Shown here: positions 1 to 40,047 of the stretch, in pieces
Layout of the letters: every line of letters starts with the position of its first letter
How positions within the stretch are numbered: the first letter of the stretch is position 1
IMG/VR virus record: IMGVR_UViG_3300026183_000012
Span: 1 to 40,047 of that record
Direction: 5' to 3' (one strand)
Origin: a virus
DNA: 40,047 bases
The notes under the pieces: model-generated
Seen by the model: the letters and a program-made list of their open reading frames with translations, nothing else
Database searches by the model: none
Told to the model about the DNA's origin: nothing
Translations under genes and position numbers: made by a program

Positions 1-681
1 AATAAAAATGGAATAAAGTATCCTGGAAATAAAGAATTTGGGGCATTTGGCTGTGATAGCTATGATATTAGCGGAACAGTTGATGGGGGTGGTTCAAATG
101 GAGCATTGCATGGATTAACAGCGTTTAGTATGCATCCAGACGTTCCTAGCTCACAATTTTTTTTAGAATATGTGGCTAGACCGCAAACTGCTGAAATATT
201 TTTTGAAGATGTATTAATGGCGATCGTTTTTTACGGAATGCCTATATTGGCGGAAAATAACAAACCTAGATTATTATATTATCTTAAAAGAAGAGGCTAT
301 AGAGGTTACTCTATGAATAGACCTGATAAATTATTTAATAAATTATCTGTAACCGAAAGAGAATTAGGTGGTATACCTAATAGCTCTGAAGATATAAGGC
401 AAGCTCATGCGTCTGCAATTGAATCTTATATACAAAATCATGTTGGTATGCATGAAAATGGAGACTACGGTAATATGTATTTTCAAAGAACATTGCAGGA
501 CTGGGCTAAATTTAATGTAAACAATAGAACAAAATACGACGCATCTATTAGCAGCGGACTAGCTATAATGGCTTGCCAAAGACATTTATATTCTCCGCGC
601 AGTATAAGAGAAAAGAAAAAAGTAGATTTTGGATTTTCAAAATATAATAATTCAGGATTAAAAAGTAAAATAATACAATAA
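1..681 (+). CDS. terL: Terminase large subunit, C-terminal nuclease part (5' end outside window)
   Basis: The frame is open from the first base, so this is the last 226 residues of a longer protein, and the TTG at 106 is not a real start. The visible part fits the RNase H-like nuclease domain that cuts concatemeric DNA during packaging. It has an acidic residue in the motif FGCDSYD (about residues 16-22), a second acidic region followed by the helix ILAENNK, and a late Asp in KYDASIS followed by a helix, which is the usual third metal ligand position. The ATPase domain would lie upstream of the window. The gene is followed after two bases by the portal gene, the classical packaging order. The nuclease assignment rests on motif pattern and neighbourhood and was not searched. 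Confidence 0.82.
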   Translation, partial: NKNGIKYPGNKEFGAFGCDSYDISGTVDGGGSNGALHGLTAFSMHPDVPSSQFFLEYVARPQTAEIFFEDVLMAIVFYGMPILAENNKPRLLYYLKRRGYRGYSMNRPDKLFNKLSVTERELGGIPNSSEDIRQAHASAIESYIQNHVGMHENGDYGNMYFQRTLQDWAKFNVNNRTKYDASISSGLAIMACQRHLYSPRSIREKKKVDFGFSKYNNSGLKSKIIQ

Positions 682-683
682 AG

Positions 684-3044
684 ATGGCAGAAGCTACAGG
701 ACAAGTTACCCAATTTCCCAGCCAATCAGTAAGCGACGCAGAAAAAGCAAGCGAAGCTTATGGGATGGAAGTGGCCAGAGGTATACAAAACGAATGGTTT
801 AGAAAAAACTCTGGGACGGGTAGATTTTTACAAAATCAGCGTGAGTTTCATAGATTGAGGCTATATGCGCGAGGAGAGCAGTCTGTTCAAAAATATAAAG
901 ATGAATTTTCAGTAAATGGAGATTTATCATATTTGAACTTAGATTGGAAGCCAGTACCTATTATACCTAAATTTGTAGATATTGTTGTAAATGGTATGCA
1001 AGACAGACTGTTTACAATAAAAGCATTTGCACAGGATCCAACCTCTGTAAAAGAAAGAACTAATTTTGTTGAAATGATCCTTGAGGATATGAATACTCAG
1101 GACTTGATTACAGAGATAGATGAAAAGCTTGGTGTTGATGTGCGAAATATTAAGCAAGAAGATCTGCCCTCTAATGCGGAAGAACTTGAGCTGCATATGC
1201 AGATTGGTTATAAACAATCTATTGAAATAGCGCAGGAACAAGCAATTGATAATGTTTTTAAAAGAAATAATTATCCAGAACTAAAGAAAAGAATTGACTA
1301 CGATCAAACCGTGCTTGGTATTGCGGCAGCAAAACATACTTTTAATAATACAGATGGTATTAAATTAGAGTATGTAGATCCTGCGAATTTAATATATTCA
1401 TACACAGAAGATCCTAATTTTGAAGACGTATACTATTTTGGCGAAGTTAAACAAATAAAATCTAACGAGCTTAAAAAACAATTTCCAGAATTAACTGATG
1501 AAGAATTTGATCAAATAGTAAAACAATCTTCAAACTATAATAATTACGATTACACAAACAACGATTCTAACGATACAGTAGACACTAATACTCTTACTGT
1601 ATTATATTTTAATTGGAAAAGCTGGGAACAAAGTGTATATAAAATAAAAGAAACTGCTTCTGGTGCTTTAAAAGCAATTAAAAAAGATGATACTTTTAAT
1701 CCGCCTAAAGACCAAAGAACAAGATTTGAAAAAGTAGCGCAGGCACAAGAGGTCATATACGAAGGCGTAATGGCCTTAGGGTCTAATAAACTACTTAAGT
1801 GGAAAAAAGCATCTAATATGGTGCGTCCCAGTTCTAATGTTAATCGTGTAATGATGAATTACATTGTTAGCGCCCCTAGAATGTATAAAGGGAAGATCGA
1901 AAGTTTAGTTAGCCGAATGGTAACTTATGCTGATCTTATACAGCTAACTCATTTAAAATTACAGCAAGTAATACAAAGAATGACACCTTCTGGTGTTTAT
2001 GTAGATGCTGACGGTCTAGCTGAAATTGATCTTGGCAATGGAACAAACTATAATCCACAAGAGGCTTTAAACCTATATTTCCAAACAGGATCTATTATAG
2101 GTAGGTCAATGACCCAAGACGGCGATATGAATGGAGGTAAGGTGCCAATTCAGGAATTGCCAGGGGGCGGTGGCCAACAAACTCAGTTATTAATCCAAGC
2201 ATATAATTATTATTTACAAATGCTAAGGGACGTAACTGGTTTAAACGAAGCTAGAGATGGTAGCGATCCAGATCCCTATGCGCTCGTAGGTGTTCAAAAG
2301 CTTGCGGCTGCAAATTCGAATACAGCAACAAGGCATATATTGCATAGCTCATTATATATAACATCTTCGTTAGCTGAGGCAATATCTATACGTATTAAGG
2401 ACGTATTAGAATACCACCCGCAAAGAGATGCATTGATTGGTGGTATTGGTAGGTTTAGCGTTGGAGCATTAAAAGAAATGGATAAGCTTCATATGCATGA
2501 CTTTGGAATTTTCTTAGAATTAGATCCAGATCAAGAAGAAAAACAGCTAGTAGAAAATAATATACAAGCAGCTCTTTCGAGGGATCAAATACATTTAGAA
2601 GATGTAATTGATATTAGACAAGTTAAAAATATAAAACTAGCTAACCAATTATTAAAATATAGAAGAGCTAAAAAAGAAGCTACTGACCAATTAAAAGCGG
2701 AAAGAAATATAGCTGCACAATCTCAAGCAAACGCGCAAGCTGCTCAAGCTGCTGAATTAGCTAAGGCTCAAGCAGAAAACTTAAAGGTTGAGGCTAAAGG
2801 TAAATTAGCTCAATTGCAAGCAGAACTTGATGTTAAAAAATTAGAAAGAGAGGCAGCAACTAAAAAAGATTTAATGCAATATGAATTTGATTTAAATGTA
2901 AAGCTTAAAGAAATGGAGCTTGACGCTAAAAAACAAATTGAATTGCAAAAACCTCCATCTAATCCAGAGCCAAGGAAGGGTTTTGAGTCTTCAGGCAATG
3001 ACGTATTAGGTGGTATTGACCTTAGCAGATTTGAGCCAAGGTAA
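684..3044 (+). CDS. Portal (head-tail connector) protein
   Basis: This 786-residue protein would form the dodecameric ring at the capsid vertex through which DNA is packaged and ejected. The large size, the position between terminase and the capsid genes, and the stretch around residues 520-560 (LNEARDGSDPDPYALVGVQ, then a helix rich in Ala and Asn) match podovirus-type portals, whose conserved segment sits just before the crown. The last 130 residues or so (about 655-760) are a long Ala/Gln/Lys/Glu-rich helix, probably coiled coil, followed by a disordered Pro/Gly-rich tail. It starts at ATG 684, two bases after terL, with AAAG upstream and no strong Shine-Dalgarno. The role is well supported by context; family placement near crAss-like or flavobacterial phage portals is recollection. 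Confidence 0.85.
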   Translation: MAEATGQVTQFPSQSVSDAEKASEAYGMEVARGIQNEWFRKNSGTGRFLQNQREFHRLRLYARGEQSVQKYKDEFSVNGDLSYLNLDWKPVPIIPKFVDIVVNGMQDRLFTIKAFAQDPTSVKERTNFVEMILEDMNTQDLITEIDEKLGVDVRNIKQEDLPSNAEELELHMQIGYKQSIEIAQEQAIDNVFKRNNYPELKKRIDYDQTVLGIAAAKHTFNNTDGIKLEYVDPANLIYSYTEDPNFEDVYYFGEVKQIKSNELKKQFPELTDEEFDQIVKQSSNYNNYDYTNNDSNDTVDTNTLTVLYFNWKSWEQSVYKIKETASGALKAIKKDDTFNPPKDQRTRFEKVAQAQEVIYEGVMALGSNKLLKWKKASNMVRPSSNVNRVMMNYIVSAPRMYKGKIESLVSRMVTYADLIQLTHLKLQQVIQRMTPSGVYVDADGLAEIDLGNGTNYNPQEALNLYFQTGSIIGRSMTQDGDMNGGKVPIQELPGGGGQQTQLLIQAYNYYLQMLRDVTGLNEARDGSDPDPYALVGVQKLAAANSNTATRHILHSSLYITSSLAEAISIRIKDVLEYHPQRDALIGGIGRFSVGALKEMDKLHMHDFGIFLELDPDQEEKQLVENNIQAALSRDQIHLEDVIDIRQVKNIKLANQLLKYRRAKKEATDQLKAERNIAAQSQANAQAAQAAELAKAQAENLKVEAKGKLAQLQAELDVKKLEREAATKKDLMQYEFDLNVKLKEMELDAKKQIELQKPPSNPEPRKGFESSGNDVLGGIDLSRFEPR

Positions 3045-3074
3045 AATTTTTAAATTATTATATATTATTAAATT

Positions 3075-4289
3075 ATGGCAAAATGGACAGTTAAAGGCGT
3101 AGTCGAAGACGAGCCTAAAACAAAACAACAAACAGAGCAAGCGGTTCTTGACAAAGCTGTAGAAAAAGGAGAAATAACTCCAGAATCTGCAGGTAAAGAA
3201 TCAGAAGAAACACCAAAAATTGATTTAGATGCCCTTCAGAAGCAAAGCACAGATGAGGTTCCTGTACGCGACGAATCCACAACTAGCGAAGAAGTTCAAA
3301 AAGAAAACGCCGAAGAGCAAGATGAAAGCTCTACCGGAGAAGATACGGAAAACGACTCGCCGATTGAGATCATCACTGAAGAGGAACCTGCGGAAATAAA
3401 AGATCAGCCTAATGTTGATGAAAATACCGCAAAAGTAAATGAACAACCAGAACCTGTGGAACAACCACAAGTAGAATTACCAGAAGGCATAGATAAACTT
3501 TTAGAGTTTATGAATGATACTGGAGGCTCCCTAGAAGATTATGTTAATATGAATAGGGATATTTCTAAATTGCCTGAAGGTGAATTATTAAAACAATATT
3601 ATTCTCAATCAAAACCTTGGGACTCGCAAGAAATTAGTGAATATATGGAAGATAATTTTTCATATAGCGAAGAAGAAGACGACCCAAGAGAAATTCGCGC
3701 TAAAAAACGCGCTTTTAAAGAAGAACTACATAATGCTCGTGAGTTTTTTAAAAATCATAAGGAAAAGTATTACGCGGATCTTAAGTTAAACCGCCAAAAA
3801 GAAATTCCTTCTGAATATCAAGAAGCTTACGAAGCTTATAGTGGATATACAAAGGAACAAGAATTAAACAAACAACTAAACCAGATTTTTTTAGAAAGAA
3901 CAGATTCTGTATTTAATAATGACTTTAAAGGATTTGATTTCCAAGTTGGAGATAATAAATATAGATATAAAGTCAATAATATTAATGAAACAAAACGTTT
4001 GCAATCTGATATTTCTAACTTTATCAAACCATTTATGAATGATAAAGGTGAAATTGGGAATGTCGCTGGTTATCACAAAGCTTTATTTGCAGCAAGTAAT
4101 GCAGATAAAATAGCCCAGCATTTTTATGAGCAAGGCCGTGCCGATGCACTAAGACAAAATGCTAAAGAGGCTAAAAACATTGATATGACACCGCGACAAG
4201 AAGGTACAATACAAACAAAATCTGGCCAAAAATTTAAAGTTGTTTCGGGAGATTCTAGTTCAAAACTAAGAATTAAACTAAAACAATAA
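3075..4289 (+). CDS. Putative scaffolding protein (acidic, head-assembly)
   Basis: The 404-residue product lies directly between portal and major capsid genes, where tailed phages normally encode their scaffold. Residues 1-135 are extremely rich in Glu, Asp, Gln and Lys and look disordered. Residues 140-260 are predicted helical and charged, with many Glu/Lys pairs. The C-terminal end is basic (KLRIKLKQ), as expected for a scaffold that binds the inner coat surface. No enzymatic motif is visible. It could instead be an internal head protein that stays in the virion. No primary sequence family was recognised, so the assignment rests on position, acidity and helical character. Confidence 0.6.
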   Translation: MAKWTVKGVVEDEPKTKQQTEQAVLDKAVEKGEITPESAGKESEETPKIDLDALQKQSTDEVPVRDESTTSEEVQKENAEEQDESSTGEDTENDSPIEIITEEEPAEIKDQPNVDENTAKVNEQPEPVEQPQVELPEGIDKLLEFMNDTGGSLEDYVNMNRDISKLPEGELLKQYYSQSKPWDSQEISEYMEDNFSYSEEEDDPREIRAKKRAFKEELHNAREFFKNHKEKYYADLKLNRQKEIPSEYQEAYEAYSGYTKEQELNKQLNQIFLERTDSVFNNDFKGFDFQVGDNKYRYKVNNINETKRLQSDISNFIKPFMNDKGEIGNVAGYHKALFAASNADKIAQHFYEQGRADALRQNAKEAKNIDMTPRQEGTIQTKSGQKFKVVSGDSSSKLRIKLKQ

Positions 4290-4300
4290 AGACTTAAAAA

Positions 4301-5752
4301 ATGGCTTTAACAACTGGAATTGAAAATTTAACTCCCTCGCCTAGTAAAGGGACGTTATTCCAAGGTAACTATATTACCGATTTTGACTTTACAAAACAAT
4401 TTTTACCAGACGTATACGAAAAAGAAGCTGAGATTTACGGAAATCGTTCTATCTCTTCTTTCTTGCGTATGGTGTCTGCTGAGATGCCTTCTGCATCTGA
4501 CGAAATCAGATGGGTTGAGCAAGGTAGACTACATATTCGTTATGAGGATGTAGCTTTAGCAACTGCTGGTGCTGATGGCACCGTAGTATTTACTGTAAGC
4601 TTTGCTGCAAATCCTGATGCCGTAGCTTATGCTGCTGGTGCTGCTCCTGCTGTACGTGTAGGACAAACTATTATGGTACAAGGACAAACTTCAGCTAACG
4701 CTGCCACTGGACCCGTGCTTAAAGGTGTGGTAACTGTAGCTGGTGCTGCTGCTGCTGGAGATACTGGTACTTTTACTGCTGTATGTTATACTGCTGCTAA
4801 CTTTAACGCTGTAACTAGTGCTGCTTCTTACGATCATGCAACTGTACTTGTTTATGGTTCTGAGTTTGCAAAAGGCACTGATGGAATGGACGGTTCAATT
4901 GACGCATCTTACAGCTCTTATACTAACAAGCCAATTATCCTAAAAGATAATTACGCTGTTAATGGATCTGATACTGCACAAATTGGATGGATTGAAGTTA
5001 CTTCTGAAAACGGAGCTTCTGGTTACCTATGGTACCTAAAGTCTGAGCACGAAACTCGTCAGAGATTTGAAGATTATCTAGAAATGGCTATGGTAGAAGC
5101 TGTAGAAAAAGCTGGTGCAGCTGGATCTGGTTTTCCATCAAACATTACTGGTTCTGAAGGGCTATTTGCTGCTCTAGAAGATAGAGGAAATGTATTTACA
5201 GATCTTTCTGGAGATACTGATCTTTCTGACTTTGATACTATTCTTAAGCAACTAGATAAAAATGGTGCTATTGAAGAAAACATGATCTATGCAGATAGAG
5301 ATTTATCTTTGTCTATTGATGATGGACTAGCCACTAAGAATTCTTATGGAGCTGGTGGTACATCTTATGGTGTATTTAACAATTCTGAAGAAATGGCGCT
5401 TAATCTAGGATTTGCAGGGTTTAGAAGAGGTTCTTATGACTTCTATAAAACTGACTGGAAATATCTAAATGATTTTGCTACAAGAGGTGGATTTGGTGAT
5501 GTTGAAGGTGTTATTATTCCTGCTGGTACATCAACTGTATACGATCAGCAACTAGGTCAAAATATTAAAAGACCTTTCTTGCATATTCGTTATAGAGCAT
5601 CTGAAACTGATGATAGAAAAATGAAAACTTGGATTACTGGTTCTGTAGGTGGAGCTTATACTTCTACTACTGACGAAATGAGAGTTTCTTTCCTATCTGA
5701 AAGATGTTTGATTACTCAAGGAGCAAACAACTTCTTCTTATTGAAAGACTAA
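4301..5752 (+). CDS. Major capsid protein
   Basis: This 483-residue protein would form the icosahedral shell (HK97 fold). It follows the scaffold gene and has the expected features. An N-terminal arm (residues 1-70) is followed by a beta-rich segment, then the long helix with EHETRQRFEDYLEMAMVEA (about 249-267), which fits the spine helix. The C-terminal part has alternating strands and ends in FFLLKD. Residues about 83-195 form an Ala/Gly/Thr/Val-rich beta insertion lacking charge, probably an extended loop or an added surface domain. Codon use differs from the neighbours, with many GCT, TCT and GGT codons, as expected for the most highly translated gene. A strong hairpin terminator follows immediately. 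The helix-plus-insertion layout resembles crAss-like capsid proteins, from memory. Confidence 0.85.
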   Translation: MALTTGIENLTPSPSKGTLFQGNYITDFDFTKQFLPDVYEKEAEIYGNRSISSFLRMVSAEMPSASDEIRWVEQGRLHIRYEDVALATAGADGTVVFTVSFAANPDAVAYAAGAAPAVRVGQTIMVQGQTSANAATGPVLKGVVTVAGAAAAGDTGTFTAVCYTAANFNAVTSAASYDHATVLVYGSEFAKGTDGMDGSIDASYSSYTNKPIILKDNYAVNGSDTAQIGWIEVTSENGASGYLWYLKSEHETRQRFEDYLEMAMVEAVEKAGAAGSGFPSNITGSEGLFAALEDRGNVFTDLSGDTDLSDFDTILKQLDKNGAIEENMIYADRDLSLSIDDGLATKNSYGAGGTSYGVFNNSEEMALNLGFAGFRRGSYDFYKTDWKYLNDFATRGGFGDVEGVIIPAGTSTVYDQQLGQNIKRPFLHIRYRASETDDRKMKTWITGSVGGAYTSTTDEMRVSFLSERCLITQGANNFFLLKD

Positions 5753-5769
5753 TCATTAATATAAGGGAT

Positions 5770-5802
5770 GGGGCGTGTTAAAGCGCCCCTACTCTTATTT
5801 AT
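5770..5802 (+). terminator. Hairpin terminator after the capsid gene
   Basis: A GC-only stem of six pairs (GGGGCG at 5770-5775 with CGCCCC at 5784-5789) closes an eight-base loop and is followed by a T-rich run to about 5802. In an otherwise AT-rich genome this stands out. It probably causes partial termination, so that capsid transcripts exceed those of the tail genes, since the next genes run in the same direction without an evident promoter. Confidence 0.7.
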
Positions 5803-5818
5803 TTTATTAAATTATATT

Positions 5819-6544
5819 ATGAAAAATTGGGAAGTAAAGGATAGAACATATGTCCTTAAAGGCGGTTTATCTCCGCTGACATATACCATCAAATCAAAAG
5901 GTATTTTGTGGTTTGATGAAGATAAAAAAATTAATCGTGAAATACGATATGCTACTAATCAAAATTCTTTGTTTAGAGACGAACAAGATGAATTTGCAAG
6001 GCTATCACATATTACATTTAGGAATGGCGTATTATATGTTCCTAGAACTGATGTAATGCTTCAACAACTTATGTCAATATATCATCCTAAAAAAGATGAT
6101 CTTTATGAAGAAATTGACGAAGTACAAGAGGCTATTGATGAAGTTGAAATAATTGAGTTTGAATTGCAGGCCATGAAACTTGTTCAAGAATTAGATATAG
6201 AGCATTTGGAAGCAATACTTAGAACTGAAATTGGTTCTGATGTAAGCAAAATGTCTTCAAAAGAAATTAAAAGAGACTGTTATTTATTCGCTAAAAATAA
6301 TTCTAAGCTATTTATTGAGGTAGCTAATGATGAGGATATTAAATTACGTAATTTAGCAAATAGGTGTGTAGAAGCTGGTATAGTTCATTTAACTGATAAT
6401 AATACAGTATTTAAATGGGCATCAAACGGCAAAAAGATTTTAACAGTACCTTTTGAAGAGCATCCATATACTGCGTTTGCACGATTCTTTAAAACAGATG
6501 AAGGCGTTGACGTTATGAAGGCAATTGTTAAAAAGCTTTCATAG
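5819..6544 (+). CDS. Hypothetical virion-module protein
   Basis: I do not recognise this protein of 241 residues. The frame is open from an ATG at 5768, but that start lies inside the hairpin after the capsid gene and would add a hydrophobic stretch encoded by terminator DNA. The ATG at 5819, preceded by an A/T-only stretch like its neighbours, is preferred. Residues 1-70 look beta-rich. A very acidic helix follows (EIDEVQEAIDEVEIIEFE, about 98-115), then a helical region containing a Lys/Asp-rich segment, and a C-terminal part with FARFFKTDEGVD. Its place between the capsid and connector genes suggests a minor head, head-fibre or assembly protein. No signal peptide or catalytic motif is visible. 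Confidence 0.6.
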   Translation: MKNWEVKDRTYVLKGGLSPLTYTIKSKGILWFDEDKKINREIRYATNQNSLFRDEQDEFARLSHITFRNGVLYVPRTDVMLQQLMSIYHPKKDDLYEEIDEVQEAIDEVEIIEFELQAMKLVQELDIEHLEAILRTEIGSDVSKMSSKEIKRDCYLFAKNNSKLFIEVANDEDIKLRNLANRCVEAGIVHLTDNNTVFKWASNGKKILTVPFEEHPYTAFARFFKTDEGVDVMKAIVKKLS

Positions 6545-6551
6545 AATACTA

Positions 6552-6579
6552 GGTTATAGCTATTCGTTTAGCTATAACC
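6552..6579 (+). terminator. Perfect 11-bp hairpin between virion genes
   Basis: GGTTATAGCTA (6552-6562) is the exact reverse complement of TAGCTATAACC (6569-6579), closing a six-base loop TTCGTT. It starts eight bases after the preceding stop and ends 21 bases before the next ATG. The following bases are A/T-rich but lack a clear T run, so it may be a weak terminator, an mRNA-end stabiliser, a processing site or a translational control element rather than a classical terminator. Confidence 0.6.
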
Positions 6580-6600
6580 ATCTAATAAATAAAACAACAA

Positions 6601-7305
6601 ATGGTAAGTATAGATAATGTTTACAAAACAGTTTTAAATATCCTTAATAAAGAAAATAGGGGTTATATTGTACCGCTGGAGTTTAATACACTTGCACTTC
6701 AAGCTCAAAGTGAAATATTTGAAAGTTATTTTTCTTTAAGAAATTACGTAGTATCAAATGATTCGGAGTATTCTGATATTAGAAGAAATACAGAAGAAAA
6801 AATTGCTTTATTTGAAAACGAAGAAACAATAGCTACTAGCACTTTTTCAAATGCAGAAGGTAACACAACAAGCAGTTATTATGCTTACCCTACTAATTTT
6901 TATAGATTAAGCAGCGTATCTACAGGTGGTATATATGTAGATGAAACTACAAATAAAAATATACTATATTTAAACCGATCACCTTTAATGAAGCCAACGG
7001 TAAAAAACCCGTTGTATGTAAGGCATGAATCGGGGCTTGTAATATATCCAACTACAGGTATAACAGAAATACTAATAAATTATATTAGGAAGCCTGCGGA
7101 GCCAAAATGGGTTGGAGGTACAACAGCTGGACAAATTATAGCAAATACAAGTGCTAGTGATTATCAAAACTTTGAGCTTCACAGTTCTGAGTTTCCTGAA
7201 TTAGTTATTAAAATATTAGCCTACGCAGGCGTTATTATAAGGGCAGCAGATGTAGCTCAGGCAGCAGCAGCTAAAGAACAACAAATAATTCAATCTGAAC
7301 GATAA
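6601..7305 (+). CDS. Head-tail connector or ring-like protein
   Basis: The 234-residue product begins with a helical segment typical of small connector or adaptor proteins, with the pattern NKENRGYIVPLEFNTLALQ at about residues 16-34 and a following helix SEIFESYF. The middle (about 60-165) is beta-rich, with YAYPTNFYRLSSV. The C-terminal helix is rich in Ala and Gln. I recall this N-terminal pattern from ring or connector proteins of crAss-like and marine flavobacterial phages, where it joins the portal to the tail tube. Position after the head genes agrees. Its stop overlaps the next start as TAATG, so translation is probably coupled. Confidence 0.55.
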   Translation: MVSIDNVYKTVLNILNKENRGYIVPLEFNTLALQAQSEIFESYFSLRNYVVSNDSEYSDIRRNTEEKIALFENEETIATSTFSNAEGNTTSSYYAYPTNFYRLSSVSTGGIYVDETTNKNILYLNRSPLMKPTVKNPLYVRHESGLVIYPTTGITEILINYIRKPAEPKWVGGTTAGQIIANTSASDYQNFELHSSEFPELVIKILAYAGVIIRAADVAQAAAAKEQQIIQSER

Positions 7306-8255
7306 TGGCAGAAACAAGAAAACTATATAACGAAAGAGCTTACTATGCAGATCAGCAAGGCGACACTGCAAATATTCCAGCTGACTTTAAAGGATTGGGT
7401 TATTACAGAAGAACAAGCTTAGAAGATGTTATAAATAACTTTATTGTTGCGTACATAGGAGAAGACAAAGCATTAGCTAAGGTACCTCGTTATGAAGTAG
7501 ACTTTTGGGCACAAAGAGGGGTGCAAGAGTTTAGTTATGATATATTGCATAGTGAAAAGAGTATTGAAGTTGAAGTTGGGGATGCACTAACAGTGATGTT
7601 GCCACAAGATTATGTGTCTTTAGTACAGGTGTCGCATGTGGGTGAAGACGGTGTTAAAAATGTTTTATTAAGAAAACGAAAAAGTGGCAACCCAACTGCT
7701 CCTGTGCAAGATAACGAGTACAATTATACTTTTGATGAAGATGGAGAGCTTGTTGTTGCCGATCAGGCTTCAATGCTTGAAAGATTCCAAGATTCAACAA
7801 ATCCAGCAAATATAACACAATCAGCACAAGATTATTATTATTCAAATTATAATAATGATAATTTTTCGTATTTTAATAAAAGATATGGCGGTATTCCCGA
7901 AGAAATGAATGCTGGTGCTACATACATATTAGACGAACCAAATGGATTAATTTATTTTGATGGATCGTTAGGTAGCAGACAGCAAGATTTAGTTGTTGTG
8001 GATTATATTTCAGATGGCATCGCTAACAATGGCGATTTATCTGATGTATATGTACCTAAGCTAGCGGAAGATGCTTTATACGCATATATGCTTTATAATT
8101 TATCAAAGCTTAGACCCGCTAGTGCTCAATTAGCTCCTTTGTATAAAAAAGAAGCTAGCGCTAAAATGCGAAATGCAAAAATACGACTAAGTAATTATAA
8201 CTTGCAAGAGCTTGCTCAAGTATTAAGAGGCAAAGCTAAATGGATTAAACATTAA
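7305..8255 (+). CDS. Second connector or ring-like structural protein
   Basis: This protein of 316 residues starts inside the previous stop codon (TAATG). The N-terminal part has RRTSLEDVINNFIVAYIG (about 34-51), then a helix with RGVQEFSYDIL, and then strands with MLPQDYVSLVQVSHVGEDG (about 98-116). I recall this combination from virion proteins conserved in marine phages that sit next to the tail genes. The central region (about 125-195) is variable, acidic and rich in Tyr, Asn and Ser. The C-terminal third returns to a conserved-looking beta/helix pattern with YISDG, and ends in a helical segment where ALYAYMLYNLSKLRP is visible. It most likely forms a layer of the neck between portal and tail tube. 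The exact homologue is not certain. Confidence 0.55.
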   Translation: MAETRKLYNERAYYADQQGDTANIPADFKGLGYYRRTSLEDVINNFIVAYIGEDKALAKVPRYEVDFWAQRGVQEFSYDILHSEKSIEVEVGDALTVMLPQDYVSLVQVSHVGEDGVKNVLLRKRKSGNPTAPVQDNEYNYTFDEDGELVVADQASMLERFQDSTNPANITQSAQDYYYSNYNNDNFSYFNKRYGGIPEEMNAGATYILDEPNGLIYFDGSLGSRQQDLVVVDYISDGIANNGDLSDVYVPKLAEDALYAYMLYNLSKLRPASAQLAPLYKKEASAKMRNAKIRLSNYNLQELAQVLRGKAKWIKH

Positions 8256-8261
8256 AATTAA

Positions 8262-9983
8262 ATGGCAGAAAGTAAAAGAACATTCACTAGGGCTAAAATA
8301 AATAGGGATATTGAAGAAAAAATATTGCCTCCTGGTGAATATAGAGATGCTTTAAATATTAGCGTTGATTTTTCAGAAGATGGGAATGTAGGTGCTATTG
8401 AAAATTTGAAAGGCAATGAATTAATTGCTAATCAAAATATATATGGTTTAACTTCTGCCACAAATCCTAACGCTACTGTTGTTGGAAGTTATCCACATCC
8501 AGAAGAAAAAAAAATATATTATTTTGTTACAGGTGATAAAGCCGACGGTATTTTTGAATATGATATTGAAGCTAACGAAATAAACACTATATTAATAGAT
8601 AGTGTAAAAGCTTCTGTTGTAGAAACCATAAATTTAGCATTTGAAGATGCTGGAGTTACTGGGTCTGTAGCGCAAGATGGGTCTATATCATTAACAGCTA
8701 GAGTAGGTGCAAATTCTGTTGAAGCTATAACTGAAGATTTTTCAGCCAATGAAACCGGCAGTGCTGTTTCTAGAAAAATAACGGTCAGTTTAAAAGCGCC
8801 TAGCCCTTATATTAATCAAGGAGAATTGCTTATTGGTAGTATTACAGCATCCCAACCAAGTAAATTAGCACCTGAGGTTATAACTAAAAATATTGTTTCT
8901 AAAACAGAAACAACTGCCACATTATTGGGTTCATTAACTAATAATAGCGTTGGAGTTACGGCACAGGGATTTTATTATGGCTACAATACCGGCGGAACTG
9001 CATTAACAATTAATGAATTAAAAACCGGTGGCGCGGGGATTACAAATCTTTCAACATCAGTTACGCCTATAAAAAATAATTTTACAGCAGATATAACTTC
9101 ATTGCCATCTTCTAAATTAATAAGCTATGCAGCTTTTGCAACAAATTCTGTTGGGACTACAGATGGATCTGTTTTAACTTTTACAACAGATACGCCACCT
9201 CCTATTAACAGAATAAGTGGTACTGAATATGTTGTTGTGCCTGTTATAGAAGACACGGTTTCGGGTAATTTAACAGATGAGGTAGATAATAGAAATGTGG
9301 GTTACGGAAGTTTTTTCAAAACCAGCGGAGACTGTTATTTAAATATTTCTGCGCCAGCCTCTGATGGGGTATATGCAAATGCCACAGATGTAAGTAGTCT
9401 GAGCAGTTCTGCAAGTTTTACTTCAACACCTTCTGGATTAACTTTTGCTTCTGCAATTAGCGGAGCGGTTGGCACAAGAGGTAATGTATATGTAGCGGGT
9501 TTTGCAGCTAACACTAGTTATGAAATAGGGGTGCCAAGTATATCTGGAATAACAGCAAAAACTATTAGAATAAATAATGGAACACCGTCTGGAACTTATT
9601 ATACATCAACTCTTAACTTAAATTTATCAGGGGTTTTTGTAGGTAAATTAGATTCAGGAGGCTATCAATATAACACAGCGCCCAACCCTTCGGCATCATA
9701 TATTTTAGGACCAGTGGCAGCGGGAGAAACTGCTCAAGCTATAATACCTTTGAATAATTTAAACACTTTATTAACAGCTGTAGCTGATACGGCTTTTAAG
9801 TCTTCTTTTGATCCTGAAAATTTAACGGTAACAGTTACTGGAAAAACAGAAGGGACAGATTTTGATTATTACGTTGAAGATAGTTCTACAGCAATGTTTG
9901 GAATAGTGCCTGGAATAATTTTTGTAGGTACACCAGAATTGCTTGGATCAACGCCTACTGTAAATATAACATATACACCATAA
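8262..9983 (+). CDS. Tail (muzzle-like) protein, N-terminal core piece plus Ig-like module
   Basis: The first 110 residues or so carry the conserved opening I associate with large podovirus tail-tip or muzzle proteins: RDIEEKILPPGEYRDALNIS, then VGAIENLKGNE and a strand pair with KIYYFVTGDKADGIFEYDI. After a beta-rich linker, residues about 205-313 form one Fn3/Ig-like module. It has AQGFYYG (G236) and the closing strand SYAAFATNSVGTT, and ends in FTTDTPPP. Residues 340-573 are Ser/Thr/Gly-rich beta sequence of unknown fold. The frame then ends and a new ORF starts in the same TAATG. The product (573 residues) therefore looks like an N-terminal core plus appended surface domains, with the rest of the core encoded downstream. 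Function is inferred as tail structure and surface contact. Confidence 0.55.
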   Translation: MAESKRTFTRAKINRDIEEKILPPGEYRDALNISVDFSEDGNVGAIENLKGNELIANQNIYGLTSATNPNATVVGSYPHPEEKKIYYFVTGDKADGIFEYDIEANEINTILIDSVKASVVETINLAFEDAGVTGSVAQDGSISLTARVGANSVEAITEDFSANETGSAVSRKITVSLKAPSPYINQGELLIGSITASQPSKLAPEVITKNIVSKTETTATLLGSLTNNSVGVTAQGFYYGYNTGGTALTINELKTGGAGITNLSTSVTPIKNNFTADITSLPSSKLISYAAFATNSVGTTDGSVLTFTTDTPPPINRISGTEYVVVPVIEDTVSGNLTDEVDNRNVGYGSFFKTSGDCYLNISAPASDGVYANATDVSSLSSSASFTSTPSGLTFASAISGAVGTRGNVYVAGFAANTSYEIGVPSISGITAKTIRINNGTPSGTYYTSTLNLNLSGVFVGKLDSGGYQYNTAPNPSASYILGPVAAGETAQAIIPLNNLNTLLTAVADTAFKSSFDPENLTVTVTGKTEGTDFDYYVEDSSTAMFGIVPGIIFVGTPELLGSTPTVNITYTP

Positions 9984-10231
9984 TGGCAAATATAACTTTA
10001 TATCCAGATAGCGAAATAAATGTAAAAACTATTTTTACACCAAGCTCAAATATTAGAATAGATTCTATTGAAAATAAATATAATTTAAATATTAATTTTT
10101 CAGAAGGCGACATAATAAATGCTGGAACGGAACTATATACAGAGGATTTATTAAATATAGATAGCCTTGAAAAAATCAATAATATAAGGCAAAATGATGG
10201 CTTTGTAGTTGTAGAATATACAGAAATATAA
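9983..10231 (+). CDS. Small tail-associated protein, possible core fragment
   Basis: This 82-residue protein starts in the preceding stop (TAATG) and ends two bases before the next ATG. It is acidic and beta-rich, with alternating hydrophobic residues and Asn/Ile-rich composition (NIRIDSIENKYNLNINFSEGD). No signal peptide or membrane segment is visible. Its exact fit between two ORFs that both begin with core-like tail sequence suggests it belongs to the same assembly, either as a piece of the divided tail protein or as a small stabilising subunit. It is not recognised as a family, and its function is unknown. Confidence 0.5.
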   Translation: MANITLYPDSEINVKTIFTPSSNIRIDSIENKYNLNINFSEGDIINAGTELYTEDLLNIDSLEKINNIRQNDGFVVVEYTEI

Positions 10232-10233
10232 TT

Positions 10234-13200
10234 ATGGCAAGTAAAATTTTAAATTTTAGTCCAAATAGATTAATTACTGGGATCAACATAGTTGATAACA
10301 TGCTATTTTATACCGACGGGGAAAATGAGCCTAAAAAAATAAATATTGAAAAGTTTAGAGGCACAGCAACTACTGGTGAATTTAAAGACATTCCAGTAGA
10401 TCATTCTTCTGGCACAACTCATATTTATAATCGCGTATTTGAAGAAAGAGATATAACAGTAATAAAAGACCATCCTGCTATATTAAGTAAAAAAGCAGAA
10501 ACAATTACTTTAAATGAAAATTTTGGCACTGGAGATGGCGACTTAGTTATAGACGAAGTGTTAAATGATTCAGATTTAGAAATAATAAATAGTGATAACA
10601 CAAAAGCGGAAAATCCTTCCTCTGGGGTTGTTTCTTTGATTATTGAAGGTAATTCTTTAGATGGGCTTGAAATGTCTGCTGAGTCTGATTTTGGAAAAAA
10701 TGTTCTTATAGATTCCGGCTTTATTTGGTCACAAACAGATTCTACTATTGAAGAATTACTACAAGGCACTGAAACAGGAACTGCTTTTGAAGTATCAGCA
10801 GAAGATATTGAAACAAATAATGGAAAAGCTAATACTAATTATATTTTAACAAAAACAGATACAACTTCACCATATTATAATGCAAATTTATCCGCAGGAG
10901 ATTTTTATGCTGCTTCATTTATAAAACTAAAGGGCAAAAATGAAAGGGTTTACAGCCCTGTAACTTATGTTGAGGTAATAGATAATACTACTTCTACTAG
11001 CGTAGCATCTGAAATTAATTCAAAAACGCCCACAAAATTAGATGAAGGTTATTTTGAATGGAAATCAATTGTAAAAAACACAGGGGGAATCGATCCTGAC
11101 GAAGTTGGTATATATATATCTCAACCAAGAATAAATACAAATGAAACTGCCCCTACTGTTGGAGAATTAATAAACAATGGAATTAAAATACAGGGTGAGT
11201 TTATTGATGGAGAAATAATTGTAAAAGACAAGCCTATACCTAATAAGTATTATTATTGGGAACCATATGTTATAAATAAAAACGGCACTACATATGGCAA
11301 TAGTGCTGCCTTAACAGACACGGCTTCTAATGTTTTTAAATATAAAAGTTTTTTAAAACCGAATATAAAAACATTAAATGTTGTAGAAAGTGATTCCGCT
11401 GGTAATGTTTATTTACAATCTTGGTATGAAGGGAATAAAGCAAGTGTAATTAACGGTTCTGAAGAAGCTTCTGAAATAGGATTTTATTTTAGCACAGATG
11501 AATCTGAATCATTTGATATTTTAAATAAAACTTATTCTGGGAATGAATCAACTGATGGAACAAGCTATAAAGTGTCCGTTAGTAGTTATGATTTTGAAAA
11601 CGGGGGAGGAGCTAAATTAAATATATTAGACTATATTACATTAAAGCCCGAAGAAACTATAAATTATATTCCTTATATAGTTACTCCTACAGGGGAGTCT
11701 GTTTCTAGCATTAAAAGCTTTACTTTGCCAAAAGCTCCTGAAAAACCAGATTTTTATATAAGTAATTTAGATTGGAATTTAAAACCAAATTCAACAGATG
11801 ATAATGGTCTTAAGGATACTATTTTATTAGATTATGATTTAGATCTAGTAGGCATGGACGAGACTTATGATATTGACGATATTGGTATTATAATTTCTAA
11901 ACCCTCTACTGTTGAAGAAATAAAAAAATCAACAAATGGTATTTGGACAACAAAGGATCAAATAATAGATGATTCAAACTCCGTTTTAATAAAAATACCG
12001 CAAAACGATCTTACTTTTACTGCAAATGGTAATAGCACTAAGGTTGGTAGATACGAAAACACATTATCAGCAGAGCTGCCCAATGTAGATATTACTGAAT
12101 ATTATAATTTAATTTCAGAAAATATAAAACCACAAGAAGAAAATTGGTCTGCTATTGGCTACGTTGTTATTGACGGGTTGACTTATTATACAAATGTGGT
12201 AAATAAAAATAGTAATATTTCTAATAAAGATACCACTGTTAAATCAAATATTATAGCAGCTCCTAAAGTATTTACTAAAAATACCAATGAAACAAGCTTT
12301 TCAGATTTATTGCATAATGCTGTAACTCTAAACGGTAAATTACATTACTCAGGCAAAAATTTACAAGAAATTGGGTTTTATTTATCAACTACATACCCTG
12401 CTGGGCCATCAGGGGCTATAGCCTCTATAAAAAATGATGGTAGAAGTACTGATTTAGATTATTGGCTTTCTTCTGCTACAAAATATACAGCAACAAATAT
12501 AACTGTAAGCGATGCTAATACGCACCTTAACCAATCTTCAACAGAATTTTTAAATTTTGAAGCGGATGTTACCGGTTTAACAGCCGAAACTAGATATTAT
12601 TTTGTTGCGTTTGCAAACCCTGTGCAAACTACAAATTCAAAAGGTAATAAAGTAGTGGGCGGATCGGAAAGTTTAAATGATGTAGTTAATAGCATTCATT
12701 GGGGTAACGTTTTTACCGTTACAACACCAAAAGATGCTTCTGTAGTTACATCAGCTACTCCACCGCCAGTTGTTCGAATGCAGCCAATTGATAACTATAA
12801 TCATTTACGAAAAACATATGTTAACCTATATGGTAATTTTACTACTTTTTCAAAAGACTATAGCGTTACAACAAAAGGTTTTTATTTAAAAGCGGCTAGT
12901 GAATTTCCAAATCCTTTTGAGGACCAAGCTGGTAATGCAGCAACAATGGCAAGTGCAACAAATAGATTAAATTTTATTTCTCCTGACGTGAGAGAAAGAC
13001 GTTCATTTAGAGAACATACTTGGTATACTGGAGCTAAAGCGTCTATAGATACTATTGATTATTATGTTTCCGCTTATATAGAAGTAAATGAAACGGGCGA
13101 AGAATTTATATCGGATTATGTTTTGATAGAAAACTCTATAAACGCGCCTGTAGTAGCTCCGGAAATACAGTCTTTTCAATTAGCGCCACCGGTTTTAAAT

Positions 13201-14163
13201 TCAAATACATTGAGCAATAGTAGTGATAACTATAGCTCAGACACTAGCAAAGGAATTTCCGGAACAATAACGTGGAATAAAGAAGCGAATAGTGGTGGCA
13301 TACCAGAAATACTTAATGTTGGAGCTTATTATATAACTAAATCTGGGGCTTCAAAACCAACCAGTGTTACTGATTTTTTAAACGCTTATAATGGTACTGA
13401 GGGGCAAACTGGCTGGACACCGAGCTCAAAAATATTAAATGATGACCAGATGAATTTTTCGGCTGATGGTAAGAGTGCAACATATACAATACCATTGCCG
13501 GACAATAGCTTCCCAAGTGCTAACACTGGAAAAACATTTTATGCTGTAGGGTTTATAGAATATGCGAACGGTAATGTAAAATACTCCAATACTGTTGAAG
13601 AATTTTATATGCCACCACCGCCACAAGCAATTGCTACTGCAGATACTATATATTATAATACTAATAACGGAAACGTTATAGCGGTTAGAAAAAATGGTGT
13701 AAGTACTTTAACAGCGGAAGAAAGGGAGCTAGCCTACTATGGGTCTTATAATCCGCTATATATTGAATCGGTAATTGATATTTCCGCTCCTTGGTTTATA
13801 TATATCCAAATGGGGGGGTCTATATATACAGAAAAACCTTTTACGGCTGGCGGAGGATACGGTCAATCTAACTTTAATCAGGGGCTTGCGGCCTCAACCA
13901 CAAACAAAGGTGTAGGATATGCTAAAGTTAAAAAAGTAGGTAATACATTAAGGTTTAGCGCGAGGAGCGTAGGTTTAAACGGCAATCCGCTTACTAACAT
14001 ACCGTGGGTAAAATATTGGATTATTAAAGACTATAAAAAATGGTCTTTTTTGCAAGCATTAAGAAATTCAAGAACCGCTACAGCATTATTAGAAACTTAT
14101 GCAGAAACATTTATTGAAACAATTTATGTTAAAGATTCACCAGATGGCCCACCTCCTTATTAA
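10234..14163 (+). CDS. Large tail protein: core segment followed by seven Ig/Fn3-like modules
   Basis: The 1309-residue product opens with sequence I associate with the middle of muzzle-like tail proteins: LITGINIVDNMLFYTDGENE, PKKINIEKFRG and DITVIKDHPAI (about residues 15-90). The rest is an array of divergent beta modules of about 125-170 residues. Each has a strand with a G-aromatic signature, where the conserved Gly falls at 161, 292, 416, 551, 714, 882 and 1030 (for example EIGFYFS, EVGIYIS, TKGFYLK). Each also ends in a strand of the type Y-x-x-x-Y-(V/I)-x-x-(N/G) (for example YWEPYVINKNG, FYAVGFIEYANG). Pro-rich linkers separate some modules. The last 180 residues form a different domain with KKWSFLQALRN. 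Such arrays commonly mediate surface adhesion. The start 10234 follows the upstream stop by two bases. Confidence 0.6.
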   Translation: MASKILNFSPNRLITGINIVDNMLFYTDGENEPKKINIEKFRGTATTGEFKDIPVDHSSGTTHIYNRVFEERDITVIKDHPAILSKKAETITLNENFGTGDGDLVIDEVLNDSDLEIINSDNTKAENPSSGVVSLIIEGNSLDGLEMSAESDFGKNVLIDSGFIWSQTDSTIEELLQGTETGTAFEVSAEDIETNNGKANTNYILTKTDTTSPYYNANLSAGDFYAASFIKLKGKNERVYSPVTYVEVIDNTTSTSVASEINSKTPTKLDEGYFEWKSIVKNTGGIDPDEVGIYISQPRINTNETAPTVGELINNGIKIQGEFIDGEIIVKDKPIPNKYYYWEPYVINKNGTTYGNSAALTDTASNVFKYKSFLKPNIKTLNVVESDSAGNVYLQSWYEGNKASVINGSEEASEIGFYFSTDESESFDILNKTYSGNESTDGTSYKVSVSSYDFENGGGAKLNILDYITLKPEETINYIPYIVTPTGESVSSIKSFTLPKAPEKPDFYISNLDWNLKPNSTDDNGLKDTILLDYDLDLVGMDETYDIDDIGIIISKPSTVEEIKKSTNGIWTTKDQIIDDSNSVLIKIPQNDLTFTANGNSTKVGRYENTLSAELPNVDITEYYNLISENIKPQEENWSAIGYVVIDGLTYYTNVVNKNSNISNKDTTVKSNIIAAPKVFTKNTNETSFSDLLHNAVTLNGKLHYSGKNLQEIGFYLSTTYPAGPSGAIASIKNDGRSTDLDYWLSSATKYTATNITVSDANTHLNQSSTEFLNFEADVTGLTAETRYYFVAFANPVQTTNSKGNKVVGGSESLNDVVNSIHWGNVFTVTTPKDASVVTSATPPPVVRMQPIDNYNHLRKTYVNLYGNFTTFSKDYSVTTKGFYLKAASEFPNPFEDQAGNAATMASATNRLNFISPDVRERRSFREHTWYTGAKASIDTIDYYVSAYIEVNETGEEFISDYVLIENSINAPVVAPEIQSFQLAPPVLNSNTLSNSSDNYSSDTSKGISGTITWNKEANSGGIPEILNVGAYYITKSGASKPTSVTDFLNAYNGTEGQTGWTPSSKILNDDQMNFSADGKSATYTIPLPDNSFPSANTGKTFYAVGFIEYANGNVKYSNTVEEFYMPPPPQAIATADTIYYNTNNGNVIAVRKNGVSTLTAEERELAYYGSYNPLYIESVIDISAPWFIYIQMGGSIYTEKPFTAGGGYGQSNFNQGLAASTTNKGVGYAKVKKVGNTLRFSARSVGLNGNPLTNIPWVKYWIIKDYKKWSFLQALRNSRTATALLETYAETFIETIYVKDSPDGPPPY

Positions 14164-14173
14164 AAAATAAAAT

Positions 14174-17100
14174 ATGGCAGACAAAGTAAAACCTTTTGAA
14201 GAAATATTCCCATATATTAGTTATAGATGGAAATATGATGATGGCGAATATTCCCCTTATGCCCCGTTTTCGGAGGTCCAATTTGTATCTAAAGAAGTAA
14301 CAGATTACCAAAGTAGGTACGAAAAGGGGTTTAATGAGTTCATGGTTAATGATATAGAAAACATAGTTATTAATGGTATTCCAAAAGGAAGAGAAGACGT
14401 GGTAGCTATTGATATATTATATACTGAATCAATTTCTTCTACTGTATATATTTTAAAAACTATTGAGTTTGATTCAGGAAATAGAGGTAATGGCACTTTA
14501 GACGGAGTAATAATATCGAAAAGAGCTTTTGGATCAGCATTGCCTGATTCGGAATTAACAAGGCAATTTGATTCTGTTCCGCTAAAAGCTAAAGCGCAAG
14601 AGTTTACTGCTAATAGAATAATTTACGGAAATTATACATCAAAGTTTAATCAAGGTAAAAATGATTTAGGCGGGGACGGATTTAAAATAAAATTAGCAAC
14701 CGCAGCCCAGCCTTCACCTGTGTCTGGACCGTCTGTAAAAACGAACAGAACTTACGATGTCGGAGTTGTTTACATGGATAAATACGGAAGGCAAGGGAAT
14801 GTGTTAACTCAAGCTACGGGCAATAACTCAGAAAATTCTTCATTAATAAAAACTAATTTTACGTATGGCTCTAGAATTAAACTAGCGGCAACAATAAATA
14901 GCCAAGCACCATCTTGGGCGGAGTATTATAAATATTATATAAAAGACGTTGGTACAGATTTTTATAATATGACATGCTTCAATACGTATTTGGACGGAGA
15001 AGAGGGTGACACAGAAGGCGCTAATATTTATTTGCAATTTGACTCTAAAGATAGAAATAAAATAACGGAAGATTCTTTTTTAATACCAAGGAGAAACGCT
15101 TTTAATACTACAAAAGGAGATGCTATAACTGAATTTTTAAGAATACCTATATTAGACATTGAAAATGAAGCTCCTGAGGTTGTTAAAAATCAAATAGTAG
15201 AACGAGATGCTATAAAAGTTTTTACTATGCGCGACGATAATGCTGAGGTTATTACAAGTTTTACTGATAATACGGTAATCAATATACCAACCGCTGGAGG
15301 AGCAAGTAATACTGTTTTTTATATTAAAGATAAAAATGTAACCTGGGACGGCCAAGCTTTTATAAGTCAAATTAATAAATACATAAATAGCCAAAATGGT
15401 AGTGTAACTTTTAATAGTAAAGAAACGCCTGTTTCTACTATACAAACAGTTGATTTCACTGGTTTTTCTGAGCCGCTGGCTTTGCAGCTTGTTAAAGGGG
15501 ATAATACAACAGATAAAGTTTTAGTTACAGAAATGGTATATAGTCTAATGACTGGTGCCGGAGCTACAGGTCAACGTAACGCTTTTAAAATTACCATTGG
15601 AGGAAGACTGGACGATAATAGTTCTTTAACGACTGATATTGGATTTGCTACAAGTGGGGATAATACAGTCCCTGCTGATTTTACTTTGAATAACGATTCA
15701 GAAATAAAATTTTATAAGCTTGGATTATCTGAGCAAGGACAAAATAAACTAAAAGGATCATTTTTTGTAAAAGTACCAAGAAAAACTGATGGAACAACGT
15801 TTACAGCTATACCGATAGGCCAAACAGAACTAGATGAAGAAGGTAACGTAGAAACGTTAAAAGCTTTTGATTTTGAGACTGAACCTAATGATGACTCTAA
15901 TCTTAATTTATATTGGGAAAGCGCAAAAGCATTTAGTGTAGATGAAGACCATGGCAAACTTAATATAATACCTTGGACAAATTGTATTGCTACAGTTGGC
16001 GGAAATAATAATAAAATTTATTTAGAATCAATTAATATTCAAGATAAATTTAATTCTGCATCTATTGTTAAAGGAATACGTGTAAATACACCCGAGGCTA
16101 ATTATGCGCAAGAGACTAGAAAGCAAGGTTTGATATTTTCAGGTTTGTATAATTCAAGAACTGGTATAAATGAATTAAATAAATTTAATTTAACAGACGG
16201 CATTACAAAAGAATTAGAGCCAAACTACGGTGGTATTCAAAAGCTTCATGCTTTAGATACAAATTTAATATCTTTTAACGAAGATAAAATATTTAAAATA
16301 CTAGCTGACAAAGATGCTTTATTTAATGCCGATGAAGGGGTTAACGTTACGGCAACCAATTTAGTACTAGGGCAGGCAATGTCATTCCAAGGAGAATATG
16401 GCATAAGCACACATCCTGAATCTTTTGCTACTTTTGGCAATAATATTTATTTTACTGACGCAAAAAGAGGAGTTGTTATGCAATTGACTCCTGCTAATGG
16501 GCAGTTGTTTGCGATTAGCTCCATTGGTATGTCAAACTTTTTTAGAGATAGGCTTGGTGCTTTAAATGCTAATGCGAAGCTCATAGGAGCTTACGATGGG
16601 TACAAAAAGCAATATGTATTATCATTACAAGGGTATGATGAAACGGCGGCCTCTATTGGCTCCGAATCAATCCCTGACGAAACATCTAACTTGACTATAG
16701 GTTATAGCTTAAGCGCCCAATCATGGGTTTCAAGGTATAGTTTTATTCCAGAAACAGGAGTTACATTAAATAATAAATTTTATACATTTAAAAACGGTAA
16801 AATATATTTGCACAATTCAGATACAGCTGATAGAAATAATTTCTACGGAACAGCCTATGATTCTCAGGTGCAAGTTATATTTAATGACAACCCCACATAT
16901 GTTTCAGACTGGTTATCTTTAAATTATCAAGGCGATGAAGGCTGGGAAGCTTCTGAAATAATTGGTGATCAAGATAGTATATACAATATTAGTAGTGTAC
17001 GCTTACTTGATTCAGAAGAAGTTGGATTCCTAGGATGGTTTTTAAAAGAAGGTAAATATCACGGTGCTATTGTTGGAACACAGCCTGTGTATATAATTGA

Positions 17101-17278
17101 TCCTTCAGCAACCGAGCCTGGATCAAATGGTTTTTGGCCATTAATACAAGATGGTTCAAATACGCAAGATATTTCAGGAACTAAAGGATTTTTTCAAAAA
17201 ACTAGATTTAAAAATTCAGCAACTACAAAGAAAGAATTATTTGCTGTAAGTTCAGAATATTACATTAGTCAATCTTAA
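14174..17278 (+). CDS. Tail (muzzle or tube-like) structural protein, main core
   Basis: This protein of 1034 residues begins almost at once with FEEIFPYISYRWKYDDGEYS and the segment APFSEVQF (about 8-36). This is the conserved block I recall from the central part of large tail-tip proteins of crAss-like and marine podoviruses. The remainder is beta-rich, with a block near residues 755-820 (FGNNIYFTDAKRGVVMQL, then LIGAYDGYKKQYVLSL) typical of late conserved tail sequence, and a C-terminal end without a membrane segment. No Ig-like modules were noticed here. It would form the main body of the short tail. Three ORFs upstream (8262-14163) carry what appear to be the preceding parts of the same core. 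Ten bases separate it from the previous stop. Confidence 0.6.
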   Translation: MADKVKPFEEIFPYISYRWKYDDGEYSPYAPFSEVQFVSKEVTDYQSRYEKGFNEFMVNDIENIVINGIPKGREDVVAIDILYTESISSTVYILKTIEFDSGNRGNGTLDGVIISKRAFGSALPDSELTRQFDSVPLKAKAQEFTANRIIYGNYTSKFNQGKNDLGGDGFKIKLATAAQPSPVSGPSVKTNRTYDVGVVYMDKYGRQGNVLTQATGNNSENSSLIKTNFTYGSRIKLAATINSQAPSWAEYYKYYIKDVGTDFYNMTCFNTYLDGEEGDTEGANIYLQFDSKDRNKITEDSFLIPRRNAFNTTKGDAITEFLRIPILDIENEAPEVVKNQIVERDAIKVFTMRDDNAEVITSFTDNTVINIPTAGGASNTVFYIKDKNVTWDGQAFISQINKYINSQNGSVTFNSKETPVSTIQTVDFTGFSEPLALQLVKGDNTTDKVLVTEMVYSLMTGAGATGQRNAFKITIGGRLDDNSSLTTDIGFATSGDNTVPADFTLNNDSEIKFYKLGLSEQGQNKLKGSFFVKVPRKTDGTTFTAIPIGQTELDEEGNVETLKAFDFETEPNDDSNLNLYWESAKAFSVDEDHGKLNIIPWTNCIATVGGNNNKIYLESINIQDKFNSASIVKGIRVNTPEANYAQETRKQGLIFSGLYNSRTGINELNKFNLTDGITKELEPNYGGIQKLHALDTNLISFNEDKIFKILADKDALFNADEGVNVTATNLVLGQAMSFQGEYGISTHPESFATFGNNIYFTDAKRGVVMQLTPANGQLFAISSIGMSNFFRDRLGALNANAKLIGAYDGYKKQYVLSLQGYDETAASIGSESIPDETSNLTIGYSLSAQSWVSRYSFIPETGVTLNNKFYTFKNGKIYLHNSDTADRNNFYGTAYDSQVQVIFNDNPTYVSDWLSLNYQGDEGWEASEIIGDQDSIYNISSVRLLDSEEVGFLGWFLKEGKYHGAIVGTQPVYIIDPSATEPGSNGFWPLIQDGSNTQDISGTKGFFQKTRFKNSATTKKELFAVSSEYYISQS

Positions 17279-17291
17279 AATAAATAAAAGT

Positions 17292-17939
17292 ATGTTACCA
17301 TTAATGGGGATAATAGGAGGAGCTACGCAAATCGCGGGCTCCTTAATTGGCGGACGTAAGCGCAGAAGAGAAGCTAGAGCTGCCGCCGCTGAATTTGCTG
17401 CTCAAAAGCAAGCTCTTCAAGATTTCCAATTTCAAAACCCTTATGCTGGGTTAGAAAATGTAGCTGAAGATTTAACAATAAATCAACAAGCTTCTCAGTT
17501 TCAAGCTCAACAAACCGACGCTGCTTTAGCTCAAGCTTTGCAAACCGCCGCTATGACAGGCGGAGGTGCTGGCGGAGCACAAGCTATTGCTCAGGCTGCT
17601 TTACAGTCTAAAGCTGGTATATCTGCAGATATAGCTAAACAAGAGTCTCAAAATCAAATGGCTATGGTAAATCAAGCTGGCAAATTGCAACAGCTTGAAG
17701 CACAAGGAGCTGATACCTTACAACAAAGACAATTTCAACAAACACAACAACTTCTAAATTTAGCTGCCGACAGGAAAAATGCCGCTGATGCAGCAAGAGC
17801 ACAAGCAACAGCTGGTCTAGTTGGTGGAATTGGCAGTATGGTCGGTGGAGTTGGCACTGGCATTATGGGTATGGACGATAAGACAAGCTTTGGCAAATCA
17901 TTATTAACTAGCGTAGGTGGTATTCCTCAAAATGCATAA
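17292..17939 (+). CDS. Ala/Gln-rich internal virion (ejection-type) protein
   Basis: This 215-residue product has a glycine-rich hydrophobic N-terminus (MGIIGGATQIAGSLIGGRK) followed by a basic cluster, then about 130 residues of Ala/Gln-rich helix, and a second glycine-rich hydrophobic segment (GLVGGIGSMVGGVGTGIMG, about 172-190). Two membrane-compatible glycine-zipper segments flanking a polar helix are typical of small podovirus internal proteins (T7 gp14-like in style, not by sequence) that leave the virion and form a channel across the host envelope. The two genes that follow look like larger partners. The inference rests on composition and context; no sequence match is claimed. Confidence 0.55.
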   Translation: MLPLMGIIGGATQIAGSLIGGRKRRREARAAAAEFAAQKQALQDFQFQNPYAGLENVAEDLTINQQASQFQAQQTDAALAQALQTAAMTGGGAGGAQAIAQAALQSKAGISADIAKQESQNQMAMVNQAGKLQQLEAQGADTLQQRQFQQTQQLLNLAADRKNAADAARAQATAGLVGGIGSMVGGVGTGIMGMDDKTSFGKSLLTSVGGIPQNA

Positions 17940-17942
17940 TTT

Positions 17943-19880
17943 ATGAGTAATTTAAAAAAGAACAGTCCATTTAAAAGAGGCGAATCTGTAGCGGGTATAG
18001 CAGATTGGTTAAATTATAGTAGTATAGCTACGGCAGGGCAGCCAGTTAGCCTTGGGGGTGAAGCACTTATTCAGCTTGGCGCAATATTTAGCCAATTAGA
18101 TTTTAAACCTAAAGGCAAAGCTAGCCCTAAAAAAACTGATAGCGAAGAAACTGATAGCGAAGATAAAACACCTAATCCAGGTGAAATTTTCAAGTATCAA
18201 GGAAAACTTAAGTCTCCATCATATACACCGCCACCACCTACATTGCCATCTTTGGCAGTGGATAATCCTCGTTTGCCTGATAGGCCCACTACTACTGTAT
18301 TTGCTGGTCCAAAGATCACTAATCAAAATATTGCCCCTGAAGTCAGAGAGATAACAAGAGATACCACAGGGTGGAACAGGTCTAGTGAGTCTTCTATGGC
18401 TATTAAACCAGATAGGAAATTTGATGAGCAGTTTTCAGATATACAATCTTCTAATATTGATCTTGGCGATATTAACGGTATTATTAATCCAAGTGGTGTT
18501 ATTGATTCATCAACCAAGCGTTTAAGCAATGAAACATTAAATGCTTTAAATGGGTTAAGATATACTAATAAAGATAAAAATGATACTCCTTTAAGAAGGG
18601 TTATGCATGCAGTTAGTTCTCCGTTTTTGCAAACAGATAATTTAAATTATGGTCAAATAAAGCAAGCAGTAATGCCTGAATATGCAAAAGGCAGATTAGG
18701 AGCTGCTGCGGCTGAAGGGTTTAATTTAGTAATAGATAAATATAATTACGATCAAGCTGTTAAAAAAGATTATGAGAAAGAGCTTGATGATGAAATGGGG
18801 GATTTGGTTGTTCCTGCAGATTTTATTTCTGATACGGCTAGAGAAAATTATTTAGAATTCAGTTTAGGTAAAAAGAAAAAAGTAGCAGAAGCTTTTAATG
18901 ATTATGCTAATGGACGTATTTCATTTCCAGATTATAAAAATTTAAAAGCAAGTGTAGAATCGGAAATAAACCAAGCTGCAGCGACTAGAAGTAATATAAC
19001 TGCTGCAGTAACAGATTTTATTAAAAATAAAGGGTCTATTGATATAGGGGCGTCTAAAAGCGAAATGCTAGATTTTTTATTAACCGCAGAAAAAAGTCCT
19101 GAAAAAATATCTATAAAAACCATAGAGGGGATTGACTACGTTACCGGAACTACCAGAGGGGGAGAGTATTTTCAAGTACCTACATCAAAAATAGCAAACG
19201 GGACCGCTGGATTTAGATTAGTTAAAAAAGCCAGCACTGCCCCTATTATTAATGGAGCATTAAAAGCTATTGATCAATATAAAGAAGAGGTTAAAACTAG
19301 ATATGGCCTTGGCCAAGCGGACGCTGATCCTGAAACTGCCAAAAAAATTGGTGTAAACTATATTAAAAACCAATTAAAAGATGAGACAAAACTAAGATCA
19401 ATGATGTCTCAGATATTTGGAGTAGATCATACGACTTTCCAGCAGTTTGTTGAAAACGACGAAACTTTGTCCGCTGAAATGCTTAATGATGCAGCTGAAG
19501 AGCTTTATGATATGAGTGTAGCCCCTCAGTATTTTCCACAGCAAAAAACAACAAAAGTAATGCAACCAAGGGGTGGATCATCCACAGCTGGAGAAAGAAG
19601 AATAGCTGTAATAAAGTCTAAACTTGATAATTTACCTCCTCCTACCTCTGGTAATATAGATAATTATATGACGTTACTTAAATTGAACAAAGGAGAAGCA
19701 TACCAAGTAAAAGGCAATAAATTAATTATTGGCGACGTTAAAGCCGGAACAGCATTAAGAACTATTGATTTATCAAACCCTACTTTAGCTAAATCGCAAA
19801 TAGCAAATTTAGCAGGCGTTATGGGTTATAGTCAAGGTGGACAATCGCAAGACTTATCACAATATAATTTTGATTTATAA
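17943..19880 (+). CDS. Putative packaged (cargo or ejection) virion protein, 645 residues
   Basis: The N-terminal 200 residues are Pro/Ser/Thr-rich with charged repeats (KKTDSEETDSEDK) and look disordered. Residues 200-480 are strongly helical with many Lys and Glu and include KKVAEAFNDYANG. The C-terminal region has a Gly/Ser-rich linker (GGSSTAGER) before a smaller folded part ending near LAGVMGYSQGG. There is no signal peptide, membrane segment or catalytic motif. The gene lies between the glycine-zipper protein and the giant polyvalent protein and overlaps the latter's start (TAATG), which points to a set of co-packaged ejection proteins. The protein family is not recognised. Confidence 0.5.
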   Translation: MSNLKKNSPFKRGESVAGIADWLNYSSIATAGQPVSLGGEALIQLGAIFSQLDFKPKGKASPKKTDSEETDSEDKTPNPGEIFKYQGKLKSPSYTPPPPTLPSLAVDNPRLPDRPTTTVFAGPKITNQNIAPEVREITRDTTGWNRSSESSMAIKPDRKFDEQFSDIQSSNIDLGDINGIINPSGVIDSSTKRLSNETLNALNGLRYTNKDKNDTPLRRVMHAVSSPFLQTDNLNYGQIKQAVMPEYAKGRLGAAAAEGFNLVIDKYNYDQAVKKDYEKELDDEMGDLVVPADFISDTARENYLEFSLGKKKKVAEAFNDYANGRISFPDYKNLKASVESEINQAAATRSNITAAVTDFIKNKGSIDIGASKSEMLDFLLTAEKSPEKISIKTIEGIDYVTGTTRGGEYFQVPTSKIANGTAGFRLVKKASTAPIINGALKAIDQYKEEVKTRYGLGQADADPETAKKIGVNYIKNQLKDETKLRSMMSQIFGVDHTTFQQFVENDETLSAEMLNDAAEELYDMSVAPQYFPQQKTTKVMQPRGGSSTAGERRIAVIKSKLDNLPPPTSGNIDNYMTLLKLNKGEAYQVKGNKLIIGDVKAGTALRTIDLSNPTLAKSQIANLAGVMGYSQGGQSQDLSQYNFDL

Positions 19881-22800
19881 TGAACGAAGAAGAATTCATC
19901 GCAAAACTAAAAGAAACAGCAGGCAAAATGCAAGCTGATGGTATAGACCCAATACAAATTCAAGGATTTATTGACCAGAAAAAAAATGAATGGAAGGCTA
20001 AGTATGAGGGAAAGATGGATGCCGCTGCGGAGGAGACTGCAACTGTAGTGGCAGATCAACCAAGCGAATTGGGTTTGCAGTCGGAAAATGGTTTATCGGA
20101 GCAACGTTACAGTCACCCAGATGAAGACCGCGGGTTTTTTGATGCTTTAATTTTTGAGCCATTAAGTAAAGGTATAGCTCAAGGAAGCTCCAGCGATGAA
20201 GCTTATGGTGTATTTTTAGGTGGAGATTTTTCTCCAGAAGCATTAAAAGCATTCAGAGAGGCCGATAAAAAAGTAATGGAGTCTGGAATGACAAAAGAAG
20301 GTATAGCTTATGAAGCCGCTGTTAATAAAAGAATAGAAGCCGGCGAAAATCCTATACTTGCTTATTTTAAAGAATTGCCTAATAATAAAATTGGGGCAGC
20401 CCAATATATGATACAATCTCAAACTGCAGCGGCAACAGCGGGTTTAGAAAATCCTGCAATATCACTTACAGCGGCAGGGGCAGGCGCATTAGCAACAGGA
20501 GCTATTGGGTCAGCCGCTAGTCCTGTTGGAACGGCTATTGGTGCTGGTATTGGTGGGGTTCGGGGTTTTATGTCTGGATCAATGCTAGCTTTAGAAGGTG
20601 CGTCAAGGATGAGCGAATTGGCTAAAGAATGGTTTGAAGAAAATAATTTAGATTGGAATAAAGATAGTGATTGGCAAAAGCTTAAAAATGATGAAGCTGC
20701 TCTACGTGAAATAAAACTAAGAGGAATGGGGGCCGGCCTTACTATTGGGGCTGCCGAATACTTTGGTGGTAAGCTAGGGGGAAAATTAGTATCAAAAGCA
20801 GCAGGTGCTGTTAGTAGTAAAGCAGCAAAAGCAGCCACTAAAACAGTGGGGTCATTAGCTTCAGAGGCTACGGTTGGCGGCTTAGGCGAAGCTGGAGCAT
20901 TAGGAGTTATGGGGAGAGACATAACTAGTACCGAAAGCTTAAAAGAAATTGGGATGGAATCTGTTATAGGCATAGTTGGAGCGCCAATCACTGCGGCTCA
21001 AGCTACTCTTGAACAGGCAAAAGCTAAAAACAAATATATTGTTAATGGTGGTAAAACAACAGATAAATCAAAAGTAAATAATATAATAAGGGATGCTAGT
21101 GATAAAGACTTTGTAAATATAAAAATAAAATCTGACGATAAAAAAGTTAATCAAAAAATTAAAAGTCGTAGAGAAAAAATTATAAAAGAAGATAAAAATC
21201 TTATAAAAAACAAAGTTGAGCCGCAAGTTATTACTGACCAAAAGAAAAAGCTTGATTTAGCTATTCAGCAAACTGAAATTGATATTGCTAACATAAAAGA
21301 GCAGGATGATAGCCTATCGGTTTTACCTTTTGAATCAAGACTTAAAGATTTAAAAGATAAAAGAGCTGCGCTTGATGAAATTGTTCAATACCAATTAGAT
21401 GAGTTAAATGAACAAGAATCTATGGATTTAATGGATATGGACGACGATATATCTCTATATCAGTCTATAATAAATGATCCAATGTCAGCAGAAGCTGCCA
21501 AAAAAGAAGCGCAGAAACAATTAGACTTGTTAAAAGTACAGCAGGTTCAAACTTTTATGAACCCTAGTGCTATAGATACACGCAATCCCAGCGGTCCTAA
21601 AAATCAAAAGAATATTGATCTTTCTCAAAAAACTCAAGAAGCTTATGAGGGAGGCGATATTGACGGTGTTATTAAATCACAGCAGGGTCTTATATCGTCT
21701 ATTGCAACATCTTTATGGTCTAGAGTGCCAAAAGAAAAGCAAGTTGGTACGTACGAGGGGTTTAAAGCGGCTCTTGTTACATCTAAAGGTGGCATGTTAG
21801 ATATGATAAATAGCTATAGCCCTGAAAAATTCCCAGGTGTTCCGTTAGCTGCATACTTAGGGGATAGACAAAAGGGATTAAGGGCTAGAGCTAATCGTAT
21901 AATAAAAGAACTAACTAAGCAAGACTTTGAAGTTAGTACTGATTCAACAGAGGTATTAAATTCTTTTTCTGATATTGAAACAAATATTGATGATATAGAT
22001 ATTTATGGTCCTAAATATAATTCACAGAAATTAGGGTTAGGAACTAACTTATTAGAAGAGGCCTCTAAGGATGTTGAATTAGCTACTCAAAAAATAGAAA
22101 ATGAATTAGCTAAAGCTGATCAAAAAGCAAAGCCTTTAACTCAAAAACAAAGACAATCTAAAGCTGAAAAAGATTTTGACAGTGTTTTTAAAAATAAATA
22201 TGTAAAAAGAATTAAAGATAAAATTGGGAAAAAGCTAGACAAAGAAAAGTACATTAGAAATAATGTTACTACTTTGAAAAAAATAGCTTTAGCCAATCGT
22301 GATTTTCAAAAGGGTAATCAAGGCATAGCTAAGGACTGGAACAAATATCCACCGTCCGACCAAGCTTTCATAGATTATTACATGGGCACTGACACTAGTA
22401 ATATTCAAGCTATTAGCGATAGAAAAAAATCGTTAGCGGAAGCTGTGGCTAAACAGATAGGCAAAGATGCTAAAGATAACTATTTTGAAGGCAAAGAAGC
22501 TGAACGCGCAGAAATAGGTGAAAGATTAGGCATTGCTTACTCAGAAGATCTTGAAGTTAAAAAAATTAGAATATTTGACTTTGATGATACATTAGCAAAA
22601 AGTAATTCACAAGTGCTATACACGCTGCCTGATGGAACCACTGGAAAGCTTAACGCAACAGAATATGCCAAAAGAGACCAAGAGCTAAAAGATAAAGGCG
22701 CTACGTTTGACTTTTCTGAATTTAGCAAGGTTATAGACGGTAAGAAGGGGCCTTTATTTGAAGTAGCACAAAAAATAAATGCTGCTAGAGGTAATGAAGA

Positions 22801-25800
22801 TTTATTTGTTCTTACAGCTAGACCGGAAGATTCAGCTGGACCAATACAAGAGTTTTTAAAATTAGCTGGTTTAGATTTTAAGAAAGAAAATATTATTGGT
22901 TTAGGCGACGGAACAGCGCAGGCTAAGGCTAATTGGGTACAAGGTAAAATAGACGAAGGTTACAATGACTTTTACTTCGCAGATGACGCTATCAAAAATG
23001 TAGAAGCTGTAAAACAAGTTCTTGATAATTCCGAAGTTAAAAGTAAAGTACAACAGGCTAAAGTATATCAAGAAGTTATTAATGATATTGAAGACGGAAT
23101 CCAAGTTTTAATTGATAAAAATTTAGAAGGTGATGTTGAAGCTTCTATAACAGATATAAACAAACTTGCTAAAGAATTAGGTATTGAAAACTTTAATAGA
23201 AGAAACCCTGAGTTTATAGAAAGAATGATTGTCAGCTTAGGTAAGGCTGCTGACGCAGGGCTATTAACCGAGGAAGATATAGACAATTTATCAATGGCTA
23301 ACTTCGGGGCAAAGTATAATAAGAAAACCAAATACTATCAATTAAAAGATGGCACTGAGGTTCTTAGAGGTACGCCTGAATTTGACGCGGCTGTAGAGGC
23401 AAAGCAATTAGTGCCTGCAGGAGGTGGATTATTTTACGGAGCAAGTGATCCGGCTTTAATAGATATTAAAGAAAGAATTAAAAAAGCTAAAAGTAAAAAA
23501 GGAGTTAAATTAAAAGCCCCTAAAGTTAATCCCGATGCAGCAATAAAAGGTTCTAAAGTTTATTTAGAAAACCAAAAAAAGCAGGAAATAAATGATAAGG
23601 CTTTTTCTAATTTTTTGTCTTTAATGGATAAAGTTGCCGAAATAGACCCTGCTTTGATGCTTATTATGGTACATGACGGCTATAGGGCTACTAGCGGCAT
23701 TATTAAAGCTGTAGCTCCTGTGAAGTATGTTTCTAAAAAATTTGAATTTGGAACGCCTGGTAGTAAATATTCAGAAACTCATAAGAAAAATAAAGAAAAT
23801 AATTACCGAGATGAACATAATCCACCAGCTAGTGTTATAGGCTCTTATATAGCTAAAGCGGCAATGAAGGGGCAGGCTAGAAGTATAAAACCACTTATAG
23901 ATAAGCAATTTCATAGGGTCGTATTGTCTTTAAAAGCTGATGAAATATTAGATAAAGCTAAATTAGCAGGGGTAATGCCTGAAAGTTTTAGACTTATAGT
24001 TTCAAATAGTCTAGGAAGATATTTTAATGAATTTACTTCAAAAATAAACGGAGGAATAAACCCCGATAGTATTATTGATATTGAAACTGGTAAATCAATA
24101 CGGGAGATATATAACATTGACAGTAGTGGTGTTGCAGCATCTTTAGAATTAACAGAGCAATTTAAAGATAAAACGCCAGATAAATTACAGTCTGCTGTAC
24201 AAATGCAAGAAGATCTTAACCCTAATCCTGAATTATCTAAGAATGAAGCTGTAGAAGCTTTAAGTGATATGTTGGGTACTATATACGGCGTGGATGTAAT
24301 CACAACTAAAAAGGCTTTAGAAGAAGCTGGCTATAGTGAGGCAGATGTAAAAAAAGCTTTAAGAAGCTTTGGTTTTGAAGATTCTCAAAATGGTTATGTT
24401 TTTATAAACTCAGAAAAAGCAGGGTTAGACACCCCAATGCATGAATTTACCCATGTTTGGGCCAACCTTGTTTTTGCTAAAGATCCCGAGTTATTTAATG
24501 CCATATATGATAAGCTAAAGTCTCACCCTAAATATAATGAAGCTATATCCAGGATGAGTAAAGGTGGATATGCAGATATTCCCATTGACTCTTTTGGTTA
24601 TAAAAATGAAGTTATGGCTTATATACTTGGTGAAGAAGGTAAATCTCTTTATCAAGTATTTGCAGGAGATGCAGAGGCTAAAAGTTTAATTGATAAATTC
24701 TTTGATTATATTAGAGAAGCTTTAGGGTTTGATCCTACAGTAAAAAACTTTGCTGATTTAAATGTAGACCAAGTTGTTAAACTTGCTGTTAAAGACATAA
24801 TGGAAGGTAATCCTTCCGCTAACTTTAATAAATTACAAAACGTTGCTGAGGGCAAAAGCTGGTATGCTAAAGCAGAAGCAGCGCAAAGCCCTAGTGCTAA
24901 AGCTAAAGCTGACCCTTTAGTAAGGGCGTTCAATAAATTAAAACTTTCGTATAGAACTAATAAAGATTTAGCACGAGCTATTAATGATGCTTATGCTGAG
25001 GTAGAAGGTTTGATGAGTTTTATGGATTTTGTTAAACTTGTGTCTAAAAATACAAAAGAAATAAAAACAGGTAAAACAAATCAACTTCTTATAGCCAAGG
25101 CTGAAATAATTAAAGCTGACAAAATAGCTGAAGAAAACGCTAAAAAACAAGCTGAAGATAAAGTAAACGAAGAGCAGGCTTCTAAGCTACAATCTATGTT
25201 TAGAAGAATTATTTATCAAGCAAAAGGCGAAGGCGCTAAAGCATCAAGATGGTTTATTCCGCCTAATGCTGAAGATTTCAAAGGTTTGCTATATGCGTTT
25301 TTACCTAAAGGACAATTAGGTGTTGATGCTCGAAAGTGGATGGAAGAGCATTTAATTAAGCCTTATTCTAATGGTATTGCTACTCTTGACACTGAAATAC
25401 TTCACAAGTCTAAAGCCTGGACCGATATGTCTAAAGGTTTTAACTTTGAAGAAAAAATTGGAGGCACACCATATACCTTAGGTGATGCTATTAAAGTTTA
25501 CAATGCGCTTAAAGAAGGAGTTGATCCTGGTATTACTAAGAAAAAACATTTAGATGCGCTTATACATGCTGTAGAAAGTAATTCTGAAGTATTAAACTTA
25601 GCTAATGAAGTTGCAGAGTCGTTTCCAATAAAGCTTGAATCAGGTTGGCAAACAAGAGCATTTGCTAAAGAGATTTATGATTCTATTAATAATGGAGCAC
25701 GTAAACGGCATCTTGAAACATTTAGCAATAATGTTGACGCTATATTCACAGATGCAACACTTGATTTGATTGCAGATCAATATGGTGAAAAGTATAGACA

Positions 25801-27442
25801 AGCAATAGTATCTACACTACGTAGAATGAAAAGCGGTAGAAATAGAGTATCTACTGACGCTAATGCGAATGTTTATATGAACTGGTTAAATAGAGCAGTT
25901 GGAACAACAATGTTCTTAAATACCCGTTCTGCTATATTACAGTTGCTATCTACATTAAACTTTATAGGTAAACCTGGTAATAATATATTTCAAGCTACTG
26001 CAGCATTTGCAAATCAAAAGCAATGGAAAGCAGACTATAATAAACTATGGAATAGCGATTATTTAACTAATAGGCGGGATGGCGCTAAGTTTGATGTGCT
26101 AGCAGATGAAATTGCAGAAGGACCACAAGGCTTAAATAAAATACTTAAGTTTGGTTTCTTACCAACAAGATATGCGGATAGTTTTGCTATTGCTCTTGGA
26201 GGTGCTGCATACTATAGAAATAGAGTTAATATGCTAATGAAGGAAGGAATGAGTGAAGCTGACGCTGAAGCTCAGGCTATGATTGATTGGAGAAATACAG
26301 CTGAAGAATCTCAGCAGTCTTCTGATCCATCTAAAATTTCCGAAATACAAGCATCGGCAATTGGTAAAATAATATATGCTTTTGCTAATACACCGTTTCA
26401 GTATGCAAGGATAACAAAAAGAAAACTACAAGATATTGCATCTGGTAGGTCCGCTGCAGCTGGTACACTGAGAACAGATATGCAATCTATACTGTATTAC
26501 TCTGTTGGTCAAGCTATAATGTTTAATGCACTGCAAAGTGGCTTAGTAGCTTTATTAAATTCAGATGACCCTGAAGATGATGAAATGAAGAAAGAAAAGT
26601 ACGCGTTATTAATAGAGCGTACTTTAACATCTTTTGCTAAGTCTACAGGTAATCCTGGAGCTGTAGCATCAACGTTATATGCAATGATGAAAGAAGGCTA
26701 TATGCAACAAACAGGACAGAAAAGGCCTGATGCAAATGCTTTTGCAATTACCGCAACATCAATATCCCCACCGCTTAATTCTAAGATTAGAGATTTAGCA
26801 GGTGCTTATAGAGCTTTTAATAAAATAGATGAAGATGATGTATTCACACCGTCTTTAGATAATGAAGCTTTAACTATGGCTGGTGAAGTTGCATCATTTG
26901 GTGGCATACCTTTAGATAGAGTAATAAGGAAAGCAAGACATTTAGCGGCAATAAAAAATGAAGAAGCCGAATTATGGCAAAAGATTTGGATGCTTGCTGG
27001 ATGGAGTAGTTGGGAGCTCGGCGTTAAAGAAAATAAAGATGCCGGGTTTAAAGCTATAGATTTTAAAGATGTAGATTTTAAAGAAGTTGATTTTAAAGAA
27101 GTCGAATTCAAAGAACCTGCATTTAAGAAGTTAAAAAAAGGTGTAGCTGGAGAAGCTAATCGAGATGGAACTATAGAGGTAGACCCTAACCTATCTCCTG
27201 TTGAACGCGCAAAAACTATTGCTCATGAAGAGCAGCATGTAAAAGACATGAAAAGTGGTGTGCTAGATTATGATGATAATTTTGTATACTACAATAAAAA
27301 TAAGTATGAGCGCAAAAATGGTAAGATTATTTATAAAGGGAAATCTTATATAGAAGGTGATCCACAATTACCTTGGGAAAAACGTGCATACAATGCAGAG
27401 CCTTCCACAAAAGAGGTTAAGCGGAAGAAGCTATATGCTTAA
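19880..27442 (+). CDS. Giant polyvalent virion protein with HAD phosphatase and two zincin-like motifs
   Basis: This 2520-residue protein is probably packaged and injected. Its parts in order are: a helical N-terminus; two glycine/alanine-rich membrane-compatible regions (about 188-245 and 285-350); a long Lys/Glu-rich helical part; a HAD-type phosphatase domain (about 895-1050) with FDFDDTLA (D900, D902, T904), LTARPED (T979) and FADDA (D1035, D1036); a segment DEHNPPASVIG (about 1310) of the sort seen in large polyvalent phage proteins; a zincin motif HEFTH (H1521, E1522, H1525) with a possible third ligand E1577 in NEVMAYILG; a long helical region with hydrophobic patches (about 2010-2240); five pentapeptide repeats (2390-2414); and a C-terminal zincin-like motif HEEQH (H2449-H2453). 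Likely roles are envelope penetration and enzymatic action in the host. Substrates are unknown. Confidence 0.7.
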   Translation: MNEEEFIAKLKETAGKMQADGIDPIQIQGFIDQKKNEWKAKYEGKMDAAAEETATVVADQPSELGLQSENGLSEQRYSHPDEDRGFFDALIFEPLSKGIAQGSSSDEAYGVFLGGDFSPEALKAFREADKKVMESGMTKEGIAYEAAVNKRIEAGENPILAYFKELPNNKIGAAQYMIQSQTAAATAGLENPAISLTAAGAGALATGAIGSAASPVGTAIGAGIGGVRGFMSGSMLALEGASRMSELAKEWFEENNLDWNKDSDWQKLKNDEAALREIKLRGMGAGLTIGAAEYFGGKLGGKLVSKAAGAVSSKAAKAATKTVGSLASEATVGGLGEAGALGVMGRDITSTESLKEIGMESVIGIVGAPITAAQATLEQAKAKNKYIVNGGKTTDKSKVNNIIRDASDKDFVNIKIKSDDKKVNQKIKSRREKIIKEDKNLIKNKVEPQVITDQKKKLDLAIQQTEIDIANIKEQDDSLSVLPFESRLKDLKDKRAALDEIVQYQLDELNEQESMDLMDMDDDISLYQSIINDPMSAEAAKKEAQKQLDLLKVQQVQTFMNPSAIDTRNPSGPKNQKNIDLSQKTQEAYEGGDIDGVIKSQQGLISSIATSLWSRVPKEKQVGTYEGFKAALVTSKGGMLDMINSYSPEKFPGVPLAAYLGDRQKGLRARANRIIKELTKQDFEVSTDSTEVLNSFSDIETNIDDIDIYGPKYNSQKLGLGTNLLEEASKDVELATQKIENELAKADQKAKPLTQKQRQSKAEKDFDSVFKNKYVKRIKDKIGKKLDKEKYIRNNVTTLKKIALANRDFQKGNQGIAKDWNKYPPSDQAFIDYYMGTDTSNIQAISDRKKSLAEAVAKQIGKDAKDNYFEGKEAERAEIGERLGIAYSEDLEVKKIRIFDFDDTLAKSNSQVLYTLPDGTTGKLNATEYAKRDQELKDKGATFDFSEFSKVIDGKKGPLFEVAQKINAARGNEDLFVLTARPEDSAGPIQEFLKLAGLDFKKENIIGLGDGTAQAKANWVQGKIDEGYNDFYFADDAIKNVEAVKQVLDNSEVKSKVQQAKVYQEVINDIEDGIQVLIDKNLEGDVEASITDINKLAKELGIENFNRRNPEFIERMIVSLGKAADAGLLTEEDIDNLSMANFGAKYNKKTKYYQLKDGTEVLRGTPEFDAAVEAKQLVPAGGGLFYGASDPALIDIKERIKKAKSKKGVKLKAPKVNPDAAIKGSKVYLENQKKQEINDKAFSNFLSLMDKVAEIDPALMLIMVHDGYRATSGIIKAVAPVKYVSKKFEFGTPGSKYSETHKKNKENNYRDEHNPPASVIGSYIAKAAMKGQARSIKPLIDKQFHRVVLSLKADEILDKAKLAGVMPESFRLIVSNSLGRYFNEFTSKINGGINPDSIIDIETGKSIREIYNIDSSGVAASLELTEQFKDKTPDKLQSAVQMQEDLNPNPELSKNEAVEALSDMLGTIYGVDVITTKKALEEAGYSEADVKKALRSFGFEDSQNGYVFINSEKAGLDTPMHEFTHVWANLVFAKDPELFNAIYDKLKSHPKYNEAISRMSKGGYADIPIDSFGYKNEVMAYILGEEGKSLYQVFAGDAEAKSLIDKFFDYIREALGFDPTVKNFADLNVDQVVKLAVKDIMEGNPSANFNKLQNVAEGKSWYAKAEAAQSPSAKAKADPLVRAFNKLKLSYRTNKDLARAINDAYAEVEGLMSFMDFVKLVSKNTKEIKTGKTNQLLIAKAEIIKADKIAEENAKKQAEDKVNEEQASKLQSMFRRIIYQAKGEGAKASRWFIPPNAEDFKGLLYAFLPKGQLGVDARKWMEEHLIKPYSNGIATLDTEILHKSKAWTDMSKGFNFEEKIGGTPYTLGDAIKVYNALKEGVDPGITKKKHLDALIHAVESNSEVLNLANEVAESFPIKLESGWQTRAFAKEIYDSINNGARKRHLETFSNNVDAIFTDATLDLIADQYGEKYRQAIVSTLRRMKSGRNRVSTDANANVYMNWLNRAVGTTMFLNTRSAILQLLSTLNFIGKPGNNIFQATAAFANQKQWKADYNKLWNSDYLTNRRDGAKFDVLADEIAEGPQGLNKILKFGFLPTRYADSFAIALGGAAYYRNRVNMLMKEGMSEADAEAQAMIDWRNTAEESQQSSDPSKISEIQASAIGKIIYAFANTPFQYARITKRKLQDIASGRSAAAGTLRTDMQSILYYSVGQAIMFNALQSGLVALLNSDDPEDDEMKKEKYALLIERTLTSFAKSTGNPGAVASTLYAMMKEGYMQQTGQKRPDANAFAITATSISPPLNSKIRDLAGAYRAFNKIDEDDVFTPSLDNEALTMAGEVASFGGIPLDRVIRKARHLAAIKNEEAELWQKIWMLAGWSSWELGVKENKDAGFKAIDFKDVDFKEVDFKEVEFKEPAFKKLKKGVAGEANRDGTIEVDPNLSPVERAKTIAHEEQHVKDMKSGVLDYDDNFVYYNKNKYERKNGKIIYKGKSYIEGDPQLPWEKRAYNAEPSTKEVKRKKLYA
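27047..27121 (+). repeat. Five tandem 15-bp units encoding F-K-x-x-(D/E/A)
   Basis: Within the giant virion gene, five consecutive 15-base units encode FKAID, FKDVD, FKEVD, FKEVE and FKEPA. The units keep TTTAAAG(A/C) at the start of each with third-position changes later. Alternating Phe/Lys and acidic residues could make an amphipathic spacer between the helical body and the C-terminal zincin-like domain. Imperfect copies indicate expansion followed by drift. Confidence 0.85.
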
Positions 27443-27446
27443 AACA

Positions 27447-27481
27447 AAAGGGGATGATACCATTACGGCGTCATCCCCTTT
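27447..27481. terminator. Bidirectional terminator between convergent gene blocks
   Basis: AAAGGGGATGA (27447-27457) pairs with TCATCCCCTTT (27471-27481), an 11-bp stem with a 13-base loop. On the plus strand it is followed by TGTTATTT and on the minus strand by a T-rich run (TTTTGTTTT), so it can terminate both ways. It sits in the 44-base gap between the last rightward gene (stop at 27442) and the last leftward gene (stop at 27487). Confidence 0.85.
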
Positions 27482-27486
27482 GTTAT

Positions 27487-27675
27487 TTAAAATAGTAAAC
27501 CTATTCCTAATCCTATAGCTGGCCCTAATATTGACCAGCCTTCTAAAAACTTAATTTTTTTAAGTTCTTTTTTAGTAAACACATTGTCTTTTGTGTCCAA
27601 AATAACATCAGCTGCTTTTTGCTTATACTCAAGCAATTCAGTTTCTAATTTTTTTACTTTTTCTTTTAAAGTCAT
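27487..27675 (-). CDS. Small coiled-coil protein with C-terminal membrane segment
   Basis: This is a 62-residue protein at the end of the leftward block. Residues 1-45 are Lys/Glu-rich helix with heptad-like Leu spacing (VKKLETELLEYKQKA). The last 18 residues (about WSILGPAIGLGIGLLF) are hydrophobic and glycine-rich, enough for one membrane anchor. It starts eleven bases after the nrdA stop and ends six bases before the terminator. A tail-anchored coiled-coil protein could serve in lysis, membrane association of replication, or superinfection control. No family is recognised and no lysis role can be shown. Confidence 0.55.
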   Translation of the reverse strand: MTLKEKVKKLETELLEYKQKAADVILDTKDNVFTKKELKKIKFLEGWSILGPAIGLGIGLLF

Positions 27676-27686
27676 AATAAATTAAA

Positions 27687-29429
27687 TTAACCATCGCAGC
27701 TTAAACAATCAGGATCCATAGCCGCTGCTGCTATATCTCCCCTTAATACAGATTCGGTACGTGTATAATATAATGTCTTTATGCCACGCTTCCATGCTTC
27801 TATATGAACTTGATTTAGCCACCTCGGTGGCGCTTCTGAAGGAAAAGCTAAATTTAAAGAAACAGACTGGTCTATATAATCTTGCCTTATGCCAGCTTGC
27901 CTAACTAATTCTAATTGATTTATTTCTTTAAATGTTTTAAATACATTCTTCACTGGTTCTCCTTCCACTTCGTTAAGTCTTCCTCCGTGATCAAAATACC
28001 ATCCATCAAGTTGTTTAATTCCTTGAACGGATCCACCGTCTGCAAGAATTTTATCCCAAGTTTCTTTATTATCGATTCCAACTTTTCTTAATACTTTTTT
28101 AAGTTCTTTGTTCTTCCTAATAAATGTTCCTTTAGCAGATTGTTCTGTAAACACGTTTGCAGCCCACGGCTCAATGCCTGGCGAAACATTTCCCGATAAT
28201 TTTGAGTTTGATACAGTAGGTGCTATAGCCCTTAGGTGTGTATTACGGAACCCTGTTCCAACACACCACAATGGTTCTCCATAAACCTCCGCTAGTTTTC
28301 TTGATGCTCTTTCTGTTTCAATTTTTATTTTTGAAAATATTTCTCGCGTTTTGAACTGCGCTAATAAGCTTTCGAAAGCAATTCCATTTTTTTGCAGCAG
28401 GCTGTGCCATCCAAGGACACCAAGTCCAAGAGCCCTGCCTTTCTCCGCACTGCGTACAGAGTTCTCGAATCCCTTCATATTCTTTGCTTTCTGAATAAAT
28501 TCTTCCAGCACACCGTCCAGGAACCATGTTGCGTCGTAGATTAAATTCGTATTTTTCCATTCATCATATTTATCTAAATTAACCGAAGATAAACAGCAAA
28601 CAAAGCTGTGCGACTCATCTGTATGAAGGGTAATCTCGCTACAGATATTAGTCATATGCACTTTTAGACTATTTTTTTTGTACGCTTCTGGGTTGCTTTT
28701 GTTCGTATTGCCTTTAAAAAGGATATAAGGTTCTCCAGTCGCTTTTCTTTTTTGAAGTAGTTTTGCCCACTTGTTTCGTGCTTCTTTATCTCCAAGTTCA
28801 AGTCTTCGCATAAACTTGTCGCCGACCACAGCGCACTGGTGGAGGTTAAGAGATTGCCTGTTGACATCTCCTTTAGGTTCTCTAATTTCCAACCATTCAT
28901 CAAAGTCGGGATGATCAATATTGATATTAACTGATGCCGCTCCTCTTCTGACAGATCCTTGATTAGTGGCAAGTATTGTTGAATCGTATATCTTGCAAAA
29001 CGGCACCACTCCATCACTTGTTCCATTTCCTGTAATTTTAGCTCCGGCGGGTCTAATCATATTAATGCCAACGCCAACACCGCCGCCATGCTTAGCTAGT
29101 AGCATCATCTCTAAATTCTTCGTGCCTATATCATAAATGCTATCTCCTACATCTATACCGAAACAACTAATAGGTAAACCTCTATCTGTGCCTGTATTAG
29201 ACAGCACAGGGGAAGCCAAACACAACCAACCATCCCATATGTACTGGAAGAATTTTTCAGCTAGTTCTGGCTTATATAAACGCCTCGCAACTGTTTTAGA
29301 TACTCGCCAATAAGCATCCCTCGGGGACTCACCCGCTAATAAATAGCCTCCTGTTATTGTTTTTTTATAGACTTCGGTATCACCCCAGGCTGGGTAATCT
29401 TCGCCTTTTTTCCAATCGTTATCCCACAT
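27687..29429 (-). CDS. nrdA: Ribonucleoside-diphosphate reductase large (alpha) subunit
   Basis: The protein reduces ribonucleotides to deoxyribonucleotides with the NrdB partner encoded just upstream. Visible residues are C89 in ISCFGI and C278/C279 in FVCCLSS, which supply the active-site redox pair; the catalytic trio N261, C263 and E265 in NICSE; the radical-transfer tyrosines Y554-Y555 in LYYTRTES; and the C-terminal shuttle pair C575/C578 in DPDCLSCDG. At 580 residues it is much shorter than the usual class I alpha chain of about 750. The start leads straight into the core, so the N-terminal ATP-cone that mediates dATP inhibition is absent, as in many phage enzymes. Its ATG overlaps the stop of the membrane-protein gene (TAATG). 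Confidence 0.95.
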   Translation of the reverse strand: MWDNDWKKGEDYPAWGDTEVYKKTITGGYLLAGESPRDAYWRVSKTVARRLYKPELAEKFFQYIWDGWLCLASPVLSNTGTDRGLPISCFGIDVGDSIYDIGTKNLEMMLLAKHGGGVGVGINMIRPAGAKITGNGTSDGVVPFCKIYDSTILATNQGSVRRGAASVNINIDHPDFDEWLEIREPKGDVNRQSLNLHQCAVVGDKFMRRLELGDKEARNKWAKLLQKRKATGEPYILFKGNTNKSNPEAYKKNSLKVHMTNICSEITLHTDESHSFVCCLSSVNLDKYDEWKNTNLIYDATWFLDGVLEEFIQKAKNMKGFENSVRSAEKGRALGLGVLGWHSLLQKNGIAFESLLAQFKTREIFSKIKIETERASRKLAEVYGEPLWCVGTGFRNTHLRAIAPTVSNSKLSGNVSPGIEPWAANVFTEQSAKGTFIRKNKELKKVLRKVGIDNKETWDKILADGGSVQGIKQLDGWYFDHGGRLNEVEGEPVKNVFKTFKEINQLELVRQAGIRQDYIDQSVSLNLAFPSEAPPRWLNQVHIEAWKRGIKTLYYTRTESVLRGDIAAAAMDPDCLSCDG

Positions 29430-29686
29430 TATTTAAAGAATAATACAGCGTAAGCTGCCATTACGTTTATATTGACTAATACTAAATTCCATTGTTTTGC
29501 AACCCATACTTGAGGCAGCGAAAATAAACCAGCTAAAAAGTAAACTATAATACCTGGCGTTTCAGGAAGCATATGGGGAGCCGTAATAAAAAATCCAGTC
29601 CCCATATATCCTAACCTATTTGCTAATCTTTCGTGAGGCTTTAACTTTCTTTCTTTTACTAAAGCTTTAAGTATTGATCTTTTCAT
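29429..29686 (-). CDS. Small integral membrane protein
   Basis: The 85-residue product has a basic N-terminus (KRSILKALVKERKLK) and then hydrophobic segments around residues 28-40, 43-57 and 63-84, consistent with two or three membrane passes. I chose the ATG at 29686 because it overlaps the preceding stop as ATGA; an in-frame ATG at 29713 would add nine residues and overlap the upstream gene by 31 bases. The stop overlaps the nrdA start. The context inside the ribonucleotide reductase operon is odd for a membrane protein. It may be a host-envelope modifier or superinfection factor. The family is not recognised. Confidence 0.6.
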   Translation of the reverse strand: MKRSILKALVKERKLKPHERLANRLGYMGTGFFITAPHMLPETPGIIVYFLAGLFSLPQVWVAKQWNLVLVNINVMAAYAVLFFK

Positions 29687-30015
29687 AACTCTCCCAACTT
29701 GCTCCATAGCCACGCTTTTTTAGACCGAGGCCTGCAGATTATCATTGTTTCATTTCCAACATAATAGCATAAATTATATGCATCTATAGTATCTTTCCTT
29801 ATTATCCTAAGCTCACCACCTTCTTGGTATACTTTTCCATAAGCTAAAGGAATAATTTTTTTATTATTAGCGCTAAATCGCGTAAACGTGCTATCAGGAT
29901 TTATTCTAACAAATTCATGATCTTGATCGACCCAAAGACCATAAATATTATTGCTTTGTGCGTTTATATTGTAGTTTATGAGTAAAACCGAAAATATAAT
30001 TTTTTTTATTGTCAT
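29683..30015 (-). CDS. Predicted exported protein with Bacteroidetes-type signal peptide
   Basis: This protein of 110 residues starts with a basic, hydrophobic signal peptide (MTIKKIIFSVLLI) followed by a likely cleavage site after NINA, giving a mature N-terminus at Gln (AQ-S-N), a junction frequent in secreted flavobacterial proteins. The mature part is beta-rich. It contains YGLWVDQDHEFVRINPDSTF, then a Gly/Glu turn and ELRIIRKDTIDAY, reminiscent of small lipocalin-like secreted proteins of Bacteroidetes; this is a loose resemblance, not an assignment. There are two Cys (CYYVGNE and IICRP) that could form a disulfide in the periplasm. It lies between nrdB and a membrane-protein gene and overlaps the latter as ATGA, so it is co-translated with nucleotide metabolism genes. 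Confidence 0.65.
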   Translation of the reverse strand: MTIKKIIFSVLLINYNINAQSNNIYGLWVDQDHEFVRINPDSTFTRFSANNKKIIPLAYGKVYQEGGELRIIRKDTIDAYNLCYYVGNETMIICRPRSKKAWLWSKLGEL

Positions 30016-30030
30016 TTATTAAAATATATA

Positions 30031-30999
30031 TTACCAAATATCTTCAAAATCTTCACCTTCATTAGCCTTTGAATAATCAGTCGGCCTAACAGCAAAAAAA
30101 TCAGTATGAGTATGCCCCCCGGTAAGATGATAGAACCAGTCAAGATTTTCCGCTGACTTTTTGTCAAACGCAAAGTACTCCCCGAGGTCGAAGTAACCAA
30201 GTTCTTGAAGTTTTTCATTGAGACGTTTTCTGATGAATTGTTTAAGGTCGTTAGCTCTAAGGTTTTCAATGTCTCCTTGTTCAAACATTTTATCAATATA
30301 CTGCTCTTCTGCTGAGAGCATTGCTTTTGCAGCGGTAGTAACATCATCTCTACAGTCTTCTAATAATGTTGGTATCTCTTCACACATATGCCTAAAAAGC
30401 TTACAGCCCATTTTACTATGTAAAGATTCATCTCTTACAGACCATTTCATCTGTTGTCCAATACCTTTAAGAAGGTTTCTGAGCTGAAAAGAATAAAGCA
30501 CAGCAAAAGCAGAGTATAAAGATACCCCTTCAGCAAATGCACTAAAGATGGCTAACGATCTTCCAATTCCTACAGGGTCAGAGCCGTCATAGGCAACAAG
30601 GTTTTCAAATCGCTCCGCAGTAGCAGGTTCATGTAAAAATGCTTCAAAGTTTTCAAGACCTAATGTTTCGTTTAAATATGAATAAGCTACAGCGTGTATT
30701 GTTTCCTGACTACCAAACATCATAGCCATTTGTTGTATTTCATGCTTAGGAAACCACGCCACAACTTTTTGTGTCCAATAATCAGAAACCGCACATTCTG
30801 TTTGCGCAAATCCTAATAATATATTACCAACTAAATTCTTTTCTTCAGGGGTCAACCGCTCATTCCAATCTTTAACATCACCTGACATAGGTATTTCAGT
30901 ATGCAACCAAAACGCCTGTGCTTGTTTTAACCAGCCTTCCGTGTAATATTCTGGGTACTCAAATGGTTTATACGGTATTCTTTCCTTGAATAGACTCAT
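30031..30999 (-). CDS. nrdB: Ribonucleoside-diphosphate reductase small (beta) subunit
   Basis: The 322-residue protein provides the metal-tyrosyl radical for NrdA. The metal ligands can be placed as E68 (TEC), E99 and H102 (ETIH), E157 (FAEG), and E191 and H194 (DESLH). The radical tyrosine fits Y106, seven residues after E99, as in class Ia enzymes. The first ligand is Glu where the E. coli protein has Asp, a known variation. The C-terminal tail ends in an acidic, aromatic peptide (GEDFEDIW), which in this family docks into the alpha subunit. Its start overlaps the upstream small gene by 32 bases. In contrast to the usual nrdA-nrdB order, nrdB comes first here and two unrelated genes separate the pair. 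Confidence 0.95.
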   Translation of the reverse strand: MSLFKERIPYKPFEYPEYYTEGWLKQAQAFWLHTEIPMSGDVKDWNERLTPEEKNLVGNILLGFAQTECAVSDYWTQKVVAWFPKHEIQQMAMMFGSQETIHAVAYSYLNETLGLENFEAFLHEPATAERFENLVAYDGSDPVGIGRSLAIFSAFAEGVSLYSAFAVLYSFQLRNLLKGIGQQMKWSVRDESLHSKMGCKLFRHMCEEIPTLLEDCRDDVTTAAKAMLSAEEQYIDKMFEQGDIENLRANDLKQFIRKRLNEKLQELGYFDLGEYFAFDKKSAENLDWFYHLTGGHTHTDFFAVRPTDYSKANEGEDFEDIW

Positions 31000-31180
31000 C
31001 CTTTTTTGTTTCTTCTTTTAATTGTTGTAATGCTTTTTCATAATCAGGAAACTTTTTTACAAGTTCCAATGTGCCTATGGCTAGATCTTTCATATTAGTA
31101 AGCTCATTAATCATTTTATTTAATACAGCTCCTAATTGTTCAACCTTGTTAGACATTTCAATTAGTTTAGATTCTTTCAT
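30968..31180 (-). CDS. Small coiled-coil hypothetical protein
   Basis: This is a 70-residue, charged, helical protein. Residues 5-45 have Leu/Ile/Val spacing compatible with a coiled coil (MSNKVEQLGAVLNKMINEL). The C-terminal third is Lys/Glu-rich. The ATG overlaps the upstream microprotein stop as ATGA, and the end overlaps nrdB by 32 bases. It is not recognised. Similar small helical proteins in phages often bind host enzymes, but nothing here shows a partner. Confidence 0.55.
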   Translation of the reverse strand: MKESKLIEMSNKVEQLGAVLNKMINELTNMKDLAIGTLELVKKFPDYEKALQQLKEETKKDESIQGKNTV

Positions 31181-31317
31181 TTTCCTTGCCCTCGGTATTT
31201 TTTAGCATAGTTTTTGCTTGATTTTAAATTTGATGTTTTTGATTTTGCATGAACCCCCGGCCGTTTTACTTTTGATTTTCGGGTGAAATTGGTAAGGTTC
31301 ATTTTGTTTTTAGCCAT
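31177..31317 (-). CDS. Basic 46-residue microprotein
   Basis: It starts at ATG 31317, one base after the stop of the upstream ORF, and ends in ATGA with the next gene. The protein (MAKNKMNLTNFTRKSKVKRP, then GVHAKSKTSN and ends YAKKYRGQGK) is strongly basic, with about one third Lys/Arg and almost no acidic residues. I recall very similar small basic proteins next to replication genes in marine phages. A nucleic-acid-binding role is plausible from charge only. It is too short for ordinary gene finding. Confidence 0.7.
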   Translation of the reverse strand: MAKNKMNLTNFTRKSKVKRPGVHAKSKTSNLKSSKNYAKKYRGQGK

Positions 31318-31318
31318 A

Positions 31319-31483
31319 TTAAGTTAAGTTTGGATCGTCTTTATATATTGTTAAACACATTTCAACAAACGGTAAATATATTACGTGTTCAGTATAATCA
31401 TTATTTTGATAGGTCCTAGCTCCAATTAGTACTCCTGGATATAACCCTATGCTAAGCTCCCAGCTAGGTTCCCAACTTGTCAT
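31319..31483 (-). CDS. 54-residue microprotein with two Trp
   Basis: ATG at 31483 gives MTSWEPSWELSIGLYPGVLI and then a segment GARTYQNNDYTEHVIYLPF, ending CLTIYKDDPNLT. It looks like a small compact alpha/beta or all-beta fold with a hydrophobic core and is neither basic nor low-complexity, unlike random AT-rich sequence. It overlaps the preceding microprotein by 20 bases and is separated by one base from the next. The family is not recognised. The neat packing of stops and starts supports that it is translated. Confidence 0.65.
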   Translation of the reverse strand: MTSWEPSWELSIGLYPGVLIGARTYQNNDYTEHVIYLPFVEMCLTIYKDDPNLT

Positions 31484-31577
31484 TTTGTTCTTCTTTTAAA
31501 TAATATAGTAACATTTTTTTATGAAAATTAATTCTTTCTTTGTGATGTTCTGCTAAGTTAAAATCCGTATCTTCCAT
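31464..31577 (-). CDS. 37-residue helical microprotein
   Basis: ATG at 31577 gives MEDTDFNLAEHHKERINFHK followed by KMLLYYLKEEQNDKLGT. It is a single charged amphipathic helix by appearance, with three His and many Glu/Lys. It overlaps the upstream 71-residue ORF by 20 bases and the downstream one by 20 bases. No family is recognised. The regular overlaps with both neighbours argue for a real gene, though its length keeps confidence moderate. Confidence 0.5.
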   Translation of the reverse strand: MEDTDFNLAEHHKERINFHKKMLLYYLKEEQNDKLGT

Positions 31578-31773
31578 GAATCTCTAGTATTTCCTTATAT
31601 TTAATTGGATTTTGCTTTAATAGCTTTTTAATTTCTTTTTCCACCTTACGTCTTTTATACATTATCTGTGCTTGTTTCTTCTTTTTTCTTTTATCAATTG
31701 TATCGTCCGGTCCACTTCCTTCTGATTTTGCGGCTTGTAAAGTGTCTTTCCAATATTGTTTTTCGTTAGCCAT
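31558..31773 (-). CDS. Basic helical hypothetical protein overlapping the nuclease gene
   Basis: The 71-residue protein is Lys-rich, with a polar N-terminus (MANEKQYWKDTLQAAKSEGS) and a strongly basic helical part (KRKKKKQAQ, then VEKEIKKLLKQN), ending HGRYGF. Its first 37 codons overlap the end of the DUF1064 nuclease gene by 112 bases in another frame, which is unusually long. Both reading frames look protein-like there. A later start is possible, for example the Met in QIMYKRRK, which would shorten the overlap to almost nothing. A nucleic-acid-binding role is suggested by charge only. Confidence 0.5.
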   Translation of the reverse strand: MANEKQYWKDTLQAAKSEGSGPDDTIDKRKKKKQAQIMYKRRKVEKEIKKLLKQNPIKYKEILEIHGRYGF

Positions 31774-32120
31774 AATTTAAATAGTTTCCACCGTAAAGGG
31801 AAAGACTCATTGGCCCTTCCCTTGCATTCAATTATATAATCTTTTCCAGTAAAGTCAGGTGTGTACTTAATTCCCAATATCTTTTTGCTCCCTCTGTTAA
31901 TATACTCTCCTTTTCCGTTGGCTTGTTTTTCGTAAGATACATTTGGAAAATCAAAACCTTCGATAATAGTGTAAGTTTCACCTTCATATAGTTCAAATAA
32001 CTTTTCTTTTTTTAATGCCATATAGGTATATCTTTCTAATCCTGACGCAAATTTTATACCATCATAAGTTATTTTTTTAGCTTGTACTGGGCCTCTTTTT
32101 TTACTTTGTTTTCGTTTCAT
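31662..32120 (-). CDS. DUF1064-like PD-(D/E)XK nuclease
   Basis: This protein of 152 residues starts with a basic tail, then YDGIKFASGLERYTYMAL (E29 in the position of the helix Glu). After beta strands it has YTPDF (D89) and IIECKGR (E98, K100), the PD-(D/E)XK catalytic set. The closing part LRWKLFKLWL and then PKNQ-like PQNQKEV fits the DUF1064 family as I remember it. Such proteins are found in replication and recombination modules of phages and are thought to act as junction-resolving or DNA-processing endonucleases; the substrate is not established here. Its start overlaps the upstream gene by 20 bases. Confidence 0.75.
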   Translation of the reverse strand: MKRKQSKKRGPVQAKKITYDGIKFASGLERYTYMALKKEKLFELYEGETYTIIEGFDFPNVSYEKQANGKGEYINRGSKKILGIKYTPDFTGKDYIIECKGRANESFPLRWKLFKLWLTKNNIGKTLYKPQNQKEVDRTIQLIKEKRRNKHR

Positions 32121-32403
32121 TTGAATAGTTTGTTGTCCAATACTCTGGCTCTGGATATGAAGAAATTAATTTAGGATCAGTTACTTCTATATCTTTTATA
32201 TAGCATTCTTCAATTTCTTCGCGTAATGACATACGTGCTTTTTCAATATAATTTACAGCATCCATTAACTCTTCTTGTAGATGGTTAAGCCAAGTGTCTA
32301 GACCCTGGTCATCATCATAAAGAGTAACTCCATACTTTTTAAAGCCTACGTCTGATCGAGATTTTATTTTATTTACTACTTGTTGTATAATTTTATCACG
32401 CAT
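32101..32403 (-). CDS. Small MazG-like (all-alpha NTP pyrophosphatase-type) protein
   Basis: The 100-residue protein has the pattern VGFKKYGVTLYDDD, then LDTWLNHLQEELMDAVNYIEKA (seen here as two adjacent helices). I recall this from a widespread small phage family thought to be related to MazG-type nucleotide pyrophosphohydrolases. The EELMD motif resembles one of the two metal-binding motifs; the second half of a typical MazG is not visible, so it may act as a dimer or be non-catalytic. The C-terminal 30 residues are polar. It lies directly downstream of a gene with a full MazG-like domain and overlaps it by eight bases. Function is probably dNTP pool control or sanitation, by inference. Confidence 0.55.
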   Translation of the reverse strand: MRDKIIQQVVNKIKSRSDVGFKKYGVTLYDDDQGLDTWLNHLQEELMDAVNYIEKARMSLREEIEECYIKDIEVTDPKLISSYPEPEYWTTNYSNETKTK

Positions 32404-33175
32404 CTTTTACAAATGTTCCGTTAATCATTTTACCAGTTCTATTAGATATTTCATCATAAGCAAAGCTAATGCAATCTTCAATATTGGTACCGACAAGGTG
32501 GGCAAGATTAGTAAGAACAACAACGCTATCACCAATAGCATCAATAATACCTTCTTTATCGTTTTTAAGTATAGCTTGGGATAACTCTCCTGATTCTTCA
32601 TATAATTTAATTAGTTGTGTTTTAATATCGCCCTTATCATATAAGCCCCTTTCCTTAGCCCATTCTCTAATTAATTCAAATTGATCTTGGTGAGAATATA
32701 GTTTTTCTTTAGTAATAGACTCGGCAGTTTGGAACTCACCTGCTTCAGCCATGGCTTTATTATAAATATAACAAGTGCTTGGTCCAAATTGACTTGCATA
32801 AGAGTTGGATATTACCCATTCTATTTTATCCGACGCGTCTAATTTAAAAGTGCCAAATGGCGTTTCTATAACAAGGTCCGCTAAAAACGCGGCATTAAGC
32901 TCAGATTTTGGTATTTTAAAAGTTGTAGTAGCCGGCGATGTGGTATGCTTTTTCATTCGCTTTTTAAATAAATCTTTATAAGGTTTTATATCTTTTTTAT
33001 AGCCATAGGCTTTTTGTAATATTTGTTCAGCTTCAGAGGCTGTTTCAATATTTTTTGTTTCAAGCAATATATCGTATTCCCCATCTTTATAACCTTGTTG
33101 TTTATTAACGCGTTTTTTAAGATCAGTTGTACAACCTATTTTTTTTCCTGGAATGTGGTAAATATAATATGTCAT
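32396..33175 (-). CDS. GIY-YIG-like domain fused to MazG-like nucleotide pyrophosphohydrolase
   Basis: The 259-residue protein has two recognisable ends. Residues 1-60 read like a short GIY-YIG domain: YYIYHIPG, then KKIGCTTDLKKRV (Arg22 in the conserved place) and a helix with acidic residues (E44, E48, E50) where the metal-binding Glu is expected. Residues 85-150 are an unassigned alpha/beta segment. Residues 165-255 match MazG-like all-alpha phosphohydrolases, with LYEESGELS (E193, E194, E197) and DAIGDSVVVLTNLA (D212, D216). The MazG part would hydrolyse non-canonical or excess (d)NTPs. The GIY-YIG part could be a nuclease or only a nucleic-acid-binding remnant. The start overlaps the thyA stop as ATGA, which fixes it. 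Confidence 0.7.
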   Translation of the reverse strand: MTYYIYHIPGKKIGCTTDLKKRVNKQQGYKDGEYDILLETKNIETASEAEQILQKAYGYKKDIKPYKDLFKKRMKKHTTSPATTTFKIPKSELNAAFLADLVIETPFGTFKLDASDKIEWVISNSYASQFGPSTCYIYNKAMAEAGEFQTAESITKEKLYSHQDQFELIREWAKERGLYDKGDIKTQLIKLYEESGELSQAILKNDKEGIIDAIGDSVVVLTNLAHLVGTNIEDCISFAYDEISNRTGKMINGTFVKDA

Positions 33176-33978
33176 GTAGCTAATGGTGCTTTAATTGGTG
33201 ATTGTGGTTTATAGTTGATTAATTCAAAATCTGAATGCTTTGGTATTTCTATAGGTAAAGATAAACCTTTTTTTAATATTATAGAAGGTAATTCTCCATC
33301 AATTCTATTTAAATATTCTTCCGCTTGATCTCTGTGATTATTGTATAAATGACAATCCCCTAAGAAGGCTGTGAGTCTGCCTGGCTTATAGCCATTACCT
33401 TTAGCTAACATTAATAGCAACAAACCATACATAGCAATATCATAGGGCAAGCCTAGAAATACATCTACTGATCTTTGGTTCCAGCTTAAATCAAGCGTGT
33501 CCCTATTAATATAAATTTGAAAGCCATAATGGCATGGAGGTAATGCCATGTCATGTATAGCATTGGGATTCCATAAGCTTGCCATAATGCGCCTTGAGCT
33601 TGGGTTCTGTTTGATTTGCTGGAGTATGATCTGAAGCTGATCCACGCCATTAAAGTCCCGAAGCTGCTTGCCGTAAACAGAGCCCAAAGTTCCATCCGAT
33701 CTACCTGATTTGTTATAATTATCATCCCAATAAGTAACACCGTGTTCGTGCAGGTAAGCAAGATCGCTGCGTCCCTGAAGGATCCATAAAATTTCCGTAA
33801 GTGCATGTTTAAAATATATTTTTTTAGCTGTTAACAATGGAAAACCGGAGGACATATCATGCTGTAATATTCTTCCAAAAACAGCGGACGTCCCAGTTCC
33901 TGTTCTATCCTCTTTTTGTGCTCCACCGTAGAATATACCTGATAATAATCCTCTATATTCATCTTGTACGTTTATCAT
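33172..33978 (-). CDS. thyA: Thymidylate synthase (ThyA type)
   Basis: The enzyme methylates dUMP to dTMP using methylene-tetrahydrofolate. The 268-residue length matches the family. Visible motifs are DRTGTGT (R25, phosphate loop), the paired Arg R129-R130 in SSRR, the catalytic Cys C149 in PPCHYGFQ, SWNQRSVDVFLGLPYDIA (folate and nucleotide contact region) and GDCHLYNNH near residue 215. No insertion, intron or frameshift is seen. It overlaps the upstream gene by 20 bases and the downstream fusion gene as ATGA. With NrdAB and the MazG-like proteins it forms a dNTP supply set. Confidence 0.96.
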   Translation of the reverse strand: MINVQDEYRGLLSGIFYGGAQKEDRTGTGTSAVFGRILQHDMSSGFPLLTAKKIYFKHALTEILWILQGRSDLAYLHEHGVTYWDDNYNKSGRSDGTLGSVYGKQLRDFNGVDQLQIILQQIKQNPSSRRIMASLWNPNAIHDMALPPCHYGFQIYINRDTLDLSWNQRSVDVFLGLPYDIAMYGLLLLMLAKGNGYKPGRLTAFLGDCHLYNNHRDQAEEYLNRIDGELPSIILKKGLSLPIEIPKHSDFELINYKPQSPIKAPLAT

Positions 33979-34246
33979 AATAGTATTTCTTCATATTATA
34001 TAATTCCCTCCCAATATTGTCTGCTGTGTATACATTGGGGGATAAATAAGCTTTTTCGCCTTTTTTATAAGGTCCAATACGCACTTCAATACGCCATTCC
34101 TCTGGATACATACCTTGTTGCGTGGGCTTTGGCGATATTCTAATGTTATTGCGGATACAGTATCTTGACCACTTTAATTCCTCTGGACTAGGTTCATAAC
34201 CCATTAAACCTTTATAGTTACTTTTCTTTTTTAATCCACTTCCCAT
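33959..34246 (-). CDS. Hypothetical protein between helicase and thyA
   Basis: This basic 95-residue protein has the segments GYEPSPEELKWSRYCIRNNI and EWRIEVRIGPYKKGEKA, suggesting a small alpha/beta fold with a Tyr-rich C-terminal helix (YNMKKYYYDKR). I recall similar small proteins in marine phage replication modules, without a known function. It overlaps the helicase gene end by 16 bases and the thyA start by 20 bases. No catalytic or metal-binding motif is visible. Confidence 0.6.
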   Translation of the reverse strand: MGSGLKKKSNYKGLMGYEPSPEELKWSRYCIRNNIRISPKPTQQGMYPEEWRIEVRIGPYKKGEKAYLSPNVYTADNIGRELYNMKKYYYDKRTR

Positions 34247-35940
34247 GGCATAGAATCTATTAACTGTTCTTCAATAGGAATATAATCCCCGCTTATATTA
34301 TCCCATTTAAAATGGGCCTCAGCCTGGTTTTCACCTAAGTTTTGAAACTTTACTTTAAGCACCTTAACTTTGACGGTTTTCCTATTATAATCGCGATGAA
34401 CAAGTAAGCCGTGATATGACGCATCATACCATTCACCACCGCCTTTAATACTGTACATAGTTGGTTCATCAATTGTACCATCTTCTTTTTTATACATCTT
34501 AGTAGGGTGAGCAACAATAATTACAAGCACATCATATTTTTTAGCAAAGGCTTCAACCCGAGTTAGGTATTCCATTGTAGCGTCAGGTATACTCATTGTA
34601 CTAGCACCTTGCATTTTAACTTTATTGTAAGGGTCTATAACTAAACATTTAATACCTTTGCGCTTTACGAGCTCAGCTCCTTTAGCAAGTACTGCATCTA
34701 AATCATATCTTTCATTCTCAATAAAATAAAAGTTGTCATTGACTTTAGAAATAACATTATTCCAGTTTTCTGTACCTATGTCTTCTTTACTAGGCATCCA
34801 ACCTCCTAACTTTCTTATTAATTTATGTGTATGTAAAAAGGTCGGTTTGTTTTCAGGTGATGCAAATGCAGTTTTCCAACCGTATTTTAAGTAGTAACCC
34901 ACCACCATTCGATCAACAAAATCAGACTTACCAGAGCTAGGCACTCCTGTAACGGTGATGAATTGCCCTGTATAAGTACTGAATATGCTATCAAAGTTAT
35001 TAAGCCCGATTTGATAACCAGGTTTAAAACCTTCATAAATAAACTCTTCAAGTTCATCATTTATGTCTTTTAATGTTACAACATTTTCAATAGGTACAGG
35101 CTTAGCCTTAGCAATAACATCAGCAAGCATACTGCGCCCATGCTCCATAAGAAATTCATTAGCATCTTTGTGTGCTCCGAACTCAACCGTAAAGCATCTC
35201 TCTGCTCCGAGTCTTCTAATAAGTTCTTGCTTAAGCGCCAATCCCGCCTCATCTGCATCAACTGCGAGAATGACTTTTTCTTTTGTTTCGAAATAGTCAA
35301 TGCAGCTGTCCAGGTAATCAAGGTTAGTGTTGTTAATAGTAGCTCCGTTTGGAACAGATACAACGGATTCAATTCCGCTTTCCACAAAAGAAAGAGTATC
35401 CATTTCACCTTCCACAATAACCACATAGTCGTGGCCAATAGTACGGTCAATATTATAAAATACCTTTTCGGCTCCTTTAACGAGTTTAAAATTCTTCCTA
35501 CCATCTCTATACTTTATATTTATTAGTTCGTTATTAATAAAGTAATTGAATTGTATTGTATTTTCACTCTTGCCAGTTTGAGGCATAAATTCAACACCCT
35601 CGGTTATTTTCATTTTAACCAAAGTTTTTTGACTTATACCTCTACCCTCAAACCATTTGATAACATTATTACTAAGATCAGTATTGTTTTTCCATTCAGG
35701 TTTGGTATACTCTTTCATTTTATTTGAGCTTCTTTTAAAAGTATGTAACTGAAATACTTCATTACAATTCATACAAGTGCCGAGACCACGATCCCAATCA
35801 TACATAGCACACTTTGCTTTTTGATTTTTGGGTTGCCTGTTATGCGAGCAGAGAGGGCATACACCCTCTCGCTTGCCAACATCAAGATCGTATTGATTGA
35901 AATTATCAATTTCAAAACCGTTAATCTCTGTTGTATTCAT
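34231..35940 (-). CDS. Bifunctional DNA primase-helicase (T7 gp4-like architecture)
   Basis: The protein of 569 residues joins three parts. A zinc finger (C28, C31, C56, C59) recognises priming sites. A TOPRIM primase domain has VEGEMD (E177) and AVDADEAG (D228, D230). A RecA-type hexameric helicase has Walker A GVPSSGKSD (G332-D340, K338) and Walker B CLVIDPYNK (D436), followed by IIVAHPTK, where His is the expected sensor. The order matches T7 gene 4 protein, so it should prime and unwind at the replication fork. It is directly preceded by a 22-residue ORF with the stop abutting this ATG. A C-terminal acidic tail (IDSMPWEVD) could bind a DNA polymerase, which is not encoded in this window. 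Confidence 0.92.
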   Translation of the reverse strand: MNTTEINGFEIDNFNQYDLDVGKREGVCPLCSHNRQPKNQKAKCAMYDWDRGLGTCMNCNEVFQLHTFKRSSNKMKEYTKPEWKNNTDLSNNVIKWFEGRGISQKTLVKMKITEGVEFMPQTGKSENTIQFNYFINNELINIKYRDGRKNFKLVKGAEKVFYNIDRTIGHDYVVIVEGEMDTLSFVESGIESVVSVPNGATINNTNLDYLDSCIDYFETKEKVILAVDADEAGLALKQELIRRLGAERCFTVEFGAHKDANEFLMEHGRSMLADVIAKAKPVPIENVVTLKDINDELEEFIYEGFKPGYQIGLNNFDSIFSTYTGQFITVTGVPSSGKSDFVDRMVVGYYLKYGWKTAFASPENKPTFLHTHKLIRKLGGWMPSKEDIGTENWNNVISKVNDNFYFIENERYDLDAVLAKGAELVKRKGIKCLVIDPYNKVKMQGASTMSIPDATMEYLTRVEAFAKKYDVLVIIVAHPTKMYKKEDGTIDEPTMYSIKGGGEWYDASYHGLLVHRDYNRKTVKVKVLKVKFQNLGENQAEAHFKWDNISGDYIPIEEQLIDSMPWEVD

Positions 35941-36009
35941 CTAATCTTCGATTAAAGTTATATTACCATCTTCGTCATATTCAATATTGTAATAATCCTC
36001 GTCGTACAT
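35941..36009 (-). CDS. 22-residue acidic micro-ORF between ssb and helicase
   Basis: An ATG overlapping the ssb stop (TAATG at 36009) opens a 22-codon frame, MYDEDYYNIEYDEDGNITLI-ED, ending in TAG exactly one base before the helicase ATG at 35940. The peptide has nine acidic residues and four Tyr and no basic ones. Translation would be coupled on both sides. It may be a real acidic microprotein or merely a re-initiation relay that carries ribosomes to the helicase start. Confidence 0.45.
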   Translation of the reverse strand: MYDEDYYNIEYDEDGNITLIED

Positions 36010-36326
36010 TAGAATGGTAAATCAGGTTCGACTGCCGCTGGTGGGGCTTGCATTTCAATTGATTGTTGCACGCCTTGTTTTTCTGCAGTTGTTACATTTT
36101 GGCCATTAGTCCAAACTACTTTAACATTACCTAAATATTCTTTTTGAGATTTAGAATCACGTTCTTCTTTAGTTTGTTCTGTCATAATATAACCAGAATC
36201 ACCATATTGTCCAGGCTCATCATTAAGCACAATAGTAATTGGGTAATATTTACCTTTTTTACCTTCGTAGATTTTTGATTTATTGATTTTTGTTAAATCA
36301 ATATTAGCTGAAATAATACTTGCCAT
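36009..36326 (-). CDS. ssb: Single-stranded DNA-binding protein (OB-fold type)
   Basis: The 105-residue protein begins with a beta-rich segment (IISANIDLTKINKSKIYEGK) then KYYPITIVLNDEP, matching a compact phage OB-fold SSB. It ends in an acidic tip, VEPDLPF, of the kind (acidic stretch plus Pro-Phe) that SSBs use to recruit replication and repair partners. The Gln/Ala/Pro-rich linker before it (about 86-100) is also typical. It sits between recombination genes and primase-helicase. Its start lies in the stop of the upstream microprotein (TAATG). Direct family proof would need a profile search. Confidence 0.75.
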   Translation of the reverse strand: MASIISANIDLTKINKSKIYEGKKGKYYPITIVLNDEPGQYGDSGYIMTEQTKEERDSKSQKEYLGNVKVVWTNGQNVTTAEKQGVQQSIEMQAPPAAVEPDLPF

Positions 36327-36493
36327 TAATATGTAGCTATTTGGTTAAACATTCTTTTAAGCTGATCCTTATTAGCACCTGTAACCCTACGTAGGTTATC
36401 TACGGCTTTAACATGATTCTGCTTTGCATAAAAATTGTTTTCACTAGTTGTTACTCCTGTAACATCACAAGTTCTTTTTCTTGTTCTTGGCAT
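36326..36493 (-). CDS. 55-residue microprotein upstream of ssb
   Basis: ATG at 36493 gives MPRTRKRTCDVTGVTTSENN, then FYAKQNHVKAVDNLRRVTGA and NKDQLKRMFNQIATY. It is basic, with a short disordered Arg-rich N-terminus followed by two likely helices; the second half resembles a small DNA-binding helix pair. The stop overlaps the ssb start (TAATG), giving translational coupling. The position in the recombination and replication module suggests an accessory role. No family is recognised. Confidence 0.65.
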   Translation of the reverse strand: MPRTRKRTCDVTGVTTSENNFYAKQNHVKAVDNLRRVTGANKDQLKRMFNQIATY

Positions 36494-36509
36494 AATAATT
36501 AAATTTAAA

Positions 36510-37241
36510 TTAAAGTGTTCTTGAAATATAGTATTGACTTATGTCAATATCTTCATTAATAAAAAATTCATTGTAAGCTTGAACTGCTTTAGCAACTTTA
36601 TTAGCGCCTGATTGCATAAATCTATCTGAGCAATCAAACAATCCAAGTTGATGAGTTTTTTTATCAATTACTAGGAATATTAATTCATATCCAAACATCT
36701 TTGAATAAATATAAGCTTGGCTATCATAATTATATTTATAAGCGCTATTTGAAAATGAACTAATTGAATTTGTTGTTTTTAAATCTATCACAAGCTGTTC
36801 TGTATGATTTACAATATCAGCTTTACCTTTCCACATCATGCCCTCGAGCTCTGTAATACCTGGCTTCTCATATTCAACTTCACCGTCTTGTATTAATTGT
36901 CTGAATAATTCGTTATTCATAACAACCTCTCGCATTAATTCAATTTCATCCGCTTCTTTTTCTAATAAACAAATATCACCATTTGATAATAATTTGTATT
37001 CGTTGGTATTACGAGTTGCAGATTTAGATATTTTATACTTATCTAATTTGTTAGGCTCGAGGATGCATGTGTGAAAGTAGCCCCCAATTACAAGGGCCGG
37101 AGTTTTTGGTGTTGGCTTCTTGAATTCAAGAGGATTATTTAATAATGCATTTATATCAGAATTACTTAAGTAAGTTTTTCCAAATTCCCCATAATAATTC
37201 TCATCATCACGCAGCTTTTCAATAATCTCTTTGTTATCCAT
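36510..37241 (-). CDS. PD-(D/E)XK exonuclease (RecE/RecB-family-like)
   Basis: This protein of 243 residues has the layout of phage recombination exonucleases: GGYFHTCILEP (H57) early, then GKADIVN (D142), VIDLKTT (D153, K155) and a following helix with YDSQAYIYSKMFG, whose Gln and Tyr are typical of this fold. It would resect double-stranded ends to expose single strands for the ERF annealase encoded just upstream. Its start overlaps the ERF gene by eight bases, so the two are probably made together. Whether it is a 5'-3' exonuclease or a DNA-repair nuclease cannot be read from sequence alone. Confidence 0.8.
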   Translation of the reverse strand: MDNKEIIEKLRDDENYYGEFGKTYLSNSDINALLNNPLEFKKPTPKTPALVIGGYFHTCILEPNKLDKYKISKSATRNTNEYKLLSNGDICLLEKEADEIELMREVVMNNELFRQLIQDGEVEYEKPGITELEGMMWKGKADIVNHTEQLVIDLKTTNSISSFSNSAYKYNYDSQAYIYSKMFGYELIFLVIDKKTHQLGLFDCSDRFMQSGANKVAKAVQAYNEFFINEDIDISQYYISRTL

Positions 37242-37785
37242 TTTGTAGCTCTTTTAATGCGTCAGGAGTAATATCATATTTGTCCTGTAAAGTTTTAAGT
37301 AAACCACCATTACTTAAAAACTTTTTTGCTTTTTCAATATTATTAGAATTAATTTTGGGTTTGCGTATAGCATTTGTATCATGCCCGTTTGTAGCATCTG
37401 CATCAGCGGTATCATCAATAAGCAGCAAATTACCTAAAGCATACTTTTTACCATAACTTGACGCACTACCAAATTGCTGAGGTGTTGCCATACCTTTTTG
37501 GTTTATGTCTACACCCACAATTGCTGAGGTAGATATTGATTTATTTTCATCAATATCAAACATTATTGCGGTAGTTTCAATTATAGGAAACATATCAAAT
37601 GTACCCTCAAAATGAGTATATTTTTCGTTTATTGTAAAATATACACGGTACTTTTCGTTAATAGGTTTCAATGCTTCTAGTATATCCTCAGCCGATCTGA
37701 AGTTATATTTACCAAAAGAATTATACCTAGACTTTTTAGCTTTAAACTCTACTTGAATTTTACTTAATTTTTCTGCTGTTGTCAT
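37234..37785 (-). CDS. ERF-family single-strand annealing recombinase
   Basis: The 183-residue protein matches the Erf type: an N-terminal helix, then KYNFRSAEDILEALKPI (about 27-43), a beta core, and the signature block TPQQFGSASSYGKKYALGNL near residues 114-133 followed by an acidic loop (DDTADAD). The C-terminal part is a small helical domain (NNIEKAKKFLSNGG). It would anneal complementary single strands in replication-linked recombination and genome end processing. The exonuclease partner overlaps its end by eight bases. Family assignment is strong on motif pattern. Confidence 0.85.
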   Translation of the reverse strand: MTTAEKLSKIQVEFKAKKSRYNSFGKYNFRSAEDILEALKPINEKYRVYFTINEKYTHFEGTFDMFPIIETTAIMFDIDENKSISTSAIVGVDINQKGMATPQQFGSASSYGKKYALGNLLLIDDTADADATNGHDTNAIRKPKINSNNIEKAKKFLSNGGLLKTLQDKYDITPDALKELQNG

Positions 37786-38026
37786 TTAATTTGTGATATA
37801 ATTTATTATTTAATTTAATTGTTCTAGTTTGGTATTTTCCGTTTATAAAATAAGAATTGTGATAATCAGACTCTAGTTTGATATTAAAATCATTTAGTTT
37901 ATCAAAGTATTCAGGATTTGTTTGATAAACATCATCTATTTTATAATAGTCTAGCGCTTCAGATAGATTAGTGGCCTCGCCACGGTCTATAATATCATCT
38001 TCAATATCGTATAGTTTAACATTCAT
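37760..38026 (-). CDS. Hypothetical acidic protein upstream of the recombinase
   Basis: The product has 88 residues: an acidic N-terminal half (LYDIEDDIIDRGEATNL, SEALDYYKI) and a Lys/Asn-rich C-terminal half. A helix-loop pattern with ALDYYK is visible, but no known domain. It overlaps the ERF gene by 26 bases. The 39 bases before its start (38027-38065) are pure intergenic A/T sequence, one of the few gaps in this block. Function is unknown. Confidence 0.55.
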   Translation of the reverse strand: MNVKLYDIEDDIIDRGEATNLSEALDYYKIDDVYQTNPEYFDKLNDFNIKLESDYHNSYFINGKYQTRTIKLNNKLYHKLNDNSRKIK

Positions 38027-38065
38027 AGCTATAATATTTATTACATAAATAGTTAAAAAAGTATA

Positions 38066-38797
38066 TTAATTTTCAATAAAATTTTCAATAATTTTTTCTA
38101 CGTCTTCGTTTTTAAGTTTGCTCAATGCTTTCGCTTTTGTTTTCTTTATCCATATTGCAGACTTATTAAACCATTCAGCAATATTGCTAATGCTAACAGG
38201 CCTATCATAAGCTTCATCAATGCCATAAGACTTCTTTAAAACATCTTTTTCAAACTTAGTTAATAGTTTGTCCATAATATCATTTATAAGCTCATTAAGT
38301 TGCTCATTTTGATAATTAGGAACTTCATCGATTACATCTAAATAGTCATGGTTAAAAAAAGAAGAAAAAGTGCGAGTTAAAAAAATATCTATTTGGTAAT
38401 TATTATCATATTTTCCTTCATAAGCATCACCATGGGGTCTAAGCGTATAGTACGCCTCAGGTATTCTTATTGTATCTCTATCATTAGCAATAGCTCTTTT
38501 AATACCGTTTTTTATATTTAATTTTAAATAATTAATTATAATACCATTTCTTTCCTCTTCTGGTGCTTTATTAATCATATCCCAGTCAAGCTTACCCCAA
38601 GCCCTATAGAAATGATAATAGCCTTCTTGAAGCAAATCATTTAAATCTAAAACACCTATTCTTGGATAAGATCTTTCAAACGAATTAGCAAGTGATCTTG
38701 GCCATTCAATAAACGGTGCTTTTTCTGGGTCTATGTTCTTAAAATTTTTCATTTCATTTAAATGTATTTTGTACGTTGGGTGGCTATACCATTTCAT
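38066..38797 (-). CDS. Sigma-70-family-like RNA polymerase sigma factor
   Basis: The protein of 243 residues has a region-2-like segment, LDLNDLLQEGYYHFYRAWGK (about 50-69), in which the D-L-x-Q-E-G core is the usual sigma-70 signature for binding core polymerase. This is followed by helices with NYLKLNIKNGIKRAI. The C-terminal 70 residues or so end in a helix-turn-helix typical of region 4 (FEKDVLKKSYGI, then ISNIAEWFNKS and WIKKTKAKALSKL). Such factors let a phage direct host RNA polymerase to its own later promoters. The start overlaps the upstream small gene as ATGA. Promoter specificity cannot be deduced from the window. Confidence 0.8.
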   Translation of the reverse strand: MKWYSHPTYKIHLNEMKNFKNIDPEKAPFIEWPRSLANSFERSYPRIGVLDLNDLLQEGYYHFYRAWGKLDWDMINKAPEEERNGIIINYLKLNIKNGIKRAIANDRDTIRIPEAYYTLRPHGDAYEGKYDNNYQIDIFLTRTFSSFFNHDYLDVIDEVPNYQNEQLNELINDIMDKLLTKFEKDVLKKSYGIDEAYDRPVSISNIAEWFNKSAIWIKKTKAKALSKLKNEDVEKIIENFIEN

Positions 38798-39006
38798 AAT
38801 TCAAGTAATCGTAAACGTTTGCTGTATTTTAATATCAATTCTGCTTTATGTTTAAGCTTTTTAACTGGCATACGGCCGTCTCTGGAGCCTTCTAACACAT
38901 CATCTACAATCTCATTACGTAATCTATATATGTGCTCCCATATTGCTTGTTTATGGTCTTTTTTTCTGTATAGTGTTATTTTTATTCCGTTTATTTTTAT
39001 CTGCAT
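38794..39006 (-). CDS. Hypothetical small protein upstream of sigma factor
   Basis: This basic 70-residue protein starts with a short beta segment (MQIKINGIKITLYRKKD) followed by helices (WEHIYRLRNEIVDDVLEG and KKLKHKAELILKYSKRLRLL). It is coupled to the sigma gene by ATGA. Nothing identifies a function. Co-expression with the sigma factor raises the possibility of a regulator, but that is only positional. Confidence 0.5.
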   Translation of the reverse strand: MQIKINGIKITLYRKKDHKQAIWEHIYRLRNEIVDDVLEGSRDGRMPVKKLKHKAELILKYSKRLRLLEL

Positions 39007-39085
39007 TTCTTTCTTGTTTTATTTTTGAAGCTATACCAAAAGCGTTTGTGTATAGCAAATGTTTATATATCTTATGTCTGCTCAT
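38951..39085 (-). CDS. Possible 44-residue microprotein
   Basis: ATG at 39085, four bases after the previous stop, opens MSRHKIYKHLLYTNAFGIAS followed by a Lys/Asn/Arg-rich tail. It overlaps the next gene by 56 bases, and the tail composition there is what AT-rich DNA gives by chance, so only the first half looks like constrained protein. It is included because it fills the gap between two better-supported genes without other coding content. Confidence 0.35.
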   Translation of the reverse strand: MSRHKIYKHLLYTNAFGIASKIKQERNADKNKRNKNNTIQKKRP

Positions 39086-39089
39086 ATGT

Positions 39090-39260
39090 TTATTTTAAAG
39101 AGTCTGCCCAGAATTCTGTTTTTTCTATATATGTAATACCATTTTTTGTAAAATACAAATGTTTATGCTTATCAAAACTAGGCGGTATATTACCTAATTG
39201 GTAAGGTTTAAATTTTCTAACTTTTCCAGTTGAATCTGTTAATTTAATTAGTTTGTGCAT
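39090..39260 (-). CDS. 56-residue microprotein downstream of DNA ligase
   Basis: ATG at 39260, 18 bases after the ligase stop, gives MHKLIKLTDSTGKVRKFKPY, then QLGNIPPSFDKHKHLYFTKN and GITYIEKTEFWADSLK. It is a compact beta-rich small protein with good hydrophobic/polar alternation, not low-complexity. It resembles the small SH3-like or tudor-like folds seen among phage microproteins, but no family match is claimed. Function is unknown. Confidence 0.6.
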   Translation of the reverse strand: MHKLIKLTDSTGKVRKFKPYQLGNIPPSFDKHKHLYFTKNGITYIEKTEFWADSLK

Positions 39261-39278
39261 GTTTATTTATTATTAAGA

Positions 39279-40047
39279 TTATTCATAATTTCGAAATGCT
39301 TTTGCGCGTGGAAAACGATATGCGCCAGATGGTGTACGCTCAAAATACTCGAATGTTAATTTTTTGTTCATAAAGAAGCCGCGTGCAGCCCATATATCTT
39401 TACGCTTTTGAATTGTAAGAGAAGGCCAAGGTACTTCAACTATTCGATTGTTTGAATCAACACCGATGAATTTGCCCAGACCGTTTTTGAATTTGCCTCG
39501 GCCTTCAATATAATCAGTGATTGTGATCTCGGTGTCCGACCAGTCTTTAACTTTTTGTAATGTGTAGCTTCGTTTTTGTTCATAAGGTTTGTTTTGTCTA
39601 AGCATTGAGCCTTCGTAGCCATTTGCTTTGTTTTGTTTATGGTATTTGTTTAATTCAGTTTCAGAGTAAATAACTTTAGTATCAACTTCATGAGTAAACT
39701 TTAGTTTGTATTTGCTTTTAAGACTTGTAATAGCAAGTGTACGATCAATAAATTTTAAATTAGCAAATGAATTTGCAGGCTCAGGATCTATATAATCAGA
39801 AAACAAATCATAGCAATGAAATTGCAGATAACTTGCGGCTTCAAATTTATCTTGTTGCGTTGGTTTTTGTTTGCGAACAAGTGAAATTATTTTGTTGAAG
39901 TTGTTTTTAAACTTATGGTTGTAAAGCTCACCATCAAGAATAAGATAAGGATTATCATTAAAAAGTGGTTTAAGTTCAGTGAGTATATGTTTACAATTGT
40001 GGAATTGCTTACCGTTTCTGCTATAAGCTCCATATTTTGTAATGATG
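39279..40047 (-). CDS. ATP-dependent DNA ligase (N-terminus outside window)
   Basis: The frame stays open to the right edge, so the 5' end, including the catalytic Lys motif KxDG, is missing. The visible 255 residues read KYGAYSRNGKQF (the R-x-G motif), LILDGELYN (motif III, acidic metal ligand), LQFHCYDLFS, EGSMLRQ (motif IV) and LQKVKDWSDTEITI (motif V, with the two Lys), and then an OB-fold domain ending in YRFPRAKAFRNYE. This is a small monomeric phage-type ligase that seals nicks after replication. A TTG at 39806 could be mistaken for a start, but upstream codons clearly continue the same domain. The order fits the replication module. Confidence 0.92.
   Translation of the reverse strand, partial: IITKYGAYSRNGKQFHNCKHILTELKPLFNDNPYLILDGELYNHKFKNNFNKIISLVRKQKPTQQDKFEAASYLQFHCYDLFSDYIDPEPANSFANLKFIDRTLAITSLKSKYKLKFTHEVDTKVIYSETELNKYHKQNKANGYEGSMLRQNKPYEQKRSYTLQKVKDWSDTEITITDYIEGRGKFKNGLGKFIGVDSNNRIVEVPWPSLTIQKRKDIWAARGFFMNKKLTFEYFERTPSGAYRFPRAKAFRNYE

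Follow-up and report, generated by a model that had tools for sequence, protein, structure and literature searches.

The locus

The window, by which we mean the whole stretch of 40,047 nucleotides analysed here (positions 1 to 40,047 of the IMG/VR virus record IMGVR_UViG_3300026183_000012), contains four consecutive open reading frames on the plus strand, which we call A, B, C and D. All four end in TAA, and a portal gene and two genes for adaptor- or ring-like virion proteins lie upstream of A. The ORFs are listed here with their parts, and with the evidence from which each part was delimited; assignments to muzzle blades and domains are by homology.

8262-9983, plus strand: A, an ORF of 573 aa
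8262..8606, plus strand: core of A, the N-terminus and propeller blade 1 (residues 1-115), from PHROG_14478, the alignment to single chains and the AF2 model
8607..9980, plus strand: array of A, consisting of a beta domain (116-203), an Fn3-like domain (209-310) and an exchangeable tip (313-573), from the repeat HMM, the AF2 model with its Foldseek matches to Fn3/Ig chains, and the tip types
9983-10231, plus strand: B, an ORF of 82 aa that overlaps A in TAATG and is found only together with a type I tip of A, from the B HMM, the tip types and dN/dS
10234-14163, plus strand: C, an ORF of 1309 aa
10234..10548, plus strand: core of C, propeller blade 2 (residues 1-105), where the LNFSxxNLITGINI and ITVIK blocks take up the single chain right after the A core
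10549..14160, plus strand: array of C, six recognised Fn3-like domains and divergent stretches, from the repeat HMM and the cassette swap in contig L027
14174-17278, plus strand: D, an ORF of 1034 aa, the whole C-terminal part of the muzzle, starting with IG1, from PHROG_14478, PF25729 and the alignment to single chains

Elsewhere in the window, positions 32396-33175 encode a MazG-like protein whose N-terminus gives a T5orf172-type match.

Homologues of A and D

Profile searches connect A and D to PHROG_14478, a virion protein family of 1474 residues. Residues 5-138 of A match positions 2-128 of this profile (E 1.4e-18), and D matches it in three stretches, the best of which covers profile positions 908-1202 (E 2.6e-89). 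By homology, D comprises IG1, blades 3-7, IG2 and the crass domain, with a putative crAss_MUZ_C domain (PF25729) at residues 886-930; D scores 26.7 bits against this family, whose curated cut-off is 27. For A, B and C, Pfam gave nothing beyond a single weak, chance-level match in C, and no match to C was found among the phage records.

The link to the solved muzzle of phicrAss001 is made by this PF25729 match below the cut-off together with a fold search of a homologue, not of a window protein. For residues 1-1200 of the single chain of Cellulophaga phage phi38:1, the AF2 model finds its top PDB match in 7qok_A, the phicrAss001 muzzle (E 1.5e-19); the model is weak overall (mean pLDDT 53.8), with the stretches of blades 1-2 and IG1 mostly above 70. 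Searching the PDB by sequence, with D and with the single-chain profile, found no muzzle, whereas the fold search did.

Where the single chain is broken

Relatives were sought among viral contigs and phage records with profiles of the A core, the C core and three parts of D. The A core, the C core and D occur in this order within one ORF in phi38:1 (gp97), Tenacibaculum phage Gundel_1 (gp60) and Flavobacterium phage elemo (gp22), as well as in most of the IMG/VR viral contigs among the relatives, and a further scan yielded single-chain loci only. The HMMs AN, CN, DN, DP and DC match in that order in the window and in its relatives. The initial annotation had stated that the conserved blocks of A, C and D follow one another within one chain of homologues, and this is the arrangement found in phi38:1, Gundel_1, elemo and many IMG/VR contigs.

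When the window proteins are aligned to these single chains, the A core stops at the end of PVLVDT, and C restarts at LNFS..NLITGINI; C then runs past ITVIK, and D starts at the stretch preceding YRxKYxDGEYS. No core residues are lost at either junction, and the pieces in A, C and D correspond to successive stretches of a single homologous protein, as had been anticipated. In the AF2 model of phi38:1, four strands at 64-106 and strands at 122-149 are followed by IG1-like strands, while in the AF2 model of A beta sandwiches come after a sheet of four strands at 72-114. The propeller of the phicrAss001 muzzle has seven blades, with IG1 between blades 2 and 3 (PMC10172136). On the basis of the junction alignment, the modelled strands and this published layout, we place the first break after blade 1 and the second after blade 2, just before IG1, with the blades of the window proteins numbered by homology. 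Three conserved blocks do begin A, C and D, as initially described, but they are better identified as a predicted N-terminal piece with a single blade, a piece with the second blade, and the entire rest of the chain beginning with IG1.

Judging from the alignments, both break sites tolerate insertions, and the split clade described below bears its arrays at the same sites. In the single-chain relatives the gap at the first site ranges from 1 to 293 aa and that at the second from 32 to 1490 aa, the largest being an in-chain insert in L028, whose ORF has 3664 codons.

Distribution and phylogeny of the split

The split layout is present in 18 contigs (the window, L002-L016, L024 and L027), some of which are near-copies of one another; a number of loci come from a contig that was fetched more than once, and our counts are therefore of loci. 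A 19th contig, L174, shows the C/D part of the layout, with a D gene of its own that is preceded by an ORF with Fn3-like domains. This contig is the sole locus from a scan of cellular genome contigs; the MAG that contains it is labelled Woesearchaeota, but a phage contig placed in the wrong bin is the probable explanation.

In a tree of D with 99 rows, the 14 split rows that have all parts of D group with full support in a single clade, which is nested within the single-chain rows. Because the split contigs form one clade within single-chain relatives, we conclude from the sequences that the split is a derived state of single origin in one clade of marine phages, and is not a sequencing error. 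The branch to this clade is long (1.54), and therefore the muzzle may also have undergone other changes. A 15th row labelled as split, L111, was rejected: its near-zero distance to the single-chain L084 marks it as a broken copy and an artefact.

Arrays, tips and gene B

The initial annotation had suggested that surface arrays might hang from the breaks, and Fn3-like arrays do sit exactly at the ends that the breaks make, at sites that take in-chain inserts in single-chain relatives. Using a repeat profile seeded from A 205-312, we find one Fn3-like domain per A protein and five to seven per C protein; the window has one in A and six in C (residues 145-244, 264-361, 402-497, 689-805, 854-961 and 1002-1120). 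A Foldseek search with the model of A matches Fn3 and Ig chains. No Pfam match at the curated cut-off was found for the Fn3-like array, and the repeat HMM found no such domain in the single-chain muzzles.

The tip of A is of at least two types. Type I occurs together with gene B, in 12 contigs, a set that includes L005 with its interrupted A; the B HMM likewise matches in 12 contigs. Type II occurs without B (L002, L003, L006, L007 and L012), and the tip of L024 is unlike either type. The type II contigs with a full D form one clade in the D tree; therefore they probably represent one event, and do not provide independent evidence that B serves the tip. The initial annotation had noted an 82-residue ORF between A and C. 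The ORF is there, but it matches no part of the single chains. We infer that B is a partner of A or C, with a probable role in the folding or binding of the type I tip.

Values of dN/dS are below 1 in A, B, C and D, a sign of purifying selection, although some of the dS values exceed 1 and are rough; the ratios are lower in the A and C cores than in the corresponding arrays in all four comparisons with the window, and for B against the window they lie at 0.23-0.30. Segment by segment, identity in the A and C cores tracks that in D and is about as high, while the arrays and tips drop away; the A of L005 was ignored in this comparison, being out of frame after about residue 203. Identity between the window and L027 is ~97% as far as about 10.5 kb, falls to about 69% within the C array and is ~96% again from the start codon of D. 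L006 and L012 differ most in the A tip, where they share 42% identity; in the A core and the Fn3-like domain they share 94-97%. The arrays and tips are thus swapped as cassettes. The stretch of L027 corresponding to 10575-14171 of the window carries a divergent C array in exchange, and the right end of this stretch is the D start codon.

Translation signals

With a start-context matrix built on the starts of 25 other window genes, the starts of A, C and D score above all 159 internal ATGs, and that of B above all but 2. Across the split clade the frame relations between A and C and between C and D take all three values, and A and C share a frame in 10 of 17 contigs; this variation argues against recoding. 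The start contexts and frame relations thus support what had been proposed initially, that A, C and D are translated separately.

Interpretation of the split layout

We consider it likely, on the evidence above, that the four genes encode a divided crAss-type muzzle, in which a propeller would be made from three translated pieces, with free-ended, exchangeable binding arrays at the breaks. A would give the N-terminus and blade 1, C would give blade 2, and D would give everything else, from IG1 through the other blades to the distal domains; these three chains, encoded by adjacent and tightly packed genes, would come together as each subunit's seven-bladed propeller round the tail channel. Since the chain ends at each break and does not return to the core, the Fn3-like arrays could hang with a free end from blade 1 (in A) and blade 2 (in C). 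The arrays and tips, variable and exchangeable as they are, most likely bind the host envelope near the DNA gate, and six A arrays and six C arrays would surround this gate if the published sixfold symmetry holds here. The reassembly in the virion, the copy number or stoichiometry, the binding of receptors and the role of B are those parts of the scheme that we infer. We also lean towards a gate whose propeller consists of three separately translated, blade-bearing chains with exchangeable free-ended arrays, such that contact with a receptor could act on the gate.

It is important to weigh this against other accounts of the same layout. A and C might be independent fibre proteins, each keeping one muzzle blade as a mounting peg, while D closes a smaller propeller alone. 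We judge this improbable: it would suit arrays that are much larger than their cores, and the long branch to the split clade, but the A core, the C core and D make up exactly one single-chain complement without overlap or duplicate, the two cores show roughly the same conservation as D, or more, and D starts at the IG1 stretch with no added front segment to replace the missing blades. Tight packing, the TAATG overlap and the shared frame of A and C in the 10 contigs could also suggest that one product is still made, by programmed frameshifting, readthrough or splicing. Given that both frame relations take every value in the clade, that each start has a strong context and that TAA ends all four window ORFs, there is very little chance of this. 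Still closer to negligible is the chance that the stops are errors of sequencing or assembly, a concern stated with the initial annotation and one for which L111, as a broken near-copy of a single-chain locus, provides a case nearby; the same layout recurs in 18 contigs from different metagenomes, kilobases of array lie at the breaks, and selection acts on all the ORFs. The other concern stated there, that each ORF corresponds to a separate full-length protein in relatives, does not hold outside the split clade.

It is conceivable, though rather unlikely, that the split mainly serves recombination, with arrays exchanged and the core spared, and that the free ends are a by-product. The swap of the C array in L027, which stops at the D start codon, and the differing A tips of L006 and L012 speak for such a role. 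However, the inserts that single-chain relatives carry within the chain at these two sites are also highly variable, and therefore the split is not required for variation. A role in recombination is compatible with the divided muzzle and does not exclude it.

Relation to known muzzles and propellers

The proposed divided muzzle resembles gp44 of phicrAss001 (PDB 7QOK) in the order of its blocks, in having IG1 after blade 2, in its putative C-terminal muzzle domain, and in its place after ring-like genes. However, gp44 is one chain, whereas the window has three chains and B, with breaks after blades 1 and 2 and Fn3-like arrays at the new ends. The length variation published for muzzles consists of insertions in the crass and IG2 regions (PMC10172136). 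The proteins phi38:1 gp97, Gundel_1 gp60 and elemo gp22 share homology in the core blocks and a similar gene order from portal to tail, but each is a single chain without a match to the Fn3-like repeat HMM.

A propeller blade supplied by a different polypeptide is known from Sec13, with Nup145C or Sec31. These are cellular coat proteins that are not homologous to the muzzle, and they serve as an analogy of mechanism only. No report of a split muzzle or nozzle was found in the literature searched, which covered only a minority of subscription papers. The parts are of known kinds; what is new is the division of the propeller.

If the muzzle is divided as we propose, a structural gate protein can be split at insertion-tolerant sites between blades, and insertions can become free-ended appendages. 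Variable and swappable binding modules placed on the tail gate would make it possible to test whether host recognition is linked to the opening of the gate. An annotation that treats A, B, C and D as structural proteins with no relation to one another overlooks the machine that they would share.

Other interrupted muzzle genes

In Maribacter phage Panino (L031:10240-10300) the frame changes inside the D part of the muzzle gene; this phage was not counted as split, since an error could explain the change. In L005 (L005:4250-4400), A breaks off after residue 208, at a boundary between two domains, and resumes at another ATG 22 bases further along; this could be a third break, either real or an error.

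Another break site, before the C-terminal muzzle block, is used in Cellulophaga phage phi19:3, ctfjg026 and L112. The muzzles of phi19:3 (gp120/gp121) and ctfjg026 are like that of the window in being broken, with the C-terminal block (D 841 on) as a separate ORF, but the site differs, and one chain still holds both the A and C cores together with the front portion of D. A literature search found no study of this break. The C-terminal muzzle block lies in an ORF of its own at L030:12266-12285, L034:12032-12609 and L112:15398-15444.
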